Shown piece after piece: positions 1-64,000 of a DNA stretch of 64,000 nucleotides. A model generated the notes under the pieces. That model saw only the letters and a list, made by a program, of their open reading frames with translations. It searched no databases and was not told the DNA's origin. The stretch covers positions 62,001 through 126,000 of the forward strand of contig JANYDA010000049.1 of the NCBI GenBank assembly GCA_025360005.1, read 5' to 3'. Source of the DNA: Fibrobacteria bacterium (lineage in GTDB: Bacteria; Fibrobacterota; Fibrobacteria; UBA11236). The position numbers and the translations under genes were made by a program. Numbering within the stretch: the first letter of the stretch is position 1; the number at the start of each line of letters is the position of its first letter.

Positions 1-1820
1 TCCTCCCCTTCCACGAGAACGGCCTCGGAAAGCCGTATGCCCGGGCGCGCGCGCGTCCAGGCTTCCAGCTCGTGCACGACATTGGCCGGCAGGGCATGCT
101 TGGACCATGCGCGCAGTGTCAGCAGCATCCCCTCCCCCGAAAGCCCTCGATGCGCGGCTGCTTGCACTGTCCGCCGGGTGATGCGCCAGGCGGATCCGCC
201 GCCTCCCGGGGATGCTTGCTCGGCGAACTCCCGCAGCTCCAGGAGAAAGTCGGGGGCAGACTCCAGCACGGTCACGGTGAAATCGCCGCCCACCACGGCC
301 ACGGGCCGGGCGGTTCGGGGAAGGGTCCAACGGTCGAGGCTTCCGTAAAGCCAACGGCCCACCTCGGTCAGGGAAACACCCAGGTTACCATGGGCGTTCC
401 GATGGAAGGCCAGCGCCCCCAGGGAGGCCAGCCGGCCAGCGTATTGATGGAGTAAGGAACCATAGGTCTCCTCGGGAGTACCCTCCCACCGGGCCCAGCC
501 GCCCGTGAGATCCACGTCGCCCTCGATATCCTCCAGGAATGGATTGCCCCCGGCCATGGCTCCGGCGACGGCATCGCGCCAATCGACCGGCGTATCCATG
601 CGGGAGAAAAAGGCGTCCATCCAGGCGAATAGCCGGTCGTTCAATGCCGAATAGGGAAAGGGATTGATCTCGAAGTCCCCGATGAAGTCGAAGCGGGCAT
701 GGAGTAGATGCCGCTTGCGAGTACCGCAAGGGGAAAGCGCCAACAAGTCTTCCAACCTCGCCTCCCTGGAGGCGGCCAGCCATTCGGCCGCCCGGGACGC
801 GGGGTGCGCCCGCCAGGACTTGCGACCTTTGCCAAAGGACTCGACCAGCTTGAGCTTCAGCAGCATCCACCACGCGGTACGGGCACGGGACTCTTCCGTG
901 AACCCGGCGGGGCCGGGAGCATAGGGCAAAGGGCCAAAACCCTTCGCCACCTTGCGGTGATGGGCCACGGGCACACTCATGCCGTCGCTCAATAAGGGTG
1001 CGGGGTCGGCCTTCAGGGCCCGCAGATAGGTTTCCATGTCTTCCAGCAGGAAGGGGCGCGACCAGGTTTCCTGGTGTTTAAAAGGAGGGAATTTGAGACC
1101 GGATGGATCCTGGACCCGCCGCGGGCGCGGGACGAAAACCCGGACGAAAGGCAATAAGGTGTCCGGCATGCGGCCGACGACTGCCGCCCCATAAGCGAGG
1201 GCGAGGAAGAGGATGTCTTCCGGAGCTACGCCTTGGGCGGCCGAAGGGAAGGCTGCGGGCTTGAGAACAAAGGTTGCGGAGGCGCGGGTGAGCGACCCTG
1301 CCAGCCATTCCTTGAGGACGCGATAGCGAACCTCGGTGAGTTCGAGGCCATTTGGATTCCAGCCGCCCACGGACTCCAGGAAATGCGCCCGCGATCGGCT
1401 TTCCACCAACCTGGCGGTGAAGCTCCCATCGCCGAGCAGCTTGTCATACGCGGCGGTCACGGCCACCTGGGAAAGGCCCCGGGCCCCCGTCAAGGCATAG
1501 CGTTGGGCATATGTGGTGTAGAGATCCACGAAGCGCCCGACATCCAGATGATCGGGCCCGCTCCAGGCGCCCAAGCGTTCGATAAAATTCTTAACGCGCT
1601 TGAATCCGGGCGTAGGCCGCTTTCTACCACCGACGTCGGTTTCGAAAAGTAGTTGATCCAGGGCCGGATCCAGATTAGTGAGAGCGGAGAAATTGTACAC
1701 CGGGTTGACATAACTGGCCGGCAGGGAAAGGGCGTCACGGCGCTGATCCAGGGTGAGATCCGTCCAGGCATCGAGTAAGGGAAAAACACACTGCCAGGAT
1801 TCCAGGAGGTAGGCGGCCAT
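1..1820 (-). CDS. XPB/Ssl2-type helicase-associated domain protein, C-terminus off the window
   Basis: An open frame of about 606 codons runs without a stop from an ATG at 1820 off the left edge, so the gene is 3'-truncated by the window. The last 120 visible residues read like the helicase-associated domain found in bacterial XPB/Ssl2-like proteins (Pfam Helicase_C_3). They show a strand VVGGDFTVTVLE, then ELREFAEQAS, the turn WRITRRTVQAAAHRGLSGEGML and the helix LPANVVHELEAW. The first 480 residues are helical and not recognised. The start is uncertain: no good ribosome site precedes the ATG. The frame stays open upstream to the ligD stop 78 bases away, so the gene probably belongs to the ku-ligD transcript. 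The missing part may hold further domains. A DNA repair or DNA-binding role is inferred from domain and neighbours only. Confidence 0.72.
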   Translation of the reverse strand, partial: MAAYLLESWQCVFPLLDAWTDLTLDQRRDALSLPASYVNPVYNFSALTNLDPALDQLLFETDVGGRKRPTPGFKRVKNFIERLGAWSGPDHLDVGRFVDLYTTYAQRYALTGARGLSQVAVTAAYDKLLGDGSFTARLVESRSRAHFLESVGGWNPNGLELTEVRYRVLKEWLAGSLTRASATFVLKPAAFPSAAQGVAPEDILFLALAYGAAVVGRMPDTLLPFVRVFVPRPRRVQDPSGLKFPPFKHQETWSRPFLLEDMETYLRALKADPAPLLSDGMSVPVAHHRKVAKGFGPLPYAPGPAGFTEESRARTAWWMLLKLKLVESFGKGRKSWRAHPASRAAEWLAASREARLEDLLALSPCGTRKRHLLHARFDFIGDFEINPFPYSALNDRLFAWMDAFFSRMDTPVDWRDAVAGAMAGGNPFLEDIEGDVDLTGGWARWEGTPEETYGSLLHQYAGRLASLGALAFHRNAHGNLGVSLTEVGRWLYGSLDRWTLPRTARPVAVVGGDFTVTVLESAPDFLLELREFAEQASPGGGGSAWRITRRTVQAAAHRGLSGEGMLLTLRAWSKHALPANVVHELEAWTRARPGIRLSEAVLVEGE

Positions 1821-1898
1821 GGGGTAAAAGTAGTCAATGCCCCCTGGATCCTGACCTAAAACGGGGTCATCCCCCGCATTGACCTGGACGATGATCCT

Positions 1899-4655
1899 TT
1901 AAAGGCGCTTCCCCAATTTATCCAGCGCCGCCTCCAGACCGTTGCCGCCCCGCAAAACATCCCGGAACAAATCGCCCTTTTTGGCCAAGCGCTTGGGCAT
2001 GGTGCGGATGGTAAAATCGGTGATGGCGATCTTCTTTTTCAATTCGCCCCATTCCAGGGCCGCGCTCACGGGCGCGCCCGGCCGCTCGCGCGCGGAGTAG
2101 ACGGATGCCACGGACTTGCCCTCCGAGTTCTGCATGCAATCCAGGTAGATGCGATCGCGCTTGCGCAGCTTGAGCGAGCGTTCCACGGTGAAGGCGTCCG
2201 GCTTTTGGCGCACGGCATATTCCGCGACCAACTGGGAGAAGGCAAGCGATTGGGCGAAATCGTATTTGGGTTTCAAGGGCAGATAGACGTGGATGCCGCG
2301 CGAGCCGGAGGTTTTCGCGAATGTTTTCAGCCCCAGCCCGTCCAGGATTTCCTTCAAGTACAAGGCCATGCCGCATACCTCCGGGAAAGGGACTTCCTGA
2401 GGATCGAGATCGAATACGATCCAATCCGGCCGGGACAGATGGGGCGCGCGCGCGAGCCAGGGATGCTGGGGAATCACGCCCAGGTTGGCGAGCCATAACA
2501 GGGTGTCCAGGTTCTGGCACAGTACGTAATGAAGTTCGCTGCCGTCGGCTTCCTTGACCGGAATGATCTTCACGAAATCGGGCGCGCTCGGCACGTCGTG
2601 CTGGTAGAAAGGCGGCGCATCGATTCCATTGGGGAAGCGTTTTAAGATAAGGGGCCGATCCTTGAGATGCGGCAGCAGGAACGGCGCAACAGCGCGGTAA
2701 TAATCCGAGAGATCTTTTTTGGTGAACCCGTCCTGCGGCCACAGTTTCTTATCCGGGTGGGTCAAGGCCGGGGTGTCCGTGGCCGGCTTGAACTTGGCGG
2801 CGACGCGATCTTCCGGCGCTTCCTTTTCGGCGCTTTTCCCGGCCCGCGCCGCGGTTTTCTCCGCCGGCCCTGCTCCCTTTCCCGTCCGCAATGGTTTAGG
2901 TTTGGCTTTCACGGCTTCCGCAACCACGGCTTCCTCCTTCAGCTTTTCGGCCGGTCGCGGGAACTCCCGCACGCAGGCTTTCGGGTCCTTGTCGGGCCGC
3001 AGGCCCATGTAAATGGGCTGCCGCATCAGGCCGTCATCGGTCCACTCCGCGAACTCGGCTTCCGCTACCAGTTTGGGCCTCACCCAGTGCGCCTTCCCGT
3101 TGGTCTTGGGTATGCGCGCGAAAGGGCAGGTCCTGGTCTCCAAGGGATGCATGAAGCCGTGGAGCTCCTTAAGCGATCGGCCGTTGAAGCCGCCGCCCAC
3201 ATGCCCGGCGAATACCAGTTCACCGTCTTGGTACAAACCGGCCACGATGGATCCGAACAGGGATCGCGTCCCGCGCGGTTCCGTATAGCCCGCGATGACC
3301 ACCTCCTGCCTGAGCTTGGATTTGATCTTGAGCCAATCGGCGCTGCGCCCTTTGACATAAGGTCCCGCCTTGAGCTTGGCGATCACACCTTCCAGGCCCA
3401 GCCGCACCGCGTTCCGGAAAACCTCCCGGCCGTGCGTCTCGAAATGTTCGGAAAACAGGATGGATGCGGAAGGAACCGCATCGCTTGTAGCGGAAACCGC
3501 TTCGCGTAAAATCGATTTCCGATCGATGAGCTTGCAGGCGGTCAGATCCAGGCCTTCCCAATAGGGCATATCGAAGGCGTAGTAGACGATGCGGCCTTTG
3601 CCTCCGGGCGGGATCTTTTCCGTGCCCTTCCCCGATTTTCCCTTGAGCCGGCTTTGCAGAAGCTGGAAGCGCGGACTCCCCTGTTCGTCCAGGGCCACGA
3701 CTTCCCCATCCAACATACAGGATCCCGCGCCGATGTCTTTTCCCGCCTCCAGCAATTCCGGGAACATCGCATCCAGGGATTTACCGGTGCGGGAAATCAA
3801 GCGGATGCTGTCCCCTTCCTTGCGCAGCAAGGCGCGCCATCCGTCCCACTTGGATTCGAAAACCCAATCCGAATCATCGAAGGCCTTGTCCGTAAGGGTT
3901 GCGAGCATGGGCTGGACGAAAGGCGGCAGGGCGACGGGCTTGGATCCCTGCGGCTCCGGAACCGCGGGCGGCTTGGGCTTTGGTTTGGCATTAAGCTTGG
4001 CTGCGACCATTTCGGATTCCGGATTCGCGTCGCGACCGGATTTGCCGGGTTTGCCGGGTTTAGCAACCGCTCCGCCCGGCTTCCGCAACGCTTCCTTGGG
4101 AATCTCGAACCCTTCCGGCTTTTCCGTGCGCGCTCCGTAGGGAAGGATCAGTCCTTGGTTCCACTCTTCGCTTGCCTCATCGTCCCGCTTCTTGAAAAAG
4201 AACCATTGGCGATCACCGCGCGCGCTGCGGATGAGCATGAATCCCCCCTTCAGCTTTTCACCCGCGAACTCCAAATGCAACTTCCCCTGCGCGTATTGAT
4301 CCAGGGGATCCTCCCCGGGAGGCACCGAATAGGTGCCCCGGTCCCAGATGACCATCTGGCCGGCGCCGTACTGGCCATCCCCTATCGAGCCCTGGAAGTT
4401 CAGGTACTTGACCGGATGATCCTCCGTTTCCACCGCCAGGCGGCGATCCTTGGGATCCATGGAAGGCCCCTTGGGCACCGCATAGGATTTCAGTACTCCG
4501 CCCATTTCCAGGCGCAGATCGAAATGCAGCCGGGAAGCATGGTGCTCGTGCACAACGAAGCGGCCTCCCGGTCCTTTTTCCATTTGCCCGGCAGGCTCGG
4601 GCGTTTTAGAGAAATCCCGCTTCTTCCTGTAGGTAGCAAGTGAGGTACGTGCCAT
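1899..4655 (-). CDS. ligD: ATP-dependent DNA ligase LigD (phosphoesterase-ligase-polymerase)
   Basis: This multifunctional enzyme of bacterial non-homologous end joining processes and seals double-strand breaks held by Ku. The 918 residues show three domains. First is a 3'-phosphoesterase (about 33-170; motifs FVVHEHHASRLHFDLRLE and GDGQYGAG). Second is an ATP-dependent ligase (about 245-560) whose adenylated lysine is K269 in ESKWDGWR. Third is an archaeo-eukaryotic primase-like polymerase (about 640-918) with metal-binding D749 and D751 in FDLDP. This order is the one known from Pseudomonas LigD; mycobacteria place the polymerase first. Two basic Lys/Ala/Pro-rich linkers separate the domains. 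The ATG lies five bases after the ku stop, so translation is probably coupled, with the ribosome site inside the end of ku. Confidence 0.97.
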   Translation of the reverse strand: MARTSLATYRKKRDFSKTPEPAGQMEKGPGGRFVVHEHHASRLHFDLRLEMGGVLKSYAVPKGPSMDPKDRRLAVETEDHPVKYLNFQGSIGDGQYGAGQMVIWDRGTYSVPPGEDPLDQYAQGKLHLEFAGEKLKGGFMLIRSARGDRQWFFFKKRDDEASEEWNQGLILPYGARTEKPEGFEIPKEALRKPGGAVAKPGKPGKSGRDANPESEMVAAKLNAKPKPKPPAVPEPQGSKPVALPPFVQPMLATLTDKAFDDSDWVFESKWDGWRALLRKEGDSIRLISRTGKSLDAMFPELLEAGKDIGAGSCMLDGEVVALDEQGSPRFQLLQSRLKGKSGKGTEKIPPGGKGRIVYYAFDMPYWEGLDLTACKLIDRKSILREAVSATSDAVPSASILFSEHFETHGREVFRNAVRLGLEGVIAKLKAGPYVKGRSADWLKIKSKLRQEVVIAGYTEPRGTRSLFGSIVAGLYQDGELVFAGHVGGGFNGRSLKELHGFMHPLETRTCPFARIPKTNGKAHWVRPKLVAEAEFAEWTDDGLMRQPIYMGLRPDKDPKACVREFPRPAEKLKEEAVVAEAVKAKPKPLRTGKGAGPAEKTAARAGKSAEKEAPEDRVAAKFKPATDTPALTHPDKKLWPQDGFTKKDLSDYYRAVAPFLLPHLKDRPLILKRFPNGIDAPPFYQHDVPSAPDFVKIIPVKEADGSELHYVLCQNLDTLLWLANLGVIPQHPWLARAPHLSRPDWIVFDLDPQEVPFPEVCGMALYLKEILDGLGLKTFAKTSGSRGIHVYLPLKPKYDFAQSLAFSQLVAEYAVRQKPDAFTVERSLKLRKRDRIYLDCMQNSEGKSVASVYSARERPGAPVSAALEWGELKKKIAITDFTIRTMPKRLAKKGDLFRDVLRGGNGLEAALDKLGKRL

Positions 4656-4660
4656 GCCTG

Positions 4661-5584
4661 TTACCCTGCCTTCTTATGCGGGTATTGCTTCTCGGCGGAA
4701 GGCTGGGATTTCGCGGCGCGGGCCGGAGATCCCGCGCCCTTTCCCGCCTTTTCGCCTTTTTCGTCCCTCTCAACCCTCTCGCCCTTCTCTTCCTTGCCCC
4801 CCTTCGCGGCCTTGCCCTTTGCCAGGCTTTGCTTCAGGCGTTCCATCAAATCGATGACCTTGCCTTTGGCCGCCGGGGCGGAATCCCCGTCCGCCGCCAC
4901 GCTTCCCCGCCCGGCTTTCCGCCGGATGGTTTCCTCCAGATGGGCCCGGTGGGTGTTTTCGAATTTGTCCGGCTGGAAATGCCCCTTCAAGGTGCCCACC
5001 AACTGCTTGGCCAATTCCAGCTCCTTTTTACCGGGAGCGGTAGTCCGCGCCGGAAACTTCAGCAGCTTGGGATCCTCGCGCTCTTCGAAGAAATGCATCA
5101 GGTTGAGCAGGATGGCGGAGCCTTCGGCCTTGAGCGCCGCCAGATGCTCGCGGTTCCCGAACTGGATTTTGCCTATCCCCACCAGGCCGGAACTCTGGAT
5201 GGCCTCGCGCAAGAGCACGTAAAGGCTTTCCGCCTTCTTATCGGGCAGCACATAATAGGGCCGGTCGTAGAAAATGGTATCTATCTCTTCCGCCGCCACG
5301 AAAAGGGAGATTTCCAGGTTGCGGGTATTGGGCGCTTTGCCTTCATCCAGATCTTCCTTGCTCAAAGGCACGAAGGAGTCCTTCTCCTGCTCGAAAGCCT
5401 TTACCATGTCCTCCTGCTCCATGATGCGTCCGCATTTTTTGCAATACTTCTGGTAGCCGATGCGCCCGTGATCGGTCTTATGGAGGAGATGGAAATCCAG
5501 ATCCTTGGATTTGAAGGCGGGGGTCAAACTGATGGGAATGCTCACCAAGCCGAAGCTGATGGTCCCTTTCCAGGCTGTAGGCAT
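4661..5584 (-). CDS. ku: Ku DNA end-binding protein
   Basis: A 307-residue bacterial Ku homolog; the homodimer rings DNA ends and recruits LigD. The N-terminal 250 residues form the Ku core and start with WKGTISFGLVSIPISL, typical of the family. A CKKCG pair sits near residue 50. Residues 255-307 are a Lys/Glu/Gly-rich tail (KGGKEEKGERVERDEKGE), as in other bacterial Ku proteins, where the basic C-terminus helps DNA binding and LigD contact. The ATG at 5584 is preceded by a purine-rich ribosome site (AGGAAAAAGGGG). It is the first gene of the ku-ligD unit, which may extend into the helicase-associated gene. Confidence 0.97.
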   Translation of the reverse strand: MPTAWKGTISFGLVSIPISLTPAFKSKDLDFHLLHKTDHGRIGYQKYCKKCGRIMEQEDMVKAFEQEKDSFVPLSKEDLDEGKAPNTRNLEISLFVAAEEIDTIFYDRPYYVLPDKKAESLYVLLREAIQSSGLVGIGKIQFGNREHLAALKAEGSAILLNLMHFFEEREDPKLLKFPARTTAPGKKELELAKQLVGTLKGHFQPDKFENTHRAHLEETIRRKAGRGSVAADGDSAPAAKGKVIDLMERLKQSLAKGKAAKGGKEEKGERVERDEKGEKAGKGAGSPARAAKSQPSAEKQYPHKKAG

Positions 5585-5961
5585 ACGGTTGGATCCCCTT
5601 TTTCCTCTATGGGTTTTTGCGAGTCGCTCCGCGCGCCCGCCAACGGAAACTATGTTCGCAGCGGGGGTGCGGCAACGCCGGTAAATGGTTTCCCCAACGC
5701 GGGTCTATATCATGGGGCCGCCAAGCAAACCCGAAGTTTGACCGAAAGCTGCGGGCCGCGCTGGCATTCCGCTTGGAATTCCACTCGAAGTTTTTACCGG
5801 GCGCGACGGTGGCGGCGGAAATATTTGCAGCCTCCTTCCCGGAAGGCTTCAACTCCAACATCAAAAATCGCGCGAATGGGCGGCTTTCGGACCCCTCCGA
5901 CGATTGGCACCGCCCTTGCTTTGATACCCTGTGAACCATAACGCTTTCCGAAGGGGCGAAT
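5585..5961. other. Intergenic region between divergent ku and MerR-type genes
   Basis: These 377 bases separate ku (leftward) from the MerR-type gene (rightward) and must hold both promoters. Short open frames on both strands lack ribosome sites and family similarity, so I do not call a gene. I found no convincing -35/-10 pair, repeat or terminator. Confidence 0.5.
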
Positions 5962-6345
5962 ATGTTTGCAGATACGATGGAAATCACGGACAAGAAAAAC
6001 CAAGAACCCTTAGTCAGCATCCGCGATGCGGCCCGCATCATCGGAGTTCCCCCCCATACCATCCGGTATTGGGAAAAGGAATTCTCCGATTTCCTGGTGG
6101 CCCCGCGGACCATGGGGAAACAGCGCCGCTACGGCGACGCGCAGATCCTCAAGCTGCGGACCATTTTCCGCATGCTCAAGGAGGAAGGCTATTCCATAGC
6201 CGGGGCCAAGCGCGCCCTGGCCAAGCAGAACCAAGCCGCCAACCTGGGTAACAGCCAAGCTACCGGTACCCTGGAAAGCCTGAGCGCCGAGATGGCAGAG
6301 AAAATCCTGGCGCTGGTCAAGAATGAGCTCAGCTACCAATTCTAG
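5962..6345 (+). CDS. MerR-family transcriptional regulator
   Basis: A 127-residue protein with one MerR-type winged helix-turn-helix (about 18-90). The recognition segment is SIRDAARIIGVPPHTIRYWEKEF, and QRRYGDAQILKLRTIFRMLKEEGYSI follows as wing and linker helix. The C-terminal 35 residues are a short helix (ESLSAEMAEKILALVKNEL) that could pair two monomers; no Cys-rich ligand site is visible. This is the short MerR type often found near cell-envelope or cell-cycle genes in delta-proteobacteria-like and FCB genomes. AAGGGG five bases before the ATG is a good ribosome site. The end overlaps the next gene by 23 bases, so the regulator and the giant glycosyltransferase are probably co-translated. 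The ligand is unknown. Confidence 0.85.
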   Translation: MFADTMEITDKKNQEPLVSIRDAARIIGVPPHTIRYWEKEFSDFLVAPRTMGKQRRYGDAQILKLRTIFRMLKEEGYSIAGAKRALAKQNQAANLGNSQATGTLESLSAEMAEKILALVKNELSYQF

Positions 6346-9300
6346 GCAGCCGCGCTACTCCGTCATCATCGTCACCTACAATTCGCGCGAGAACATCCGG
6401 GTATGCCTGGATTCCGTGCGGAACAGCGCCCGCTTCGCCGATGGCGCGCAGGGTGCGGGAAGCGGCCGCTTGGCCGATGGCGCGGGTGCAGGAAGCGGCG
6501 GGTACGAGATCATCGTGGTGGACAACAACTCCAGGGACGGGACCGGGGAATTCCTGGCGGCCCAGGGCGACGTCCGCGCGATCCTGAACGGGGAGAACCA
6601 CGGCTTTTCCAAGGGATGCAACCAGGGCGCCGCCATCGCCGCGGGCGAGTTCCTGATCTTCCTGAACCCGGACACCCTGGTGACCGAGGGCTGGGCCGAC
6701 GCCATGTCCCGCTACTTCCGGGATCCTTCGGTGGGCGCGGTGGGACCCGTATCCAATTACGTGGCCGGCCTGCAACGCCTGGACCTGAACCTTCCCGCGG
6801 AATGGCGCGACGGCAGGAAGATCCCCGGCGACGGCGCCGTGGAGGTTTCCGCCAACGTGGCCCGCATCCTCAAGGAGGCCAACACCGGCCGCGGCGTGAC
6901 TACCAAGCTGCTGATAGGGTTCTGCCTGATGATGCCGCGCGCGCTTTACGAATCCCTGGACGGAATGGATGAGAACCTTTTCCTGGGCAACGATGATCTT
7001 GATTTGAGCTGGCGCCTTCGGAACCTCGGCCGCAAGCTCGTCGTCGCCTCGGACGCGTTCGTATTCCACGAGGGCCAGAAAAGCTTCCGGACGGAAGCCA
7101 AGACCACCGTGGACCGTTTGACCCAGGAGTCGACGGATGCCATGTATATGAAGCTGGTCCATCATTACGGCGGCCGGGACCTGGTGCCCGCCCCCGTGGA
7201 TCTTTGGGGCATAGGTTGGTTCCATCCTTCCCCGTCCCTGTTGCATGGGCCCGTCCCCGCTCTGCCCGTCCGGGCCGGGCTTTCCCAACACAAGCCGGCG
7301 GAGCCGACCCGCCCGCCGGATCGCAAGCATAAACCGGAGGCGAACGTGGAAAACGAATCGCGTGATAAGAGTGCCTGGAAATCCGTCACCGTGGTGATCT
7401 ATGTCGATGGGAACGATTCCGGCGTGGGATCGGAAGCCGCATCCGCCCGCCTGGAACGCACGCTGGCCACCTTGCCCGGGCGCCCCGGAGTCGAAATCAT
7501 AATCCTCAATTGCGCCGGCAGCTTGGCGGCCCCGGAAGCGCCCGCGGGCGCCGCCTTACGCAAACTGGATCTGGGAACCCGCTTGCCGGCCAAGCAGGCG
7601 CTGGAGATAGCCGCCGCTTTGATCGCGGGAAGCCACGGCCTGTTCCTGCTGGCGGGCGCGCAGGCTTCCGCCCTGTTCAATCATTGGCTGGACAAATGCG
7701 ATCTGGAAAACCTCGGCGCGTCCCTGCCTCTTCCCCTGCGCATCGGGGAAGGGCCGGCCGCCGCCTGCGCGGCCTACGCGTTTCTGTTCCGTAAAAGCTG
7801 GCTGCAGAACGCCTTGTCCGCGCTGCCCATGGCGGACACGGGGGCTTTGCTATCGGCTTTGGGAGATCGTCTGACGCGCGAGACCGCTAACCGGAATGCC
7901 TCCGTGCCTATCGGTCCCGCCGGCAAATCCATCGATCCGCCTTGGCTGATGATCCGCGCCTCCGACGCGCCCGCGAACGCGGCGCAGCAAGCCGGGCCCG
8001 CCCCGGCCCCGCAGGTGGACGGTTTCGCGCTATATCCGGAAAGCCTGCGCGCCCACATGCGCGCGGCCAAGGACATCGGCTTCGCCGGAACCACCGCGGA
8101 GCCGCCGCCGAAAACGGGAGCCTTCCGCGCCTTCGATCCCAAGGGCAACCTGGTCCCCGTTTCCGGACAGGATCTGATCATCCTGCGCGTCACTCCGGAA
8201 TTGATCGACGGGCTGCCGGAACGGATGGCCAATATCCGCCGCCTGGCGCCCGCGCTCAAGCGCCTCATCGCCGTGTTCGACGGAGCCCAGGCCCGCCGCA
8301 TCGCGGCCGATTCGGCTTTGGCCCCCGTCGATCTGACTCCCGAAGGCATCCGTAACGCCCTCTGGCGCTCCGGCTTCGCCGTCACCGGCGAGCAAGCCTA
8401 CCGCGGCTTTCCCAACGGGACCAAGGACGGGGAGATCCTGCAAGGCTGGACGCAGGTGGAGGCCGTCCCCCGTTCCGCCGCGCATGACACCGGCAAGCTG
8501 GTATCCATCATTATGCTGGGCTTCAACCAAGTTGAATACACCCGCAAGTGCATCGAGTCGATCCGCAAATACACGCGCCAGAAATACGAATTGATCCTGG
8601 TCGACAACGGCAGCAAGGACGGCACGGAAGAATTCTTCCGATCCATCCCCGGCGCCAAGGTGATCCGGAACGAAGAGAACCTGGGGGTCTCCAGGGGTTG
8701 GAACCAGGGTATGCGCCTGGCCGCGGGCGAATACCTGCTCATCCTCAACAACGACATCATAGTGGGACCGGATTGGCTGGAGAACATGGTGCGCTTGGCG
8801 GAAAGCCATGCGTCCATCGGCCTGGTGGGGCCGCGCTCCAATTACATCGCGGGACCGCAGGTGGTGGCAGACGTGCCCTATAAGGCCGAAAGCGGGATCC
8901 AGGATTTCATCCGCGCCTGGCAAGGCGAGCACGCCCTCTCCGCCGCCGAATTCGGATTCATCAAAGGCTTCTGCCACCTCATCCCCCGGCGCGTCTTCGC
9001 CAAAGTGGGTTTCTACGACGAACGCTTCGGCAAAGGCAATTTCGAGGACGACGATTACTGCATGCGCGTGCGCCTGCACGGTTTCCGCGCCTTGTTCGCG
9101 GACGATAGCTTCATCCACCATTACGGCAGCGTCTCTTTCAACCAGGATTCCGTCGATTGGCGCGCGCTGATGATCGAAAACCGGGAGAAGTACGAGAAGA
9201 AATGGTCCAAGGGCGCCGCCGCCCTGCATGACACCCAGGTGTCCCCGCCCGCCAGCACGGCGCCGGCCGGGCCATCCGCCGCGCTGTCCGCCCTTTCTCC

Positions 9301-10915
9301 CGTCCGCGTCCAATCGGAGTCGAGCAAACTGGAGCAAGGCCGGGCCGCCTATGAAAGCGGCGACCTCACGCGCGCGCGCCAATTGTTCCTGGAAGCCCAG
9401 GCCCAGGCGCCCTCCGATCCCGAACCGTATTGCGCTTTGGGCGCGCTGATGTACTCGGGCGGATCCACCCGGGAAGCCATCGCCTTCTTCATGCGCTCCC
9501 TGAACATCCGCCCGGACCACGCGGACGCGGCCCAGAATCTGCTGGAATGCCTCGCCGACGGTAACGGGGATGTTTCCCCCGGGGAACTGGCGGCCCTGGC
9601 CTCACGTTATCCCTCCAATCCCTTCTTCGCCCCGGCGGCCGCCCGCCGCCCCGACGCCGCTCCCCATGGTTCCGGCAGGCCCGCCGCCGCCGAAGCGGCT
9701 TGGTCTCCTGCGCCTATCGTTCCTATCGCTCCTATCACCCCCATGGCCCCCATCGCGCCCGCCGCTCCGGCGGCTAAACCCGCCCTGCCCGCTTGGCGCC
9801 TGGAAGTGGAAGCCCGGATCCAGGCCGGGAAATACGCTCTCGCCTTGGACAGTCTGGAAAAGCGCGTGCGCGCCAATGAGGATCCCGGAGCCTGCTACAA
9901 TTACATGGGCATCATCGCGCATGCTTGCGGGGACGCGGAGATGGCCTTGCGGCACTTCGCCACCGCCTTGCAGCGCGCGCCCGGCGAAACCGACATCCTC
10001 TTCAATCTTTCCGATACCCTGATCGCGGTAGGCCGCTATGGGGATGCGGCCGCTCTCTTGGAGGACTCCGCCCGCAAGACCGGCGTGGAATCGGATCCGG
10101 ACCTGCCCGATCTGGCCGCCACCGCCGAGCAGATCCGCCATGCGATGGCCAAGGGCGAAGTCGATCGCAGCCAATTGCTCGCCTCCCGCGACGCCAACCA
10201 ACAAGCCGAGAAACTGCTGCGCGCAGGAGCGAACGCGGAAGCCAAGGCTTATCTGGATGCCGCGTTGGAAGCGGATGGGGAGGATTTCCGCGCCCTGAAC
10301 AACCTGGGACTTATGGCCTGGTACGAACGGGATGGGGAGGCCGCTTGGCGCTATTTCCAACGCTGCCTGGCCGTGCGTCCGGCCTGGACGGACGCTTTGG
10401 TCAACGCCTTCGACACCGCCATGGCGCTGAGGGACATGGGAATGATGAGGCCTTGCCTGGACAACGCCTTGGCCCACGCGCCCGGGCATGCGCAGGCCTC
10501 GGCCATGCGCCGCCACATGCAAGCCCAGGGCCCGGCCATCCATTGCTTCCGGAGTTTCGAGGCGTTGGAAGCCAACGCAACCGCGTTGCGGCGTGCCGAA
10601 GCCGCCTTGGAGCAGGCCCGCCAAGGCGATGCCATCCACATCTACCTGGAGACGGTGCAATGCCAGCCGCAGAACCCGCAAGCCTACAACGGGCTGGGCG
10701 TCATCGCCTTCGGCGAGAAACGCTATGCGGATGCCTTCAGTCTTTTCGAAGCCGCATCCGGCCTGAATCCCATGGATCAGGATATCCTGATGAACTTCTG
10801 GCAATGCGCCCAGGCGTTGCGCCGGGAAGGCGAGGTGCTGCCCAAGCTGAAGCATTCGCTGGAGAGGAATCCGGCCCTGGAAGATGTGAAGGCAATCGTC
10901 AAGGAATACGCTTAG
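6323..10915 (+). CDS. Giant protein with two family-2 glycosyltransferase domains and a TPR tail
   Basis: The 1530-residue protein has a complete GT2 (GT-A fold) domain at about 11-280, with VIIVTYNSR, the nucleotide-binding VVDNNSRDG near 66 and the metal-binding LNPDTLV near 115. Residues 350-700 are unassigned and look like a degenerate third catalytic domain. A second GT2 domain lies at about 725-960, with LVDNGSKDG, LILNNDIIVGPDW and the downstream acidic FEDDDYCMR. Residues 1003-1530 are TPR-like helical repeats split by a Pro/Ala-rich stretch (about 1100-1160). TPR-linked GT2 enzymes commonly O-glycosylate proteins or build polysaccharides in the cytoplasm. Two more enzymes of this type and flgM follow on the same strand, so flagellin or surface-protein glycosylation is a reasonable but unproven guess. 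The ATG at 6323 lies inside the merR-type gene. Confidence 0.88.
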   Translation: MSSATNSRQPRYSVIIVTYNSRENIRVCLDSVRNSARFADGAQGAGSGRLADGAGAGSGGYEIIVVDNNSRDGTGEFLAAQGDVRAILNGENHGFSKGCNQGAAIAAGEFLIFLNPDTLVTEGWADAMSRYFRDPSVGAVGPVSNYVAGLQRLDLNLPAEWRDGRKIPGDGAVEVSANVARILKEANTGRGVTTKLLIGFCLMMPRALYESLDGMDENLFLGNDDLDLSWRLRNLGRKLVVASDAFVFHEGQKSFRTEAKTTVDRLTQESTDAMYMKLVHHYGGRDLVPAPVDLWGIGWFHPSPSLLHGPVPALPVRAGLSQHKPAEPTRPPDRKHKPEANVENESRDKSAWKSVTVVIYVDGNDSGVGSEAASARLERTLATLPGRPGVEIIILNCAGSLAAPEAPAGAALRKLDLGTRLPAKQALEIAAALIAGSHGLFLLAGAQASALFNHWLDKCDLENLGASLPLPLRIGEGPAAACAAYAFLFRKSWLQNALSALPMADTGALLSALGDRLTRETANRNASVPIGPAGKSIDPPWLMIRASDAPANAAQQAGPAPAPQVDGFALYPESLRAHMRAAKDIGFAGTTAEPPPKTGAFRAFDPKGNLVPVSGQDLIILRVTPELIDGLPERMANIRRLAPALKRLIAVFDGAQARRIAADSALAPVDLTPEGIRNALWRSGFAVTGEQAYRGFPNGTKDGEILQGWTQVEAVPRSAAHDTGKLVSIIMLGFNQVEYTRKCIESIRKYTRQKYELILVDNGSKDGTEEFFRSIPGAKVIRNEENLGVSRGWNQGMRLAAGEYLLILNNDIIVGPDWLENMVRLAESHASIGLVGPRSNYIAGPQVVADVPYKAESGIQDFIRAWQGEHALSAAEFGFIKGFCHLIPRRVFAKVGFYDERFGKGNFEDDDYCMRVRLHGFRALFADDSFIHHYGSVSFNQDSVDWRALMIENREKYEKKWSKGAAALHDTQVSPPASTAPAGPSAALSALSPVRVQSESSKLEQGRAAYESGDLTRARQLFLEAQAQAPSDPEPYCALGALMYSGGSTREAIAFFMRSLNIRPDHADAAQNLLECLADGNGDVSPGELAALASRYPSNPFFAPAAARRPDAAPHGSGRPAAAEAAWSPAPIVPIAPITPMAPIAPAAPAAKPALPAWRLEVEARIQAGKYALALDSLEKRVRANEDPGACYNYMGIIAHACGDAEMALRHFATALQRAPGETDILFNLSDTLIAVGRYGDAAALLEDSARKTGVESDPDLPDLAATAEQIRHAMAKGEVDRSQLLASRDANQQAEKLLRAGANAEAKAYLDAALEADGEDFRALNNLGLMAWYERDGEAAWRYFQRCLAVRPAWTDALVNAFDTAMALRDMGMMRPCLDNALAHAPGHAQASAMRRHMQAQGPAIHCFRSFEALEANATALRRAEAALEQARQGDAIHIYLETVQCQPQNPQAYNGLGVIAFGEKRYADAFSLFEAASGLNPMDQDILMNFWQCAQALRREGEVLPKLKHSLERNPALEDVKAIVKEYA

Positions 10916-10964
10916 CGCCAGGCGGCATGGCCGCGCGGCCGCGCCGTGAGGCTTTGGGAGACGC

Positions 10965-12605
10965 ATGCATACAGGCACCGCCACCTTGACTGAAGAAACC
11001 GAGAGGATAACCCGCATGCCCATCCGTACGCCCCAGTTCCCCGTTGCCCCGGAACCGGGGCGGGGAGGCGGCCGCCGCCTCGATCTCACCGTTTGCAGCA
11101 TCGTCCGGGACGAAGCCGGGAACCTGGAGGATCTGATCGCGGGCATCCCCCTGACGCGGCTGGAATGGATAGTCATGGACACCGGATCCAGGGACGCCAC
11201 CGTGGAACTGCTCCTGCAGGCGGGCATCAAGGCCCATCCCTTTTCATGGTGCGACGACTTCGCGGCGGCGCGCAACGCGTCGCTCGCCTTGGCCACGCGC
11301 GGCTGGATCCTCTGGCTGGACGCGGACGATCGCCTGGATGAATCTTTCTGGGAAGCGCTGGCGCCCTTGCTGGACGGCCCCAAACGCGCATACCGATTCC
11401 TGGTGCGCAGCCCGCGCGAGAATTCCCGCGGAGATTGCTTCCGCCAGATCCGCCTGTTCCCCAACCATCTCGGCATCGCCTTTGAAGGGCGCATCCATGA
11501 GCAGTTGGGAACCTCGCTCGCCAAGTTGAGCGTACCCGTGGAGCAAGCCAACCTGGAAATCCTGCATATGGGTTATGCCACGCCCGCCAAGCGCGGGGCC
11601 AAGCTGAAACGCAACCGCGCCCTTTTGGAAAAGGAACGCTTGCAATACCCGCGCGATCCGGCCGTGATGATGGAATACGGCAACTGCCTGTACCAATCGG
11701 GCGAATACGGGGAAGCCATGCAGGCATACCTATCCCTTTTGCCCGGGCCGGATCCGCGCGCTTGCGGGGATGCGCCCGGGGACGAAGTGCTGCGCCATTT
11801 TCCCGCCCTGATCGGGGAAACCTGCCTCAAGCTGAACGCGGAGGAACAGGCCGCCGAGTGGTTCCGGCTGGCGGCGGGCTGGAATCCCAACGACATCAAG
11901 CCCCTGTATTGGCTGGGCAAGAACGCCTTGGCGGCCAACAACGTGCATGGCGCGCTGGAATTCTTCTACGCCGCCGTCGATCGCCCGCTGGTGATAGGCA
12001 AGGTGGCCACCGACAACCACACCGTGCGCCGCAACGCCCTGGCCTTGGTGGTATTGTGCGAAACCCGCCTGTTCGGCGCGAACAAAGCCCCTCGCGGCCG
12101 CGAATGCCTGCGCGAACTCATCGCGGGCGGCCTCAAGAACTTTCCCCTGGATCCGCGCGTGCCCTGGGACTTCCTGCGCGCGGCCGATTCCGACGCGGAC
12201 GCGGAATGCTATGCCCGCGCCTACTTGGACTTGGCGCCCGCGGACACGTCCATGTGGGAGGACCTGATCGAGCACCTGTTCGCCCGCAAACGCCACCGCG
12301 AAGTGCTGGAGGTTTTCACCCAGCGGCCCGCCTTATGCCGCCGCACCGGCGTGCTGGAAGCCTTCCGGGCCAAATGCGGCGAAGCCTGCGGCCTGGCCAC
12401 GGAGGACACCTACGCCGTCTACCGGGAGGCCTTGCGGCTGTTCCCGGAGGACCCGACCTTGCTGGTTTACTTTTCCGACTTCGTAAACCATAATAAGCTC
12501 TACGCTCGGTGCTACGCGGACTTGAAAACCCTGGTCCGGCCCACGGAAACGGTGCGGGATTTCCTGCGCCAGATCGAGGCCATGGGTTACGGCGGCGTTA
12601 CCTAG
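10965..12605 (+). CDS. Glycosyltransferase family 2 with C-terminal TPR region
   Basis: A 546-residue protein with an N-terminal GT2 domain (about 40-250) of the WaaE/SunS-like subgroup: LTVCSIVRDEAGNL, the nucleotide site DTGSRDAT, the metal-binding WLDADDR, then RLFPN and a late HMGY. Residues 250-540 are helical and TPR-like (for example YGNCLYQSGEYGEAMQAYLSLLP). GGGAG lies four bases upstream of the ATG; a second ATG at 11016 is a possible later start. The gene starts 49 bases after the giant transferase and shares its direction, so one operon is likely. The acceptor and sugar are not readable from sequence. Confidence 0.9.
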   Translation: MHTGTATLTEETERITRMPIRTPQFPVAPEPGRGGGRRLDLTVCSIVRDEAGNLEDLIAGIPLTRLEWIVMDTGSRDATVELLLQAGIKAHPFSWCDDFAAARNASLALATRGWILWLDADDRLDESFWEALAPLLDGPKRAYRFLVRSPRENSRGDCFRQIRLFPNHLGIAFEGRIHEQLGTSLAKLSVPVEQANLEILHMGYATPAKRGAKLKRNRALLEKERLQYPRDPAVMMEYGNCLYQSGEYGEAMQAYLSLLPGPDPRACGDAPGDEVLRHFPALIGETCLKLNAEEQAAEWFRLAAGWNPNDIKPLYWLGKNALAANNVHGALEFFYAAVDRPLVIGKVATDNHTVRRNALALVVLCETRLFGANKAPRGRECLRELIAGGLKNFPLDPRVPWDFLRAADSDADAECYARAYLDLAPADTSMWEDLIEHLFARKRHREVLEVFTQRPALCRRTGVLEAFRAKCGEACGLATEDTYAVYREALRLFPEDPTLLVYFSDFVNHNKLYARCYADLKTLVRPTETVRDFLRQIEAMGYGGVT

Positions 12606-12640
12606 GATCGCGGAGGACCCGCGGCGGAGAGATAGTCGGC

Positions 12641-15298
12641 ATGTCCAAACCCGCCAAGAAACATAAAGCCCGTTCCCGCGGCGCTTCCGCGCCGGAGCCG
12701 CAAGCGAAACCGGACTGGTCCGGCGATGCGGCCTACGCGGACGATCTGGCCCCGGAGGAATTGGCCAAACGCTTCGGCACCATCCGGGCGCCGTTGGAGA
12801 ATCCCTATCCGCCGGGAACCCTTTCCGTGGTCATGATCGTCAAGGACGAGGCCGCCAACATCAAGGCGGCGGTGGAAAGCTTCCGCCCCATCGCCGACGA
12901 GATCATCGTCTACGATACCGGCTCTACGGACGGCACCCAGGCCATCCTGGGCGAACTGGGAGTGAAATGGATCCAGGGGGAATGGCGCCACGATTTCGCC
13001 TGGGCCCGCAACCGTTCCATCGAACCCGCCCGCTGCGCCTGGATCCTATGGATGGACGCGGACGATCGCATCCCGCCCGATCAGACGGCCAATTTCCTCA
13101 AGCTCAAGACCGCTCCCATGGATCGGGCTTTCGGTTTCCAGGTGATCAATACCCAGGGCGGCCTCCCTTTGGGCGGACGTTTCATGCAATTGCGCATGTT
13201 CCCCAACCATCCATCGCTGCGTTTCCGTTACAAGGTGCACGAACAATTGTTCCATAGCGTGGCCAAGGCGGGGCTGCATTGCTTCTATACGGAAACGACC
13301 ATCCACCACACGGGTTACGAGGACGCCGGGCTCAAGAAGAAAAAAGCCCTGCGCAATCTGCTGCTTTTGGAAGAGGATCCGGAACGGGTGGCGCGCGAGC
13401 CTTCGCTGGCCATGGCCATGGGGGATTCCTATTACATACTGGGCGATTTCGAGAAGGGCATCGAGGCCTACCGCAGGACCATGGAGATGCCCAATTGCGA
13501 ATCCATCAACAAGGACATCTACCACGAGCTCCCGTCCTGCATCGGGCGCGGTTACCAGAAGCTTGGCCGCCGGGAAGAGGCCCTGATCTGGTTCGACAAG
13601 ACCATCGCCATGACGCCGGACAAGCATGAGGCCTACTATTACAAGGCGGAATGCCTGCTGGAAATGGATCGCCCCGCGGAAGCCGAACCCATCTACGCCA
13701 AGCTGGCGGAAATGCCGCTCAGTTTCAGCACCACCAGCAACCAATTCGACATCATCAAGATCTACAGCCACTATCATCTGGCCCATTTCCTGTTCAAACG
13801 CGGGGATTATCGGGGCGCGATCACGCGGCTGGGCATCCTCAACGCAGGCTACCCGCAGGTGGTGGAAGCCTGGCAATTGCTGGGCAGATGCCAGGCGGCG
13901 CTGGGCGATGCGGGGTCCGCCGCCACCAGTTGGAACAAGGCGTTCAACCTGAACCCGCCCGCGCAACCGGAGGCGCACTCCCAGCGCATGGATCGCTTGC
14001 GTCTCATGGGAAGGCGGGAGGACTTCGACGCCGCCTTGCTGATGGCGCGCGGGCTTTTCCCGCGGCGGGATTTCCCCGCATGGGACGGACCCGGCGAGGC
14101 CGCGCCGCGGCCGGAGTCCCATTCGCGGCCGCATTCCGGATCCGATGCCGCCCCACCGGCGGACGGGGCTCCCGTTACCAGGCCCGCATTGAGCCTGTGC
14201 ATGATCGTCAGGAACGAAAAGGACAACCTGCCCGCCTGCCTGGCTTCCGTGCGCGGGCTGGCCGATGAGACAATCGTCGTGGACACAGGTAGCACGGATG
14301 GTACCCAGGACATCGCCCGTTCCTTCGGGGCCAAGGTGGTGCAGTCCGATTGGCAGGGGGATTTCAGCCTGGCGCGGAACCTTTCCCTGGCGGCCGCCTC
14401 GGGACGCTGGATCCTCTGGCTGGACGCGGACGATCGCATGCTTGAGGCCGACATACGCGCCATCCGCGCCCTGGTCGAGGCCGATCCGGACGCGGCGCCC
14501 AAGGCTTACGGCCTGCTGGTCAAGAACTCCCATGACGGCGGCCTCACCGGCAGCGTATTCAACCAGATCCGGCTTTTCCCCAACCGGCCGGAGCTGCGCT
14601 TCCGCTCGCCGGTCCACGAACAGATATTGCCCGCCGTGGAAGCGGCGCTCATCCCGGTGGAATACGTGCCCATCCGCGTGCTCCATACCGGCTATTCCGA
14701 TCCAGCCCTGGCCAGGGCCAAGCAGGAACGCAACAAGACCATCCTGGAACGGCAAGTCAGGGAAGGCCAGGGTATCACCCCGGTTACCTACTATACGCTG
14801 GCCTCCGCTTGCGCGGATCTGGGGCTTCCCGCCGAAGCGGAAGCCTGGTACCGCCAAGCGGGGGAACTGGCGGCCGCTACCGGAACCAATCCGCATATCC
14901 TGGCCGCCGTGCCCGCCAAGGTGGCCGCCGCCCTGGCTTCCCAACGCAAGTATGCGCAGGCCCTGGAAACGCTGGCCCCGGCGCTGGCGGGCGCGGGGGC
15001 GCCCGGGGCGGAAGCGGTATTGGTCAAAGCCCAGTTGGAGGCGGCCATGGGCCGGCCCGAACTCGCCCGTCCCTGGTACGAGCGCCTGTTGGACTTGCGC
15101 GAAGCCGGTACCTTCGTACCCGTGGACTTCCAGCTTCTGAAAATCATGGCCCTCCAGTTCCTGGGCCAATACTGGTACGAGCGCGATCGCCAGGAATTGG
15201 CCGTTACCCTGCTCAAGGCGGGCTTGGCCGTAAAAGCGGGCCGCGATTTCAGCCTGCCGGATCTGCGGGCGGCCTACGCGCGCTTCCACGCCGCCTGA
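12641..15298 (+). CDS. Tandem GT2-TPR / GT2-TPR glycosyltransferase
   Basis: About 885 residues when started at the ATG at 12641, which has GGAGAG upstream; the frame is open further upstream, but those codons overlap the previous gene and look non-coding. Two GT2-TPR modules follow each other. Module one has LSVVMIVKDEAANI, YDTGSTDGTQ and WMDADDR, followed by TPR helices. Module two begins near residue 515 with LSLCMIVRNEKDN, VDTGSTDGTQ and WLDADDR, followed by a second helical repeat region. The modules are clearly paralogous, so the gene arose by internal duplication. Both keep the acidic metal-binding motif and are probably active. It is the third of three consecutive TPR-glycosyltransferases upstream of flgM. 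Confidence 0.9.
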   Translation: MSKPAKKHKARSRGASAPEPQAKPDWSGDAAYADDLAPEELAKRFGTIRAPLENPYPPGTLSVVMIVKDEAANIKAAVESFRPIADEIIVYDTGSTDGTQAILGELGVKWIQGEWRHDFAWARNRSIEPARCAWILWMDADDRIPPDQTANFLKLKTAPMDRAFGFQVINTQGGLPLGGRFMQLRMFPNHPSLRFRYKVHEQLFHSVAKAGLHCFYTETTIHHTGYEDAGLKKKKALRNLLLLEEDPERVAREPSLAMAMGDSYYILGDFEKGIEAYRRTMEMPNCESINKDIYHELPSCIGRGYQKLGRREEALIWFDKTIAMTPDKHEAYYYKAECLLEMDRPAEAEPIYAKLAEMPLSFSTTSNQFDIIKIYSHYHLAHFLFKRGDYRGAITRLGILNAGYPQVVEAWQLLGRCQAALGDAGSAATSWNKAFNLNPPAQPEAHSQRMDRLRLMGRREDFDAALLMARGLFPRRDFPAWDGPGEAAPRPESHSRPHSGSDAAPPADGAPVTRPALSLCMIVRNEKDNLPACLASVRGLADETIVVDTGSTDGTQDIARSFGAKVVQSDWQGDFSLARNLSLAAASGRWILWLDADDRMLEADIRAIRALVEADPDAAPKAYGLLVKNSHDGGLTGSVFNQIRLFPNRPELRFRSPVHEQILPAVEAALIPVEYVPIRVLHTGYSDPALARAKQERNKTILERQVREGQGITPVTYYTLASACADLGLPAEAEAWYRQAGELAAATGTNPHILAAVPAKVAAALASQRKYAQALETLAPALAGAGAPGAEAVLVKAQLEAAMGRPELARPWYERLLDLREAGTFVPVDFQLLKIMALQFLGQYWYERDRQELAVTLLKAGLAVKAGRDFSLPDLRAAYARFHAA

Positions 15299-15422
15299 CC
15301 GGATGGCATCGGGCGGGCCGCGCCCCTACGCCAAAAGCCGTCCTTTCCTTGCGGGGTTTGCGGAGGTTGGGCCGGATATTCGCGAAGATTGCGCCGGAAG
15401 GGGGCGGGTCCGAATTAAAAGT

Positions 15423-15450
15423 TAAAGTGAATCGGGAAGGATGTCGATAT
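15423..15450 (+). promoter_or_regulatory. Sigma-28-like promoter for flgM
   Basis: TAAAGTGA, 12 bases, GTCGATAT. The enterobacterial sigma-28 consensus is TAAAGTTT-N11-GCCGATAA, so both boxes match well and the spacer is one base longer. It lies about 70 bases before flgM, whose product is expected to inhibit sigma-28. The same spacing occurs in the promoter at 54407. Confidence 0.55.
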
Positions 15451-15521
15451 TAAGAGTATGAACCAACGGGGGATTATGACTTCCTAGATGTGAACCATCG
15501 AAGCAAGCAGGCAGGTGTACC

Positions 15522-15824
15522 ATGATATCGACAGACATAGTTAATGAAATCGCCCACTTGATGGCGCAAAGGGACCTGAGCCTTAAGGATCCCAAAGAAG
15601 CCAAGCAGTTGAAGGTGCAAAAAGGGCTGACCGCCCCGCAAGACCAAGTGACTCTCACTTCCCTTGCCCAGAACTACGCCAGCGCCGGTTCCACTTCCGA
15701 ACTGGAAAAGGAACAGGGCATGAAGGTCGAGCGCTTAAAAGCCCTGGTAGGCGACGGAAACTACAAGATGGACCATCAAATGGTGGAGACCATCGCCGAG
15801 CGCATCGCCAACATGCTCGTATAG
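15522..15824 (+). CDS. flgM: FlgM-like anti-sigma-28 factor
   Basis: A 100-residue protein whose last 60 residues match FlgM, the anti-sigma factor that holds the flagellar sigma-28 (FliA) until hook export is complete. The family hallmarks are visible: DQVTLTSLAQ, then KVERLKALVGDGNYKMD and the terminal helix IAERIANML. The N-terminal 40 residues are unstructured-looking and Lys/Asp-rich, as usual. The gene is solitary, with its own sigma-28-like promoter upstream and a promoter/terminator pair downstream. It implies that the genome has sigma-28 and some flagellum-type system. The neighbouring glycosyltransferases could modify flagellin. Confidence 0.87.
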   Translation: MISTDIVNEIAHLMAQRDLSLKDPKEAKQLKVQKGLTAPQDQVTLTSLAQNYASAGSTSELEKEQGMKVERLKALVGDGNYKMDHQMVETIAERIANMLV

Positions 15825-15826
15825 GG

Positions 15827-15856
15827 TTGCATCCGCCATCGGAGATGGCCTATAAT
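15827..15856 (+). promoter_or_regulatory. Sigma-70-like promoter between flgM and tsaC
   Basis: TTGCAT, an 18-base spacer and a perfect TATAAT at 15851-15856. Transcription would start near 15863. A terminator follows only about 40 bases later, so this promoter may make a short RNA or an attenuated leader for tsaC. Confidence 0.5.
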
Positions 15857-15898
15857 CTTCTTACCCGCGCAGCGGACCGCAACAGCGTCCCAGGCCGA

Positions 15899-15923
15899 CG
15901 CCTCCCTCCCCGGGAGGCGTTTT
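15899..15923 (+). terminator. Intrinsic terminator between flgM and tsaC
   Basis: CGCCTCCC and GGGAGGCG form a perfect 8-bp stem with a 5-base loop, followed by four T residues. It can end flgM transcription and also a short transcript from the promoter at 15827. The T-run is short, so read-through into tsaC is plausible. Confidence 0.65.
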
Positions 15924-15964
15924 CATTTCCGGGCCCAATCCCTCTTCTTAGTATTTTTCCAACC

Positions 15965-16960
15965 ATGATCCCGGTGCTGCCTCCCAGCGAGGAAAACCTC
16001 CGTTTTGCCTCCGCGGAGCTGGCTGCCGGCCGGCTGGTCTCCTTCCCCACCGAAACCGTCTACGGCCTGGGCGCCAATGCCCTGGATCCGGCGGCCCTGG
16101 CGCGCATCTTCGAGGCCAAGCGCCGCCCCTTCTTCGACCCGCTGATAGTGCATATCGCGGAGCGGGATTCCCTGGATTCAATTTGCGTCCGCCGGGACGC
16201 GCGCGCGGAAAAACTGATGGACCGCTTCTGGCCCGGCCCCTTGACCTTGGTGCTGGCCAAGACGGAAGCGGTTCCGGACCTTGCCACATCGGGCCTGCCC
16301 ACGGTGGCGGTGCGCATGCCCGCCCACCCCGTGGCCCTGGCCCTTATCCGCATGGCCGGCTTTCCCGTGGCCGCGCCCAGCGCCAATCCTTTCGGCAGGC
16401 TCAGCCCCACCACGGCCGCCCATGTGCGGGATCAATTCAGCGAGGGCATCGCCCTAATCCTGGACGGCGGCGATTGCCGGGTAGGCGTGGAGTCCACTAT
16501 CCTGTCGCTGGCCGGGGAAACCCCCGTGTTACTCCGTTCGGGCGGCATCCCCCGGGAGCAGCTTGAAGCGCTGATAGGCCCGGTCGGGTTGGCGGGGGCG
16601 AATCCGGAAAAGCCGTCGGCCCCGGGACAATTGCCCGGGCACTACGCGCCGCGCACGCGCATGCGCCTGCTCCGCGCGGGAGCGCCCCCGGCCCAAGCCG
16701 TTGCGCCGGGAGAAACCGGGTTGAGACTGGGTTGGCTCGGTTTCCGCGGCGTTCCCGCCGGGCGCTTCGCGGCCGTGGAAATCCTGTCCCCTTCCGGGGA
16801 TCCCCGCGAAGCGGCCGCCCGCCTGTTCGCGTGCCTGCATCGCCTGGACGCGCAAAGCCTGGATCTGATTCTGGCGGAACCGATGGCGGAAGAGGGCCTG
16901 GGGGCAGCCATCATGGATAGGTTGCGCAAGGCCGCGGCGGGCTCGGGGGAAAGTCCGTGA
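15965..16960 (+). CDS. tsaC: Threonylcarbamoyl-AMP synthase (TsaC/Sua5)
   Basis: Makes L-threonylcarbamoyladenylate from threonine, bicarbonate and ATP, the first step of the t6A modification at position 37 of ANN-decoding tRNAs. The 331 residues start at the ATG at 15965; the frame extends upstream, but the terminator there makes a longer start unlikely. The YrdC/Sua5 catalytic domain covers about 10-205 with FPTETVYGLG, KRRPFFDPLIVH, RFWPGPLTLVL and APSANPFGRLSPT. A C-terminal Sua5 domain follows the linker LPGHYAPRT (about 230-331), so this is the long Sua5 type. It ends seven bases before the hybrid kinase. Confidence 0.95.
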   Translation: MIPVLPPSEENLRFASAELAAGRLVSFPTETVYGLGANALDPAALARIFEAKRRPFFDPLIVHIAERDSLDSICVRRDARAEKLMDRFWPGPLTLVLAKTEAVPDLATSGLPTVAVRMPAHPVALALIRMAGFPVAAPSANPFGRLSPTTAAHVRDQFSEGIALILDGGDCRVGVESTILSLAGETPVLLRSGGIPREQLEALIGPVGLAGANPEKPSAPGQLPGHYAPRTRMRLLRAGAPPAQAVAPGETGLRLGWLGFRGVPAGRFAAVEILSPSGDPREAAARLFACLHRLDAQSLDLILAEPMAEEGLGAAIMDRLRKAAAGSGESP

Positions 16961-16967
16961 CGGAACC

Positions 16968-19658
16968 ATGAGGGCGCAATCCGGGGCGGGGTTCAATGAA
17001 CCCGACTTCCGTTCCATGTCCATCCACATCCTCAATATCATCATTCCCATGGTGTTCATCGTCTTGTTGGCGGGCGTGTTGTCCGGTTCCGACGACCGCG
17101 TCGGCCACATCGCGCCCATCCTGCTGCTCTTCGGCGCCAACCTCTCCTTCACCGCCCTGCAGAAGCGCGAACCTTACCGGAAAATGGTCCGCGTCACCGT
17201 GCTGCGTTTCTGCGTTTCCTTTCCCCTGCTGTGCTGGCTGGCCGCGCTCTCGCGGGAAACCCCATACGCTTGCATTTTCTTCCTGCCGCAATGCTTCGCC
17301 ATCCCGTTCTCCTTCCTGATGCCGGTGCGGACCTGGGCGGTGCTGTCCTGGAACGCCGCCACCCTGGCTTTCCTCTGGTGGTTGGAGAAGCGGGCGCCCG
17401 GACTCTTCCCCATCGCCTCCTTGTCGCTCATCTCGCTCATCTCCTGGTCCGGCGCCTGGATCCTGGAACGCAACCTGGGCCTTATCCAGATGCTCCCTCC
17501 GGCCGACCGCGGAAAATGGGGCCGCTCCATCGGCAACCAAGCGATCATCAGTTATCTGGTGCTCATCGCCGGCGTCGGCCTTACCCTGGTCCTGTTCCGC
17601 AATGAACTCGATCATCGCCGCCAGGCGGCCTTCACCAGGCTCCGCGCCCAGTCCGAAGCCGGAGTCCGCAATCTCGATCAGCGGCTGGCCGAGCAGCGTA
17701 GCGCGCTGGATGCCTTGGCCGCCTTCTTCGACGGATCCCATACAGTGGAACGTTCGGAATTCGACGTCTTCGCCGCCCGCATGCTGCGCGCCCATCCCTA
17801 TATCAAAGCCTTGGAGTGGGCGCCCAGGGTAACCCAGCGGGAACGTCCCAGGTTCGAAGCCGAGGTCGGCGCCGAGTTCTCGCAGCCTTACCATATCTTG
17901 CGGCCGGATTCCGGCCTATTGGTTCCCTCGCCGCTGCAGCCCGATTATTTCCCCATCCGGTTCGTATTTCCGTTCCAGCCCAACCGGCGTGTGTGGGGAA
18001 TGGACGTAGCGTCCACGCCGGAACGGAAAGCCTCCATCGATCGCGCATTCGTCGATATGGCCTATACCATTCGCCAACCATTCAAGCTGACCCAGGATCC
18101 ATTGGGGCAATGGACCGCCGTCGCCTTCATGCCTGTGCGCAAAGGCGAAGCGCAGGGAATCGCGGTGGCGCTGATCAATCTTGAAAAGCTGGCGCGCGAG
18201 TTGATCATCGATCCCTTGCCCAGGGACTTCTCCGTCGACCTCGCTTTCCTTTCCGATACGGGCTGGGTAAATATGCTCGCCAGCGGACCCAAAGAAAACT
18301 CCGTACGGCTGGAGAAGTTTTCCGATCTGGTGGGGGGAACGCGCTTCCGCGCCACCATCAATGCGCCCGACTCGCTGGTGGAAAGCCGCTTGGACGGCCT
18401 GGATGCCGTGCTGCTGGCGATGGGCATCATCACCTCCATCATGCTCGCCTATTTCATGTTCCATGCCCGCAAGGCCAGCCTGCCGCTGGAGATCAAGGTG
18501 CTCGAGCGCACGCTGGAATTGCAGAGCGTGGTCATCCGCGCCGAAGAAGCCAGCCAGGCCAAGAGCCGCTTCCTGGCCCAGATGAGCCATGAGATCAGGA
18601 CGCCCATGAACGGCGTGCTGGGCATGTCGGAAGCCTTGCTGCATTCCAATATCGCCGCGGAGGCGCGCGCCAGCGTGGAATTGATCAAAGCCAGCGGGCT
18701 CAGCCTGCTTTCCATCCTCAACGACATCCTCGACCTCTCCAAGATCGAATCCGGCAAGATGCAGTTGGACGTGCGCCCTTTCCAACTGGGCCGCCTGGTC
18801 TCGGAAAGCGTCGGCATCATGAAGTTCGACGCCGGCTCCCAAGGCATCGCGCTCATATTGAAAGCGACTCCGCCCGTTCCCGATTGGGTATCCGGGGATC
18901 CTTTGCGCGTGGGCCAGATCCTCATGAACCTTTTGAACAACGCGCTCAAGTTCACGCCCAAGGGTTCCGTGACGGTGACGCATGCCTATGGGCCCGAGGG
19001 ACGCTTCCAACTGCACATCGTGGATACCGGCATCGGCATCTCAAACGACAAATTGGCCCGGCTTTTCCAGCCCTTCGAGCAGGGCGATTCCTCCACCCCC
19101 CGGAATTTCGGCGGCACGGGACTGGGCCTGGCCATCTCCCTGCAATTCGCCAGGATGATGGGCGGCGACATCGATATCCGGTCCCGGGAAGGCGTAGGCA
19201 CGGATATCTGCCTCACACTGCTGTTGCCCCCTACGCAGGCCCCGGTGCAGATGGGGAAAGAGGCCCCGGCCCGCCTGCGCCGCGGCGGACGCGTGCTGTT
19301 GGCGGAGGACAACCATGTCAACGTACGCGTGGCCAAGGCCCTGTTGGAGGATTATTTCGAGAGGATTGACGTGGCCGGCAACGGGCGGGAAGCCCTGCGG
19401 ATGCTGGCCGGCGCGGAGTACGAGATGATCCTGATGGATTTGCAGATGCCGGAAATGGACGGCCTGCAGGCAACCGTCGAGATCCGCAAACGCCCGGAAT
19501 GGAGGGCCATCCCCATCATAGCGCTCACCGCCAATGCCTTCTCCTCCGATAGGAAGGACTGCCTGGCGGCCGGCATGCAGGATTTCCTGGTCAAGCCGAT
19601 CACCATCGCGGGCCTTCACCGGGTGCTTGGGCCCTACCTGGGCGTCCTGGAGACCTGA
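16968..19658 (+). CDS. CHASE-domain hybrid sensor histidine kinase with receiver domain
   Basis: A membrane sensor of 896 residues. The N-terminal 210 residues contain about six to eight hydrophobic segments (a MASE1-like membrane region). A CHASE extracellular ligand-binding domain spans about 240-415 (motifs IKALEWAPRV, YFPIRFVFPFQPN, MDVAST). It is followed by a membrane helix near 480, a HisKA domain with phospho-acceptor H541 in SHEIRTPMNG, a HATPase domain (about 630-755; DTGIGI, FGGTGLGLAI) and a receiver domain (about 775-890) with phospho-acceptor D824 in ILMDLQMPEMDG. No output domain is attached, so phosphate presumably passes to an HPt or another regulator. It follows tsaC by seven bases. 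The ATG at 17016 is an alternative start. Confidence 0.93.
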   Translation: MRAQSGAGFNEPDFRSMSIHILNIIIPMVFIVLLAGVLSGSDDRVGHIAPILLLFGANLSFTALQKREPYRKMVRVTVLRFCVSFPLLCWLAALSRETPYACIFFLPQCFAIPFSFLMPVRTWAVLSWNAATLAFLWWLEKRAPGLFPIASLSLISLISWSGAWILERNLGLIQMLPPADRGKWGRSIGNQAIISYLVLIAGVGLTLVLFRNELDHRRQAAFTRLRAQSEAGVRNLDQRLAEQRSALDALAAFFDGSHTVERSEFDVFAARMLRAHPYIKALEWAPRVTQRERPRFEAEVGAEFSQPYHILRPDSGLLVPSPLQPDYFPIRFVFPFQPNRRVWGMDVASTPERKASIDRAFVDMAYTIRQPFKLTQDPLGQWTAVAFMPVRKGEAQGIAVALINLEKLARELIIDPLPRDFSVDLAFLSDTGWVNMLASGPKENSVRLEKFSDLVGGTRFRATINAPDSLVESRLDGLDAVLLAMGIITSIMLAYFMFHARKASLPLEIKVLERTLELQSVVIRAEEASQAKSRFLAQMSHEIRTPMNGVLGMSEALLHSNIAAEARASVELIKASGLSLLSILNDILDLSKIESGKMQLDVRPFQLGRLVSESVGIMKFDAGSQGIALILKATPPVPDWVSGDPLRVGQILMNLLNNALKFTPKGSVTVTHAYGPEGRFQLHIVDTGIGISNDKLARLFQPFEQGDSSTPRNFGGTGLGLAISLQFARMMGGDIDIRSREGVGTDICLTLLLPPTQAPVQMGKEAPARLRRGGRVLLAEDNHVNVRVAKALLEDYFERIDVAGNGREALRMLAGAEYEMILMDLQMPEMDGLQATVEIRKRPEWRAIPIIALTANAFSSDRKDCLAAGMQDFLVKPITIAGLHRVLGPYLGVLET

Positions 19659-19697
19659 TCCTTCCGCTTTCGCGCAGTAACACTTCGGTTACCCGGA

Positions 19698-20132
19698 TCA
19701 CAACCCTTCCGCGAAGCCGCTTTCCGTATTGGGCGAGCCCCTCCGGATCCATTGCAGCAGGGTATCGCGCTCGGAATCGCTAAGGGGATAGCGGAAGCCC
19801 GCCGAAGGCATCGCGGCCACGGGAGGATCCTGCTCCGCGGCGGTAACCGTGTCCAGGCGCTCCAGCAGCACGCGGCGTCCATCGATCCAATCCTGATAGG
19901 AATCCAACCGGATGGCATGGCCCCAGGCATCCCCATGGGTCTCATTGTTTCCGTTCTTGGCGTGGCAGTCCGCGCAGGACCTGCCGACCAGGCGGCGCGC
20001 CGGTCCGTAAAGCACGTCCGTCAAAGCGCCTTCGGTCACGATGGGCCTGGGTCCGTTGAAGGATTGGAAGCATCCCGGCAGCAGCAAAGCCGCCGCCAGG
20101 ACGCCGGCGGCGGGCGCGAATCGTGACTTCAT
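19698..20132 (-). CDS. c-type cytochrome lipoprotein
   Basis: A 144-residue exported protein with a lipobox (LLLPGC, Cys21) and one heme c site CADCH at 53-57; M108 in AAMPS is the likely distal heme ligand. It resembles small planctomycete/FCB-type cytochrome domains that act as electron shuttles or partner domains. It lies 19 bases after the preceding HxH lipoprotein gene and is probably co-transcribed with it. The redox partner is unknown. Confidence 0.85.
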   Translation of the reverse strand: MKSRFAPAAGVLAAALLLPGCFQSFNGPRPIVTEGALTDVLYGPARRLVGRSCADCHAKNGNNETHGDAWGHAIRLDSYQDWIDGRRVLLERLDTVTAAEQDPPVAAMPSAGFRYPLSDSERDTLLQWIRRGSPNTESGFAEGL

Positions 20133-20151
20133 ACCCGCCGATCCCGCGCCT

Positions 20152-20616
20152 TCAGGGAAGCGTCACCGTGAACGCCACGGAATCCCGCATGCTCTCCACG
20201 TCCGCATGGGAGGCATCCGCCCCGGTCACGATGAGATAATGCGCGCCCGCCGTGGTGATGGCCAGGGTAGCGGTATCTGCATTTGTGAGGTTTGTCACGG
20301 TATATGCGTCTAAACTGTCCGGCTTGTCCAGGAATACGTGGATATGGCCCCCCTTGACGTCATCCCCGTGCTGGGCCGCCGAAGCCTTGCCCAAGGCCCC
20401 GCCCGCATAGGTGAAATGCGTGGTGGAAACCCGCAGCAGCACGTTGGGCCCGGTGACCGTAGCGCCATTGGCCGGGGTTTCGATCTTCAGGGTCGGCTCG
20501 GGCCCATCCTCGCCGTGGTCGCAACCCAATAAGCCAAGGGCCATGGTCGCGGCCAATCCCAAACGGAGCGCGCCTCTTTTGAAGTCCCGGCGTTGCACAA
20601 CTTTTAGTAATTCCAT
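20152..20616 (-). CDS. Lipoprotein with a GHIHVFLD segment
   Basis: A 154-residue lipoprotein (lipobox LGLLGC, Cys32) with a single beta-sandwich-like domain. It opens with IETPANGATVTGPNVLLRVS, typical of immunoglobulin-like folds, and carries GGHIHVFLDKP, similar to the DUF4399-type domain where the His pair may bind metal. It is the first gene of a two-gene unit with the cytochrome. The function is unknown; copper or heme handling at the outer surface is only a guess. Confidence 0.7.
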   Translation of the reverse strand: MELLKVVQRRDFKRGALRLGLAATMALGLLGCDHGEDGPEPTLKIETPANGATVTGPNVLLRVSTTHFTYAGGALGKASAAQHGDDVKGGHIHVFLDKPDSLDAYTVTNLTNADTATLAITTAGAHYLIVTGADASHADVESMRDSVAFTVTLP

Positions 20617-20717
20617 TTTAATCCCTTTCGGATTTTATTGCCCAGTGCGCCGACGCGGAACCTACCGCGGCGGCAATGACGAATGAAGAACAGCCGATTG
20701 CGAAATCCGGAAACGGA

Positions 20718-21266
20718 TCAGGCGATGGGGACTTTTTCGCGAGGCTGGGAAGGGAAGGAAAAGGGGGCGGGCGCCCGTCTCGTGGGCATGGGCGCGATGG
20801 GAATCGAAGCCGCGTACCGCGCAGGGAAGGGGGGCAAGTGGCTGGCGAGGGGCGATGGGACCTGGGCTTGCGGGCCGCCGCCGCATTCCCGGTAACAGGG
20901 TTCGCCGGGCGCGGCTTGCTCCCGCGCCGAACAGCATCCCATTTCACACCTGTTCCCCGCATGCCGACAGCAGCATTTATGATTGTGGTCCGCGGCGGCA
21001 AGGGGACGCGCCGCCGCGACGGAGGTATCAATCGCAGCAGCCGGGGCTTCAGGGGAAGAACCCATGGCGGCCTGCGAGGCCGGGATGTTTTCGGAAGATC
21101 CCAGAGCGACTTCCGAGATCCGTACCGCGGCTGCCAAAGAGTTCCGCAAAGGTTTGAGACGTTCTACATCCGCGGAATGCAAAGCATAAACCAAAACGCA
21201 AGCCAGGGCGCTGAAACGAAGGAGGTATTTTCGGGCGGCCGCAAAAGGTCCGCGGAATCGGCTCAT
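20718..21266 (-). CDS. Small exported or membrane protein with a Cys/His-rich cluster
   Basis: A 182-residue protein with a hydrophobic N-terminal segment (YLLRFSALACVLVYAL) that is a signal anchor or signal peptide. Near 96-120 it has a dense Cys/His patch (HNHKCCCRHAGNRCEMGCCS), and the tail is Pro/Arg-rich. The Cys/His patch is the only conserved-looking part and suggests metal binding. An AGGAG ribosome site precedes the ATG. I do not recognise a named family. The low-complexity tail leaves some doubt about where the real protein ends. Confidence 0.55.
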   Translation of the reverse strand: MSRFRGPFAAARKYLLRFSALACVLVYALHSADVERLKPLRNSLAAAVRISEVALGSSENIPASQAAMGSSPEAPAAAIDTSVAAARPLAAADHNHKCCCRHAGNRCEMGCCSAREQAAPGEPCYRECGGGPQAQVPSPLASHLPPFPARYAASIPIAPMPTRRAPAPFSFPSQPREKVPIA

Positions 21267-21335
21267 GACCTGCTCCTGCAGCCTGAATTTACTTAACGGG
21301 GTGGTGAAAGGGAAAGGAACGATACCGGAATCCCG

Positions 21336-21683
21336 CTACGGATCGGGACGCGAGGGACGGATATTCAGGACCGCTCCCGCCACCCACATCACCAACCAGC
21401 CCAGGAACGCCGGAATGAAGCCGGCGATGGCGAATCCCGGGAGCAGCCAAGCCACGAATCCCAGCATAGCCGCGTTCAGGACCATCAGGAACAGGCCCAA
21501 GGTCAGGATGGTGATGGGAAAGGTGAGGAAGACGAGGACGGGTTTGAGTACCGCGTTCACGATGCTGAGCAGAAACGCCGCCAGGAACATGGTGGTCCAA
21601 TCCGCGACGTAAAATCCCGGAATCAAGCGCGATGCGAGCCCCAGGCTGAAGGCGCTGACGACCAAGCGGAGCAGGAAATACAT
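21336..21683 (-). CDS. Phage-holin-4-2/YvlD-like membrane protein
   Basis: A 115-residue integral membrane protein with four hydrophobic segments. The sequence resembles the Phage_holin_4_2 (YvlD) family: SRLIPGFYV, SIVNAVLKPVL, FPITILTLGLF. Despite the name, these are usually chromosomal housekeeping membrane proteins of unknown role. No phage genes are nearby. AAGGGC precedes the ATG. Confidence 0.88.
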   Translation of the reverse strand: MYFLLRLVVSAFSLGLASRLIPGFYVADWTTMFLAAFLLSIVNAVLKPVLVFLTFPITILTLGLFLMVLNAAMLGFVAWLLPGFAIAGFIPAFLGWLVMWVAGAVLNIRPSRPDP

Positions 21684-21719
21684 AGCCCTTAAATAGGTTT
21701 TTGGCCCGCTGCCTGCAAG

Positions 21720-22661
21720 TCACCCGGTCTCATGCGCCGGCAACCCCTCGATGGATGCCTTATGCCGGGCCAACAACTTTTCCATTTCATCGAGGCTGCG
21801 CGGCCAATCCTTGCGGAGCAGGCCGGAGAGCGCGCGATCGGCCAGGAGCTTGCCGCCCGTCTGGCATTGCGGGCAATAGTTGGTTTCATTCTCGGCATAG
21901 CGGATGCGCTGCACGGGGCTTTGGCATACGGGGCAGGGCTTTCCATAGCGGCCGTGCACGGCCATCCCCGCGCGGAAGGCCGTCACCTTTTCCGGGAACT
22001 TGCCTTGCGATTCCTCCCTCAGCGCGGCCGTCCATTCCCGCAGCACATCCTTCACCGCCTTGAACAGCGCCTTGATCTGCGCGTCGCTCAGCTTGGCGGT
22101 AAGCAGCACCGGGGAGAGCCGGGCGCGATGCAGGATCTCGTCGGAATAGGAATTCCCTATCCCGCTGAACAGGCGCGGATCGGTGAGCGAGCGCTTGAGG
22201 GTATGGTTCTCGGAACGCAGCGCGGCGGCAAAGCGGGGCAAAGTCGCCTCCAGCGGTTCCAGGCCCACCGGAAATTGCGCTTGCAGGGATTCCAGGTCCG
22301 CGAACGCCAGCAGGGCGGCGCGCTTCTTGGTTCCGCTCTCGGTGAGGATCAGGGTTCCCTCCGGGAAATCCATCGCCATCAATCCGTTCGACTTGGGGAT
22401 GGGGGCCCCCGCCGCCTTCCAGTGCAGGCGCCCAGCCACCATCAGATGGAGGGCCAGATGCAATCCCCCCGGGAACGCGAACACGATGCGCTTACCCCTA
22501 CGTACCACGCCGGTTACCGGCTGACCCTCGAAAGCCGCCAGAGGCGGAGAGACGCTGCGGAGCAGGAAGGGGCTGGCCAGCCGGATTTTATGCAGCGCCC
22601 GCCCCAGCAGCAGGGCTTCCAGGCGTTCCACATAAACGGTGATGTCGGGCAGTTCCGGCAT
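21720..22661 (-). CDS. Fpg/Nei-family DNA glycosylase
   Basis: A base-excision repair glycosylase/AP lyase of 313 residues. The N-terminus MPELPD carries the catalytic Pro2 and Glu3. The H2TH domain (DPRLFSGIGNSYSDEILHRARLSP) and the C-terminal zinc finger (CPVC near 240 and CPQC about 20 residues later) are intact. Unusually, about 45 residues follow the zinc finger (SGLLRKDWPRSLDEMEKLLARHK), whereas Fpg normally ends there. The family splits into MutM, Nei and Nei-like enzymes; which lesion is preferred cannot be told, so I leave the symbol empty. Confidence 0.93.
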   Translation of the reverse strand: MPELPDITVYVERLEALLLGRALHKIRLASPFLLRSVSPPLAAFEGQPVTGVVRRGKRIVFAFPGGLHLALHLMVAGRLHWKAAGAPIPKSNGLMAMDFPEGTLILTESGTKKRAALLAFADLESLQAQFPVGLEPLEATLPRFAAALRSENHTLKRSLTDPRLFSGIGNSYSDEILHRARLSPVLLTAKLSDAQIKALFKAVKDVLREWTAALREESQGKFPEKVTAFRAGMAVHGRYGKPCPVCQSPVQRIRYAENETNYCPQCQTGGKLLADRALSGLLRKDWPRSLDEMEKLLARHKASIEGLPAHETG

Positions 22662-22707
22662 GGGAACCTCGAGCCTTTCCGGCCTGGTCTAGTATAGCCG
22701 TTTTTTC

Positions 22708-23858
22708 TTATAGGGAAAGGCCGAAAAAGAAGCGCGCTTTCTGTCCGTCGCGGATTCCCCGCCGGGATTCGATTTCGCGGATGCCTATCTCCAGATGCGG
22801 ATTGGCTTGGAACGGAATCCCCAAAAAGAGTACGGATTTGAACGCGGAACCCTGGTCCAAGGCGGGCCCTGGGCTGCTGAAGTCACCAGTTTCCCCGCGC
22901 CTCAAAGCGCGGCGGAGGGCCCGGAAATCCAAAACCAACGAACTAGAGGTATGATGTTCGTAACGCTTTCCGGCATTGTCATCCAACCATGCCTCGCCAT
23001 AGCGGAAAAAGAGGATCTGAAAGGAGTATCCGACCGATCGTACCTGGTCCCAGGTTTCTGATCGACGGGTCCATTCGTGGTCGAGATCTCCGGCGGCTTC
23101 CGCTTGCGCAAAATCAAACGCCTCCAATCGAATGGCGTATCCCAAGGAATAGGTGGTGGGGATGGGATCCTTCTGCCACGCTTCCGCATAGAAGACGTCC
23201 GGACCCGGATTTTTAACGATCAAGGCTAAAGAAGGCGTACAGGAGATGGCCGGCCAGCCCAAAGCGGGCGCGGGGGAAAGCCGCGGGTCGGCTAATGCCC
23301 CCAAATCGAAAGCCCAACTTTGGGTGGTTGGGACGCCCTTGATCCCATCCGCAAGATGGCTGTCGATGAACTTGGCCGTTACCCCCAGGCTCACTGGGAT
23401 GCCCAACCTCACTCCCGTTCCAAGACCATAGATGGTTTCATAGGAGTGGAAAATACCAATCTCATTTCCATTGGCATCCGTCTGCCGATTTCCCCGAAGC
23501 TGACCTTGTTGCGGAAGAATCCCACCCCCATATCCGTACCCCCGGACGGATCCGCGACTACCCCGGCTACCGACCAAAAATCCTGGTATAAATCCGCCAG
23601 GTTGATGAGAGGCAGCAGCTGTTGCCGGGAATGGGTGTAGAACAATTGCGAACCCGTGGACCTTTGCAGTTCCGCCAGCAAAGCCGGATAATATAGACTG
23701 GCCGCCCCTTCCGGGAGAGACTCGCCTGCCTGCAGAGCCGAATACCCTTCGCCACCGGGAGGCGGCATGACCAAGGTAACGACCGCACTGCCGCCGATAT
23801 CCGCGGCGGAGAAGCTGATGGCCGCGGCCAGGATAAGTCCGGGGATGTGGAAGCGCAT
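22708..23858 (-). pseudogene. Outer-membrane beta-barrel protein gene (PorV-like) with a -1 frameshift
   Basis: Two overlapping frames together read as one outer-membrane protein. The first part (from an ATG at 23858) has a signal peptide (ILAAAISFSAADIGG) followed by YYPALLAELQRSTGSQLFYTHSRQQ. This resembles the start of PorV/PorQ-type barrels, where an NPAGL-like motif precedes a TxxH strand. The second part continues from GNRQTDANGNEIGIFHSYE to FFFGLSL at 22708, with alternating strands typical of a barrel. The frames join naturally if one G is added to the GGGG run at 23492-23495 (C on the plus strand), giving FGGNRQTD. This is either a real inactivating deletion or a sequencing or assembly error in a homopolymer. 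The PorV assignment is moderate only. Confidence 0.6.
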
Positions 23859-23930
23859 TATCGGAAAGCTAGGACTTGCTCCTTAAAAAGGCAAATGAAA
23901 CCGGTTAAGGGAACCGCTCCGCTTCCAAAC

Positions 23931-26900
23931 CTAAACCTTGATCGCCTTCCCCGGCCGCCCCCGCTTGCGCTCCTTGGCCTCCAGCGCCTCCGCGGTCTCT
24001 TCCCCCGTGGCCCCGCGCTGACGCCCGAACACGTCCGTCGCCACCGGCTCCACCCGTTTCTCCGCCGCTACCGTAACATCCAAGGTACTATCCCCGTTCC
24101 GGGATTTCCCTTCCGCATTCTTGCTGCCGCTTCCGCCCCCATTCCCGTTCGTTCCGGCCTCTTGCGTCTCGCCGCGGGCGCGCGCCGCTTTGACAGGCGG
24201 AAAGGTCTTCTCCATCTCAATCAGTTTCGCCAGCCACTCGCCCGTATAGGAATCCTTGGCGGCGGCCACTTCCGCCACCGTGCCCTTGGCTATCACGCGC
24301 CCGCCGGCTTCGCCGCCTTCCGGGCCCATGTCCACCAGCCATTCGGAATTCTTGATGATGTCCAGGTTATGCTCGATGACCAGCACGGTATTGCCTTGCG
24401 CCACCAGCGAATGCAATACCACCAACAACTTCCGTACGTCCTCGAAGTGCAGGCCCGTGGAAGGTTCATCGAGGATATAGAAGGACCGGCCCGTGGATCG
24501 GCGCGACAGTTCCGCCGAGAGCTTCATGCGTTGCGCCTCGCCGCCGGAAAGCGTGGTGGCAGATTGCCCCATGCGGATATAGCCCAGCCCCACGTCCAGC
24601 ATGGTCTTGAGCTTGTTGGCCAGAGCGGGCAGGTTCTGGAAGAAGACATACCCCTCCTCAATGGTCATCTCCAGCACCTCGGCGATGTTCTTGCCCTTGT
24701 AGTCGATTTGCAAAGTGTCTCGGTTGTAACGCTTGCCCTTGCATACCTCGCAGGTCACGTACACGTCCGGCAGGAATTGCATCTCGATGCGGATCAGTCC
24801 GTCGCCTTCGCAATTCTCGCAGCGGCCGCCCTTGACGTTGAAGCTGAAGCGGCCGGGCTTATAGCCGCGGATCTTGGACTCCTGGGTCATGGCGAACAGG
24901 TTGCGGATCTCGGTGAAGAGGCCGGTATAGGTGGCGGGATTGGAACGCGGCGTGCGTCCGATGGGCGATTGATCGATGACGATGGCCTTGTCGATATGCT
25001 CCAGCCCTTTGATAGACTTGAACGCGCCCGGGCGCGCCTTGGCGCCGTGGATTTCCTTGGCCAGGATGCGCGAGAGCACATCGTTGACCAGGGAGGACTT
25101 GCCCGATCCGGAAACGCCCGTGACCGATATGAAGCGGCCTAAAGGCAATTCCACATCCACGTTTTTCAGGTTATTGTGCGTCACGCCCGTGAGCTTCAGC
25201 ACCTTGTCCGAACGCTCCGATACGAAGCGCACCTGGAGCGCGCGGATCTCCTCCAGGATTTCCCCCAGGTCGATGCGGCGTTTGCCGGAAAGGTAAGCGC
25301 CGGTATCCGTATTGCCGGAGGCGATCAGCTTGTCCGGCGTGCCGGAAAATACCACCCGCCCGCCGTGCTCGCCGGCGCCGGGACCGATGTCCAGCACATA
25401 GTCCGCCTGGCGGATGGTGTCCGCGTCATGTTCCACCACCAGCACCGTGTTGCCCAGATCGCGCAGGCGATGCAGGGTCTTGAGCAGGCGTTCGTTGTCG
25501 CGTTGGTGCAGGCCGATGGAAGGTTCGTCCAGCACGTAGAGCACGCCGGAAAGGCCGGTGCCGATTTGCGAAGCCAGGCGGATGCGCTGGGATTCGCCCC
25601 CGGAAAGCGTACGCGCGGTGCGGCTTAGGCTCAGGTAGTTGAGGCCCACGCTGACCAGGAAGGTGAGGCGGCCCAGGATTTCCTTGAACACCTGCTTGGC
25701 GATGGCGCGTTCGTTCTCGGAGAGATCGTCCTCGGAGGGATCGATTTGCGGGATCTTGAAGAACTGGTACAGGGTGGACTCGGCGCGGTCCATGCAGGCC
25801 GCCGCTTCCTGCAAGGCCTTGGTCCAATCGAACGCGTCGCGGATGGACATCTCGCCGATATCCGTGATGTTGAGGCCGCGGATGGTGACGGTCATGGTTT
25901 CCGGCTTGAGCCGATAGCCTTTGCAGGACGCGCAGGGCTTATCATCCATGTACTCTTCTATCTCGCGCCGCACGAAATCCGAATCCGTCTGCTCGTATTT
26001 GCGCTTGAGGCTGGACACGACGCCCTCGAAGCGCGCCTGCCAGGTATTGGCCCCGTCCCCGCCCCACTTGACCTTGTAACGCTCTTCGCCCGTGCCGTTG
26101 AGGAGGATTTCCACGTGCTTCTTGGCCAGGCCCTTGATGGGCGTATCCAGCGAGAACCCCTCGGACTTGGCGATCTGCTTCAGCAATTGCATGGGCCAGG
26201 AGGATTCCTTGTCCGCGGAACGGGCCCACGGCAGGATGCCGCCGCCGTTGATGGACAGCTCCGCATCGAAAACGCTTTTGGGATCCACTTCCTTGATGAA
26301 ACCCAGCCCGTTGCAGACCGGGCAGGCGCCATGAGGCGAATTGAAGGAAAAGGTATGCGGTTCGATTTCGGAAAAGGATTTGCCCGTGGCCGGATCCACC
26401 AGGCGCTCGGAAAAGAACACATCCTCCTTCTCATCCGCCAGGTTCACCAGCATTTCGCGCTCGCCTAGCCCTAAGGTGAGTTCCACGGAATCGGTGAGGC
26501 GCTTCTTGGCCTCGGCATTGTCGCGCGTGTCCTTCTTGATCACCAGCCTGTCCACCACCAACTCGATATTGTGCTTAACGTAACGATCCAGCTTGATCTT
26601 CTCTTCCAATTGGTAGACCTGGCCGTCCACGCGGGCGCGCACGTAGCCCTGCGCCAGGTAACGGGCGAACAGTTCTTCGTAAGTACCCTTGCGATCCTTG
26701 ACCAATGGGGCCAGCAGCATGATTTTGACGCCGCCCTCTTCCTTGGCCGCCGCCTCCGCCTTTTTGGAGTCCTTGCTTTCCTTAAGCCTGCGATGCGGCA
26801 AGGCCAGCACCGCGTCGACGATTTCCTGCACGGTCTGGCTCTTGAGCCGCTTGCCGGACGCGGGACTGCGCGCATGGCCTACGCGTGCGTACAGGAGGCG

Positions 26901-27230
26901 CAGGTAATCGTAAACCTCGGTGATGGTGCCCACGGTGGAACGCGGGTTATGGCCAGATGATTTCTGATCGATGCTGATGGCCGGGGACAGGCCTTCGATC
27001 AAATCCACGTCCGGCTTTTCCATCAGCCCCAGGAACTGGCGGGCATACGCCGATAGCGATTCCACGTAGCGGCGTTGGCCTTCCGCGTAGATGGTATCGA
27101 AGGCAAGCGAGGATTTACCCGAACCGGAGAGGCCCGTGATCACCACCAGCTTATCCTTGGGTATGTCCACGTCTATGTTCTTGAGGTTGTGGGCCTTGGC
27201 CCCGCGCACGCGTATGTAGTTGTCAGCCAT
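23931..27230 (-). CDS. uvrA: Excinuclease ABC subunit UvrA
   Basis: The DNA-damage-scanning ATPase of nucleotide excision repair; the UvrA dimer loads UvrB at lesions. The 1099 residues contain two ABC ATPase modules, with Walker [10 protein letters not shown] near 33 and GVSGSGKSS near 707. Each has an LSGGE signature and a VLDEPSIGL or ILDEPSTGL Walker B. The zinc sites CPVC, CASC and CENC/CEVC are present, as is the UvrB-interaction and insertion region. It is longer than the usual 940 residues. Part of the excess is a Lys/Glu-rich insert near 155-175; the rest is a roughly 90-residue C-terminal tail ending in basic [10 protein letters not shown], which looks like an AT-hook. The start ATG has no strong ribosome site. 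Confidence 0.98.
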
Positions 27231-27375
27231 GGGATTAAGAACCGTTCAAAAGGTGAAGAAGCCAATAGATGAATGAGTCAATGTAGTGAAAATTTGGGCA
27301 GGAGTCCAGTGGGAACTCTCCGCTTCTCCGTTCCCAGTTCCGGTCCCGTCCCGGCCGCGAGTGTAGATTGCGAAC

Positions 27376-28251
27376 ATGGCCCATCCCAAACGCAGCCTGC
27401 CCGGCAACGCGCCCGGCGATTTGTACGTGGATGATACCTGCATCGATTGCGATACCTGCCGTTGGATGGCGCCGGGAACCTTCCATCGCACCGCCGGGCA
27501 ATCGGCCGTGCGCGTCCAACCGGAATCGTCCCAAGATCGCCGCCTGGCCCTGCTGGCATTGACGGCCTGTCCTACCGCCTCCATCGGCACGCGCGCGCGC
27601 GCCCCGGAAATGCCCGCCATCCGATCGGCCTTTCCCGTGCCGGTCGCGGAAGAGGTGTATCATTGCGGTTACCACAGCGCGAAGTCCTACGGGGCCGCCG
27701 GCTACTTCATCCGCCGCGCGGAAGGCAACGTGCTGGTGGATTCCCCCCGCCGCTCGGAAACGCTGGCGGCCCGCCTGCAAAGCCTGGGCGGCGTGCGCTG
27801 GCTGTTCCTGACCCACGGGGACGATGTGGCCGACCATGATTTCTGGCGGGAGCGGTTCGCCTGCGAACGCATTATCCACGCGGGAGATGCGGGGGGTTCC
27901 ACGCTGGCGGCGGAACGGATCCTCGTCGGGGAGCAAACCGTTGAGCTGGCGCCGGATCTGCGCATCATTCCGGTACCCGGCCATACGCAAGGCAGTTGCG
28001 CTCTGCTTTACCGGGATGCCTTTCTGTTCACGGGCGATCATCTGGCCTATTCGCAACGGCGCGCCCATTTGTACGCATTCCGCGACGCTTGCTGGCATTC
28101 CTGGCGCCAGCAGACGGAGTCCATGGAGAAACTGCGGGGTTACCCTTTTGAGTGGGTATTGCCGGGACACGGCCGTAGATTCCATGCGGGTAGGGTGACG
28201 ATGCGGGAACAATTGGAGACGTGCATCGGTTGGATGCGGGGCCCGCGGTGA
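27376..28251 (+). CDS. Ferredoxin / metallo-beta-lactamase fold fusion protein
   Basis: A 291-residue protein with an N-terminal single-cluster ferredoxin-like domain (CIDCDTCRWMAP near 23-34, and a later CP near 65) fused to a metallo-beta-lactamase hydrolase domain. The lactamase part shows a degenerate metal motif THGDDVADHD (the usual form is HxHxDH), then PGHTQGS, FTGDH and LPGHG. Fusions of this type occur in cyanobacteria, plants and assorted environmental bacteria; substrates are unknown. The Fe-S cluster could sense redox state or supply electrons. It is divergent from uvrA with about 145 bases between them. Confidence 0.85.
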   Translation: MAHPKRSLPGNAPGDLYVDDTCIDCDTCRWMAPGTFHRTAGQSAVRVQPESSQDRRLALLALTACPTASIGTRARAPEMPAIRSAFPVPVAEEVYHCGYHSAKSYGAAGYFIRRAEGNVLVDSPRRSETLAARLQSLGGVRWLFLTHGDDVADHDFWRERFACERIIHAGDAGGSTLAAERILVGEQTVELAPDLRIIPVPGHTQGSCALLYRDAFLFTGDHLAYSQRRAHLYAFRDACWHSWRQQTESMEKLRGYPFEWVLPGHGRRFHAGRVTMREQLETCIGWMRGPR

Positions 28252-28282
28252 CGGGGCCTACGGAAAATCCGGTTGCCCGCGC

Positions 28283-28432
28283 CTAGGTCGTTGTCCGGCT
28301 TTGCCAGACGCGGAACAGGAGGACGGCGACGGCGGCGACCAGGAACAGATGCGCCAGGCCGCCCATGGTCATGGATGTCGCCATGGACACCAACCAGAGA
28401 GCCATCAACACAGCGCAAATCGCCCAAAGCAT
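28283..28432 (-). CDS. Small two-helix membrane protein (Lmo0937 family)
   Basis: A 49-residue protein starting at the ATG at 28432, with AAGGGG seven bases upstream. Two membrane helices (LWAICAVLMALWLVSMATS and LAHLFLVAAVAVLLFRVW) and a polar tail match the widespread Lmo0937-type mini membrane proteins, often stress-induced in other bacteria. The A+T-rich stretch upstream (28440-28520) probably holds its promoter. The role is unknown. Confidence 0.8.
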   Translation of the reverse strand: MLWAICAVLMALWLVSMATSMTMGGLAHLFLVAAVAVLLFRVWQSRTTT

Positions 28433-28574
28433 TTCATATCCCCTTGTTGATTGGAGTGTTATAAATATCTTTTTTTTCCTTCCCCAGCACAGGGATTTCT
28501 TTTTTAATTGTAGGCATCCGAGCCATAATCTACGGGCCCTGGGAGGCTTTTGCGGTTGCGGTTGGGTTACATTG

Positions 28575-28602
28575 TTGACATGATCGCGAATTTGAGTATA
28601 CT
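28575..28602 (+). promoter_or_regulatory. Strong sigma-70-like promoter
   Basis: A consensus TTGACA, a 16-base spacer and TATACT at 28597-28602. It is the best housekeeping-type promoter in the window. The start would fall near 28609, almost at an ATG at 28610, and a terminator follows 190 bases later, ahead of the gene at 28819. Confidence 0.75.
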
Positions 28603-28609
28603 TCCTACC

Positions 28610-28741
28610 ATGACCATCCCGGCCCAGCAAACCACCCTATCCAAATCAGCTTGGCGTTCTTGTCGCGTGCCGATGGAATATCAATCCGTGAGCATCGCCA
28701 TGCATACCCGCTATCGGGGAAATAGGAGCGGGTCGCTTTAA
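28610..28741 (+). CDS. Possible leader peptide (doubtful)
   Basis: A 43-codon open frame from an ATG at 28610, directly at the predicted transcription start, to TAA at 28739. It has no ribosome site and would have to be translated leaderless. The end of the frame runs across the two pairing segments at 28706 and 28725, the place where a stalled ribosome could switch the RNA fold. No codon run that would reveal an amino-acid sensor is obvious, although the end is Arg-rich. It may equally be non-coding. Confidence 0.3.
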   Translation: MTIPAQQTTLSKSAWRSCRVPMEYQSVSIAMHTRYRGNRSGSL

Positions 28742-28792
28742 TACACAGGTAGATAACCGTGTAATCAAGAAGCCCGCTCCCCAGAGCGGGCT
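28706..28792 (+). promoter_or_regulatory. Attenuator-like leader with mutually exclusive hairpins
   Basis: Four segments can pair in two ways. ACCCGCT (28706-28712) pairs with AGCGGGT (28727-28733); AGCCCGCTC (28771-28779) pairs with GAGCGGGCT (28784-28792) to make the terminator. Alternatively GGAGCGGG (28725-28732) pairs with CCCGCTCC (28773-28780), which would destroy the terminator stem. A separate small hairpin (TACAC...GTGTA, 28742-28763) sits between them. This 1:2/3:4 versus 2:3 arrangement is that of classical attenuators. The downstream methyltransferase-like gene starts 19 bases after the T-run. Confidence 0.5.
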
Positions 28793-28799
28793 TTTTTTT
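28771..28799 (+). terminator. Intrinsic terminator ahead of the methyltransferase-like gene
   Basis: A perfect 9-bp stem AGCCCGCTC/GAGCGGGCT with a 4-base loop, followed directly by seven further T residues. This is the cleanest rho-independent terminator in the window. It lies between a strong promoter and the ribosome site of the gene at 28819. Confidence 0.9.
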
Positions 28800-28818
28800 G
28801 TTTTTCGAGGAGGTTGCG

Positions 28819-29610
28819 ATGACAACGTCTGCATTGGGAACGCATAACGCGCGCAGCCCGGAGCTTGCGGATCCGATCGGTTCCGGAGAAGCGGTGATTA
28901 ACCGGTTCGGGGCCGATGGCAAGCCGGATGTTTACGGCGTCGCGGACTTTTTGGCCCAGGCTTTCCTTCCGGAGGATGCCACCATGGCATCCTTCCTGGT
29001 CAATGCCCTGTACCTGTTCGGAGACAATACCCTGATCGCCTACGGTGGCGCGCCGCCCGGGGTAACCGCTGAGTTAACCCGGCTCGGCCACAAGGTGGCA
29101 GGCGCAGGCCTGGCCCGGGAACGCTCTCCCGTCCGGGAGGGCCGCTATGACAGGGCCCTGTTGCTGACGCAAGCCTTGGGACGCGGATCCGACGCGGAAA
29201 TCCTGCGCCGCCTCCGGGCCCTCCGGAGCGCGGTGCGGCCGGGCGGTCTGGTGTGCTTCCATATCTTCGATCGGGACCGGGCCTGGTTCCTGGACGGGGA
29301 GCGCAGCATTTCGGCGCGCGGGCGCAACGTCGTATTCCGCCTCCGCTTCGATCCCGCCAGCGGCCGGATTTCCGCGCAACCTTCCCATAACGGGCGAGAG
29401 GCCGACAATCCGGGGGCCGGGAGTTGCGTGGCTAAGATGACCGTGAAAACCTGGAACCGTTCCGAGCTGGAAGCCTTATTGCGCCCCGTGGGACTGCGGT
29501 TGGAACGCGTGTATGCGGACTGGAGCGGAGCCGGCCCGGACGCGGGCGAATCCGGAAGGCTGATAGTGGTCGCCGCCAAACCGCGGCGCGCCCGCAAGGC
29601 GATTGTATGA
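28819..29610 (+). CDS. Degenerate SAM-methyltransferase-like protein
   Basis: A 263-residue protein starting at the ATG at 28819, which has an excellent ribosome site (GAGGAGG). Its layout is that of a class I methyltransferase: a first strand DNTLIAYGG where the SAM-binding glycine loop should be (the GxGxG motif is not kept), a YDRALLLTQAL strand, LRSAVRPGGLVCFHIF (the post-motif region typical of these folds) and a C-terminal ELEALLRPVGLRLERVYADW. Because the SAM loop is altered, it may be inactive or bind another ligand. Expression looks controlled by the attenuator-like leader before it. Confidence 0.6.
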   Translation: MTTSALGTHNARSPELADPIGSGEAVINRFGADGKPDVYGVADFLAQAFLPEDATMASFLVNALYLFGDNTLIAYGGAPPGVTAELTRLGHKVAGAGLARERSPVREGRYDRALLLTQALGRGSDAEILRRLRALRSAVRPGGLVCFHIFDRDRAWFLDGERSISARGRNVVFRLRFDPASGRISAQPSHNGREADNPGAGSCVAKMTVKTWNRSELEALLRPVGLRLERVYADWSGAGPDAGESGRLIVVAAKPRRARKAIV

Positions 29611-29842
29611 TTGTATAATAAGATACACGGGAGGATTCGCCCCAGGAGGTAGCTTCCCAGTTACAGGGCGCAGCCCCGTGACCGGCACCCCGGCCATATT
29701 TGGAAACTTGAGAGGGATGGGATTTTGGAAGGGGTTATTTCACGCTGGATTCCGGATTTTGCGGCCGCCCCCGAAAAGTTTGCCGGATTTTCATTGTTAG
29801 TTGCATGAGAGGGAACTTTATTGGCATTAAAGGGGAGACACA

Positions 29843-30361
29843 ATGAAACCAATACTTGGACTAATCACACTCGTGGCGATGAAAACGGCATTTTCCTGTC
29901 CCATCAGGACCGTACAAGTTTCCGATAAATTTTTGAACGCATCCAATCAGGGCTGGATCGCATTTGCGGATCGCTACCGACCTTTCGCGGAAGGCCATAA
30001 GTCCTTTTCGGATCGCCACGGCCCTTCGCAGGATCGATCGGGTTGGGAATTGGGGAACAGTCCGGAAATCAAACCTCCGCGAATTCCCGCCTCGGCGAAC
30101 AGCTTCGACCCGGTGCCTTGCGAATTTACCCTGGATGACAAAGAGGGAGGGAAAGTCTGGAGCGCCGATTTCGGGGGCGTGACGGACAATTCCATAACCG
30201 AGGTTGCGGCGACAACTCCGGCACCGGTTCCGGAACCTTCGACGCTTTGCTATGGCGTGTTGGGCCTGCTCTTGATGCTGGTCGGCGTGCGCGCCAAGTC
30301 TTCCCGGAGCGACGGGAAAATCACGGACCGGAGCTTGGCGCCAAACGGCCCGCTAACCTGA
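29843..30361 (+). CDS. PEP-CTERM sorting domain protein
   Basis: A 172-residue exported protein with a weak N-terminal signal (MKPILGLITLVAMKTAFS). Near 138 it has a C-terminal PEP-CTERM signal: VPEPSTL, a hydrophobic stretch (YGVLGLLLMLVGV) and a basic RAKSSRS. Such proteins are cut and anchored by an exosortase during extracellular matrix production. Unusually, about 15 residues follow the basic cluster. The mid part has no recognised domain. AAAGGGGAGA gives a good ribosome site. The end overlaps the convergent tolC-like gene by 41 bases. No exosortase gene is in view. Confidence 0.7.
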   Translation: MKPILGLITLVAMKTAFSCPIRTVQVSDKFLNASNQGWIAFADRYRPFAEGHKSFSDRHGPSQDRSGWELGNSPEIKPPRIPASANSFDPVPCEFTLDDKEGGKVWSADFGGVTDNSITEVAATTPAPVPEPSTLCYGVLGLLLMLVGVRAKSSRSDGKITDRSLAPNGPLT

Positions 30362-31721
30362 GCAACTCAGTCTCCGCGCGTTTGCTTTCAAACCGCGCGG
30401 AAACCAGCCGGGTTTCCGCGGATACGAAATTCTCCTGAGCCGCCCTCAGTTCCAGGGAGGCAATAGTGCCCAAACGCAACCGTTCCATGGCGATGCCCAC
30501 ATTCTCCCGGGCCAAGGCCATGTTCGCGGTTTCCAAGGATAACTCCTCCATATTGGCGACATAAGCGGCATGCGCCTCGGAAAGGGACGCGCCGACCGCA
30601 TCCCTGGTTTCGTCCAATTGCAATCCGGCCTTGGCCACGGCGCGCCGGGCGTTGCGGTAGTCCGCCGGCAAGGTAAACCCATCGAACAGGTTCATCTTCA
30701 CGTTAACTCCGTAGGCCCATCCTAAAGCCTCATTGGAAGTGACCGCTCCCACCTGCGCTTCCGCCAGGGAATAGTTATAGCCGAGCGATAAGCCTACCTG
30801 AGGCAGCAGATGGCCCACGTATTCCCGCAATCCGGCCGAAGCCGCGCGCTGCGTCCATATCGCTTGCCTTATATCCGGCGATCGCTCCATCGCGGCGGCG
30901 CGCAAGTCCTGGTAGGCCTGGGGCGGATCCAAGCGGATGGAATCCTCGACTTCGTAAGCGACGGAATCCTCGCGCGCCAGCAGGCGGTTGAGATTGCGCT
31001 TGCCGGTACCCACCGCCACGGCCTGCTTAAGACGCGCGGACAAATCCTGGTTCAAATCGAGCTGGGCCTGGAGCATCTCCAGCTTGGACACGCCCCCGAA
31101 GCCGTATTTGCCCTTGGTGATCTTGACGCGTTCCTGCGACAGGGCCACGGCCGAGTCCAAAGCGGCCAACAAGGTGCGTTGCCTCACCACGTCCACATAG
31201 GCCAAGGTGACCAGCGAAGCCAGGTTCTGACGCATCTGTTCTTTGCGTTCGCCCGCGAGCGCGGCCGTGGAAGCCAGCCGATCATGGGCGGCCAGCGCGG
31301 CGAGCCCGTCGAATAGGGTCCAGGTGCCGTTGAGGCCCGCCAGCTTGGTGGTGCTCTCGGCGTTCCTGATGTATTGCTCCGGAGTGCCCACGCGCGTTAC
31401 GCGCGCTTCATTGACGCCTTTCCCATAAGAGGCCGTGGCGTCCAGTTTGGGCAATAACCCCGCTTCCCCCCAAGACACCGACTCTTTGGCCGAACGCGCC
31501 TCGAGTACGGAGATGCGATAAGCGCGGTTGGAATCCAGGGAAAGGGAGAGGGCTTGGGGGAGGGTCAGAAGGGGTTCAGCGGAAAGCGGCCTTTGCAAAT
31601 TGAAAATTGAAAACTGCAAAATGAAAATCGGGAGATAAGAAACGGCCCCCAACCATCGGAGGGGGCGCGAAGATCCACTTTCCAAAATCTTCTCTTCCTG
31701 CAACCTCTCTCCGCCTTTCAT
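30321..31721 (-). CDS. TolC-family outer-membrane efflux protein
   Basis: The outer-membrane channel of a tripartite pump, 466 residues with the two-fold repeated OEP architecture. The first repeat begins LTLPQALSLSLDSNRAYRISVLEARSAKESV, the second follows DPPQAYQDLRAAAMERSPDIRQA. A signal segment lies within the first 48 residues (PIFILQFSIFNLQRPLSAEP). The ATG overlaps the RND stop by 4 bases (ATGA), so the three pump genes adaptor-RND-TolC form one coupled operon. The substrate is not predictable. Confidence 0.92.
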   Translation of the reverse strand: MKGGERLQEEKILESGSSRPLRWLGAVSYLPIFILQFSIFNLQRPLSAEPLLTLPQALSLSLDSNRAYRISVLEARSAKESVSWGEAGLLPKLDATASYGKGVNEARVTRVGTPEQYIRNAESTTKLAGLNGTWTLFDGLAALAAHDRLASTAALAGERKEQMRQNLASLVTLAYVDVVRQRTLLAALDSAVALSQERVKITKGKYGFGGVSKLEMLQAQLDLNQDLSARLKQAVAVGTGKRNLNRLLAREDSVAYEVEDSIRLDPPQAYQDLRAAAMERSPDIRQAIWTQRAASAGLREYVGHLLPQVGLSLGYNYSLAEAQVGAVTSNEALGWAYGVNVKMNLFDGFTLPADYRNARRAVAKAGLQLDETRDAVGASLSEAHAAYVANMEELSLETANMALARENVGIAMERLRLGTIASLELRAAQENFVSAETRLVSARFESKRAETELLRLAGRLAPSSGP

Positions 31722-34700
31722 ACCTCGCTCCGGTGCGCTACCGCGTGCTTCTCATCCTCACCCTCACCCCCATCCATGGGCGCCAGCTTTCCCCGCTTGG
31801 CCAGATAGCTGTACATGGCCGGCACCACATACAGGGTCAGCACCAGCGAGAACAGCAATCCGCCCACCACCGCTATGCCCATGGGCATGCGGCTCTTGGA
31901 GCCCGCGCCCAAGGCCAGCGCAATGGGCAAGGTCCCCAGCACCGTGGCCAGGCTGGTCATGACGATGGGGCGGAAGCGCGATGCGGCGGCGTCCTGGACC
32001 GCGTCCACCAGCTCCAGCCCATGATGGCGGCGTTGGTTGGCGAACTCGACGATGAGGATGCCGTTCTTGGTCACCAGGCCTATCAGCATGATGATGCCGA
32101 TTTCACTGAAGATGTTCAGCGTCTGGTTGAAATACCAAAGAGCCAGCATTGCGCCGCACAAAGCCAGCGGCACCGTGAACATCACGATCAACGGATCGCG
32201 ATAGCTTTCGAATTGGGCCGCCAGCACCAGGTATACCAGCACCAGGGCCAGGATGGCGGCGAACATCAGGCCCCCGGAAGCTTCCGCCTGATCGCGCGCG
32301 GGGCCCGCCAAGGCGGTCACAAAGCTTTGATCCAATACCTTCTTTGCCACGGCCCGCATGGCGGTAATGCCGTCGCCCAAGGTCATGCCCGGCGCCAGTC
32401 CGGCGGAAACGGTGGCGCACTCGTAGCGGTTGTAGCGGAACAGTTGGGGCGGATTGATCTGCTCTTTATAGGTGACCAGATTGTCCAGGCTCACGGATTC
32501 GCCTTTGCCGTTCTTCACCTGGATGTTCTTCAAGTCCGCCGGCTCCATGCGGAACTGCCTGTCCACCTGCCCGATCACCTGGTACTGGCGGCCGTCCTTG
32601 ATGAAATAATCGAAGCGGAGGCCGCTGAACGCCAGCTGCAGGGCCGTGGCCACGTCCCGCACGGACACCCCCAGGCTGCGCATACGCTCCCGATCGATGT
32701 CCACCCTGATCTCAGGCTTGTTCAGCTTGAGGTTTTCGTCCACCACGGAGAAGGTGGGATTGGCGCGCGCCTCCTCCACGAATTTGGGCAGCACCTCCCT
32801 GAGCTTCTCGAAGCTGGGCGCCTGGATGATCATCTGCACGGGCAGGCCGTTGCGCGCGCCCACCTGGATGGTCTGATCGAAAGCGGAATTTACGCGCGCG
32901 CCCGTCAGGCTCTTGACCTTGGCCATGGCCGCATTCATGATCTCCATCTGGGATCGCTTGCGCTTCTCCGGATCCGTCAGGTACATGCGGATAAAGCCGG
33001 TATTCACCGCGGTCCCGGAGAAGCTGGGAGCCGTCACCGAGAGCATGACATCGGATTCCGGAACGGCGTCCTTGACCGTTTTGATCATCTTGTTCATGTA
33101 GTTTTCCATGAACTCGTAAGTGGCCCCTTCCTGGGCGGTGGCGTTCACCATGAACATGCCGCGGTCCTCCACGGGCGCCAGTTCCTGCTTGACGTTGAAG
33201 AAGAACCAGACGCCGGCCGATATGGAGGCCGCGACGATGATCAGCGCCACCCAGCGGAAGCGCAGGAAGGATACCAGGCTGGAGCGGTAGCCGTCCTGCA
33301 AGCGCCGGAAGAAGGGTTCCGTCCACTCGTAGAAGCGGCCGTGCCGTTGGCGCGCCTTGACGATGCGCGTCGTCATCATCGGGGTCAGGGAAAGCGAAAC
33401 GAAAGCGGATATGAACACCGAACCGGCCACCACCACGCCGAACTCGCGGAACAGCCGGCCCGTGAAACCCTGCAGGAAGATGATGGGCAAAAAGACCACG
33501 CCCAAAACCAGGGTGGTGGAGACCACCGCGAAGAAGATCTCCGCGGCCCCCTTGCGGCCCGCCTCCAAAGGCTCCATCCCCTTTTCGATCTTGGCGTAGA
33601 TGTTCTCCAGAACCACGATGGCGTCGTCCACCACCAGGCCGATGGCCAGCACGATGCCCAGCAAGGTCAGTACATTGATGGTGAATCCCGCCAGGTACAT
33701 CACGAAGAAAGTGCCGATCAGGGACACCGGGATCGCAATTACGGGGATGATCGTGGTGCGCCAATCGCGCAGGAACAGGAAGATGATGAGCAGCACCAGC
33801 ACGAAAGCGATGAAAACCGTCTCCTCCACTTCCAGGATGGACTTCCGGATGAACAGCGTGCTGTCGAAGCCCAGCTTGACGACCACATCGTTGGGGACGT
33901 ATTCCTTGACGTGTGCGAAGCGCTTGTGGAATTCCTTGGCGATAGCCAGATTGTTGGCCCCCGGCTGGGCCGTCAGGGCCAGGCCGATCATGGGGACGCC
34001 GTTGTTCTTGAGGATGGTCCGTTCGTTCTCCGCGCCCAGCACGGCGCGGCCCACGTCGCGGAAACGCACCACTTTCGCGCCGTCCGCGCGGATGATCAGG
34101 TTGTTGAAATCCTCTTCCGTCTCCAACAGGCCCATGGTCCGCAAGTCCAGCTCCGTCTCCGTGCCCTCGATGCGGCCGGAGGGCAACTCCACGTTCTCCG
34201 CGTTCAGGGCGTTGCGCACGTCCAACACCGTCAGGGAATAGGCCGCCAGCTTCTTGGGATCGATCCACAGGCGCATGGCGTATTTCTTCTCGCCCCAGAT
34301 GCGCACCTCAGCCACGCCCGGGATGGTCTGGAAACGTTCCTTGAGCTGGGTCCCGATGGCGGTCACCTCCAGGATGTTCCGCGTATCGCTCTGCACCGTG
34401 GCCATGATGATGGGAAAGGCGTTGGCGTCCGCCTTGGCCACCGTGGGGGGATCCGCATCCACGGGCAGGCTCTTGATTACGCGGGAAACGCGATCGCGCA
34501 CGTCGTTGGCGGCCACGTCCAGGTCCACGCCCAGATCGAACTCCACCGTGATGCTGCTCTGCTGCTCGCGGCTGACCGAATTGATGGAACGGATGCCGGC
34601 GATGCCGTTGATGGACTCTTCGATGATCTCCGTCACCTGGGCCTCGATGATGTCGGCGCTGGCGCCGCGATAGGAGGTGGAAACGGTGATGGTGGGCGGA

Positions 34701-34822
34701 TCGACCGCCGGGAATTCGCGCACGCCCAGATAGAAATAGCCTATCATGCCGAACACGATGATGAGAATGGAGACTACCGTCGCCAGGACGGGGCGCTTGA
34801 TGCTGATGGAGGAAAGACTCAT
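31718..34822 (-). CDS. RND-family efflux transporter (AcrB/HAE1 type)
   Basis: The inner-membrane proton/drug antiporter of the tripartite pump. I start it at the ATG at 34822 (MSLSSISIKRPVLATVV, the usual RND opening), which has GAGGGCG upstream; a TTG at 34837 overlapping the adaptor stop is possible. The protein is about 1034 residues, normal for the family. It has twelve predicted helices, two large periplasmic loops and the proton-relay aspartates in GLVVDDAIVVLENI (TM4). Overlapping translation with the adaptor and TolC genes makes a single unit. Drug, metal-organic or lipid export are all possible; motifs for CusA-type metal transport are absent. Confidence 0.95.
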   Translation of the reverse strand: MSLSSISIKRPVLATVVSILIIVFGMIGYFYLGVREFPAVDPPTITVSTSYRGASADIIEAQVTEIIEESINGIAGIRSINSVSREQQSSITVEFDLGVDLDVAANDVRDRVSRVIKSLPVDADPPTVAKADANAFPIIMATVQSDTRNILEVTAIGTQLKERFQTIPGVAEVRIWGEKKYAMRLWIDPKKLAAYSLTVLDVRNALNAENVELPSGRIEGTETELDLRTMGLLETEEDFNNLIIRADGAKVVRFRDVGRAVLGAENERTILKNNGVPMIGLALTAQPGANNLAIAKEFHKRFAHVKEYVPNDVVVKLGFDSTLFIRKSILEVEETVFIAFVLVLLIIFLFLRDWRTTIIPVIAIPVSLIGTFFVMYLAGFTINVLTLLGIVLAIGLVVDDAIVVLENIYAKIEKGMEPLEAGRKGAAEIFFAVVSTTLVLGVVFLPIIFLQGFTGRLFREFGVVVAGSVFISAFVSLSLTPMMTTRIVKARQRHGRFYEWTEPFFRRLQDGYRSSLVSFLRFRWVALIIVAASISAGVWFFFNVKQELAPVEDRGMFMVNATAQEGATYEFMENYMNKMIKTVKDAVPESDVMLSVTAPSFSGTAVNTGFIRMYLTDPEKRKRSQMEIMNAAMAKVKSLTGARVNSAFDQTIQVGARNGLPVQMIIQAPSFEKLREVLPKFVEEARANPTFSVVDENLKLNKPEIRVDIDRERMRSLGVSVRDVATALQLAFSGLRFDYFIKDGRQYQVIGQVDRQFRMEPADLKNIQVKNGKGESVSLDNLVTYKEQINPPQLFRYNRYECATVSAGLAPGMTLGDGITAMRAVAKKVLDQSFVTALAGPARDQAEASGGLMFAAILALVLVYLVLAAQFESYRDPLIVMFTVPLALCGAMLALWYFNQTLNIFSEIGIIMLIGLVTKNGILIVEFANQRRHHGLELVDAVQDAAASRFRPIVMTSLATVLGTLPIALALGAGSKSRMPMGIAVVGGLLFSLVLTLYVVPAMYSYLAKRGKLAPMDGGEGEDEKHAVAHRSEV

Positions 34823-34833
34823 TTCGGGCGCCC

Positions 34834-36024
34834 TCAATCGATTTGGGAAAGGGTGACCGCGGATCCGGGGCGGAGTTGCACCACGCCGGAAGTGATGACG
34901 GTATCACCGGCGGCCAGGCCCGCGGTGATTTGCACGGTGGAGTCCGTGCGCAAACCGGCCGCCACCGGCCGGGGCGTGGCCTTGCCCGCCTTGAAAAGGT
35001 AAACCTTGGTGCCGGCCGCATCGGCGGAAAGCGCCTGGGCCGGGACCAGCAAGGCCGCAGGCACCGTCTCGAAAGGCACTTCGATGGTGGCGAAGGCGCC
35101 CGGCAGGATCTTCCCGTTGGGATTGGGGCACATGGCGCGCAGGCGCAGGGTGCGGCTTTCCGCATCGATGCGCGGATCCACCGCGTAGATTTTGCCCTGG
35201 TGGCGCGTGTCCGATCCCTGGACGGTGAAGTTGATGGCCTGGCCCGGCTTCACGTAGCCGGCGTATTTGCCCGGGACCGTGAAGTCCACCTTCACCGGAT
35301 CGATTTCCTGCAGGGTCGTGATTAAGGTGGCGGGATTCACGATGGCGCCCTCGCTGATCTGCTTCAACCCGACCACGCCGCCGAAAGGGGCGCGCAATTC
35401 CGTCTTGTCCAATTGGGCGCGCAAGAGCTGCGATTCCGCTTTGGCCAGGTTCAGTTCGTTGAGGGACTGATCATAATCCTTCTGCGCCACCGCTTCTATC
35501 TTCAGCTGCATGCGCATGCGGTATTCGTTGTCTTCCGCCAGCTTGCGGCGGGACTGCGCTTGCAGGCTGGTGGCCTGCAGTTCCGCGTCTTCGATCTTAA
35601 CCAGCAGATCGCCCTTCTTAACCCGCGATCCTTCCTGGAACAGGATGCGCTTGACCTTGCCCTGGATCTCGCTGCGGACTTCCACCTCCTCGTTGGCCAG
35701 CACGTTCCCGGAACTGGTCACGCTATTGTCCAGGCGCTGCGCCTGGAGTACCCTGGCGGTTACCGGTACCGGCGCGCCCGCGGGCCCCGGGGCTGCGCCG
35801 GCTTTGGCTGGCGAGGTTCCTCCGCCGGTTGCGGTTGCGGTCGCGCTCCCGGCCGCCGGGGCGCCGCCCGAAGGATCCGCCACGGCGGGCTTGGCCGCCG
35901 GCGCGCCGGCCGAGGCCGGAGAACCCGCCGCAACGTCCGCCTTTTTGGGTTTGAAATAAATCAGCAGTCCCACGAAAAGGAGCGCGACGATGACCAGGAA
36001 ATTTCGGCCGGAGGATTTGGACAA
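34834..36024 (-). CDS. RND pump periplasmic adaptor (HlyD/AcrA family)
   Basis: A 396-residue membrane fusion protein. It begins with a TTG at 36022-36024, six bases after a strong AAGGAG, and has one N-terminal membrane helix (NFLVIVALLFVGLLIYF). An 80-residue Ala/Pro/Gly linker follows (about 30-85), then a lipoyl/hairpin core (SGNVLANEEVEVRSEIQGKVKRI, RVKKGDLLVKIE), the coiled-coil hairpin and beta-barrel domains (LRAPFGGVVG). The long low-complexity linker is unusual compared with AcrA. It is the first gene of the adaptor-RND-TolC operon; no dedicated regulator is adjacent. Confidence 0.93.
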   Translation of the reverse strand: MSKSSGRNFLVIVALLFVGLLIYFKPKKADVAAGSPASAGAPAAKPAVADPSGGAPAAGSATATATGGGTSPAKAGAAPGPAGAPVPVTARVLQAQRLDNSVTSSGNVLANEEVEVRSEIQGKVKRILFQEGSRVKKGDLLVKIEDAELQATSLQAQSRRKLAEDNEYRMRMQLKIEAVAQKDYDQSLNELNLAKAESQLLRAQLDKTELRAPFGGVVGLKQISEGAIVNPATLITTLQEIDPVKVDFTVPGKYAGYVKPGQAINFTVQGSDTRHQGKIYAVDPRIDAESRTLRLRAMCPNPNGKILPGAFATIEVPFETVPAALLVPAQALSADAAGTKVYLFKAGKATPRPVAAGLRTDSTVQITAGLAAGDTVITSGVVQLRPGSAVTLSQID

Positions 36025-36407
36025 GGGGGGCTCCTTCTGGGAATCCGGGAATCAGATCCGATAAATTAGCAAAGCGGAATGCCGCGGTCCGGCTCCCGGA
36101 ACATTGGGTTGCCGTCATTCGCGGTTACTGCCGGGTTCCTATCCGCGCCTGGTGAGAGCCGGTTGGACAAGCGCGCCCCGCACCCGGTCCCTTCACCATC
36201 CCTCCGCGCCCCTTCCCGCTTACCGGAGCGGTGGCCGAGCCGGTAAAGGAACACCAGGGGCGGATAGGGAAGGCAAGGAGAAGGGTATGGGCGGCCCGGG
36301 GCCCGGGGCCCCGGGCCGGTTCTGTCTCGGGAGGTAGCCGCCCTGTTACCTAGGATGGCCGGCCCGCGTTTCCGGCCTTTGCCGGTCGCTCCACCCCTTG
36401 CGGATCA
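36025..36407. other. Intergenic region with strong hairpins upstream of the RND operon
   Basis: These 383 bases lie between tpx and the adaptor gene, both leftward. They contain a very stable hairpin at 36293-36317 (GGCCCGGGGC / GCCCCGGGCC, 5-base loop) and a 7-bp hairpin TTACCGG/CCGGTAA near 36220-36246. The 36222 stretch looks superficially like the 5' half of a serine tRNA, but no matching 3' half exists. No T-run follows the GC hairpin. It could end tpx transcription weakly or form a structured leader for the pump operon. I see no open frame worth calling. Confidence 0.5.
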
Positions 36408-36911
36408 TCAGCCCCGCAGCGCCTTCAATGCGGCTGCGTAATCCGGTTCCTGGGTGATTTCAGGGACCTGTTCCGTATATAGAACCTTGCCCTTCTCGTC
36501 CAGAATGACCACGGCGCGGGAAAGAAGCCCCGCCATGCCGCCGTCCACGATGGTCACCCCGTAAGCCTTGCCGAAGGAATCATCCCGCAGAGCCGAAGTC
36601 GTCACCAGCTTTTCGATGCCTTCCGCAGTGCAAAAACGCTTGTGCGCAAAGGGCAAATCCCGCGACACGCCCACGATGGCGGCATTGGGCGATTCGCTGG
36701 CTTCCTGATTGAACTTCCGCACGGACATGGCGCACACGCCCGTATCTAGGCTGGGGAAGATGTTGAGCAACACCTTCTTGCCCGCGAAATCCTTAAGGCT
36801 CACGTCCGACAAGTCGGTCTTGGTAAGGCGGAAATCCGGCGCCTGGGAACCCACCGCGGGCAGGGCCCCGGAAGTATGGATGGGATTGCCCTTCAATTTG
36901 ATGTCTGACAT
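36408..36911 (-). CDS. tpx: Thiol peroxidase
   Basis: A 2-Cys atypical peroxiredoxin that reduces H2O2 and alkyl hydroperoxides using thioredoxin. The 167 residues match Tpx in length. The peroxidatic Cys60 lies in SLDTGVCAMSVRKFN and the resolving Cys94 in AHKRFCTAEGI. GGGAGGA gives a strong ribosome site before the ATG. It is encoded alone, downstream of copper-handling genes on the same strand but separated by about 450 bases. Confidence 0.97.
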   Translation of the reverse strand: MSDIKLKGNPIHTSGALPAVGSQAPDFRLTKTDLSDVSLKDFAGKKVLLNIFPSLDTGVCAMSVRKFNQEASESPNAAIVGVSRDLPFAHKRFCTAEGIEKLVTTSALRDDSFGKAYGVTIVDGGMAGLLSRAVVILDEKGKVLYTEQVPEITQEPDYAAALKALRG

Positions 36912-36959
36912 TCGTTAATTCCTCCCGGATGTTTATGAAGCCTAAAGCACCTACGGCGC

Positions 36960-37340
36960 CTAAAGCATGAACATAGATTTTATCGGAGCGGAGGAATAGC
37001 CGCTTTTGCCCAAGGCCGGGGGCAGGCGGAATTGCAATGTCGAATCGGCGTAGGCATCCCGCAAGCCGGCGCCTATCCCGTGGATGGAAAAATCCTTGTC
37101 CCCATTCCTCGCATTGTAAAGGACGTTGAACTTTTCCCGCCTGTCATCGGAGATAAACCGGAGCGCCGTGCGGTACCATTCCGCTTTGGCAGAGGGACCC
37201 AAGCCGCAACGCGCAAAACCTCCCGCGGCGATGTCCGTCTTTCCAGAACCCACGATGCCCCTTTGCGTCCGGTAAAGTACTTGCTCTTCACCGCGAAATC
37301 GCCGCGGTTCCGGAAAAATATAACCCAGGAATCGTGTCAA
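36960..37340 (-). CDS. Doubtful small hypothetical protein
   Basis: A 126-codon frame 27 bases downstream of the copper ATPase on the same strand. Codon choice in its second half (ATC, GAC, AAG, GGC, TTC) is like real genes here, and the text AEWYRTALRFISDDRREKFNVLYN and DAYADSTLQFRLPP looks protein-like. The N-terminal 40 residues do not, and no ribosome site or signal is evident. It may be a small protein, the remnant of a larger one, or spurious. Apart from this frame I see nothing in 36912-37367. Confidence 0.33.
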   Translation of the reverse strand: MTRFLGYIFPEPRRFRGEEQVLYRTQRGIVGSGKTDIAAGGFARCGLGPSAKAEWYRTALRFISDDRREKFNVLYNARNGDKDFSIHGIGAGLRDAYADSTLQFRLPPALGKSGYSSAPIKSMFML

Positions 37341-37367
37341 GCTTGTGGCAATCCGGCCCTTTCCCCC

Positions 37368-39719
37368 CTATATGGAAGGCTTGAACTTCTTCAAGCGCAG
37401 GCTATTGGCCATCACCAAGGCGCTGGAAAGGCCCATGGCCGCTCCGGCAATCACGGGATTCAGGTCCCAACCCAATGGATGCATTATTCCGGCGGCCACG
37501 GGTATAAGGATGATATTGTACCCGAAAGCCCAGATCAGATTCAGCTGGATGGTCCGCAGGCAGGCGCGCGCCAGGGCGATGGTACGAGGCACCCCGCGCA
37601 AATCACCGGACATGAGGATGATGTCCCCGGCGGCGATGGCCATATCGGAGCCCCCCGCCAAGGCCAGGCCCGCATCGGCCGAAGCCAGGGCGGGAGCATC
37701 GTTGATGCCGTCCCCCACAAAGGCGACCTTCCCCTTGGCGGCGGCCGGTCCGTCTCCGCTCTTCTCTCCGCGCAGGCTCCGGATGATGGCGGCCTTGCCG
37801 CCGGGTTGCAGGCCCGCCTCCACTTCTCCTATCCCCAGCGCCTTCCCCACCGCCAAGGCGGGCGCCTCCGCATCGCCCGTCAGGATCAACAGTCGCAGGC
37901 CCATCTCTAGCAATGTCCGCACGGCCTCGCCGGCTTCCGGTTTCAGGGGATCGGTAACCGCCGCCAGGCCTACGCAAGCGCCGTCCACGGCCAGGTAGAT
38001 CAAGCCTGCGCCCTCCCGGGACAACCGCGCCGCTTCCCCGGCGAAAACGCCGTTGGCGGCGTCCTGCTCCACCATCAGCCGCGCCGAACCCACTGCTACC
38101 TTATGGCCGGCGATCTCCCCCTCCAGGCCGGATCCGGAAATGGATCGGAAAGACACGGGTACCGCCGGCGCTACCCCGCGGGAGGATGCGTACGCCAGGA
38201 ACGCTTTGGCCAGGGGATGCCCGCTGCGCGCCTCCAGGGCCGCGCCCAGCGCCAATATTTTTTCCTCCGGCCAGCCCGGCGCGGCCGCGAACCAGGTAAC
38301 CTGCGGGTTTCCCTGCGTCAGGGTTCCCGTCTTGTCCAGGGCCAGGATGCGGGTTTCCGCCAGGGCCTGCAAGGCGGATCCATCCCGCACCACCGCGCCC
38401 AGTTCCGCGGCCCTTCCCGTACCCGCCAGGATGGCCGCCGGCGTGGCCAGTCCCATGGCGCAAGGGCAGGCGATCACCAGCACCGCCACCGCATGCGCCA
38501 AGGCCGCCGGAAAGGCGGGCGCGGCGCCCAACCACAGCCAACCCGCGAAAGTAAGCGCGGCGATCGCGAGCACGGCGGGCGTGAAGACAAGGATGACTTT
38601 ATCGGCCAGGTCCTGGATAGGCGGGCGCGCCACCTGCGCTTCCTCCACCAGGCGGATGATATTGGCCAGGGCCGTGTCCGCGCCCACCTTTTCCGCGCGG
38701 AATGTGAAGTACCCGTCGCCGTTCAAGGTCCCGCCCGTGACTCTATCCCCCGGCTTTTTCGATTTCGGGACGGGTTCGCCCGTCAACATGCTTTCGTCCA
38801 CGCGGCTTTCCCCCGTCAGCACCACGCCGTCCACCGGCACCGCGTCCCCGGGCCTCACCGCCAGTTCATCGCCCGGGATCACCGCGGCGATTTCCGTTTC
38901 CACTTCAACGCCGCGGCGCAGCAGGCGCGCCCGCGAGGGCTTTAGCCCCAGCAAGCGGCGGATGGCTTCCGCGCCCCGGCCCTTGGCCTTGGCCTCCAGG
39001 AATTTCCCCGCCAACACCAGGGCGATGACCACGGCGGAGGCCTCGAAATAGACGTCGCGCGCGCCCGCGGGCAACGCCGCCGGCGCCAGGGTGGCCACCG
39101 CGCTGGAAAGGTAAGCGGCCCATGTCCCGATCATCACCAAGGTGTTCATATCCGGGTTCAGTTCCCGCAAGGCGCGCCAACCCCGGCGCGCGAACTTGCG
39201 CCCCGGCCCGAACATTACCGGCGTGGCCAGGCCCATCTGCATCAGGTTCCACATGCCGTCCGCAGGGACGAAGCGCATACGCCAAGCCATCAAGACGGGA
39301 ACCGCCATCGGCAGCATGGACATGACCAGGATGGGGATCCCGAACAGCAACGAGAGGATCAGGTCCTGTTTCAACGCCGCGCGTTCGCCCGCCCCGATGT
39401 CCGGTTCTTCCCCATCCGCGCCGCCCGCCGGCTTGCCGTCTCCGCTTTTTCCCAACGCCACCGGCCCGTATCCCGCGCTCCGCACCTGGGCGAACAATTT
39501 TCCCTCGTCCACGCGGGCGGGGTCGAAACTCACGTCCGCTTTGGAGGTGGCCAGGTTCACCCGCGCTTCCGCCACGCCCGGCAAGGCGCGGATGGCCTTT
39601 TCAACGCGGGCGACGCAACCGGCGCAAGTCATTCCCTCCACTCCGAAACTGGCATGGCCATCTGCGTCGCCGCCGCTTGCGGCGGCCCGCTTTCCCGCTT
39701 CAACGGTATTTGAGGACAT
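37368..39719 (-). CDS. copA: Copper-translocating P1B-type ATPase
   Basis: A 783-residue heavy-metal ATPase that exports monovalent copper from the cytoplasm. It has one N-terminal metal-binding domain (GMTCAGC, Cys32 and Cys35), eight predicted helices with the CPC ion-binding motif ([12 protein letters not shown]), the phosphorylation site DKTGTLTQG and the hinge [12 protein letters not shown]7 GYN and TM8 [12 protein letters not shown] are the further residues that mark the Cu(I) subgroup (P1B-1). The start overlaps the end of the repressor gene by 20 bases, so the two are translationally coupled. Confidence 0.95.
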
Positions 39720-39990
39720 CCATCAGCTCCTTGATCAATTCTTTCTCATCGCCGCGCGCCTGCGCCGTGGCCACATGGTTCCGCAAATGGCCTTCCAGGA
39801 CCACGTCGTTGGCCTTGTCCAGGCCGCCCACCACCGCCTTGATCTGGCGCATCACATCCACACAATACGCGTCTTCCTTATCCAGCATGCGCAGCACCCC
39901 TTCCAAATGCCCCTTGGCCGTGAGCAACCGCTTGGCCGCGGCTTCCCGGTTCTCCTTGGGCATACAAAGATGCTTGTCGTGCTTATGCAT
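39700..39990 (-). CDS. CsoR/RcnR-family metal-sensing repressor
   Basis: A 96-residue all-helical repressor of the DUF156 family. Metal ligands can be placed: Cys43 in [10 protein letters not shown], His68 and His72 in GHLRNHVA. CsoR copper sensors have Cys-His-Cys, with the third ligand a Cys; here it is His, exactly as in the nickel/cobalt sensor RcnR (C-x24-H-x3-H). The N-terminus MHKHDKHLC is also His-rich, as needed for RcnR-type hexacoordinate sites. The coupled copper ATPase nevertheless suggests copper control. I therefore leave the symbol empty. Confidence 0.9.
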
Positions 39991-40162
39991 GTTCCATCCG
40001 CCTTTCTTTCCCGATATCCCTACCCCCCTGGGGAGGGTGGGGATAATATATCTCCCTGCATGGGAAAAGGCAAGCGCGCGCAGAAGGGAATCCGGAGGTT
40101 TTTGAAAGTTGTGGAAGGCGGGGCCCAGGCCCGGTTTAGCAGGGGATTGCTATTATTGGACG

Positions 40163-40366
40163 ATGTTCAATCGCATCATGGAAAACTCCATGGCCATCTG
40201 GATGCTGGTTTCAATCGCCTTTCCCGTTTTCTGTTTCGGAACCATCATCAAGGCCATCCTCCATTTCCGGAAATCCCGGATTCGGGCGGAATACGTATCC
40301 CTGCCCGCCATGGCCCGGTCCGCGGTCGATGCAGTGGCCGGGGACGACTGGGTTCCCAGCCGCTAG
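40163..40366 (+). CDS. Small membrane protein
   Basis: A 67-residue frame from the ATG at 40163 with one clear membrane helix (AIWMLVSIAFPVFCFGTII) followed by a basic, then polar tail. The start context is weak (GGA four bases upstream). It ends overlapping the convergent acyltransferase gene by 4 bases. No family recognised; it could be a genuine small membrane protein. Confidence 0.45.
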   Translation: MFNRIMENSMAIWMLVSIAFPVFCFGTIIKAILHFRKSRIRAEYVSLPAMARSAVDAVAGDDWVPSR

Positions 40367-41466
40367 GCTGTCGCCTTAGCGCGTCCGCGAAGGCCTTTCC
40401 AATACCGTTCGCGCGCAACCGTCCAGGCATAGCATGCTGCGATGAGAACGAGAATGGCCGCATCGCCCTGCCAGGCTTTTTCCAGCGGACGCATCCCTCC
40501 CCGCAGCACCAAGACGGCCAGCAAGGAAAGGTGCAGGATGTACACGTCCAGGCTGCGCCGGCCCATGGGCAACAGGTAGCGCGCGCCTTTGTCCAACCAC
40601 GGCCGCAGCAGGCCCAGCAGCGCATATGCCAGAACGATCAGAGAGGCGATCATGGGCACCAGGACGGGGCGCAGATTGTAATACGGAATGCTGCGCTCCA
40701 CCCGCGCCTTGCCGTTCAAGACCGCGATGGTACGGGCTGTTTCGTAACGGCCCAAGGGCTTGGAGAAGACTTCCGCGAACCCGTGGCGATGGAGAATGAA
40801 GGCGATCGCCAGTAACGCCGTTGTTACTATCCCGCCGCGCAGGGCCCGGCTGCGGGATTCCAGGGCCAGGGCCCCCAACGCGCCCAGACAGGCGAACGGG
40901 AACAGGGGAAGCAAGGGGCTGTTGCCCCCGTTCAGGATGAAAACCTTGATCCCCGCCAGGTCCAGACGGTAGTGCAATCCGATCAAAGCCGCCGCCGCCG
41001 CCGCCAGTATGAGCGCGGGCCGCGGCGCGCTGACCAACGGCATGCCCATCAGAATGGTATAGGCGATGGTGGCCAGGATGCCGCTCATGGTCACCGCATC
41101 CGGCAGGTGGAAACCCTCTTCCAGGGAATAGAACAGGCAGGATAAGGCCCAAAGGCAGGCGGCCCGTACGGCCTGGCCGCGGTACCAGGTAACCCGCCCG
41201 ATACCCCGGGCGCGAGCCGAACGCCAGGAATGCACCAGCGAAGCCCCCACCAGGATCAGGAACAGGGAAGCCGTAAGCGGTTCGATCAAAAGCGAGAACA
41301 GGCTCCAGGCGCGGCGCTCGTCCCAGGCAATGAGGCGCGTGGTATGCGAGGCCATCATCAGGAGCACGGCCAGCAGCCGCAATGCGTCCAGGGCGCTATC
41401 GCGCCGGCGCGGCGCGGCCGACGCGTTGGACTGGTCGGACTGGTTGGTTTCCTTTGGCTCCGGCAT
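40363..41466 (-). CDS. Multi-pass acyltransferase-like membrane protein
   Basis: About 367 residues when started at the ATG at 41466. Some ten hydrophobic segments and the opening RRRDSALDALRLLAVLLMMASHTTRLI resemble the acyltransferase-3 / HGSNAT-DUF1624 type of membrane acyltransferases, in which the His and Arg of the first helix are important. The end RYLLPMGRRSLDVYILHL is also typical. Such proteins acetylate sugars or other envelope components. No sugar biosynthesis genes are adjacent, so the substrate is open. Confidence 0.7.
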   Translation of the reverse strand: MPEPKETNQSDQSNASAAPRRRDSALDALRLLAVLLMMASHTTRLIAWDERRAWSLFSLLIEPLTASLFLILVGASLVHSWRSARARGIGRVTWYRGQAVRAACLWALSCLFYSLEEGFHLPDAVTMSGILATIAYTILMGMPLVSAPRPALILAAAAAALIGLHYRLDLAGIKVFILNGGNSPLLPLFPFACLGALGALALESRSRALRGGIVTTALLAIAFILHRHGFAEVFSKPLGRYETARTIAVLNGKARVERSIPYYNLRPVLVPMIASLIVLAYALLGLLRPWLDKGARYLLPMGRRSLDVYILHLSLLAVLVLRGGMRPLEKAWQGDAAILVLIAACYAWTVARERYWKGLRGRAKATA

Positions 41467-41579
41467 TATCCGCAAAGTAGCATTTGCCCGGGGCTACCAT
41501 CCGCGCATGAGGATGGGGGGGTGGACATCCCGAGCGCGGTTCGGCCCAAGCCGCCGGACCGGTCGGGCGGCCGGACCAG

Positions 41580-44024
41580 TCAATACGCTTCGGGTTTTCC
41601 GGAGGCCAGGAAGCGGGATATGCCGGCGAGGTATTCCTTGGAGTTCCCGTACCGGGTGAATCCCCATTTGCGATTGCCGGTTTCGATGACGGGCAGGTTC
41701 AGGGTATCGCCCGGATGCAGCTCGTTCAGGGACTTGCCCGGATTGTGCTTTTGCAACAGCCAGAAAGGGATTTCCCGATCCTGCGACCATGTCCACAGAT
41801 TCAGTCCCTTTGCCACCACCAGGGGGTCCAATACGGAAACGTAGTAGTTGCCGTAGAAGTCCTCTTCGATGCCCCGGTAATACTCCTCGCGCCTTTTCAC
41901 GAACTCCTTGGCCTTTTCTTCGCTCAAGGGGATGCGGATTTTCCTGCCCATGCGGAAGTCCTTGGGGTTGCGGATGCGATTGAGGTCGCGCAGCTTCTTC
42001 TCCGGCACCAAACCCCATTCGGAATAATGGGAAAGGGTTTCCTCCGGGCCCGCCTGGATGGACAGGATGCCGTCCGCGTAGGCGTACTCCAGGTTATAGA
42101 TGGAGGGGTTGAAACGATCCATGGGATGCGCCAGCTTATCCATATCCGTTGCCTGCAGGCCCAGCGTCGGATCCAACAGATGTTCTTCCGCAGCCGCGGC
42201 AGCGGCGGGCGCGGGCGTAAGCATGGGAGCCGGGGCGATGTTCTTCACCACGGCTGCCTGGGGAACGGAGGGGGCGGATAATGCGGAGCGGGTTGCCACG
42301 GACGATGCGCCGGGAACCGGAATGGAAGCGGGAGGATTCGGACCCGGTGCGCCCATGGTAGGGGCCGCGGGGGATCCCGACGCGCCGATGGAAGGCTGGT
42401 TCCGGACGGCCGGGGAAAGCTTCCTTTGCCTGGAACCGCGTTTGGCCTTTTCCGGCTTGGGCGGCGTCGCGGCGTCTTCCTGCAGGTTCTCCACCTTATC
42501 CTGGGGCATGGAAAGCGCCAAGGTGGCCGCAGGTAACGAATCGGTTACCGTAGCGGCGGGGGAGTGCCCCCCCGGAACCTCCGGCAACGCCACGGCTACC
42601 GGGGCCGCCGGTTGGCCCATGCCGGCCTGGGCGGCGGAAACGCCTGGCGCCCCCGCAGCCACCACGGCCATCTCCACACTGTTCCCGGTACCCACGGCAA
42701 CCACCGCCACTGCGGCTCCCGGTTTGCCGACGTGCGCCGCCGTTTCCGCTCCGCCCACCTTGCCTGCCACCGCGGCCACGTCCAGGGCCAACGGCAGCCG
42801 CAGGCAGAATCCCTTGGGCAATTGCCCGTTGCCGCGGAAGGTGGCCGGGCGCAGGCCCAGGTTGTACTCCTCCAATTCCTCCGGTGACATGCCGGTTACC
42901 GCGCACAGGTAGCGCGTGGCCACTGGCTTGGAAAGGGTGAGGTAGCGGAACCGCAAGGGTTCCAGCTTGTGCAGATCCGGGAACAGGGAATCCGCCTTGA
43001 GCGCGATGCTGGAGGCCGCCAGGAATTCCGCGTAGAAGTTCTTGGAAGCGAAGCCGAAGGAATTGGAGTAGTAGCTCTTGATGATGGTCCCCAGATCGCG
43101 GGTGCCGGATTGCTTCACCGCGTTGGCCACGCCGCCCGGGCCATGGTTGTAGGCCACGATGGCGAGCGGCCAGCTTTTCAGGAAGGCGTAGTTCCCCGCC
43201 AGCATGCGCGCCGCCGCCAGCGTCGAAGCCTGGGGATCGCGGCGCTCGTCCACCTGGTAGCCCACCTTCATCCGGAACCGGCGCGCCGAGGATTTCATGA
43301 ACTGCCACATGCCGGCCGCGCCCACCTTGGAATAGGCGAAAGGATAGAAGGAGGATTCCACGTGCGGCAGGAATTTGAGCCGGGAAGGAACGCCCTGTTC
43401 GGCGAAGGTGGAATCGATCAGCGGGAGGTAGCGGTAGGATCGTTCCAGGCCCGCCCGGTACTTGCCCTTGAGCCCGCGCTGGAAGCGCAGGCGCTGCGCT
43501 GAGAGCATGATGCCGGTGCTGTCCCAGAAGGACGGGAACATGGCCTTCAGCTCGCGCTCTTCCGGGGTCCGGGCGGCGCTGTCCTTGGAAAGCATTACGC
43601 GGATCTCTTCCTGCAGGGCATGCACGTGGCCTTCCGCCAACTTGCCAGCCGCGCGGCCTTGGCCTGGGGCGCTCACCTTGCGGAACACCAGATCCGGGTA
43701 GAAGGGATCGTGCAGCAGGCCTTCATCGTCCCCCACCTCCACATAGATGGCGAACCAGAAACGCGCCTGATCGAGGATGAAGTCGTCGGCCGGGAATTGC
43801 GCATCCGTAATGATGGGATAATGCCGGGCGTCGAAATATCCGGCGGCCTCCGCCTTGCCGCAGCCGGCGGCGATCAGGAAGGCGGCCAGCAGTCCGGAGC
43901 CGATGCGACCGGGTCCGTTGCTTGGGGCGCGGTCCGCGGCCCCGCGCGTGTTGCGTTGGAGGCGGTTGCTTAGGGGCGAGGACGGGATGGGCGGAGCGGG
44001 AAAGATGCTGAAAGCATCGGGCAT
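41580..44024 (-). CDS. MltD-like membrane-bound lytic transglycosylase with LysM domain
   Basis: An 814-residue murein-cleaving enzyme. The catalytic Glu lies in the SLT motif HVESSFYPFAYSKVGAAGMWQFM near 225; YNHGPGGV and the rest of the goose-lysozyme-like fold follow. A roughly 200-residue Ala/Val/Pro-rich linker (about 415-615) separates it from a C-terminal region (about 645-814) that ends in a LysM-like peptidoglycan-binding domain (WTWSQDREIPFWLLQKHNPGKSLNELHPGDTLNLP). The signal peptide (GLLAAFLIAAGC, a lipobox) comes only after 45 residues, so the true start may lie downstream, although no better start codon is visible. MltD is normally a lipoprotein of the outer membrane. Confidence 0.9.
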   Translation of the reverse strand: MPDAFSIFPAPPIPSSPLSNRLQRNTRGAADRAPSNGPGRIGSGLLAAFLIAAGCGKAEAAGYFDARHYPIITDAQFPADDFILDQARFWFAIYVEVGDDEGLLHDPFYPDLVFRKVSAPGQGRAAGKLAEGHVHALQEEIRVMLSKDSAARTPEERELKAMFPSFWDSTGIMLSAQRLRFQRGLKGKYRAGLERSYRYLPLIDSTFAEQGVPSRLKFLPHVESSFYPFAYSKVGAAGMWQFMKSSARRFRMKVGYQVDERRDPQASTLAAARMLAGNYAFLKSWPLAIVAYNHGPGGVANAVKQSGTRDLGTIIKSYYSNSFGFASKNFYAEFLAASSIALKADSLFPDLHKLEPLRFRYLTLSKPVATRYLCAVTGMSPEELEEYNLGLRPATFRGNGQLPKGFCLRLPLALDVAAVAGKVGGAETAAHVGKPGAAVAVVAVGTGNSVEMAVVAAGAPGVSAAQAGMGQPAAPVAVALPEVPGGHSPAATVTDSLPAATLALSMPQDKVENLQEDAATPPKPEKAKRGSRQRKLSPAVRNQPSIGASGSPAAPTMGAPGPNPPASIPVPGASSVATRSALSAPSVPQAAVVKNIAPAPMLTPAPAAAAAAEEHLLDPTLGLQATDMDKLAHPMDRFNPSIYNLEYAYADGILSIQAGPEETLSHYSEWGLVPEKKLRDLNRIRNPKDFRMGRKIRIPLSEEKAKEFVKRREEYYRGIEEDFYGNYYVSVLDPLVVAKGLNLWTWSQDREIPFWLLQKHNPGKSLNELHPGDTLNLPVIETGNRKWGFTRYGNSKEYLAGISRFLASGKPEAY

Positions 44025-44171
44025 GCGGAGTCCAGGGAAAAGGAAAACAAGAATTTAATCGGTATGGCTCTTAGCGGCCAGCGCGGAACCATCCGCGGCT
44101 ACCCCGCCATTATATCCGTAAAGCTCTACCGTCGGCAAGCGGCCGTTTTGACGAAGGAAGAGCGGCAGGCG

Positions 44172-44202
44172 AAAAAAAAGCCCCGGATTTTTTCCGGGGC
44201 TT
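44172..44202 (-). terminator. Intrinsic terminator of the zinc-ribbon gene
   Basis: On the minus strand AAGCCCCGGA and TCCGGGGCTT form a 10-bp stem with a 5-base A loop, followed by a run of T. It lies 15 bases beyond the stop of the gene at 44217. Confidence 0.88.
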
Positions 44203-44216
44203 CCGCGATCATCGCC

Positions 44217-45389
44217 TCAATCGATTTCCGGGACCTTCCCCTTGGGAGGTTTTTTATCATCGTCGTCATCGTCATCATCCTCGTCATCATCCTCTTCCGG
44301 CTCGATACCCGGCTCACCCAAAACCGCCGGCTCGCCCTCCTTTTTCATCAAGGTGGGGTGGAAGTCGATCTTGCGGGCTTCCTTGGTCTCGCCCAAGTGG
44401 AGGATCTCGGCGCAGTCGTCGCAGTAGCCCAGCTCCTTGTCGATGGTGAAACGCTCGGACACCTGGTTGATGCCGCACTTGGTGCAAAGCTGGGGACGGA
44501 GCATGTTGCGCTTGAAGATGTGCTGATGTTCCAATTCGCGTTCGATGCGCTCGACCAGTTCCTCAGGGCTTTCCTCGCCTCCGCCGCCGCGGCGGCGGTT
44601 CTGGATGTCCGCGGGAATGGGGGAAGCCGTGGTCTTGTCGCCGCGCTTGATGATGCGCTCCGCGCCCGCGGCCACTTCATGGAAAAAGGTCTTGCTGATT
44701 TTTTTCGGCGTCACCTTCACGTCGGCGGGAAGATTCTTGAGCTGTTGTTTGGCCACCGCGTCCTTGACGGCGGAAAGGGCCTTGGAGGGCGGCACCTTAT
44801 CCTTTGCGGCGGCGCGCGCGGCGGTGGCGGCCAGGCTGCGTTGCGCCTTCTCCATCGGTCCTTTGGCCGGAGCCAACTTGGGGACCTTGGGCGCTTTCGG
44901 AGCGGCAGGAGGCTTGGGAGGCTTGGGAGGCTTGGGGGGTTTAGGCGGCGTAGGCGGCTTTGCCGGCTTAACCGGCTTCACTGGCTTAACCACGGCGACC
45001 TTGGCAGGCGGAGGTACTTTAGCAGGCGCGGCGGCTTTGGCGGGAGGAACAACCTTGGCGGGCTTGGCCTCTTCCTTTTTCGCTTTGACCGGAGCCGGTC
45101 CCTTTTTGGGCGGTTCGATCTTTTTCTTGGCTGCGGGAGCCGGAACCGGCTTAGCAACATGAGCCGATTTGGATGCGGCCGGCGCAGGCTTCTTGGCCGG
45201 TGCGACCGCTTTGGCGGGCGAAGGCTTTTTAGCGGGAGGCTTGGGCGCGGCGGCTTTGGCCGGCTTCTTGGCGATGGTTTTAGGAGATCCCTGCTTCACG
45301 GCTTCCTTTTTGGCTGCTTTCGGCGCGGAGCTCTTGGAGGGCTTGTGCGCTGCTTTGCCTGATTGGGCATTTTTTTTCGCCGATGCCAT
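44217..45389 (-). CDS. Lys/Pro/Ala-rich protein with C-terminal zinc ribbon and acidic tail
   Basis: A 390-residue protein in three parts. Residues 1-190 are an extremely biased Lys/Ala/Pro sequence (repeats such as PKPPKPPKPP and KPAKAAAPKP), resembling bacterial histone H1-like proteins. Residues 190-310 are a conserved-looking region ending in a treble-clef or ribbon zinc site (LCTKCGINQ ... GYCDDC). Residues 345-390 are an acidic tail with eight Asp in a row. The zinc part is like DksA/TraR- or transcription-factor-type Cys4 ribbons. A role in binding nucleic acid or nucleoid organisation is inferred only from composition. The gene is monocistronic with a strong terminator. Confidence 0.75.
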   Translation of the reverse strand: MASAKKNAQSGKAAHKPSKSSAPKAAKKEAVKQGSPKTIAKKPAKAAAPKPPAKKPSPAKAVAPAKKPAPAASKSAHVAKPVPAPAAKKKIEPPKKGPAPVKAKKEEAKPAKVVPPAKAAAPAKVPPPAKVAVVKPVKPVKPAKPPTPPKPPKPPKPPKPPAAPKAPKVPKLAPAKGPMEKAQRSLAATAARAAAKDKVPPSKALSAVKDAVAKQQLKNLPADVKVTPKKISKTFFHEVAAGAERIIKRGDKTTASPIPADIQNRRRGGGGEESPEELVERIERELEHQHIFKRNMLRPQLCTKCGINQVSERFTIDKELGYCDDCAEILHLGETKEARKIDFHPTLMKKEGEPAVLGEPGIEPEEDDDEDDDDDDDDKKPPKGKVPEID

Positions 45390-45510
45390 AAGCTTGGATC
45401 CACTCCCTAAATAAGAGGCGCTGAAATGCGAAAGCTCTCGGAAAGGTAGTAATGCAAACCGGCGTTCTCCGCCGTTTGCGCCATCGACGGTCCCCTATAG
45501 TGGGGAAAAC

Positions 45511-46047
45511 CTACTTCACTTCGGTGACGGTCAAATCCAGGATGGGATCGCCCCGCTCTAGTCGGGTCAGAACGTCAAAGCCGGAAATGAGTTTACCGAA
45601 AATGGTGTGCCGCCCATCCAAGTGGGGCTGGGGCATATGGCAGATAAAGAATTGGGAACCGGCCGTATTAGGGCCCGCATTGGCCATGGACAAGGTTCCG
45701 GCCTCATGTTTCAAATCATTGCGTTCATCGTCGATTTTCCAGCTGGGTCCGCCCGTGCCATCCCCGTTGGGATCCCCGGCCTGGGCCATGAAGCCCTCGA
45801 TGATGCGATGGAAGGTGAGGCCCTTGTAAAAACCCGAATCCACCAGATGCAGGAAGTTGGAAACCGTGTTGGGCGCCTGCTTGAAGTAGAGCTCCACCTT
45901 CATGGTGCCCTCATGGGTCTTTATTTCCGCGAAGATTTGCTTGGTTTTGCTGTAGTCCCGGTTGTATTGGCGGCCGATTTGGGCCGGAGCCAAGGACAAA
46001 GCGAAAAGCACTACCGGTAGGAGGAAACGCATGAGTTTTGCAATCAT
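45511..46047 (-). CDS. Exported cyclophilin-type peptidyl-prolyl isomerase
   Basis: A 178-residue PPIase with an N-terminal signal peptide (LMRFLLPVVLFALSLAPAQ), so a periplasmic folding helper. The cyclophilin fold is clear: VSNFLHLVDSGFYKGLTFHRIIEGFMAQAGDP carries the catalytic Arg, GSQFFICH the substrate-binding residues and DGRHTIFGKL the late conserved motif (W in human CypA is H here). It is divergent from lepA with about 155 bases between them. PpiA-like; paralogues are common, so no symbol. Confidence 0.93.
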   Translation of the reverse strand: MIAKLMRFLLPVVLFALSLAPAQIGRQYNRDYSKTKQIFAEIKTHEGTMKVELYFKQAPNTVSNFLHLVDSGFYKGLTFHRIIEGFMAQAGDPNGDGTGGPSWKIDDERNDLKHEAGTLSMANAGPNTAGSQFFICHMPQPHLDGRHTIFGKLISGFDVLTRLERGDPILDLTVTEVK

Positions 46048-46202
46048 TGGCTGGACCCGATTTGAAAGGGAGATTTCTAACCGAGGATGAATTTAGTAAA
46101 TATTCCCGCCCAAAACCCGCAGCGAGGTGGGTTTACCCCATCTCGCCCCTGACGCCTCTCCCCGTTTTTGGTAGCTTTGTCCCCTCTTTCTGACGGAAAC
46201 TC

Positions 46203-48008
46203 ATGCGCCCAGACCCCTCCCGGATTCGGAATTTCTGCATCATTGCCCATATCGACCATGGCAAGTCGACCTTGGCGGACCGTATGCTGGAATTGACCAA
46301 GACCATCACCAAGCAGGATATGCAAGCCCAGGTGCTGGACGATATGGACCTGGAGCGCGAGCGCGGCATTACCATCAAATCGCACGCCATCCGCATGCTC
46401 TATACCTATAAAGGCGAGCAGTATTTCCTGAACCTCATCGACACCCCCGGGCATGTGGATTTCACCTATGAAGTCTCCCGATCGCTGGCGGCTTGCGAAG
46501 GCGCCATTCTGGTGGTGGACGCCACCCAGGGCGTGGAAGCCCAGACCCTGAGCAATCTCTATCTGGCCATGGATGCGAACCTCACCCTGGTTCCCATCCT
46601 CAATAAGATCGATCTGCCTTCCGCGCATCCGGACGATATCGCCGAATCGGTGGGCGAATTGCTCGGCTATGAGCCCGATCGCATCCTGCGCGTATCCGCC
46701 AAGGAAGGCATCGGCGTGCGCGAACTGCTCGATCGCGTCATCGAGGAGGTCCCCGCGCCCAAGGCGGATCGCACCTTGCCGCCGCGCGCCCTCATCTTCG
46801 ATTCCAAGTTCGATCCCTACCGCGGCGCCATCGCCTTCATCCGCGTCTTCGACGGCGTGCTGCAGCACAAGGCCCCCATCCGTCTGATGGCGAACGACAA
46901 GGAATTCGAGATCAATGAGATCGGCACCCTGACCATGACGCGCGAGCCGCAGGACTCGCTGGCCGCGGGCGAGGTGGGCTACATGGTGGCCAATATCAAG
47001 AACGTGAAGGATACCAAGATCGGCGACACCGTGGTCGATCGGCGCAATCCCGCGGCGGAAGCGCTCAAGGGATACAAGGATATCGTGCCCATGGTGTTCG
47101 CGGGCATCTATCCCATGGACACGGACGATTTCGAGGACTTGCGCGAGGCGCTGGAAAAGCTGGCCCTCAACGATTCCGCCCTGTCCTGGCAGCCGGAAAC
47201 CTCCCTGGCGCTGGGCTTCGGCTACCGCGTCGGCTTTCTGGGGCTGCTGCATATGGAAGTGGTGCGCGAGCGGCTGGACCGCGAGTTCAACATGACGGTC
47301 ATCTCCACCGTGCCCAACGTGGAATACCATGTGCAGATGACCGACGGCAGCGAGTTCACGGTGGAGAATCCCAGCAAGCTTCCCGACGCGGGCAAGTACG
47401 AGGGCATCAACGAGCCCTATGTGAAATCCCAAATCATCCTGCCCAAGGAATACGTGGGCGCGGTGATGAAGCTGGCGGAAGAGAAGCGCGGCCTCTATCA
47501 GAACATGGAATATCTCACGCCGGACAAGGTCGATCTCAAGTACGAGTTCCCCATGGGCGAAATCATGTTCGATTTCTTCGATAAGCTCAAGTCCGTTTCC
47601 AAAGGCTACGCATCCTTCGACTATGAACTTATCGGCTACCGGCCCGGCGCGCTGGTCAAGCTGGACATCCTCCTTAACGGGGATCCCGTGGACGCCTTCT
47701 CCGTGATCATCCATAAGGATAAGGCATACAATTGGGGCAACGCCCTGTGCGAAAAGCTCAAGGAGCTGATCCCGCAGCAGATGTTCGAAGTGATCATCCA
47801 GGCCGCCGTAGGCAGCCGCGTCATCTCCCGCTCCACCGTCAAGGCCCTGCGCAAGAACGTCACCGCCAAGTGCTACGGCGGAGACATCTCGCGCAAGCGC
47901 AAGCTGCTGGATAAGCAGAAAGAGGGGAAGAAGCGCATGAAGGCCGTGGGCAACGTGGAGATTCCGCAGGAAGCTTTCCTGGCGGTGCTCAGCATGGATA
48001 AGGCCTAG
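46203..48008 (+). CDS. lepA: Elongation factor 4 (LepA)
   Basis: A ribosome-bound translational GTPase that back-translocates tRNAs or aids initiation and ribosome biogenesis. The 601 residues have the G domain (G1 [10 protein letters not shown]2 RGITIK, G3 DTPGHVD, G4 NKID, G5 SAKEG), EF-G-like domains II, III and V, and the LepA-specific C-terminal domain ([29 protein letters not shown]). Length and order are standard. The ATG at 46203 fits the family start. Confidence 0.98.
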
Positions 48009-48146
48009 GCGCAATTCCCTTGCGGCCGCCCCGTTCACGGAGCCGGAGCCCCATCCTTTTCGCGTCCCCTGCCAGGGTACGCTTCATCGCGTTTTTTGAT
48101 ATTCAATGCCTGAAAAAACTCGGGCAACTCGCTAGATTTTCACGCT

Positions 48147-48491
48147 ATGCCCAGTCCCGACAAATCCCGTCCCCGGCCGGGAAACCCTTCGGCCGCCAGC
48201 CGGCGGATGATGGCGCTCATCAAGAAAATCCCCAAGGGGAAAGTCGCCTCGTACGGACAGCTCGCCGCGTTGGCGGGAAATCCGCGCGGCGCGCGCCAGG
48301 TGGTCCGCATCCTGCATTCGTTTTCGGAACTGAAAAAGCTTCCCTGGCATCGCGTGGTGGATCGTAACGGGCGTATCTCCCTTCCCATGGACGGGTCCGG
48401 CGATCTGCAAAGGCGCTTGCTGCGGGCGGAAGGGGTAACGGTCTCTGCGGATGGGGCCATAAGCCTGGCCAGGCATGGTTGGCGGCCGTGA
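48147..48491 (+). CDS. Alkyltransferase-like protein (Trp in place of the reactive Cys)
   Basis: A 114-residue protein of the O6-alkylguanine-DNA alkyltransferase C-terminal fold: IPKGKVASYGQLAALAG, GARQVVR with the DNA-flipping Arg (R50) and PWHRVV. The active-site PCHRV of true transferases is PWHRV here (Trp67), the mark of alkyltransferase-like (ATL) proteins. ATL proteins bind alkylated guanine without repairing it and channel it to nucleotide excision repair. uvrA lies elsewhere in this window. The gene follows lepA at a distance of about 140 bases. Confidence 0.9.
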   Translation: MPSPDKSRPRPGNPSAASRRMMALIKKIPKGKVASYGQLAALAGNPRGARQVVRILHSFSELKKLPWHRVVDRNGRISLPMDGSGDLQRRLLRAEGVTVSADGAISLARHGWRP

Positions 48492-48523
48492 TTGACAGTA
48501 AACCAGGAATGTTTCGTCGCTGT

Positions 48524-48542
48524 GGAGTTGCCGGGCAACTCC
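48524..48542. terminator. Hairpin between convergent genes
   Basis: GGAGTTGC and GCAACTCC make an 8-bp stem with a 3-base loop between the ATL gene and motB, which converge here. No T-run follows on either strand, so it is a weak or bidirectional terminator candidate. Confidence 0.4.
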
Positions 48543-48549
48543 CCGCTCC

Positions 48550-49224
48550 TCAATGGATTTTCAGGACGATGCGCCGGTTCTTGGCCTGATTGGCCGCGAT
48601 GGGCTTGCCCTCGCCGTCCACGTTGGGCGCCTTGGGCTTGGTATCGGCGTAGCCGGCCGCCTTCAGGCGCTCGGAGGGAATGCCCTTTCCGATCAGGTAC
48701 TTCACGATATTGGTGGCCCGGGACACGGAGAGTTCCCAGTTGGAGGGGAACTGCAAGGTATTGATCGGGATGTTATCCGTGTGGCCCTCGATATCCACGG
48801 CGAACTTGTAATACTCGATGCGCTGGATGGCCTCGGCGACCTTGTCCATGTTGGCCCGTGCCGCGGGGCCGATGTCCGCCCGGCCCGGATCGTAGATGGC
48901 GGAACTGGAAAACTCGACGATGATCCCGTCGCGGCCCAGATCCACGCTCACTTCGCCGCGCCCGCGCTGATCGGCCAGCAGGGAATCCAAATCGTGCTTG
49001 ATTTCCCCCAACGGAGTCTTGACGTCCTTATCCTTGCCGATGTCGCTGCGCAATCCCTTTTTCATCTGCTCGAACAGGACCGGATCCACATGGGAGACGG
49101 ACAGCATGGCCAGGAAAAACGCCATCAGGAGGGTGACCATGTCCGCGTAGCTCATGAGCCAATCCTCTTCGGCTCCCTCCTGCTCATGGACGCGATGGCG
49201 GTTGTGGTGCTTGCTGATGGCCAT
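48550..49224 (-). CDS. motB: MotB-like stator protein
   Basis: A 224-residue stator subunit with one membrane helix and a C-terminal OmpA-type peptidoglycan-binding domain. The ion-binding aspartate is D28 in SYADMVTLLMAFF, directly comparable to D32 of E. coli MotB, so the channel should conduct protons or sodium. A plug/linker region follows (about 48-85), and the OmpA domain has GHTDNIPI, NWELSVSRATNIVKYL and NRRIVLKIH. It starts eight bases after the motA stop and is the last gene of the five-gene unit. Confidence 0.95.
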   Translation of the reverse strand: MAISKHHNRHRVHEQEGAEEDWLMSYADMVTLLMAFFLAMLSVSHVDPVLFEQMKKGLRSDIGKDKDVKTPLGEIKHDLDSLLADQRGRGEVSVDLGRDGIIVEFSSSAIYDPGRADIGPAARANMDKVAEAIQRIEYYKFAVDIEGHTDNIPINTLQFPSNWELSVSRATNIVKYLIGKGIPSERLKAAGYADTKPKAPNVDGEGKPIAANQAKNRRIVLKIH

Positions 49225-49232
49225 GGGCCCGC

Positions 49233-50069
49233 CTACTTGCCCTTGGCCGTCCCGCCTTTGGCGGACCCGCCTTTGCCCGATCCGTTTTTATCGCCGAACA
49301 GGGAATACTGCTCGCGGCGATCCAGGTAGGAGTTCATCTTGTCCTGGATGTACATGGCCGGTTTCTTCTCCATGATCAGGACCAGGGCCTCCAGGACCAG
49401 GTAGTGGCGGAAACGCTCGATGCTCAAGGTCTGCTTCACCTTGGTGGAAGAGGGCATGAAAACGAAGCGGGCGAACAGCAGGCCGTAGAGCGTGGCCGTC
49501 AGCGCCAGGGAAAGCCCCGGACCCAGCTTGGACGGATCCTCCAGCTTGCCCAGCATCACGATCAGGCCCAGCAGGGTGCCCACCAGGCCGAAGGCCGGCG
49601 TCATGGACCCCATGGAAGTGAGGATGGTGGAACCTTGCAGGTGCCGGAAGTAATGTTCTTCGATGTTGGTGGTGCCGAACTCGCGGATGTCGTCCGGCTT
49701 ATAACCGGTGCTGGCAAGGGTGAAAATGTACTTGGTGAATTCGTCCTTACTGCCCTTGGCGATGGCATCGTAGGCGCTCTGTCCCTCCGCCTGCACCCTC
49801 TTGGCCCAATCGCCGGCCGTCCTCACGTCCTGGATCAGGCTCTTGGACGAGATGTCCTGCTTGAGGAATATCTTGAGCGTTGCCAGGAAGGCGTTCCAGA
49901 CGTACTGGAACCGGAAACCGATGAAGGTAACCGTCACGGTACCCCCGAAGACGATGGCCAGGCTGCCCAGGCTCAGGAAGACATGCCAATCCTTGGTCTC
50001 GTGCAGAATACCGAAGGCGATGACCAGGAACCCGAAGATGACGCCGCATACGGTGGAGAGGGAGATCAT
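49233..50069 (-). CDS. motA: MotA-like stator protein
   Basis: A 278-residue MotA/PomA-type subunit starting at the ATG at 50069, which overlaps the stop of the TPR lipoprotein gene (ATGA). Four membrane segments are visible: near residues 3-22 and 30-50, then after the long cytoplasmic loop SMTPAFGLVGTLLGLIVMLG, which carries the conserved Pro, and a helix near 200. The cytoplasmic loop (about 60-150) is the part that pushes on FliG in flagellar motors. The C-terminus has a Gly/Lys-rich tail (KGGSAKGGTAKGK). It belongs to the MotA rather than ExbB/TolQ branch by length and loop arrangement. Confidence 0.95.
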   Translation of the reverse strand: MISLSTVCGVIFGFLVIAFGILHETKDWHVFLSLGSLAIVFGGTVTVTFIGFRFQYVWNAFLATLKIFLKQDISSKSLIQDVRTAGDWAKRVQAEGQSAYDAIAKGSKDEFTKYIFTLASTGYKPDDIREFGTTNIEEHYFRHLQGSTILTSMGSMTPAFGLVGTLLGLIVMLGKLEDPSKLGPGLSLALTATLYGLLFARFVFMPSSTKVKQTLSIERFRHYLVLEALVLIMEKKPAMYIQDKMNSYLDRREQYSLFGDKNGSGKGGSAKGGTAKGK

Positions 50070-51376
50070 TTGGGTTTGGCCTCGGGCTTGGGCGCCATGG
50101 ATTTGGGCAGCACGGGTCCGGCCTTGACGGCGGACGCGGAAGGCTTGGCGGCCGCGTCCGGTTTGAGCGGCGTTGCCGCGGGTGCGGGGACCGGCGCAGC
50201 GGGCGCTTCCGTTCCGGATGCCACGGCGGCGGTATCGCCTTCTTCGGCGTTTGCGGGCGCGGAGGGCGGCGCGGCTGGAGCGGCGGAGGAATGCGCTTGG
50301 GTGGGACGGGCCAGGTGGGTCGTGCGCGGCGCGGGGGGTGCGGGAACGGGTTCGGCCGCGGGAGCCGGCGCGGCCGCGGGGCCGGGCATGGGCGAGGATT
50401 CGGGCGCAGCTACCCCCCAAGGAGCGGACGGCGGAACAGGCGCGGCGGTTTGCGGACCGGTGTATTCTTCCGGATAGGGAACCTGGTCCGCTTCCGGAAG
50501 CGGCGCGGTGGGCGCGCGCGGCGCGGGACGGGAAACGATGGGACGGGGATTGGGGGAGCCGCGGCCGCCGGGCGTGCGCGTCTTCTCCAGCATGTTGACA
50601 ACGGCGGGCATGTCGGGATTAAGCCGCAGGGCTTCCAGCCATTCGCGGCGCGCCATGCCGCCTTGGCTCTGCATATAGTAGATGCTGCCCGCCAGGGCGT
50701 GGCCTTCCGCGGTGGATCGCGCGTCCAGGGAGGACCGCACCGCCTGCATCGCTTCCGGGTAGCGCTTCTGGTAGAAAAGCTCCTGGGCCTTGCGGATGCC
50801 GGTGAGCACCTTGGAGGTAACATCCTCGTAACTCCCCTGATCGTCCTCGGGAAGCGGCGCTTCCGGCTTCGCTTGCGCGTGCGGGTTCGGCGGCGGTTGC
50901 CGGCCGGCCTGCGGCTGGCCGCGCGGCGCGGGGAGGGAGGGTTCCGGATCGGGGTTGGCATCGTCCTGGCTGTCCTGGGAAGCGGGCCGCGCATCCGGCC
51001 TGGCCTCCTTTTTCCGCTGGGACGCATGATGCTCATCCTGATCGTGCGCGGCCTTGGCTTCTTCGCCGGGAGGCGGATTGGGCCTGCCGGTCATTTCCAG
51101 GTACAGATCGGTGGAACCCAGATCGATGGCCAGGTTGGCGTCCGTGCTCTTGTTGGAATAATGGAAACTGACATTGCCTTCGCCGGCCTCTCCGGCGGCA
51201 TCCTGCGCCGCCGCTGCGGCGGCGGCGCGCTTGGGCGCGCCGGGCTCCGGGCCGCTGCCGCCGCACCCCGCCCACAGTAACGCGGCAGTTACGGCCGCGA
51301 CCGCGCCCATGCCCGCATGCGCGGATGCGGAGCGCCGGCGGGCGTCAGAACGTGTAGTGGAGGTAGGTGAGTTCAT
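50066..51376 (-). CDS. TPR lipoprotein of the rotor-stator operon
   Basis: A 436-residue lipoprotein (lipobox near LLWAGC, Cys38). The N-terminal half is Pro/Ala/Glu-rich after a short segment FHYSNKSTDANLAIDLGSTDLYLEM. A TPR-like helical section spans about 185-265 (ELFYQKRYPEAMQAV, GHALAGSIYYMQSQGG, REWLEALRLNPDM). The rest is a 170-residue Pro/Ala-rich tail. It would sit in the periplasmic leaflet of the outer or inner membrane. The start overlaps the upstream barrel gene by 32 bases and the stop overlaps motA, so it is tightly coupled. A scaffold between stator and outer membrane is my inference. Confidence 0.8.
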   Translation of the reverse strand: MNSPTSTTRSDARRRSASAHAGMGAVAAVTAALLWAGCGGSGPEPGAPKRAAAAAAAQDAAGEAGEGNVSFHYSNKSTDANLAIDLGSTDLYLEMTGRPNPPPGEEAKAAHDQDEHHASQRKKEARPDARPASQDSQDDANPDPEPSLPAPRGQPQAGRQPPPNPHAQAKPEAPLPEDDQGSYEDVTSKVLTGIRKAQELFYQKRYPEAMQAVRSSLDARSTAEGHALAGSIYYMQSQGGMARREWLEALRLNPDMPAVVNMLEKTRTPGGRGSPNPRPIVSRPAPRAPTAPLPEADQVPYPEEYTGPQTAAPVPPSAPWGVAAPESSPMPGPAAAPAPAAEPVPAPPAPRTTHLARPTQAHSSAAPAAPPSAPANAEEGDTAAVASGTEAPAAPVPAPAATPLKPDAAAKPSASAVKAGPVLPKSMAPKPEAKPK

Positions 51377-52478
51377 AGGCTACGGGTTCCAGGGTCAGGA
51401 AGCGATCTTGATCCGCGCCCAGCCCTTTCAGTTTGTTGTTGAGGGGAAGGAACAGCACGCCTCCGCCCAAGGTGAAATGCCGGCTGACGCGCGATTTGTA
51501 TCCTACGGAGAGGGCGCTCAGATGCCCGCGATTGAAGAACGGGATGAACTCCTGGTAGCCTACATACGTGCCCAGCCAATAACCCAGGTCCGGGTTGGAT
51601 TTGCGGAAGAAAATCCCCAGCATCTCGATGCCGAACTTCACCATCTGGATGTTGAAGTTGACGTTTAAGCTGTCCGGGCCGCCGCCGCCCGTGGCCAGGC
51701 CGTAGCCGAGCGATACGGAGAAGAGCAGGAACTTGTCCGGGGTGACCACTTCGCTCACGGAGCCTTCGACCCCGTATTCCGTCAGCGCCAGATCGGAAAG
51801 CGTGTCCAGCCGGGCCTTGCCCGTCAGCGCATTGACGGAATCCGGACTGGGCAGAATGCTCTGCCGGATTGGAAAGCGGCGCAGGTTGGCGGAAGCGCTC
51901 CAATCCAGGTTCCAGATATCCGGTTTCTTCTCGTTGGGCCCGGCCACGAAACTGGCCGACCAGACGATTTCGCCGGTGCGATGGCGGAACACCTTCAGGT
52001 TCAGGATCACGTCATTGTCGGAGCTCTTGGAACAGGATCCCTCGATGTATCCGTCCACGCGCAGTTTATCGCCCAGTCTCCAGAGATCTTCCATGGAAGG
52101 CAGCGTATTCGAGAATTTGAACGTGCTGTCCGTGGCGACCACGCGGAAGGTGCGGAGCTCCGGGGCCGTGACCACGGTCCGGCGTCCTTCTTTTCGGAAC
52201 ACCTCTTCGATCTGCGCCTGGATATAGCGGGACATGCCCGGGCTGAAATCCTTGGGATCGACCTTCACCTGGGTGAGCGCGATGCGGTCCACGTTGGGCG
52301 GGATATCCCCCATGGTCTTGGCCAGGCGCCCCATGATCTCCGCGATCTGGCGGAGCCCGGTATTGCTGGGCGCGAAGGGATCCTGCGGAGGCGATTGCGC
52401 GGTCGCGGCCGAGGCAAGGCAGGCGGCCAGCATCAGCAACGCGGCAAACCGCGGCCGGGGCCCGGCGGCCGTCTTCAT
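51345..52478 (-). CDS. CsgG/FlgO-like outer-membrane protein with C-terminal barrel
   Basis: A 377-residue exported protein (signal FAALLMLAACLASAATAQ). Residues 60-195 resemble the CsgG/FlgO/LpoB-type domain: RIALTQVKVD at the start, RYIQAQIEEVFRKEGRRTVVTAPEL, then LGDKLRVDGYIEGSC and VFRHRTGEIVWSASF. FlgO-type proteins sit at the flagellar outer-membrane ring. Residues 215-377 look like beta-strands of a barrel and end in LHYTF, with the terminal Phe typical of outer-membrane proteins. The ATG overlaps the FliF/FliG gene stop (ATGA). I infer an outer-membrane ring or anchor for the motor. Confidence 0.75.
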   Translation of the reverse strand: MKTAAGPRPRFAALLMLAACLASAATAQSPPQDPFAPSNTGLRQIAEIMGRLAKTMGDIPPNVDRIALTQVKVDPKDFSPGMSRYIQAQIEEVFRKEGRRTVVTAPELRTFRVVATDSTFKFSNTLPSMEDLWRLGDKLRVDGYIEGSCSKSSDNDVILNLKVFRHRTGEIVWSASFVAGPNEKKPDIWNLDWSASANLRRFPIRQSILPSPDSVNALTGKARLDTLSDLALTEYGVEGSVSEVVTPDKFLLFSVSLGYGLATGGGGPDSLNVNFNIQMVKFGIEMLGIFFRKSNPDLGYWLGTYVGYQEFIPFFNRGHLSALSVGYKSRVSRHFTLGGGVLFLPLNNKLKGLGADQDRFLTLEPVAYELTYLHYTF

Positions 52479-54304
52479 ACCGGCCTTCCCGAATGCCTGA
52501 TCTCGTCGCGAATGCGATGGAGCAGGCGGCGCTGCGCCGTTTCGGAATCCCTGGGGGTGGCGTCCTGGGAGCCTTCCAGGCCCCCGTGCACCATCATCTG
52601 CATGCGCTCGGGCAATAGCGACAGTACCTTGGTGCGGATGGCCCCGTCCACGTGCCGGAGTGCCAGGATGAGCGTTTCCTGATCCAGGCCCTGGAGCACG
52701 TTGGCCAGGAACTTGTCCGGCAGGCCCGCCAGCTCCGGCAAGGTAACATACCGGTTACGCAACTTCTCCCCAAGCCCAAGATCCATCTCGGAAATGGAAT
52801 GGATGTATTGGAATTGCAGGTTGAGGGGCAGGCTGTCGATCAATTCCAGGATGCTGTCCACGCCGTCGGCGGCCACGTAGCGCATATTGCCCACTTCCAA
52901 CGCCTTCAGGGACAGGCGATCGGCTATCTCCTTGTACACGTTGAGGGGGATGTGGTCGATGTTGCCCATGGCGATGAGGAGCTTGGCGCGGTTGTCCGGA
53001 TCCGTCTTCTGCAGGATGCCTCCCGCGATCTCGCCCGGCAATTGCGCCAGCACCAAACCCACTATCCCCAGCGACTCGTCGCGCAGGATATGCATGATCT
53101 GCTGTTCGTTCATCTGCAGCAGGAAGCCGAACAGATCCTTGTACTGATCCTCATCGAGTTTGCCGTTGGCCAGGTTCTGGTATTCGCGCTTGAACTCCTT
53201 ATAGACCGTGAGCATCTCTTCGGAAGAGGGCGCTTCGCCCGCGTTCAGGTGCATTTCCAGTTTCTGGGTGAGATCGCGGCCCAGCTCCGGGGCCACTACG
53301 CCCATCAGGCGCGCATCCAGGCTGGCTATCATGGCCGCGGAGTCGCGCATGCCCTTGTCCGGATCGCGATCGATCCAGCTCTTGATGATCTGGCCGCAAT
53401 GCTTGGGGCTGCCCACGAAGCAGTTGAGCAGGAAGGGCCGGAAGGCGCCTATTTCCGGGGGCTGGCTTTTGCCCGCTTCCTGGCGCGGCGCCGGCGGGGC
53501 CTTGGGGGGTTCGGGCATAGCCGCGGGAGGAAGCGCATCCTTATCCTGCCGGCCGTTGCGGGGGGAACCGGCGATGGCGCGCGAGACCATCCATACGCAC
53601 GCCAGGATGAGCAGGCAGATGATCACGAGCGGGATCAGGGAAGGAAGATGATCGGTGTAATTACTGAAGGGGTTCATGGCGGCCTTCTCCTTGGGGTCCT
53701 CCTTCTTGGCGGGCGGATCGGTCTTGGGCGGGACCGGCGCGGGGGGAGGCGGATCCACGGGCTTGCGGTAATTGGTCAGCGAGCGGTTGTCGCGCGGGAA
53801 CACGCCTTCGTGCACGGACACGCGATCGCCGCGCTGCTCGTCCAGCCGGGTGGCCATGACCAGGAGGTTGCGGATGAAGTCGGCGTCCTTTTCCGAATAG
53901 CCCGTGTCCACTAGGATGTCCAGGGTAACCGCCTGGATACCCCCGCTGCCCTTGTCCGCGTCCGCGGCCGGCTGCGCGGGAGGGGCGGGCTGCATATTAT
54001 CCGGCAGGAAGGGGAGGCCCGGAAGCTGCTGGGGAGACTCGCCGGCCACGGCGGCCGGATCCTCGCCGCCCAGTTCCATTTCCGGGGGCGGCTCCATCTC
54101 AACTTTCGCCTTGACCAGGAAGGTCGCCTCCTCGTAATAGCGCGACAAAGTGCGCGCGGCGACGGCTTCGTAATATTGCGCCAGCTTTCCCGCCTGGTCT
54201 TGCGGGGCCCGGGCGCCCGCCGGAGCAGGCTGCGCGGGGGCCCGCAGGTATGCGGACAGCGCGATGAGGAGCGTGAGGCTCGCGATTTTTCCGGGGTTCG
54301 GCAT
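52475..54304 (-). CDS. FliF C-terminal / FliG fusion: membrane-anchored rotor-like protein
   Basis: About 609 residues from the ATG at 54304, which gives a normal signal peptide (KIASLTLLIALSAYLRAPAQ); an ATG at 54331 would add nine residues. A periplasmic part (to about 215) ends in a FliF/YscJ-type segment (VTLDILVDTG ... LDEQRGDRVSVHEGVFPRD). A membrane helix follows near 220-248 (LPSLIPLVIICLLILACVWMV), and the cytoplasmic half (about 290-609) is FliG-like. It includes a FliG-M region where the usual EHPQ motif reads DESL (409-412), and a FliG-C region, NVLQGLDQETLILALRHVDGAIRTKVLSLLPERM, that aligns with the torque-generating part. The membrane ring protein and the rotor switch protein are thus one polypeptide. 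It is the first gene of the five-gene unit. A TATAAT lies just upstream (54315-54320), without a clear -35. Confidence 0.82.
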   Translation of the reverse strand: MPNPGKIASLTLLIALSAYLRAPAQPAPAGARAPQDQAGKLAQYYEAVAARTLSRYYEEATFLVKAKVEMEPPPEMELGGEDPAAVAGESPQQLPGLPFLPDNMQPAPPAQPAADADKGSGGIQAVTLDILVDTGYSEKDADFIRNLLVMATRLDEQRGDRVSVHEGVFPRDNRSLTNYRKPVDPPPPAPVPPKTDPPAKKEDPKEKAAMNPFSNYTDHLPSLIPLVIICLLILACVWMVSRAIAGSPRNGRQDKDALPPAAMPEPPKAPPAPRQEAGKSQPPEIGAFRPFLLNCFVGSPKHCGQIIKSWIDRDPDKGMRDSAAMIASLDARLMGVVAPELGRDLTQKLEMHLNAGEAPSSEEMLTVYKEFKREYQNLANGKLDEDQYKDLFGFLLQMNEQQIMHILRDESLGIVGLVLAQLPGEIAGGILQKTDPDNRAKLLIAMGNIDHIPLNVYKEIADRLSLKALEVGNMRYVAADGVDSILELIDSLPLNLQFQYIHSISEMDLGLGEKLRNRYVTLPELAGLPDKFLANVLQGLDQETLILALRHVDGAIRTKVLSLLPERMQMMVHGGLEGSQDATPRDSETAQRRLLHRIRDEIRHSGRPV

Positions 54305-54406
54305 GGCAAGGCTGATTATACAACCCGGCATTTACGGCGACTACGGAATTCAAACCGAACGCGAATGGAGCGAGGTGCGTGAAGTGCGTGAAGTTTGAAA
54401 AAAACT

Positions 54407-54434
54407 TAAAGTCGCGCGCGCGATTCACCGATAA
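54407..54434 (+). promoter_or_regulatory. Sigma-28-like promoter for the MORN lipoprotein gene
   Basis: TAAAGTCG, 12 bases, ACCGATAA. The -10 box matches the sigma-28 consensus GCCGATAA at seven of eight bases. The arrangement, including the 12-base spacer, equals that of the flgM promoter at 15423. It lies about 55 bases before the start at 54490. Confidence 0.6.
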
Positions 54435-54489
54435 CTCCGGGATGGAGCGACGTCCGGTAGCATAGGCTTTTGCCGGGGAAGGATTGGAC

Positions 54490-56193
54490 ATGCCGGTATG
54501 GTTTCGCCTCGCCATCCTCGCCGCCTGCGCGCTCTGCGCATGCGATGACGGCGTGGTGCATATCGTCCGCTTCCCTTCGGGCAGAATCCGGGAAATGTGG
54601 ACGGAAAAAGGGATCGATCCCAAAGCGACCGCGCGCGACGGCCTTTTCCGATCCTTCTTCGCGGACGGAAGCAGAGCCGGGGAAATCATGTACCGCGCGG
54701 GGAAAAAGCACGGCGCCGCCAGCTTATGGGGGGCGGACGGAAAACTCCTTTTCCAAGGCGAATACCGGGACGATTTTCTGGTGCGGGAGACGCGCTATGA
54801 TTCCTCCGGAAAGGCGTCTTCGGATCGGCGATTCACGGTCAAACCGGATCGCGTCAAGGCGGTGGGCCCTTCCGGAGACTCCATGACGGTCGTGGAAACC
54901 TGCGCCTGGTCGCAGGAACCGGACCGGCCGCCCGTCAAATACGGGCTTTGCACCCTGAAGTACGCAGACGGCAGAAACCTGGCGACCCGCTATTACCAAT
55001 CCGGCCGCCTGAACGGACCCGTCAGGGCTTGGTACCCGGACGGCACTCCCTGGCTGCAAGGGGGCTACGAGAACGACATCCCCGCGGGCAAATGGAAGAC
55101 TTGGTCCCAGAGCGGCAACCCGCTCTGGGGCGCCGCCTACGTGAAAGGCGAAAAGGACGGGGACTGGGAGGAATGGTTCCCGGACGGCACGCGGAAATCC
55201 AAATCCGGTTTTCGCGGCGGCGTCCCGGAAGGGGGGTATCAGGAATGGTACCCCAACGGCAAGCTCCGACTGCGCGGGCAATTCCGCTCCGGCCGCCGCG
55301 AAGGCAAGGAAGCCGCCTGGTACCCGGACGGCACGCGTCTCTACGCGGCGCAATATGCGGCGGGGAAATTGGAAGGGGACTTCTACCAATGGCATCCCGG
55401 CGGCAAGCTGCGCCTGCATTGCGGCTTCGCCAAGGGCAGGCGGGAAGGCTCCAGCCGCATCTGGTATCCCGGCGGCGGCCTGCAGGAACAGGCCTATTAC
55501 AAGGACGGACGCCTGAACGAATCCTATCGCACCTGGTCGGCGGACGGCGCGCCCATGGCCATGAAGGAAATACGCGACGGCGCCGTGGCTTTCGATTCCA
55601 AGGCCAAGGAACTCCTTGATCTTTTGGGCGCGGACAGGTTGCGCGTGCCCGTGGGCATGATGGGATTCTATTGGGGCATGGGGATTAAGGAATGCCGCGC
55701 CAACCTGGGTCTGTACCAGGTTTCGGAAGTGCGCGCCGGCGACAGCGAAATCACGGCGCAGCTGATCGCTTTTCCCGATCGCCGGCCCACGCGGGCGCGC
55801 ATCCGTCTCGCCTTCAACAGCCAGGGAGAGCTATGGGGGCTCAAATTGGATCTGACCCAGAAATCGTCGGCGGATTTCTTCCCCCTTTGCGAGAACCTGG
55901 AGATCGAAATCGGGGCGGAGCTGGGGACGGTGGGGTTGCGGAAGGCGGAAAGCGGATCCGGATACAGTATGACCCGGAAAAGGGAATGGGGGCGGTTCAC
56001 GGTGACCACCGGGGCCGACGGGAAGATCAGACAGACACTTCCGGTCCTCAACGCGGAAGGGTTCAGCCCTTCCGGCCCGGGTTGGTTCCGATTTTCCTTG
56101 GCGAACCAACTCTACCGCGAGTACGTGAATCCGGCCAACATCTCCATCACGCCTCCCCGCTGGCAGGAAGAAGCCTTCCTGGCCGGGCGTTGA
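54490..56193 (+). CDS. MORN-repeat lipoprotein
   Basis: About 567 residues from the ATG at 54490 (GGGGAAGGA upstream). The N-terminus is a lipoprotein signal; either Cys13 (ILAAC) or Cys18 (LCAC) could carry the lipid. Residues 40-365 consist of about ten MORN-2 repeats of 20-24 residues with the pattern (E/A)WYPDG...GxxxxGxxxG (for example EWFPDGTRKSKSGFRGGVPEG). The C-terminal 190 residues (from KELLDLLGADRLRVPVGMMG) are a separate unknown domain. YwqK-type MORN proteins occur as surface or toxin-immunity lipoproteins. Its sigma-28-like promoter and divergent position suggest work with the adjacent rotor-stator operon. Confidence 0.82.
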   Translation: MPVWFRLAILAACALCACDDGVVHIVRFPSGRIREMWTEKGIDPKATARDGLFRSFFADGSRAGEIMYRAGKKHGAASLWGADGKLLFQGEYRDDFLVRETRYDSSGKASSDRRFTVKPDRVKAVGPSGDSMTVVETCAWSQEPDRPPVKYGLCTLKYADGRNLATRYYQSGRLNGPVRAWYPDGTPWLQGGYENDIPAGKWKTWSQSGNPLWGAAYVKGEKDGDWEEWFPDGTRKSKSGFRGGVPEGGYQEWYPNGKLRLRGQFRSGRREGKEAAWYPDGTRLYAAQYAAGKLEGDFYQWHPGGKLRLHCGFAKGRREGSSRIWYPGGGLQEQAYYKDGRLNESYRTWSADGAPMAMKEIRDGAVAFDSKAKELLDLLGADRLRVPVGMMGFYWGMGIKECRANLGLYQVSEVRAGDSEITAQLIAFPDRRPTRARIRLAFNSQGELWGLKLDLTQKSSADFFPLCENLEIEIGAELGTVGLRKAESGSGYSMTRKREWGRFTVTTGADGKIRQTLPVLNAEGFSPSGPGWFRFSLANQLYREYVNPANISITPPRWQEEAFLAGR

Positions 56194-56208
56194 GGCGCGG
56201 CCGGGAAA

Positions 56209-56520
56209 TCAGCGGCTCAATTGCTTGAGCGTTCTTTGCAAAATGGTGATCTGCTTCTTGAAGGATTTCAGCGCGGCCATGGCGGCGTTCACGCTCTTCA
56301 GCTTGCGGCCGTCCAGGCCTTTGGAGGCGCCGCGCCCGGCCTTTTTGCCGCCGGTCTCGCCGTTCATCCAACGCCGCAATGCGATATAGGATACTCCGAA
56401 TTTCTCACCCGCCGCGGAAATGCCCCCACGACCCCGGCTGTTCACGAAATTCAGGATCTTGCGCTTCTGAGCGTCGCTATATCGCTTGCCTGTGTTTCCT
56501 TTTTTCCTCGCAGTAGCCAA
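56209..56520 (-). CDS. Small HTH DNA-binding protein
   Basis: A 103-residue basic protein begun by a TTG at 56518-56520 with AAAGGA upstream. Residues 12-55 form a helix-turn-helix of the transposase/IS3-OrfA-like type (GKRYSDAQKRKILNFV, AAGEKFGVSYIALRRWM). A Lys/Gly linker and a C-terminal helix (NAAMAALKSFKKQITILQRTLKQL, suited to a coiled coil) follow. No transposase or inverted repeats adjoin it, so it is probably a chromosomal regulator rather than an insertion sequence. The target is unknown. Confidence 0.72.
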   Translation of the reverse strand: MATARKKGNTGKRYSDAQKRKILNFVNSRGRGGISAAGEKFGVSYIALRRWMNGETGGKKAGRGASKGLDGRKLKSVNAAMAALKSFKKQITILQRTLKQLSR

Positions 56521-56556
56521 TGCCGTGTCCTTTCCCGGGGGGTGTTCTGTCCCTTA

Positions 56557-56586
56557 TATATAGGGATGAAAATAGCAATGATCCAA
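56557..56586 (-). promoter_or_regulatory. Promoter for the small HTH gene
   Basis: On the minus strand TTGGAT, 18 bases and TATATA, in an A+T-rich stretch (56551-56640) that stands out from the G+C-rich surroundings. It precedes the TTG start by about 37 bases. Confidence 0.45.
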
Positions 56587-56643
56587 TTTAAATAAAGAAT
56601 CCGGGTTAGCAAAATTATTAGTTGGGAAAATTACCAGATTTCG

Positions 56644-58098
56644 CTACGGCGCGAATTCCCGGGTGGAAAATGCGTTCATCGTGTACCAGAAATCGGGCGT
56701 CCACAGGTCTTTACCGTCCCTGGATTTGATTCCGTCAAGGTGCACATGGGCCACTTGCTGCGGCCTCATCCCGGGGAGTTCCAGGAAATAGCGCATTCCG
56801 TCCCTGGAAACGCGCACGCTTTTCACCGGTAACGCGGAGATGTCCTTCTCCGGGCCGCCATACGCTTCGGTAGGTTCGTACCACCATTGCTTCGCCCGGT
56901 AACGCGCCGGTTGCATGGCTTCCGGTCCGGGCGGGGAGGAAAACGTCACCTCGAAACCGCCCTTGCGGATCCGGGCGGAGAGGATTTCGAATACCGGTTT
57001 CCCGTTCGGCTTCATCCGTTGCAATCCGAATTTCCTTTCGTGCCATCCCCAATTCTGCATATCGCCGTTGCCCAGCCCGCCCAGGTACAGGGAACCGTCC
57101 GGACCCGCCAGCATGCGATGCACGCCCGCTTCGAAGCCTCCGGAAAAACGCAGCACGCATCCTTGCCATTCCCCGCCCACCGTCTCCACGAAGATGCGCC
57201 GCACCACTCCAAAGGCGATGTCCCCTACGAAGAACTGGCCCGCATAGGGCCCCGCGGTCGCGTATGCGGGCTGGGTCGGCGACTTGGAGACGGTTCCATA
57301 AGGCAGCCATACGGCAGGAGGCGCCGGATAACCGTCCTCGAATTTCCCCGGCGGCTGAGTATGGTGGCCATAGGTGCGGCCGGGCACGATATGGATGAAT
57401 TTGGAGGCGGGCAACCAGCTTCCCTGGTTGTCGGTGACGAACAGGCCGCTGTCCGGACCCAGGCACATGCCGTCCGGCGCGCGCAACCCGGTGGCGACTA
57501 TATCCAACCCGCCGTCCCGGCCCACGGAAACCAGGGAACCGCGGCGGCCATCCTTCTGCGGCACCAGGGTCTTGCCGGTACTGGTGGCGGCTACCGACAA
57601 GGCGGTGAAGAAGCGGCCCTGCTTACGCGCCAGCCCGAAAGACCATTCATGGAATGAACCCGTGAAGGGAAGCGAATCCACCAAGGACCGGGTTTCCGGC
57701 AAGCCGTCGCCATCCTTGTCGGACAAGGCGTATATGCCGTCCTGATCCGCCGCGAACAAGGTATCGTCCGCCAGGCAAAGACCCATCAGTTCCTTGAATC
57801 CCGTCGCTGCCTTGCGCACCTTGATATCCCGGTACGGCCCGGCGTAGCCGCTCAGGATCCAAAGCTCACTGGGGCGCCACGTGCTTAACGCCATGCGCCC
57901 GCCCGGAAGGAATTCCATCCCGGAAATGGGCGGCTCGAAGCCCTTGGGCCGAATGACGCTGAGATCGAAACCGGGATGCACCAGGCTTTCCTCCGTCACC
58001 AAAGCGGACGCGGCCGAGCAGAAGATTCCCAATGCCGTCAGCGCGGACCGGATGGCGCGGACGAAGGGGATCAAGGAGGGGGAAATTCGCTTTTGCAT
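56644..58098 (-). CDS. Secreted beta-propeller protein (glucose/sorbosone dehydrogenase-like)
   Basis: A 484-residue exported protein (signal within IRSALTALGIFCSAASAL) with a six-bladed propeller-like repeat: GMEFLPGGRMALSTW, MGLCLADDTLFAADQDGIYALSD, ATGLRAPDGMCLGPDSGLFVTDNQG, GVHRMLAGPDGSLYLGG. This matches the soluble glucose/sorbosone dehydrogenase-like propellers common in Planctomycetes and Bacteroidetes. A C-terminal beta domain (about 385-484) follows. PQQ-binding residues cannot be confirmed by eye, so enzymatic activity is uncertain. The gene is divergent from 58154. Confidence 0.8.
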   Translation of the reverse strand: MQKRISPSLIPFVRAIRSALTALGIFCSAASALVTEESLVHPGFDLSVIRPKGFEPPISGMEFLPGGRMALSTWRPSELWILSGYAGPYRDIKVRKAATGFKELMGLCLADDTLFAADQDGIYALSDKDGDGLPETRSLVDSLPFTGSFHEWSFGLARKQGRFFTALSVAATSTGKTLVPQKDGRRGSLVSVGRDGGLDIVATGLRAPDGMCLGPDSGLFVTDNQGSWLPASKFIHIVPGRTYGHHTQPPGKFEDGYPAPPAVWLPYGTVSKSPTQPAYATAGPYAGQFFVGDIAFGVVRRIFVETVGGEWQGCVLRFSGGFEAGVHRMLAGPDGSLYLGGLGNGDMQNWGWHERKFGLQRMKPNGKPVFEILSARIRKGGFEVTFSSPPGPEAMQPARYRAKQWWYEPTEAYGGPEKDISALPVKSVRVSRDGMRYFLELPGMRPQQVAHVHLDGIKSRDGKDLWTPDFWYTMNAFSTREFAP

Positions 58099-58131
58099 AG
58101 GCTCCTCATGGGACGAACCATAACTTAAAAA

Positions 58132-58153
58132 TCCCGGAACTATATTTCCGGGA
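58132..58153. promoter_or_regulatory. Inverted repeat between divergent genes
   Basis: TCCCGGAA, six bases, TTCCGGGA: a perfect 8-bp inverted repeat directly abutting the ATG at 58154 and 34 bases from the start of the divergent propeller gene. Its position suits an operator or an initiation-blocking hairpin. The same arms occur at 60870-60902. Confidence 0.4.
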
Positions 58154-58678
58154 ATGGACGCCTTTTACCGTTCCGTTTTCACCGCCGGTCCGCCTTCGCT
58201 GGGATTGCAAGCCAGGCCCGGCACGCTTCCTCAGGAAGCCGTTCGCGCGGCCGTGACGGCCGCTACGGAACAGCCCGCGCCGGATCGGGATGGGCTGATC
58301 CTGGTACAGGGCATCTCCCTGCTCTGGCATGACCACTGGAACCGGGCGCATGAGATTGCCCAATCCCGGGAAGGTGCATCCGATTTCGACCTCCTGCACG
58401 CCATCCTCCACCGCCGGGAAGGGGACTTCGGGAACTCCGGCTACTGGTTCCGGGCCGCGGGGAAACATCCCTGTTACCTTATCCTGGAACGCAGGCTGGC
58501 GGAAGCGGAAGGCGGCCTGCAGGCCGTGTTGCCGGGCAAGTCGCGCTGGACGGCGGAGGCCTTCTTGGATCGGGTCCGCACCGGCGTGAACGGAAGCGAT
58601 GAAACAAAAGCCACGCTGATGCGCGCGCAGGCCGAGGAATTCCGAGCCTACGCGGAATGGCTGCTCTCGTCACGCTGA
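58154..58678 (+). CDS. Conserved protein of unknown function
   Basis: A 174-residue soluble protein. The segment LLWHDHWNRAHEIAQ followed by DLLHAILHRREGDFGNSGYWFRAAGKHP is a pattern I know from a widespread but unnamed family of bacterial proteins; the clustered His/Asp residues could bind metal. No signal peptide. It starts right behind the inverted repeat at 58132, without a clear ribosome site, and is followed 24 bases later by the dienelactone hydrolase, so the two may be co-transcribed. Confidence 0.72.
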   Translation: MDAFYRSVFTAGPPSLGLQARPGTLPQEAVRAAVTAATEQPAPDRDGLILVQGISLLWHDHWNRAHEIAQSREGASDFDLLHAILHRREGDFGNSGYWFRAAGKHPCYLILERRLAEAEGGLQAVLPGKSRWTAEAFLDRVRTGVNGSDETKATLMRAQAEEFRAYAEWLLSSR

Positions 58679-58702
58679 ACGCCCGCGGCCACCGGAGGGA
58701 AT

Positions 58703-59494
58703 ATGCTCATCAAAGAAGATCATGCCGATATCGCCACCCCCAACGGACCCATGCGCGTGCACCGGTTCCAACCCGCGGGCGGAGGTCCGCATCCGGGCGT
58801 GGTCCTGTTCTCGGAAATCTTCCAGGTCACCGGGCCCATCCAACGCACGGCCCGCCGCTTGGCATCCCACGGCTACCTGGTGGCGGCCCCGGAAGTCTAC
58901 CATGAGTTCGAGCCCGCCGGCTGCGCCCTGGCCTATGACAAGGACGGCACCGACAAAGGCAACCGCTACAAGATCGAAAAGGATTTGGCCGCCTACGATG
59001 CCGACGCACGCGCCGTCATCGCGCATCTGAAATCCCTGCCGCAATGCAATGGCCGGTTGGGCTCCTTCGGCGTCTGCCTGGGCGGTCACTTGAGCTTCCG
59101 CTGCGCCATGAACCCTGAAATCCTGGCCGGCGTATGCTTGTACGCCACCGACATCCACAAGCGCAGCCTGGGAAAAGGCCTGCGGGACGATTCCCTCGAT
59201 CGCATCCCGGCGCTTTCCGGCGAAATGCTCATGATCTTCGGCAAGCAGGATCCGCACGTGCCCCAGGCGGGCCGCGATCTCATCTACAAGGCCATGACGG
59301 AGGCGGGCGTGAACTTCACCTGGCACGAGTTCAACGCCCAGCACGCCTTGATCAGGGACGAAGGCCCGCGTTACGATGCGGCTTTGGCCGATATATGCTA
59401 TGCGTTGGCGTTGGAATTGTTCGACCGCCGATTGCGTTCCGGATGCCTGGAGGCTCCCGCGGGCGCGGCGCCGGCGCCGCTCAAGCTAGGGTAA
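58703..59494 (+). CDS. Dienelactone hydrolase family protein
   Basis: A 263-residue alpha/beta hydrolase. The catalytic triad is visible: nucleophile Cys125 in GVCLGG (the DLH-type GxCxGG), Asp183 in FGKQDPHVP and His214 in NAQHALIRDE. The start MLIKEDHADIATPNGPM and the length fit the carboxymethylenebutenolidase family. True dienelactone degradation would need other catechol-pathway genes, none of which are here, so a general esterase role is as likely. Confidence 0.92.
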   Translation: MLIKEDHADIATPNGPMRVHRFQPAGGGPHPGVVLFSEIFQVTGPIQRTARRLASHGYLVAAPEVYHEFEPAGCALAYDKDGTDKGNRYKIEKDLAAYDADARAVIAHLKSLPQCNGRLGSFGVCLGGHLSFRCAMNPEILAGVCLYATDIHKRSLGKGLRDDSLDRIPALSGEMLMIFGKQDPHVPQAGRDLIYKAMTEAGVNFTWHEFNAQHALIRDEGPRYDAALADICYALALELFDRRLRSGCLEAPAGAAPAPLKLG

Positions 59495-59495
59495 C

Positions 59496-59513
59496 CCCCA
59501 AGTTACCTTGGGG
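59496..59513. terminator. Hairpin between convergent genes
   Basis: CCCCAAG and CTTGGGG pair around a TTAC loop just after the hydrolase stop; a second stem CGGCCG/CGGCCG follows at about 59514-59533. Neither has a T-run. They probably act together as a weak terminator between the hydrolase and the convergent DGQHR gene. Confidence 0.4.
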
Positions 59514-59578
59514 CGGCCGTCCCGCGTCGGCCGGCTGCACAGGCCGGGGCTTACGTCGGGAACTTTTTCAACACCCTG

Positions 59579-60679
59579 TTAGAGGTCGAGCGCCTTGGCC
59601 AGGTCCTTATAGATGCGTCCCACGCGCTCCACTTGTCCCTTGGCGGGGAAGCGTTCGTAGAAGCCTTCCGGTTTGAAGGCCTTCTTCATTTCAATCCAGG
59701 GTTGCATCCGCTCCGCCCAGCGCTTGACGCGGCCCGCCGAAGGCTCGCCATCCTTCTCGGAAAGATCCGCGCACACGCGGATCAAGGCCTTGATGGTGAC
59801 GGGACGCGTGACCATGTAGCCGGAATTGCCCCATACCTCGCCCCAGACCAGGGCGGCAGCCTTCAGGAAATCCCGCAATTGTTCATAGTACCGTTCCGCT
59901 TGGTGGGTGGGCGACAGATCTTCCTTGGGATCCCATTCGGACTTGACCCAACGGTTGATTTCATTGAACAGCTCCGCCTGCAGGATCCACTTCTCCTGCT
60001 TGCTCTTGCCGCCCAGGCGGTTGATGCGGTATTGCAGCGGGCTATCGTCCCGGCCGTACAGGTGCTCCACCACGCGGGCCGCGCAGCGCTTGTCGGGCGA
60101 GGCGAAGGAAACGCGCTCGTACAAATCCACCAGATGGCTCTTGTTGATGCGCGTAGGGGTAGAATTGATGATGACGAACATCTCGGTGGCGAAGTCCTCG
60201 CTGCGGCCGTCGAAAATGACGCAGGGCACGTTGATGGAAGCGGCTTCGTCCGGGCGTTCGCGGAAAAAGAAATGCAGGGCGGCCAGGCGATGCTGCCCGT
60301 CGATGATGAGGTATTTGCCTTCGGGATCGGAAAGGTGGCCCACGCCCTCATTGTCGCCGATGCCGCGGAAGCGGAGTTTTTCCGCCGTAAACAGGAGCAC
60401 CGTGCCCGGAATGGGCGGCTGCGTGCTGGCGGTTTCGTAGAAATTGCGGATGGAGCGGATTTTGTCGCGGGCCATGGTACGCTGGAAGGCCTTGTCCGAT
60501 TTCTCGATGCGACCGATGAATTTGGCGATTTCATCCTCGGCCGGAGCGGCTTCCGCGGCGATGGGCGTTCCCTCGTCGTAGAAACGGCTGCTGAAACGCA
60601 CCTTCTCTAAGAGCGCTTTCGCCGGATAGGCGGCGAAATAGAAGATGGCGTCTTTCTGTCGGACCTGGGTAGCCAGCAT
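59579..60679 (-). CDS. DGQHR-domain protein (DndB/ParB-like)
   Basis: A 366-residue protein with the DGQHR motif (YLIIDGQHRLAAL near 124-136), which defines a ParB/sulfiredoxin-like fold also used by DndB, the regulator of DNA phosphorothioation. FVIINSTPTRINKSHLVDLYE, the second hallmark, follows. No Dnd, Ssp or restriction genes adjoin it; the flanks are metabolic genes. Orphan DGQHR proteins are known from islands and plasmids, but their function is unclear. A modest ribosome site (AGG eight bases upstream) precedes the ATG. Confidence 0.85.
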   Translation of the reverse strand: MLATQVRQKDAIFYFAAYPAKALLEKVRFSSRFYDEGTPIAAEAAPAEDEIAKFIGRIEKSDKAFQRTMARDKIRSIRNFYETASTQPPIPGTVLLFTAEKLRFRGIGDNEGVGHLSDPEGKYLIIDGQHRLAALHFFFRERPDEAASINVPCVIFDGRSEDFATEMFVIINSTPTRINKSHLVDLYERVSFASPDKRCAARVVEHLYGRDDSPLQYRINRLGGKSKQEKWILQAELFNEINRWVKSEWDPKEDLSPTHQAERYYEQLRDFLKAAALVWGEVWGNSGYMVTRPVTIKALIRVCADLSEKDGEPSAGRVKRWAERMQPWIEMKKAFKPEGFYERFPAKGQVERVGRIYKDLAKALDL

Positions 60680-61300
60680 AAAATCGACCTGCCTTTACTG
60701 CATTCCTGCTTACCTGCTTAAAGCCTTGTTGCCATGGGGAAGATTAATCCCCCGGTGATGTTTCCCGTTGGGGATCCTCACGGCATCCCGAAAAGATATC
60801 TAGAAGGCCGGATTCTGTATATGGAAACCGGGGAACTTTCCGTGTTACCCATGGGTATCACGCAGGAAACCCCCTCCCGGAACCTTTTTTTCCGGGAGGG
60901 GGCGCCGGTTTCCAAGCCGATCCCTGGATCCGGGCTTGACGAAACCGACCATTAATGCAGGTAGATCGAGTAGCCTTACCGCTTCCCGGCGGGGAATTCC
61001 CGACGAGACCGGAACCTGCCGTTCCCAAGATAGCGCCGGCAAGGCCCGCGAACTTCGTCCGCCCTGCGCGGACGGGATCGCACGCAGGTGACCGTTCCCG
61101 CCGAACGCTTGCAGGCGCCTTCTGGAGCCTGCGCCCGGGCCGCAAGGATGCACCGCCTATCCGCCATCCGCCGTGAAGCTGCAGCGCATCCGGAATCCGC
61201 GTCCGCAAGGCGGGCCTTGGTTCCTGATAAGCCAAAAAAGGCCGGAAAAAACTACCTTTCAGGTTTCAGGGCGCGCAGGTTTCGCGTCCTCAGGAGCGCC
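60680..61300. other. Long region upstream of trpB with a strong hairpin
   Basis: These 621 bases separate the DGQHR gene from trpB. The striking element is at 60870-60902: a perfect 13-bp inverted repeat CCCCCTCCCGGAA/TTCCGGGAGGGGG with a 7-base loop, without a T-run on either side. I found no leader peptide with Trp codons, no T-box and no credible gene; short frames on both strands have poor starts. CAGGAG at 61291-61296 is the ribosome site that fixes the trpB start at 61301. Confidence 0.5.
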
Positions 61301-62565
<1,265 letters not shown>

Positions 62566-62569
<4 letters not shown>

Positions 62570-63378
62570 GCAGCAACCGCATCGACTCCGCCTTCGCCAA
62601 GCTTAAGCAGGCCAAGAAGAGAGCCTTTATCCCCTATCTCGCCGCAGGCGTGCCCGGCAGCGATGAAACCGTGGAAATCGTGCTGGAGCTGGAAAGGCTC
62701 GGCGCCGACATCGTGGAGTTGGGATATCCTTTCTCGGATCCCATGGCAGACGGGGTAGTCAACCAAACCGCCGCCAACCGCGCCTTGGAACTGGGCGTGG
62801 ACGCGGACGCGTATTTCGCCATGGTGGAGAAGATCCGCAAGCGCTCGCAAATCCCCCTCATCGTGTTCTCGTACCTGAATCCCATCTTCAAGCTGGGCTT
62901 GGACGCCTTCGCCCGCCGCGCCAAGGCCGCCGGCATGGACGGGATGCTTTTGGTGGACATGCCGGTGGAGGAGTCGCTCGATCTGCAAGCCGTCTGCAAA
63001 CGGGAAAATCTTTCGCTCATCTTCCTGGTGGCGCCCACCACCACGGCGGAGCGCCTGGGGAAGGTGCTGGAAGGCGGCAGCGGATTCCTGTACTATATAT
63101 CCCGTACCGGGATCACCGGGGAGCAGAACAGTTTCCAAAAGGATTTCGCCGGCAAGGTGGCCGCCATCAAAAATGCCTCCAGCCTGCCCGTGGTGGTAGG
63201 GTTCGGCATTTCCACCCCGGACCATGTGCGCACGGTATGCGGCCTGGTGGACGGCGTTGTAGTGGGCAGCGCGCTGGTGCGCCGCACCCTGGAAAAGAAA
63301 CCCTTCGCGGAAATGCTCAAGGACATCACCGCCCTGGCCGCGCCCTTGATCGCGCCCACTAAGGAAGCATGGAACTGA
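62566..63378 (+). CDS. trpA: Tryptophan synthase alpha chain
   Basis: Cleaves indole-3-glycerol phosphate to indole, which is channelled to TrpB. The 270 residues form a TIM barrel with catalytic Glu51 in VELGYPFSD and Asp62 in PMADG. The loop [10 protein letters not shown] and the phosphate site VVVGFGIST and GVVVGSALV are present. It overlaps trpB (ATGA) and the chorismate mutase gene by 10 bases. Confidence 0.97.
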
Positions 63379-63629
63379 GCGATTGGCGGGGCCGCATCGA
63401 CGCTCTCAACCAGCAATTGCTGGAATCGCTCAACGAGCGCGCCAAATGCGCGCAGGCCATCGCCGAACTCAAGAAGAAGAAGATGCTCCCCATCTTCGAT
63501 CCCCAACGCGAGAAACAGGTCTTCGACGCCGTGCTATCGCGCAACCAAGGCCCCCTCTCCGACGAAGCCGTCCGCCGCATCTTCGAGTGCATCATCGCCG
63601 AACACCGGCGCCTGGAGGAATCCACCTGA
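63369..63629 (+). CDS. AroQ-type chorismate mutase
   Basis: Converts chorismate to prephenate, the branch towards tyrosine and phenylalanine. An 86-residue all-helical AroQ domain with the conserved Arg/Lys pattern (WRGRIDALNQQLLESLNERAKCAQAIAELKK and DPQREKQVFDAV). It overlaps trpA by 10 bases and tyrA by one base (TGATG), so translation is coupled in the order trpB-trpA-aroQ-tyrA. Confidence 0.92.
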   Translation: MELSDWRGRIDALNQQLLESLNERAKCAQAIAELKKKKMLPIFDPQREKQVFDAVLSRNQGPLSDEAVRRIFECIIAEHRRLEEST

Positions 63630-64000
63630 TGGCTCGCTCCGGGGCTCCGGAGGCCAGTGGCTGGCGTCCCGAAAGCATCACCGTGGTAGGCCTGGGACTG
63701 TTGGGCGCATCGCTGGCGGAAGCGGTCCGCACGCGCTGGCCTTCCGTGCGCATCACCGCCGTATCCTCGGCGGCCACCCTGGAAAAGGCGCGCCGGGCCG
63801 GATTGGCGGACGTAACCTGCGAGTATCCCCGGATCGACGAGGCCCTGGCCGATGCGGATCTGGCGGTTCTGTGCACTCCCATCGGGCATATCAAAGCGAC
63901 CTTGGAAACCTGGGCCATGAAACCGCCCGTATGCAAGCCGGGCTGCATCATAACCGACGTGGGCAGCACCAAGGCGGAAATCTGCGCCCTTGGCCGCAGG
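63629..64000 (+). CDS. tyrA: Prephenate dehydrogenase, N-terminal part (runs off the window)
   Basis: The first 124 residues of a TyrA-type dehydrogenase that makes 4-hydroxyphenylpyruvate. The NAD-binding Rossmann motif VVGLGLLGASLAEAV and the next conserved strand LAVLCTPIG are seen, then IITDVGSTKAEI. The ATG shares a base with the chorismate mutase stop; GGAGGA lies ten bases upstream. The gene is cut by the window's right edge. Confidence 0.92.
   Translation, partial: MARSGAPEASGWRPESITVVGLGLLGASLAEAVRTRWPSVRITAVSSAATLEKARRAGLADVTCEYPRIDEALADADLAVLCTPIGHIKATLETWAMKPPVCKPGCIITDVGSTKAEICALGRR

Follow-up and report, generated by a model that had tools for sequence, protein, structure and literature searches.

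Leader-peptide attenuation is a textbook mechanism. Attenuators of the trp, leu, thr and ilv type (Rfam Leu_leader, Thr_leader and Trp_leader) and the Fibrobacterota locus described here have in common a short frame, an antiterminator strand, an intrinsic terminator and a gene with its own ribosome binding site. In contrast to these attenuators, the Fibrobacterota leader has no conserved 1:2 helix and no codon run, appears to be leaderless, precedes a gene outside amino-acid biosynthesis and falls under the Rfam gathering score.

Leaderless leader peptides also have precedents. In Sinorhizobium meliloti, the leader-peptide ATG is reported to be the very start of the trpL RNA (rnTrpL; PMC7298713), as is predicted for the Fibrobacterota leader; the S. 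meliloti leader differs in having 14 residues, in preceding trpE(G) and in belonging to another phylum. Mycobacterial leaderless Cys-rich small frames upstream of operons have been proposed as cis regulators (PMC4633059; Canestrari et al. 2020, as cited in PMC9094748). These resemble the Fibrobacterota leader in being leaderless small frames with a proposed cis role and differ in their Cys clusters and their Cys-related or hypothetical targets, the comparison being one of arrangement. The Fibrobacterota leader adds to this known type. In the open-licence literature, no publication was found on leader-peptide attenuation in Fibrobacter, and the one publication found there that combines EamA, leader peptides and attenuation is a drug-resistance review.

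Layout of the locus

The window, a stretch of 64,000 nucleotides, comes from genome G000, and the comparison set comprised six genomes of the genus, i.e., the window genome and five relatives. The following features were located.

28575..28602, + strand: sigma-70 type promoter, TTGACA-16-TATACT, 11 of 12 consensus positions, the spacing being identical in 6 of 6 genomes
28575-28580: TTGACA -35 box, with a 16-nt spacer before the -10 box
28597-28602: TATACT -10 box
28610..28741, + strand: putatively leaderless small frame of 43 codons plus TAA, MTIPAQQTTLSKSAWRSCRVPMEYQSVSIAMHTRYRGNRSGSL; ATG at 28610, TAA at 28739-28741
28652..28657, + strand: Trp-Arg codons, leader peptide residues 15-16
28697..28702, + strand: Ala-Met codons, residues 30-31, a tentative sensing codon
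28707..28732, + strand: 1:2 hairpin of the earlier note, CCCGCTAT/ATAGGAGCGGG, not conserved and probably outside the switch
28725..28732, + strand: antiterminator strand (strand 2), GGAGCGGG
28743..28762, + strand: small hairpin between strand 2 and the terminator
28767..28799, + strand: intrinsic terminator with T-run, 13 pairs including the A-T flank
28773-28780, + strand: terminator 5' arm, CCCGCTCC, common to terminator and antiterminator
28784-28791, + strand: terminator 3' arm, GAGCGGGC
28792-28799, + strand: T-run of eight T
28807..28813, + strand: GAGGAGG, ribosome binding site of the downstream gene as read from the sequence
28819..29610, + strand: methyltransferase-like gene (263 aa); the product has a class I methyltransferase fold, in which the first SAM motif is degenerate

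An earlier note on this DNA had described a consensus promoter before the leader, a perfect terminator with a T-run, an 8-bp antiterminator helix (GGAGCGGG:CCCGCTCC) and a ribosome site upstream of the gene that starts with ATG 28819, and all of these were found. Its small frame was regarded as possibly leaderless, which agrees with an ATG that lies 7 nt past the -10 box and leaves no space for a ribosome site. Upstream of the leader, positions 27376-28251 (+) encode a 4Fe-4S ferredoxin domain fused to a metallo-beta-lactamase fold, and a similar frame is found upstream of the leader in all six genomes; a 49-aa DUF5670 small protein (28286-28432, -) lies between this gene and the leader. Downstream, positions 29843-30361 (+) encode a protein with a C-terminal PEP-CTERM signal, slightly under the Pfam cut-off.

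We consider that the locus is very probably a ribosome-controlled transcription attenuator, an assessment that covers the attenuator and not the identity of its signal. RNA polymerase would start at or beside the A of ATG 28610, and the leader peptide would be read from a leaderless message. Ribosomes reaching the stop codon at 28739 would cover GGAGCGGG; CCCGCTCC would then be free for its 3' arm, and the terminator so formed would end transcription near 28799. If no ribosome loaded, or if one stalled ahead of strand 2 by more than about four codons, GGAGCGGG would pair with CCCGCTCC once the latter was made. This antiterminator would block the terminator, and the methyltransferase-like gene would be transcribed and translated from its own ribosome site.

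Antiterminator and terminator folding

Dinucleotide shuffles seldom equalled the pairing of the terminator 5' arm with the 75 nt before it: 1 of 300 did so in the window, and 0, 1, 0, 8 and 3 of 300 in the five relatives. The minimum free energy fold of 28610-28818 was also stronger than that of shuffled sequences (z -3.3, 0 of 200). In ViennaRNA predictions, transcripts ending at the 5' arm formed the full set of 8 antiterminator pairs in every genome (6 of 6), with or without a ribosome stalled upstream, and with a ribosome at the stop codon (mask to 12 nt past the stop), which is predicted to cover strand 2, the terminator was the only one of the two folds left, again in 6 of 6. Antiterminator and terminator, having one arm in common, are predicted to be mutually exclusive in every genome of the set. 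These foldings, together with the conservation described below, support the attenuation by alternative folds that the earlier note had proposed, and with it the small, possibly leaderless frame.

The terminator was the lowest-energy fold of full-length transcripts in 6 of 6 genomes without a ribosome (ViennaRNA) and in 4 of 6 with a ribosome stalled upstream. Because the terminator is preferred in full-length transcripts, the switch must act during transcription, relying on the order of synthesis. The stability of the terminator in the ribosome-free whole transcript would also suit a terminator with constitutive partial readthrough and without regulation, but the antiterminator geometry, and with it the alternative pairing of the 2:3 helix and the terminator, is conserved in 6 of 6 genomes, and we regard such an unregulated terminator as highly unlikely.

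One component of the switch in the earlier note, the 1:2 hairpin, was not retained. This 7-bp hairpin is present in the window, where 19 of 300 shuffles were equally good, and in none of the five relatives did it rise above chance, 52 to 284 of 300 shuffles doing equally well there. The 1:2 anti-antiterminator helix of the classical four-segment trp-type attenuator was therefore borderline in the window and at chance level in the relatives.

A strict terminator scan covered 464 kb of the window genome, i.e., the window plus 400 kb, the contig with a gene for an EamA transporter being included knowingly. An upstream copy of the strand-2 type was found at 2 of the 10 terminators detected, those of the methyltransferase-gene leader and of the EamA leader. 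In this genome such terminators are rare, these 10 in 464 kb (window and L117-L136) being all that the scan for strict perfect stems returned.

Conservation within the genus

The order promoter, frame, strand 2, small hairpin, terminator, ribosome site and gene is kept in 6 of 6 genomes. The genus leaders have a TTGAC-like -35 box (TTGAAA in G002), a 16-nt spacer and TATAMT; the end of GGAGCGGG is exactly 6 nt from the stop codon in all six, and the terminator arm starts 29-32 nt past this codon. With regard to covariation, which the earlier note had proposed as a check of the helices, the outcome was divided. The small hairpin keeps its pairing with different letters in the relatives (ACACAGG/CCGTGT, AAAAGG/CCTTTT and AACGGG/CCCGTT), as judged by eye since the MAFFT alignment misplaces one row, whereas the helix of strand 2 with the 5' arm (2:3) barely varies among the six (by eye, 11 bp in G003 and a G-U pair in G005) and showed no covariation. 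A search of the six genomes for the pattern of strand 2 followed by the two arms returned the target locus in 6 of 6 and two other places (EamA leader); the backward control gave 0. Orthologues of the methyltransferase-like gene were found in 6 of 61 genomes and in 6 of 167 genomes of the phylum, all of this genus, and a contig search for the gene gave 4 loci, in the same relatives.

The earlier note had recognized no riboswitch in the sequence, and Rfam agrees: no riboswitch or leader family was found at or above the gathering threshold, the best match below it being Leu_leader (31.3 bits vs a gathering score of 50). A ligand-binding RNA (riboswitch) or a protein-bound RNA, with the frame incidental, would likewise have two exclusive folds. 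However, besides the lack of an Rfam match at the threshold, no conserved aptamer-like domain was seen in the alignment and strand 2 is fixed 6 nt before a stop codon, and we consider this explanation extremely unlikely.

The leader peptide

Each of the six genomes places the ATG 6 or 7 nt after the -10 box, and from this spacing we infer the start site of a leaderless small frame. In the six genomes there were 21 promoter matches with a spacing of 6-7 nt vs 3 with a spacing of 12-13 nt, 11 of the 21 being the methyltransferase-gene and EamA leaders themselves. Several other leaderless promoters start, by eye, ArsR- or TetR-like regulator genes (L052, L056, L063, L064, L067 and L068).

The small frame has 43-48 codons with fixed start and stop positions in the six genomes, and the absence of in-frame stops across all six leaders was equalled by 7 of 1500 shuffles. 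The predicted peptides terminate in Ser-Gly-X-Leu (6 of 6). Conserved codons, which the earlier note had suggested looking for in this frame, were found as two dipeptides, Trp-Arg and Ala-Met, each kept in all six leaders; at least two such dipeptides occurred in 19 of 20000 within-peptide residue shuffles, a figure inflated by relatedness. A protein-family search with the small frame gave only a chance herpesvirus match (E 0.019).

Conservation of the frame and of both dipeptides would also be expected of a functional small protein, in which case the terminator would merely separate the methyltransferase-like gene from it and the GGAGCGGG copy would represent Ser-Gly codons. However, the peptide sequence changes quickly, identity to the first sequence being 29-53%, and the codon differences in three leader pairs (20 to 27 nonsynonymous vs 7 synonymous) suggest little selection on it. 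Moreover, unrelated leader peptides also end with the GAGCGG copy, those before other targets having been found with the GAGCGG pattern. A small protein is very improbable, and the ribosome-controlled attenuator remains our preferred explanation.

Similar leaders before other genes

In a protein search (E 1e-20), 11 of 21 genomes had the EamA transporter, namely all six genus members, four genomes from a sister genus and one from the order, and a second leaderless leader precedes the transporter in all 11 (L049, L050, L051, L061, L062, L066 and L078-L082). By eye, all 11 show a leader peptide and a terminator, with a strand of GAGCGG or GCGGGC type close to the stop; the perfect pairing is only 6 bp in G001 and G010. 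The -10 box rule held in 7 of 11, G006-G009 having only CATATT-like boxes (by eye). In a scripted test 8 of 11 were scored, the other three being without a perfect terminator stem, and the shuffle counts were 0 to 35 of 200. Trp is found 11-16 residues before the last residue in 11 of 11.

Ile-rich leaders with the same chassis, classical attenuators in their composition, precede citramalate synthase in five genomes that belong to the family (L017, L018, L021, L022 and L025); the two proteins tested were above the TIGR00977 cut-off. These leaders, which served as a positive control, contain 23 Ile where base composition predicts 9.9, a number reached in 0 of 1500 shuffles. The -10 box rule held for four of the five, and their shuffle counts in the scripted test were again 0 to 35 of 200. 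For the EamA and the citramalate leaders alike, these box-rule and scripted controls were weak.

A pattern search of the phylum, which was not a census, gave matches in 34 of 167 genomes. The same chassis was seen in candidate attenuator leaders elsewhere in Fibrobacterota: a Trp-Trp leader before trpE, two Arg-containing leaders before argD, leaders of gltB and ilvB, and a Cys-rich leader before a cystathionine-synthase-like gene (L084, L085, L086, L087, L088, L090 and L092), the last in the genus holding most genomes of the class, which we take to be Fibrobacter. As they were selected by the GAGCGG pattern, these leaders demonstrate that the chassis exists and not how frequent it is. Other matches, for example L083, L089, L096-L104, L106 and L108, were judged by eye to be coding regions, convergent genes or repeats and were rejected as attenuators. 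The earlier note had pointed out that the target in the window is not an amino-acid biosynthesis gene; this puzzle stands, with the chassis serving amino-acid genes elsewhere in the phylum.

The methyltransferase-like protein

A Pfam search with the protein encoded in the window gave no match, and one of the six orthologues reached Methyltransf_11 (E 0.011). The profile of the protein matches the bacillithiol methyltransferase NmbA (PDB 9ri2) over the C-terminal half (E 5.7e-5). The predicted structure (pLDDT 72, from five sequences) resembles natural-product methyltransferases, the best being CcbJ (4hh4; E 8.6e-12, TM about 0.5), and the predicted fold is common to NmbA, CcbJ, CypM and CgnL. 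The segment of the first SAM motif reads IAYGGAPPGV and is without the usual acidic-GxGxG pattern of this motif, whereas NmbA keeps VLDIAxGxG (both patterns from PMC12719100). The word "degenerate", used for this gene in the earlier note, is therefore fair, and SAM binding by the protein appears doubtful. Homologues of BshC turned up in 5 of 6 genus genomes and, overall, in 10 of the 13 that were searched, but none reached the family cut-off. Since this is so and the profile match spans the C-terminal half only, the link to NmbA is weak.

The sensed signal

We regard the shortage of an aminoacyl-tRNA as the most probable signal. The leader of the methyltransferase-like gene has no codon run; several residues are mildly enriched, with P values of 0.0013 for Lys, 0.007 for Ser, 0.007 for Thr and 0.008 for Met (12 Met vs 5.8 expected), of which only Lys would pass a simple correction for 20 residues. 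The conserved Met of Ala-Met lies 9 to 16 codons ahead of the Ser of Ser-Gly, and its position, like that of Trp in the EamA leaders, would fit a ribosome that stalls without covering strand 2. On the basis of the conserved Ala-Met and its position, Met is tentatively the best-placed candidate among the aminoacyl-tRNAs that may be sensed in the methyltransferase-gene leader, and Trp, by its position, is a tentative candidate in the EamA leaders. Cys was attractive because of the NmbA match and of its enrichment relative to proteins (12 against 2.4), but it was rejected: relative to base composition there was no enrichment (12 against 9.1, P 0.17), and another frame has equally many.

The trigger of the attenuator might instead be nascent-chain arrest by a small molecule or drug, or a general drop in leaderless initiation, rather than tRNA charging. 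The absence of a codon run and the Trp kept at similar positions in 11 of 11 EamA leaders are consistent with such a trigger, and without a 1:2 hairpin, unloaded messages should antiterminate too. In contrast, the codon runs of the sister leaders fit their biosynthetic targets, and we regard this version as unlikely, though it carries some weight. A broader proposal, which we hold to be rather doubtful, is that Fibrobacterota use one leaderless chassis (GAGCGG at the leader end, a small hairpin and a CCCGCTC terminator) for amino-acid and non-biosynthetic genes, the methyltransferase and EamA leaders sensing leaderless translation itself or a codon-keyed peptide arrest (Met and Trp, respectively) and not one starved tRNA. 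Shortage of a single aminoacyl-tRNA remains our preferred signal.

Significance

An attenuator of this kind adds a phylum for which no published leader-peptide attenuator was found in the open-licence literature, and it would tie leaderless translation to attenuation in a lineage distant from the known cases. Two orphan genes, those of the degenerate methyltransferase and the EamA transporter, gain a testable regulatory input. The phylum also provides a set of natural variants of one chassis, with leader peptides that are Ile-rich, Trp-Trp, Cys-rich, Arg-containing or unassigned.

Follow-up and report, generated by a model that had tools for sequence, protein, structure and literature searches.

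Five minus-strand genes in a 64,000-nucleotide stretch of a Fibrobacteria bacterium genome (assembly GCA_025360005.1, contig JANYDA010000049.1, positions 62,001 to 126,000; hereafter the window) probably encode a self-contained, non-flagellar, ion-driven rotary motor, most plausibly one for surface motility or the movement of surface proteins. A preliminary description had proposed a minimal rotor-stator machine at this locus, and the proposal is supported by a canonical rotor and stator encoded elsewhere in the genome and by relatives of the module in genomes where neither FlhA nor FliM was found. We found no description of such an operon in the openly accessible journal literature.

The five overlapping genes first described are exact to the base, and all five reading frames are intact. 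ATGA overlaps join genes 1 and 2 (52475-52478) and genes 3 and 4 (50066-50069), genes 2 and 3 overlap by 32 bases (51345-51376), and 8 bases (49225-49232) separate the MotA and MotB genes. The set encoded at the locus is without the RBM1/2 M-ring core, an export gate, FliM/FliN, and rod, hook and filament genes. The genes, and the domains of gene 1, are as follows.

52475-54304, minus strand: gene 1, FliF(RBM3-TM2-tail)-FliG(N-M-C) fusion, 609 aa, with an N-terminal signal peptide or helix; Pfam FliG_C and FliG_M
53795-54217, minus strand: FliF RBM3/S-ring domain of gene 1, residues ~30-170, with LPGLP and RGD..V motifs
53570-53647, minus strand: single membrane helix of gene 1 equivalent to FliF TM2, residues ~220-245 (helix 224-245 in the model)
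53354-53413, minus strand: FliF C-terminal FliG-binding tail of gene 1, GSPKHCGQIIKSWIDRD, resembling the canonical EPINIANLIKTWL; tail profile comparison E 3.3e-4
52886-53104, minus strand: FliG middle domain of gene 1, with the FliM-binding EHPQ changed to ESLG at 53066-53077
52502-52798, minus strand: FliG C-terminal torque domain of gene 1, with the R281 equivalent kept (R567)
51345-52478, minus strand: gene 2, CsgG/FlgO-like outer-membrane protein, 377 aa (AlphaFold model)
50066-51376, minus strand: gene 3, TPR lipoprotein, 436 aa; Pfam TPR_2 0.0007
49233-50069, minus strand: gene 4, MotA stator subunit, 278 aa; Pfam MotA_ExbB 4.1e-22
48550-49224, minus strand: gene 5, MotB stator subunit, 224 aa; Pfam MotB_plug 4.5e-17 and OmpA 3.2e-16

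The product of gene 1 is the last periplasmic ring domain of FliF, its TM2 and its FliG-binding tail, followed by a whole FliG; the tail had not been recognized in the preliminary description. Structure prediction recovered both the FliF S-ring and the FliG_C folds: in an AlphaFold model of intermediate confidence (pLDDT 66, from only nine sequences) compared using VIA-align, residues 30-170 superimpose on the FliF S-ring 8z5v with Z 12.7, the RBM3 part gives Z 10.7-12.7 against several FliF MS-rings, and residues 519-607 superimpose on FliG_C 1qc7 with Z 14.5 at 1.6 A. The RBM3 region also aligns with Fibrobacterota FliF by hhalign (E 2.3e-7, 93.5%), and LPSLIPL..CLLILACVW in the membrane-helix region is invariant within the genus. 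RBM1, RBM2 and TM1 of FliF are absent from the fusion, with no Pfam match to YscJ_FliF. Membership of the FliG family is given by the fold (Z 14.5-15.8) and by Pfam matches to FliG_C (3.1e-14; 53.6 bits, cut-off 23.3) and FliG_M (4.8e-12; 46.4 bits, cut-off 25); those to FliG_N and FliF_C are weak, and the score of 69.7 misses the NCBIfam fliG equivalog cut-off of 226.7.

The FliG part departs from canonical FliGs in its motifs. The FliM-binding EHPQ, present in 30/30 canonical Fibrobacterota FliGs, reads E-[SP]-x-G in all nine Fibrobacterota orthologues of the fusion and occurs in none of the module FliGs. Four of the five classical torque-helix charges (K264, D288, D289 and R297) are gone across the nine orthologues, with D289 replaced by G or S in each and position 264 being Arg in the window copy, and R281 is kept in 9/9. 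A single branch (81/87) parts 42 module FliGs from 27 canonical ones in the FliG tree, where the window group clusters with modules of the FlhA-negative genomes G210 and G249 (100/98). The fused protein of another genome, G284, has a long branch (2.14) and is cut off at a contig end.

Genes 4 and 5 encode a flagellar-type stator pair. MotA keeps the equivalents of P173, P222 and T209, with R90 changed to Gln and E98 to Asp, and in all nine orthologues position 90 is Gln and position 98 is acidic. MotB has the plug region, the ion-carrying Asp28 (E. coli D32) and an OmpA-type domain with its peptidoglycan-binding residues kept. With torque-helix charges lost from FliG and MotA R90 replaced by Gln, the canonical electrostatic interface (MotA R90/E98 with FliG D289/R281) is incomplete and at most half kept (R281 and the acidic 98). 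In Fibrobacterota and G375/G234 the two classical charge pairs seemed to co-vary strikingly, but over all lineages, the discordant G210 and G249 included, the co-variation is not significant (p 0.12, 0.19) and is therefore not used as proof. Zorya defense was considered and rejected: MotB weakly matches ZorB (60 bits), and ZorAB is likewise a MotAB-like stator outside flagella, but there is no match to ZorA or ZorC/D/E, and a FliG rotor is present.

The two remaining genes lie on the outer-membrane side. Pfam has no match to gene 2 and a sequence search of solved structures gave nothing usable, its relatives being visible only by fold. The AlphaFold model predicts a periplasmic alpha-beta domain of the CsgG/FlgO/LpoB/PelC (ABD) type, with residues 43-181 superimposing on LpoB 4q6l (Z 12.0 over 125 residues) and lower scores against PelC (Z 8.5) and FlgT 3w1e (Z 8.0). 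To the CsgG-like domain previously described the model adds a C-terminal eight-stranded outer-membrane barrel ending in Phe (residues 188-377 on NspA 1p4t, Z 13.8). Gene 3 has Cys38 at the lipobox position, invariant in eight aligned orthologues, a TPR at 223-255 and a proline-rich tail.

The module does not hold the only fliF, fliG and motAB copies of the genome. Searches made family by family found, on other contigs, a FliF of 527 aa (YscJ_FliF 222 bits) and a FliG of 352 aa (FliG_C 171 bits), both on C32, with FlhA on C54, FliM on C42 and a second MotB on C34, the module being on C14. The preliminary description allowed for a complete flagellum encoded elsewhere, and this is probably so, but such a flagellum is served by a rotor and stator of its own; given these separate canonical genes, the module is a second rotor and stator, distinct from the flagellar locus.

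Nine Fibrobacterota genomes from four families share the five-gene order but differ in what flanks it, and so the grouping is not due to chance. Identities among the orthologues fall to 35-54%, and the closest share 82-93% in MotB and about 80% in the fusion. In G155 the contig ends within gene 3, and MotA-MotB are on another contig. A 578 aa FliG-type protein in G045, partly masked and beside FliM, was set aside for its flagellar context. The second, canonical set and the several changed FliG residues could suggest a decaying relic of a flagellar locus, which we regard as highly improbable: the frames are intact and coupled in all nine genomes, identity to the closest orthologues is high, catalytic and structural residues are retained, and the module is independently present in other phyla.

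The rotor, MotA and MotB set also occurs in five genomes of other phyla (G210, G249, G375, G234 and G380), in none of which FlhA or FliM was found. In two small phyla, 19 of the 22 genomes searched encode the fusion and none encodes FlhA. In most relatives, TPR and outer-membrane protein genes adjoin the rotor; nearby genes encode two-component or chemotaxis proteins, PorV/UPF0164-like proteins and proteins of fn3/Ig-like type, one of which weakly matches a type IX sorting tail, and no PorV-like neighbor was found at the Fibrobacterota operon. In the type-2 relatives one MotA gene is accompanied by two MotB genes, and the window has one MotB. Relatives are thus present in bacteria that yielded no flagellar export gene, and components of the flagellar motor accordingly seem to operate as a rotary machine in its own right.

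Within Fibrobacterota the module is seen only in flagellated genomes, and a flagellum-linked role there is accordingly possible. All nine carriers are flagellated, as judged by FlhA, and have a second, canonical FliG; among the flagellated genomes checked, carriers have two or three MotB genes and non-carriers none or one. Alternative stators are common in bacteria, and the operon could be an accessory to an ordinary flagellum, providing a second rotor ring, a stator and H/T-ring-like outer-membrane proteins, as the resemblance of the gene 2 domain to FlgT/LPHT-ring folds (Z about 8) would allow. We think this unlikely, as the operon lies apart from flagellar loci, relatives in the same FliG clade belong to genomes without FlhA and FliM, and one would not expect the fusion, which misses the FliM motif and RBM1/2, to accommodate an export gate.

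A further alternative is an ExbBD/Tol-like envelope energizer, in which the FliG ring would be a scaffold through which outer-membrane proteins receive force, serving transport, secretion or the stability of the envelope and not motility. The predicted gene 2 barrel with its LpoB/PelC/TolB-like periplasmic domain fits this, as do the PorV-like and sorting-tail neighbors of the relatives. We hold it possible, if doubtful: MotA and MotB, the latter with its plug and OmpA domain, fit flagellar stators far better than ExbB/TolQ (MotP/MotA models 121-135 bits, ExbB/TolQ 20-22 bits), and we know of no need for a FliG ring in ExbBD/TolQR.

For the rotary motor that we favor, the computed results establish the domain identities, the predicted folds, the gene order, the occurrence in genomes without FlhA/FliM and the loss of the FliM motif, and from these ring formation, torque, contact with outer-membrane proteins and cargo are inferred as follows. 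MotA and MotB would form a peptidoglycan-anchored stator, and the fusion the rotor, its RBM3 domains assembling a periplasmic ring, with a single helix from each subunit spanning the inner membrane and a cytoplasmic rim, made of the covalently linked FliG domains, against which MotA pushes. Rotation of the RBM3 ring would be transmitted to the TPR lipoprotein and the two-domain barrel protein of the outer membrane, and through them to the cell surface, where the output would most probably be gliding-type surface motility or the displacement of surface proteins.

The module shares with the flagellar motor the RBM3 ring domain, TM2, a FliF tail bound to FliG_N, the FliG N-M-C domains and a MotA5B2-type stator with its ion-carrying Asp and peptidoglycan-binding domain, but joins FliF and FliG in one chain without RBM1, RBM2 and TM1, lacks the FliM motif, differs in most torque-helix charges and lies at a locus without genes for export, rod, hook or filament. 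Covalent FliF-FliG rotor subunits are compatible with rotation, as in fusions of the two proteins engineered or arisen by mutation in E. coli and Salmonella, although these, unlike the module, keep the whole FliF and build a flagellum. The Myxococcus AglRQS-Glt machine, which drives surface motion, likewise combines a MotA and MotB-type stator with TPR and outer-membrane partners, and its AglR with two TolR/MotB-like proteins, AglQ and AglS, is paralleled by the one MotA and two MotB genes of the type-2 relatives; it has no described FliF/FliG rotor, and a paper on it does not mention FliG at all (PMC13104615). The GldLM/type IX gliding motor is also of the stator type and is coupled to secreted adhesins and to PorV in the outer membrane, reminiscent of the PorV-like neighbors of module relatives, but its GldL and GldM subunits are not MotAB-FliG.

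FliG has so far been treated as a marker of flagella. It now seems somewhat favored that these loci represent a widespread kind of non-flagellar rotary motor not described before, in which a dedicated FliF-FliG rotor and MotAB stator drive surface motility or move surface proteins across several phyla, two of them apparently without a flagellar export apparatus; it may be a sister or early offshoot of the flagellar rotor. A 2025 survey reports rotor proteins without a filament in 11% of non-motile species, and asks whether rotor components have another function (PMC12199754). The module provides concrete loci for that question, with genes for a rotor and a dedicated stator side by side in genomes that yielded neither FlhA nor FliM. 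If the reading is true, this would be the simplest known FliG-based motor, with one rotor protein and two stator proteins, and would lend itself naturally to studies of stator-rotor torque and inform the question of how parts came to be common to flagella and gliding machines.

The preliminary description is accurate in placing five genes on the minus strand, with every frame intact and with neighbors that overlap by ATGA twice and by 32 bases once, the remaining pair being 8 bases apart, and its main proposal, a minimal rotor-stator machine, is supported by the analyses below. The operon and its neighbors are as follows:

48550-54304, minus strand: five-gene operon (1, FliF-FliG fusion; 2, outer-membrane protein; 3, TPR lipoprotein; 4, MotA; 5, MotB)
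54484-56193, plus strand: MORN-repeat protein, divergent from the operon
56209-56520, minus strand: small HTH protein

Pfam matches are FliG_C and FliG_M (gene 1), TPR (gene 3), MotA_ExbB (gene 4), and MotB_plug and OmpA (gene 5), with no match for gene 2. The MORN-repeat and HTH genes are kept beside the operon in six of six genomes of the same genus, and were not found beside it in other families.

The product of gene 1 is the second half of FliF run on into a whole FliG, as both structural and profile comparisons place the component parts. An AlphaFold model built from nine orthologues (mean pLDDT 66) matches the RBM3/S-ring of FliF at residues 30–170 (8z5v, Z 12.7, 98 residues, 3.1 Å; about a dozen FliF entries score Z >10) and FliG at residues 386–609 (Z about 15), with FliG_C by itself matching 1qc7 (Z 14.5, 1.6 Å, 89 residues). 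Comparing profiles with the phylum's own FliFs confirms RBM3 (93.5%, E 2.3e-7), and also locates the FliG-binding FliF tail directly ahead of FliG (GSPKHCGQIIKSWI vs EPINIANLIKTWL, E 3.3e-4). A signal peptide or helix replaces TM1-RBM1-RBM2 at the N-terminal side. In the canonical flagellar operon fliF adjoins fliG, and the fusion is therefore a simple event.

The predicted structure of the gene 2 product joins a periplasmic alpha-beta domain resembling LpoB, PelC and FlgT (CsgG/FlgO-like; residues 42–182) to an 8-stranded outer-membrane barrel (residues 186–377), and the lipobox cysteine of the gene 3 TPR protein is invariant in the eight orthologues aligned. MotA retains the key stator residues P173, T209 and P222, and MotB retains Asp32 and the peptidoglycan-binding T196, D197, R217 and R258 (E. 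coli numbering).

The genome (4.98 Mb, 98% complete) is placed in the Fibrobacterota, with relatives titled Fibrobacteres or Fibrobacteria. Of the separate flagellar genes that the preliminary description suggested seeking, the following are present on contigs other than that of the operon: canonical FliG and full-length FliF (C32), FlhA (C54) and FliM (C42), together with a second MotB (C34). Of 168 genomes of the phylum, 9 carry a full-length fusion; they span four families of one class, and all nine have FlhA and a canonical FliG, with two or more MotB matches each. Module-free flagellated genomes checked have one MotB each, except G043 (73% complete), which has none. The five-gene order recurs identically in every carrier where the contig permits, as identity to the window proteins falls to 35% (fusion) and 53–54% (MotA, MotB), and the flanking genes vary from family to family. 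In carrier G044 a CheA-CheW-receptor-CheB-like chemotaxis cluster lies upstream of the operon, past a trpS-like gene (L083:1-6326). In G045, FliM has as its neighbor a FliG-type protein of 578 aa that matches FliG_C twice (L084:2432-4153, contig G045:C111, partly N in sequence). Two genomes in the same genus as the window carry extra FlhA copies scoring about 700 bits (G157:C218, G157:C250 and G158:C73), which suggests a further export system.

A profile search across 392 genomes finds related rotor proteins in other phyla, with MotA and MotB in their neighborhoods. Their FliG C and M domains score above the Pfam cut-off, except for FliG_M in locus L113, and FliF_C does so in two. Representative loci in genomes outside the Fibrobacterota are:

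G221: TPR-MotA-MotB-FliF-FliG
G249: MotA-MotB-FliF-FliG
G375: fusion-MotA-MotB-MotB
G234: PorV-like-fusion-MotA-MotB
G380: PorV/TPR-fusion-coiled coil-MotA-MotB
G289: FliF/FliG-MotA-MotB-giant Ig-like protein

G210 (96% complete), G249 (86%), G375 (96%), G234 (98%) and G380 (95%) lack both FlhA and FliM; in G210 the single MotB, with MotA adjoining, is on a contig other than the rotor's. The fusion is present in all six genomes of G375's phylum and in 13 of 16 of G380's, with multiple copies in some, and FlhA was found in none of these 22 genomes.

In type-1 relatives (L160:2-9999, L164, L165, L167, L168, L169, L170, L112) a PorV/UPF0164-like protein with TPR precedes the fusion. The fusion is separated from MotA by a coiled-coil protein of 1,100–1,300 aa that opens with a proline-rich stretch of PPPPPF type and is broken into two frames in L165 and L170. 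An upstream fn3 protein with a weak, below cut-off Por_Secre_tail (type IX sorting) match (L160:3-2102, 3.3e-4) hints at a possible link between the type-1 motor and secretion or gliding machinery of a type IX-like sort. Type-2 relatives (L108:4708-6150, L159:4085-5497, L178, L179, L180, L181, L183–L186) pair a single MotA with two MotBs; the ion-carrying Asp is kept in the first MotB and, among the copies inspected, is replaced by Asn, Thr or Ser in the second, which suggests that the stator axle is a heterodimer in which one site is active.

In a FliG tree (338 columns; 42 module and 27 canonical sequences) one branch parts module from canonical FliGs (81/87; 82% of bootstrap trees; a value as low in 0 of 500 shuffles). 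The Fibrobacterota fusions cluster first with G210 and G355 (99/93), and then with G221 and G249 (100/98), so that the window's clade holds two FlhA-negative, FliM-negative genomes outside the phylum. The deep order is unsure because some branches (G284, L186, L178, G289) are very long.

All 30 canonical Fibrobacterota FliGs tested carry EHPQ, the motif that binds FliM, and no module FliG does. The nine Fibrobacterota fusions have lost K264, D288, D289 and R297 but retain R281, with a basic residue still at position 264 in the window fusion, and all nine module MotAs have Q at 90 and D/E at 98, whereas the phylum's canonical MotAs retain R90 and E98. Work on E. coli and Salmonella assigns the MotA R90-FliG D289 pair to positioning the stator and the MotA E98-FliG R281 pair to torque (PMC4030992); thus, in the window's clade, and as a single evolutionary event, the positioning pair has lost both partners and the torque pair retains both. 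The two charge pairs show no significant co-variation across all lineages, and we therefore keep as a lead that the module interface may be specific to its own partner.

No account of such an operon was found in the literature searched, which excluded preprints and many journals, so an earlier description may exist; FliG goes unmentioned in a 2026 gliding review (PMC13104615), and another review covers MotAB-type 5:2 motors (PMC9389320).

The module's composition, its fixed gene order and its independence from flagellar export are established computationally. By analogy with the flagellar mechanism, MotA5B2 units anchored to peptidoglycan via MotB would turn against the rim formed by FliG, rotation would pass across the membrane to the RBM3 ring by way of the FliF part, and the TPR lipoprotein and barrel protein would take it up at the outer membrane. 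RBM1/2 house the export gate in flagellar FliF, and their absence, together with the lost FliM motif, is consistent with a motor that has nothing to export and can do without a conventional switch complex. The least certain step is the cargo. TPR and outer-membrane proteins remain beside the rotor in the relatives, several of which also have nearby genes for PorV/UPF0164-like proteins, for surface proteins with fn3 or Ig-like domains and for response regulators or receptor-like proteins; these neighbors point away from nutrient uptake and towards motility on surfaces or the movement of surface proteins. Judged by its parts, the operon is a novel form of the flagellar rotor and stator; judged by its use, it is probably a separate machine.
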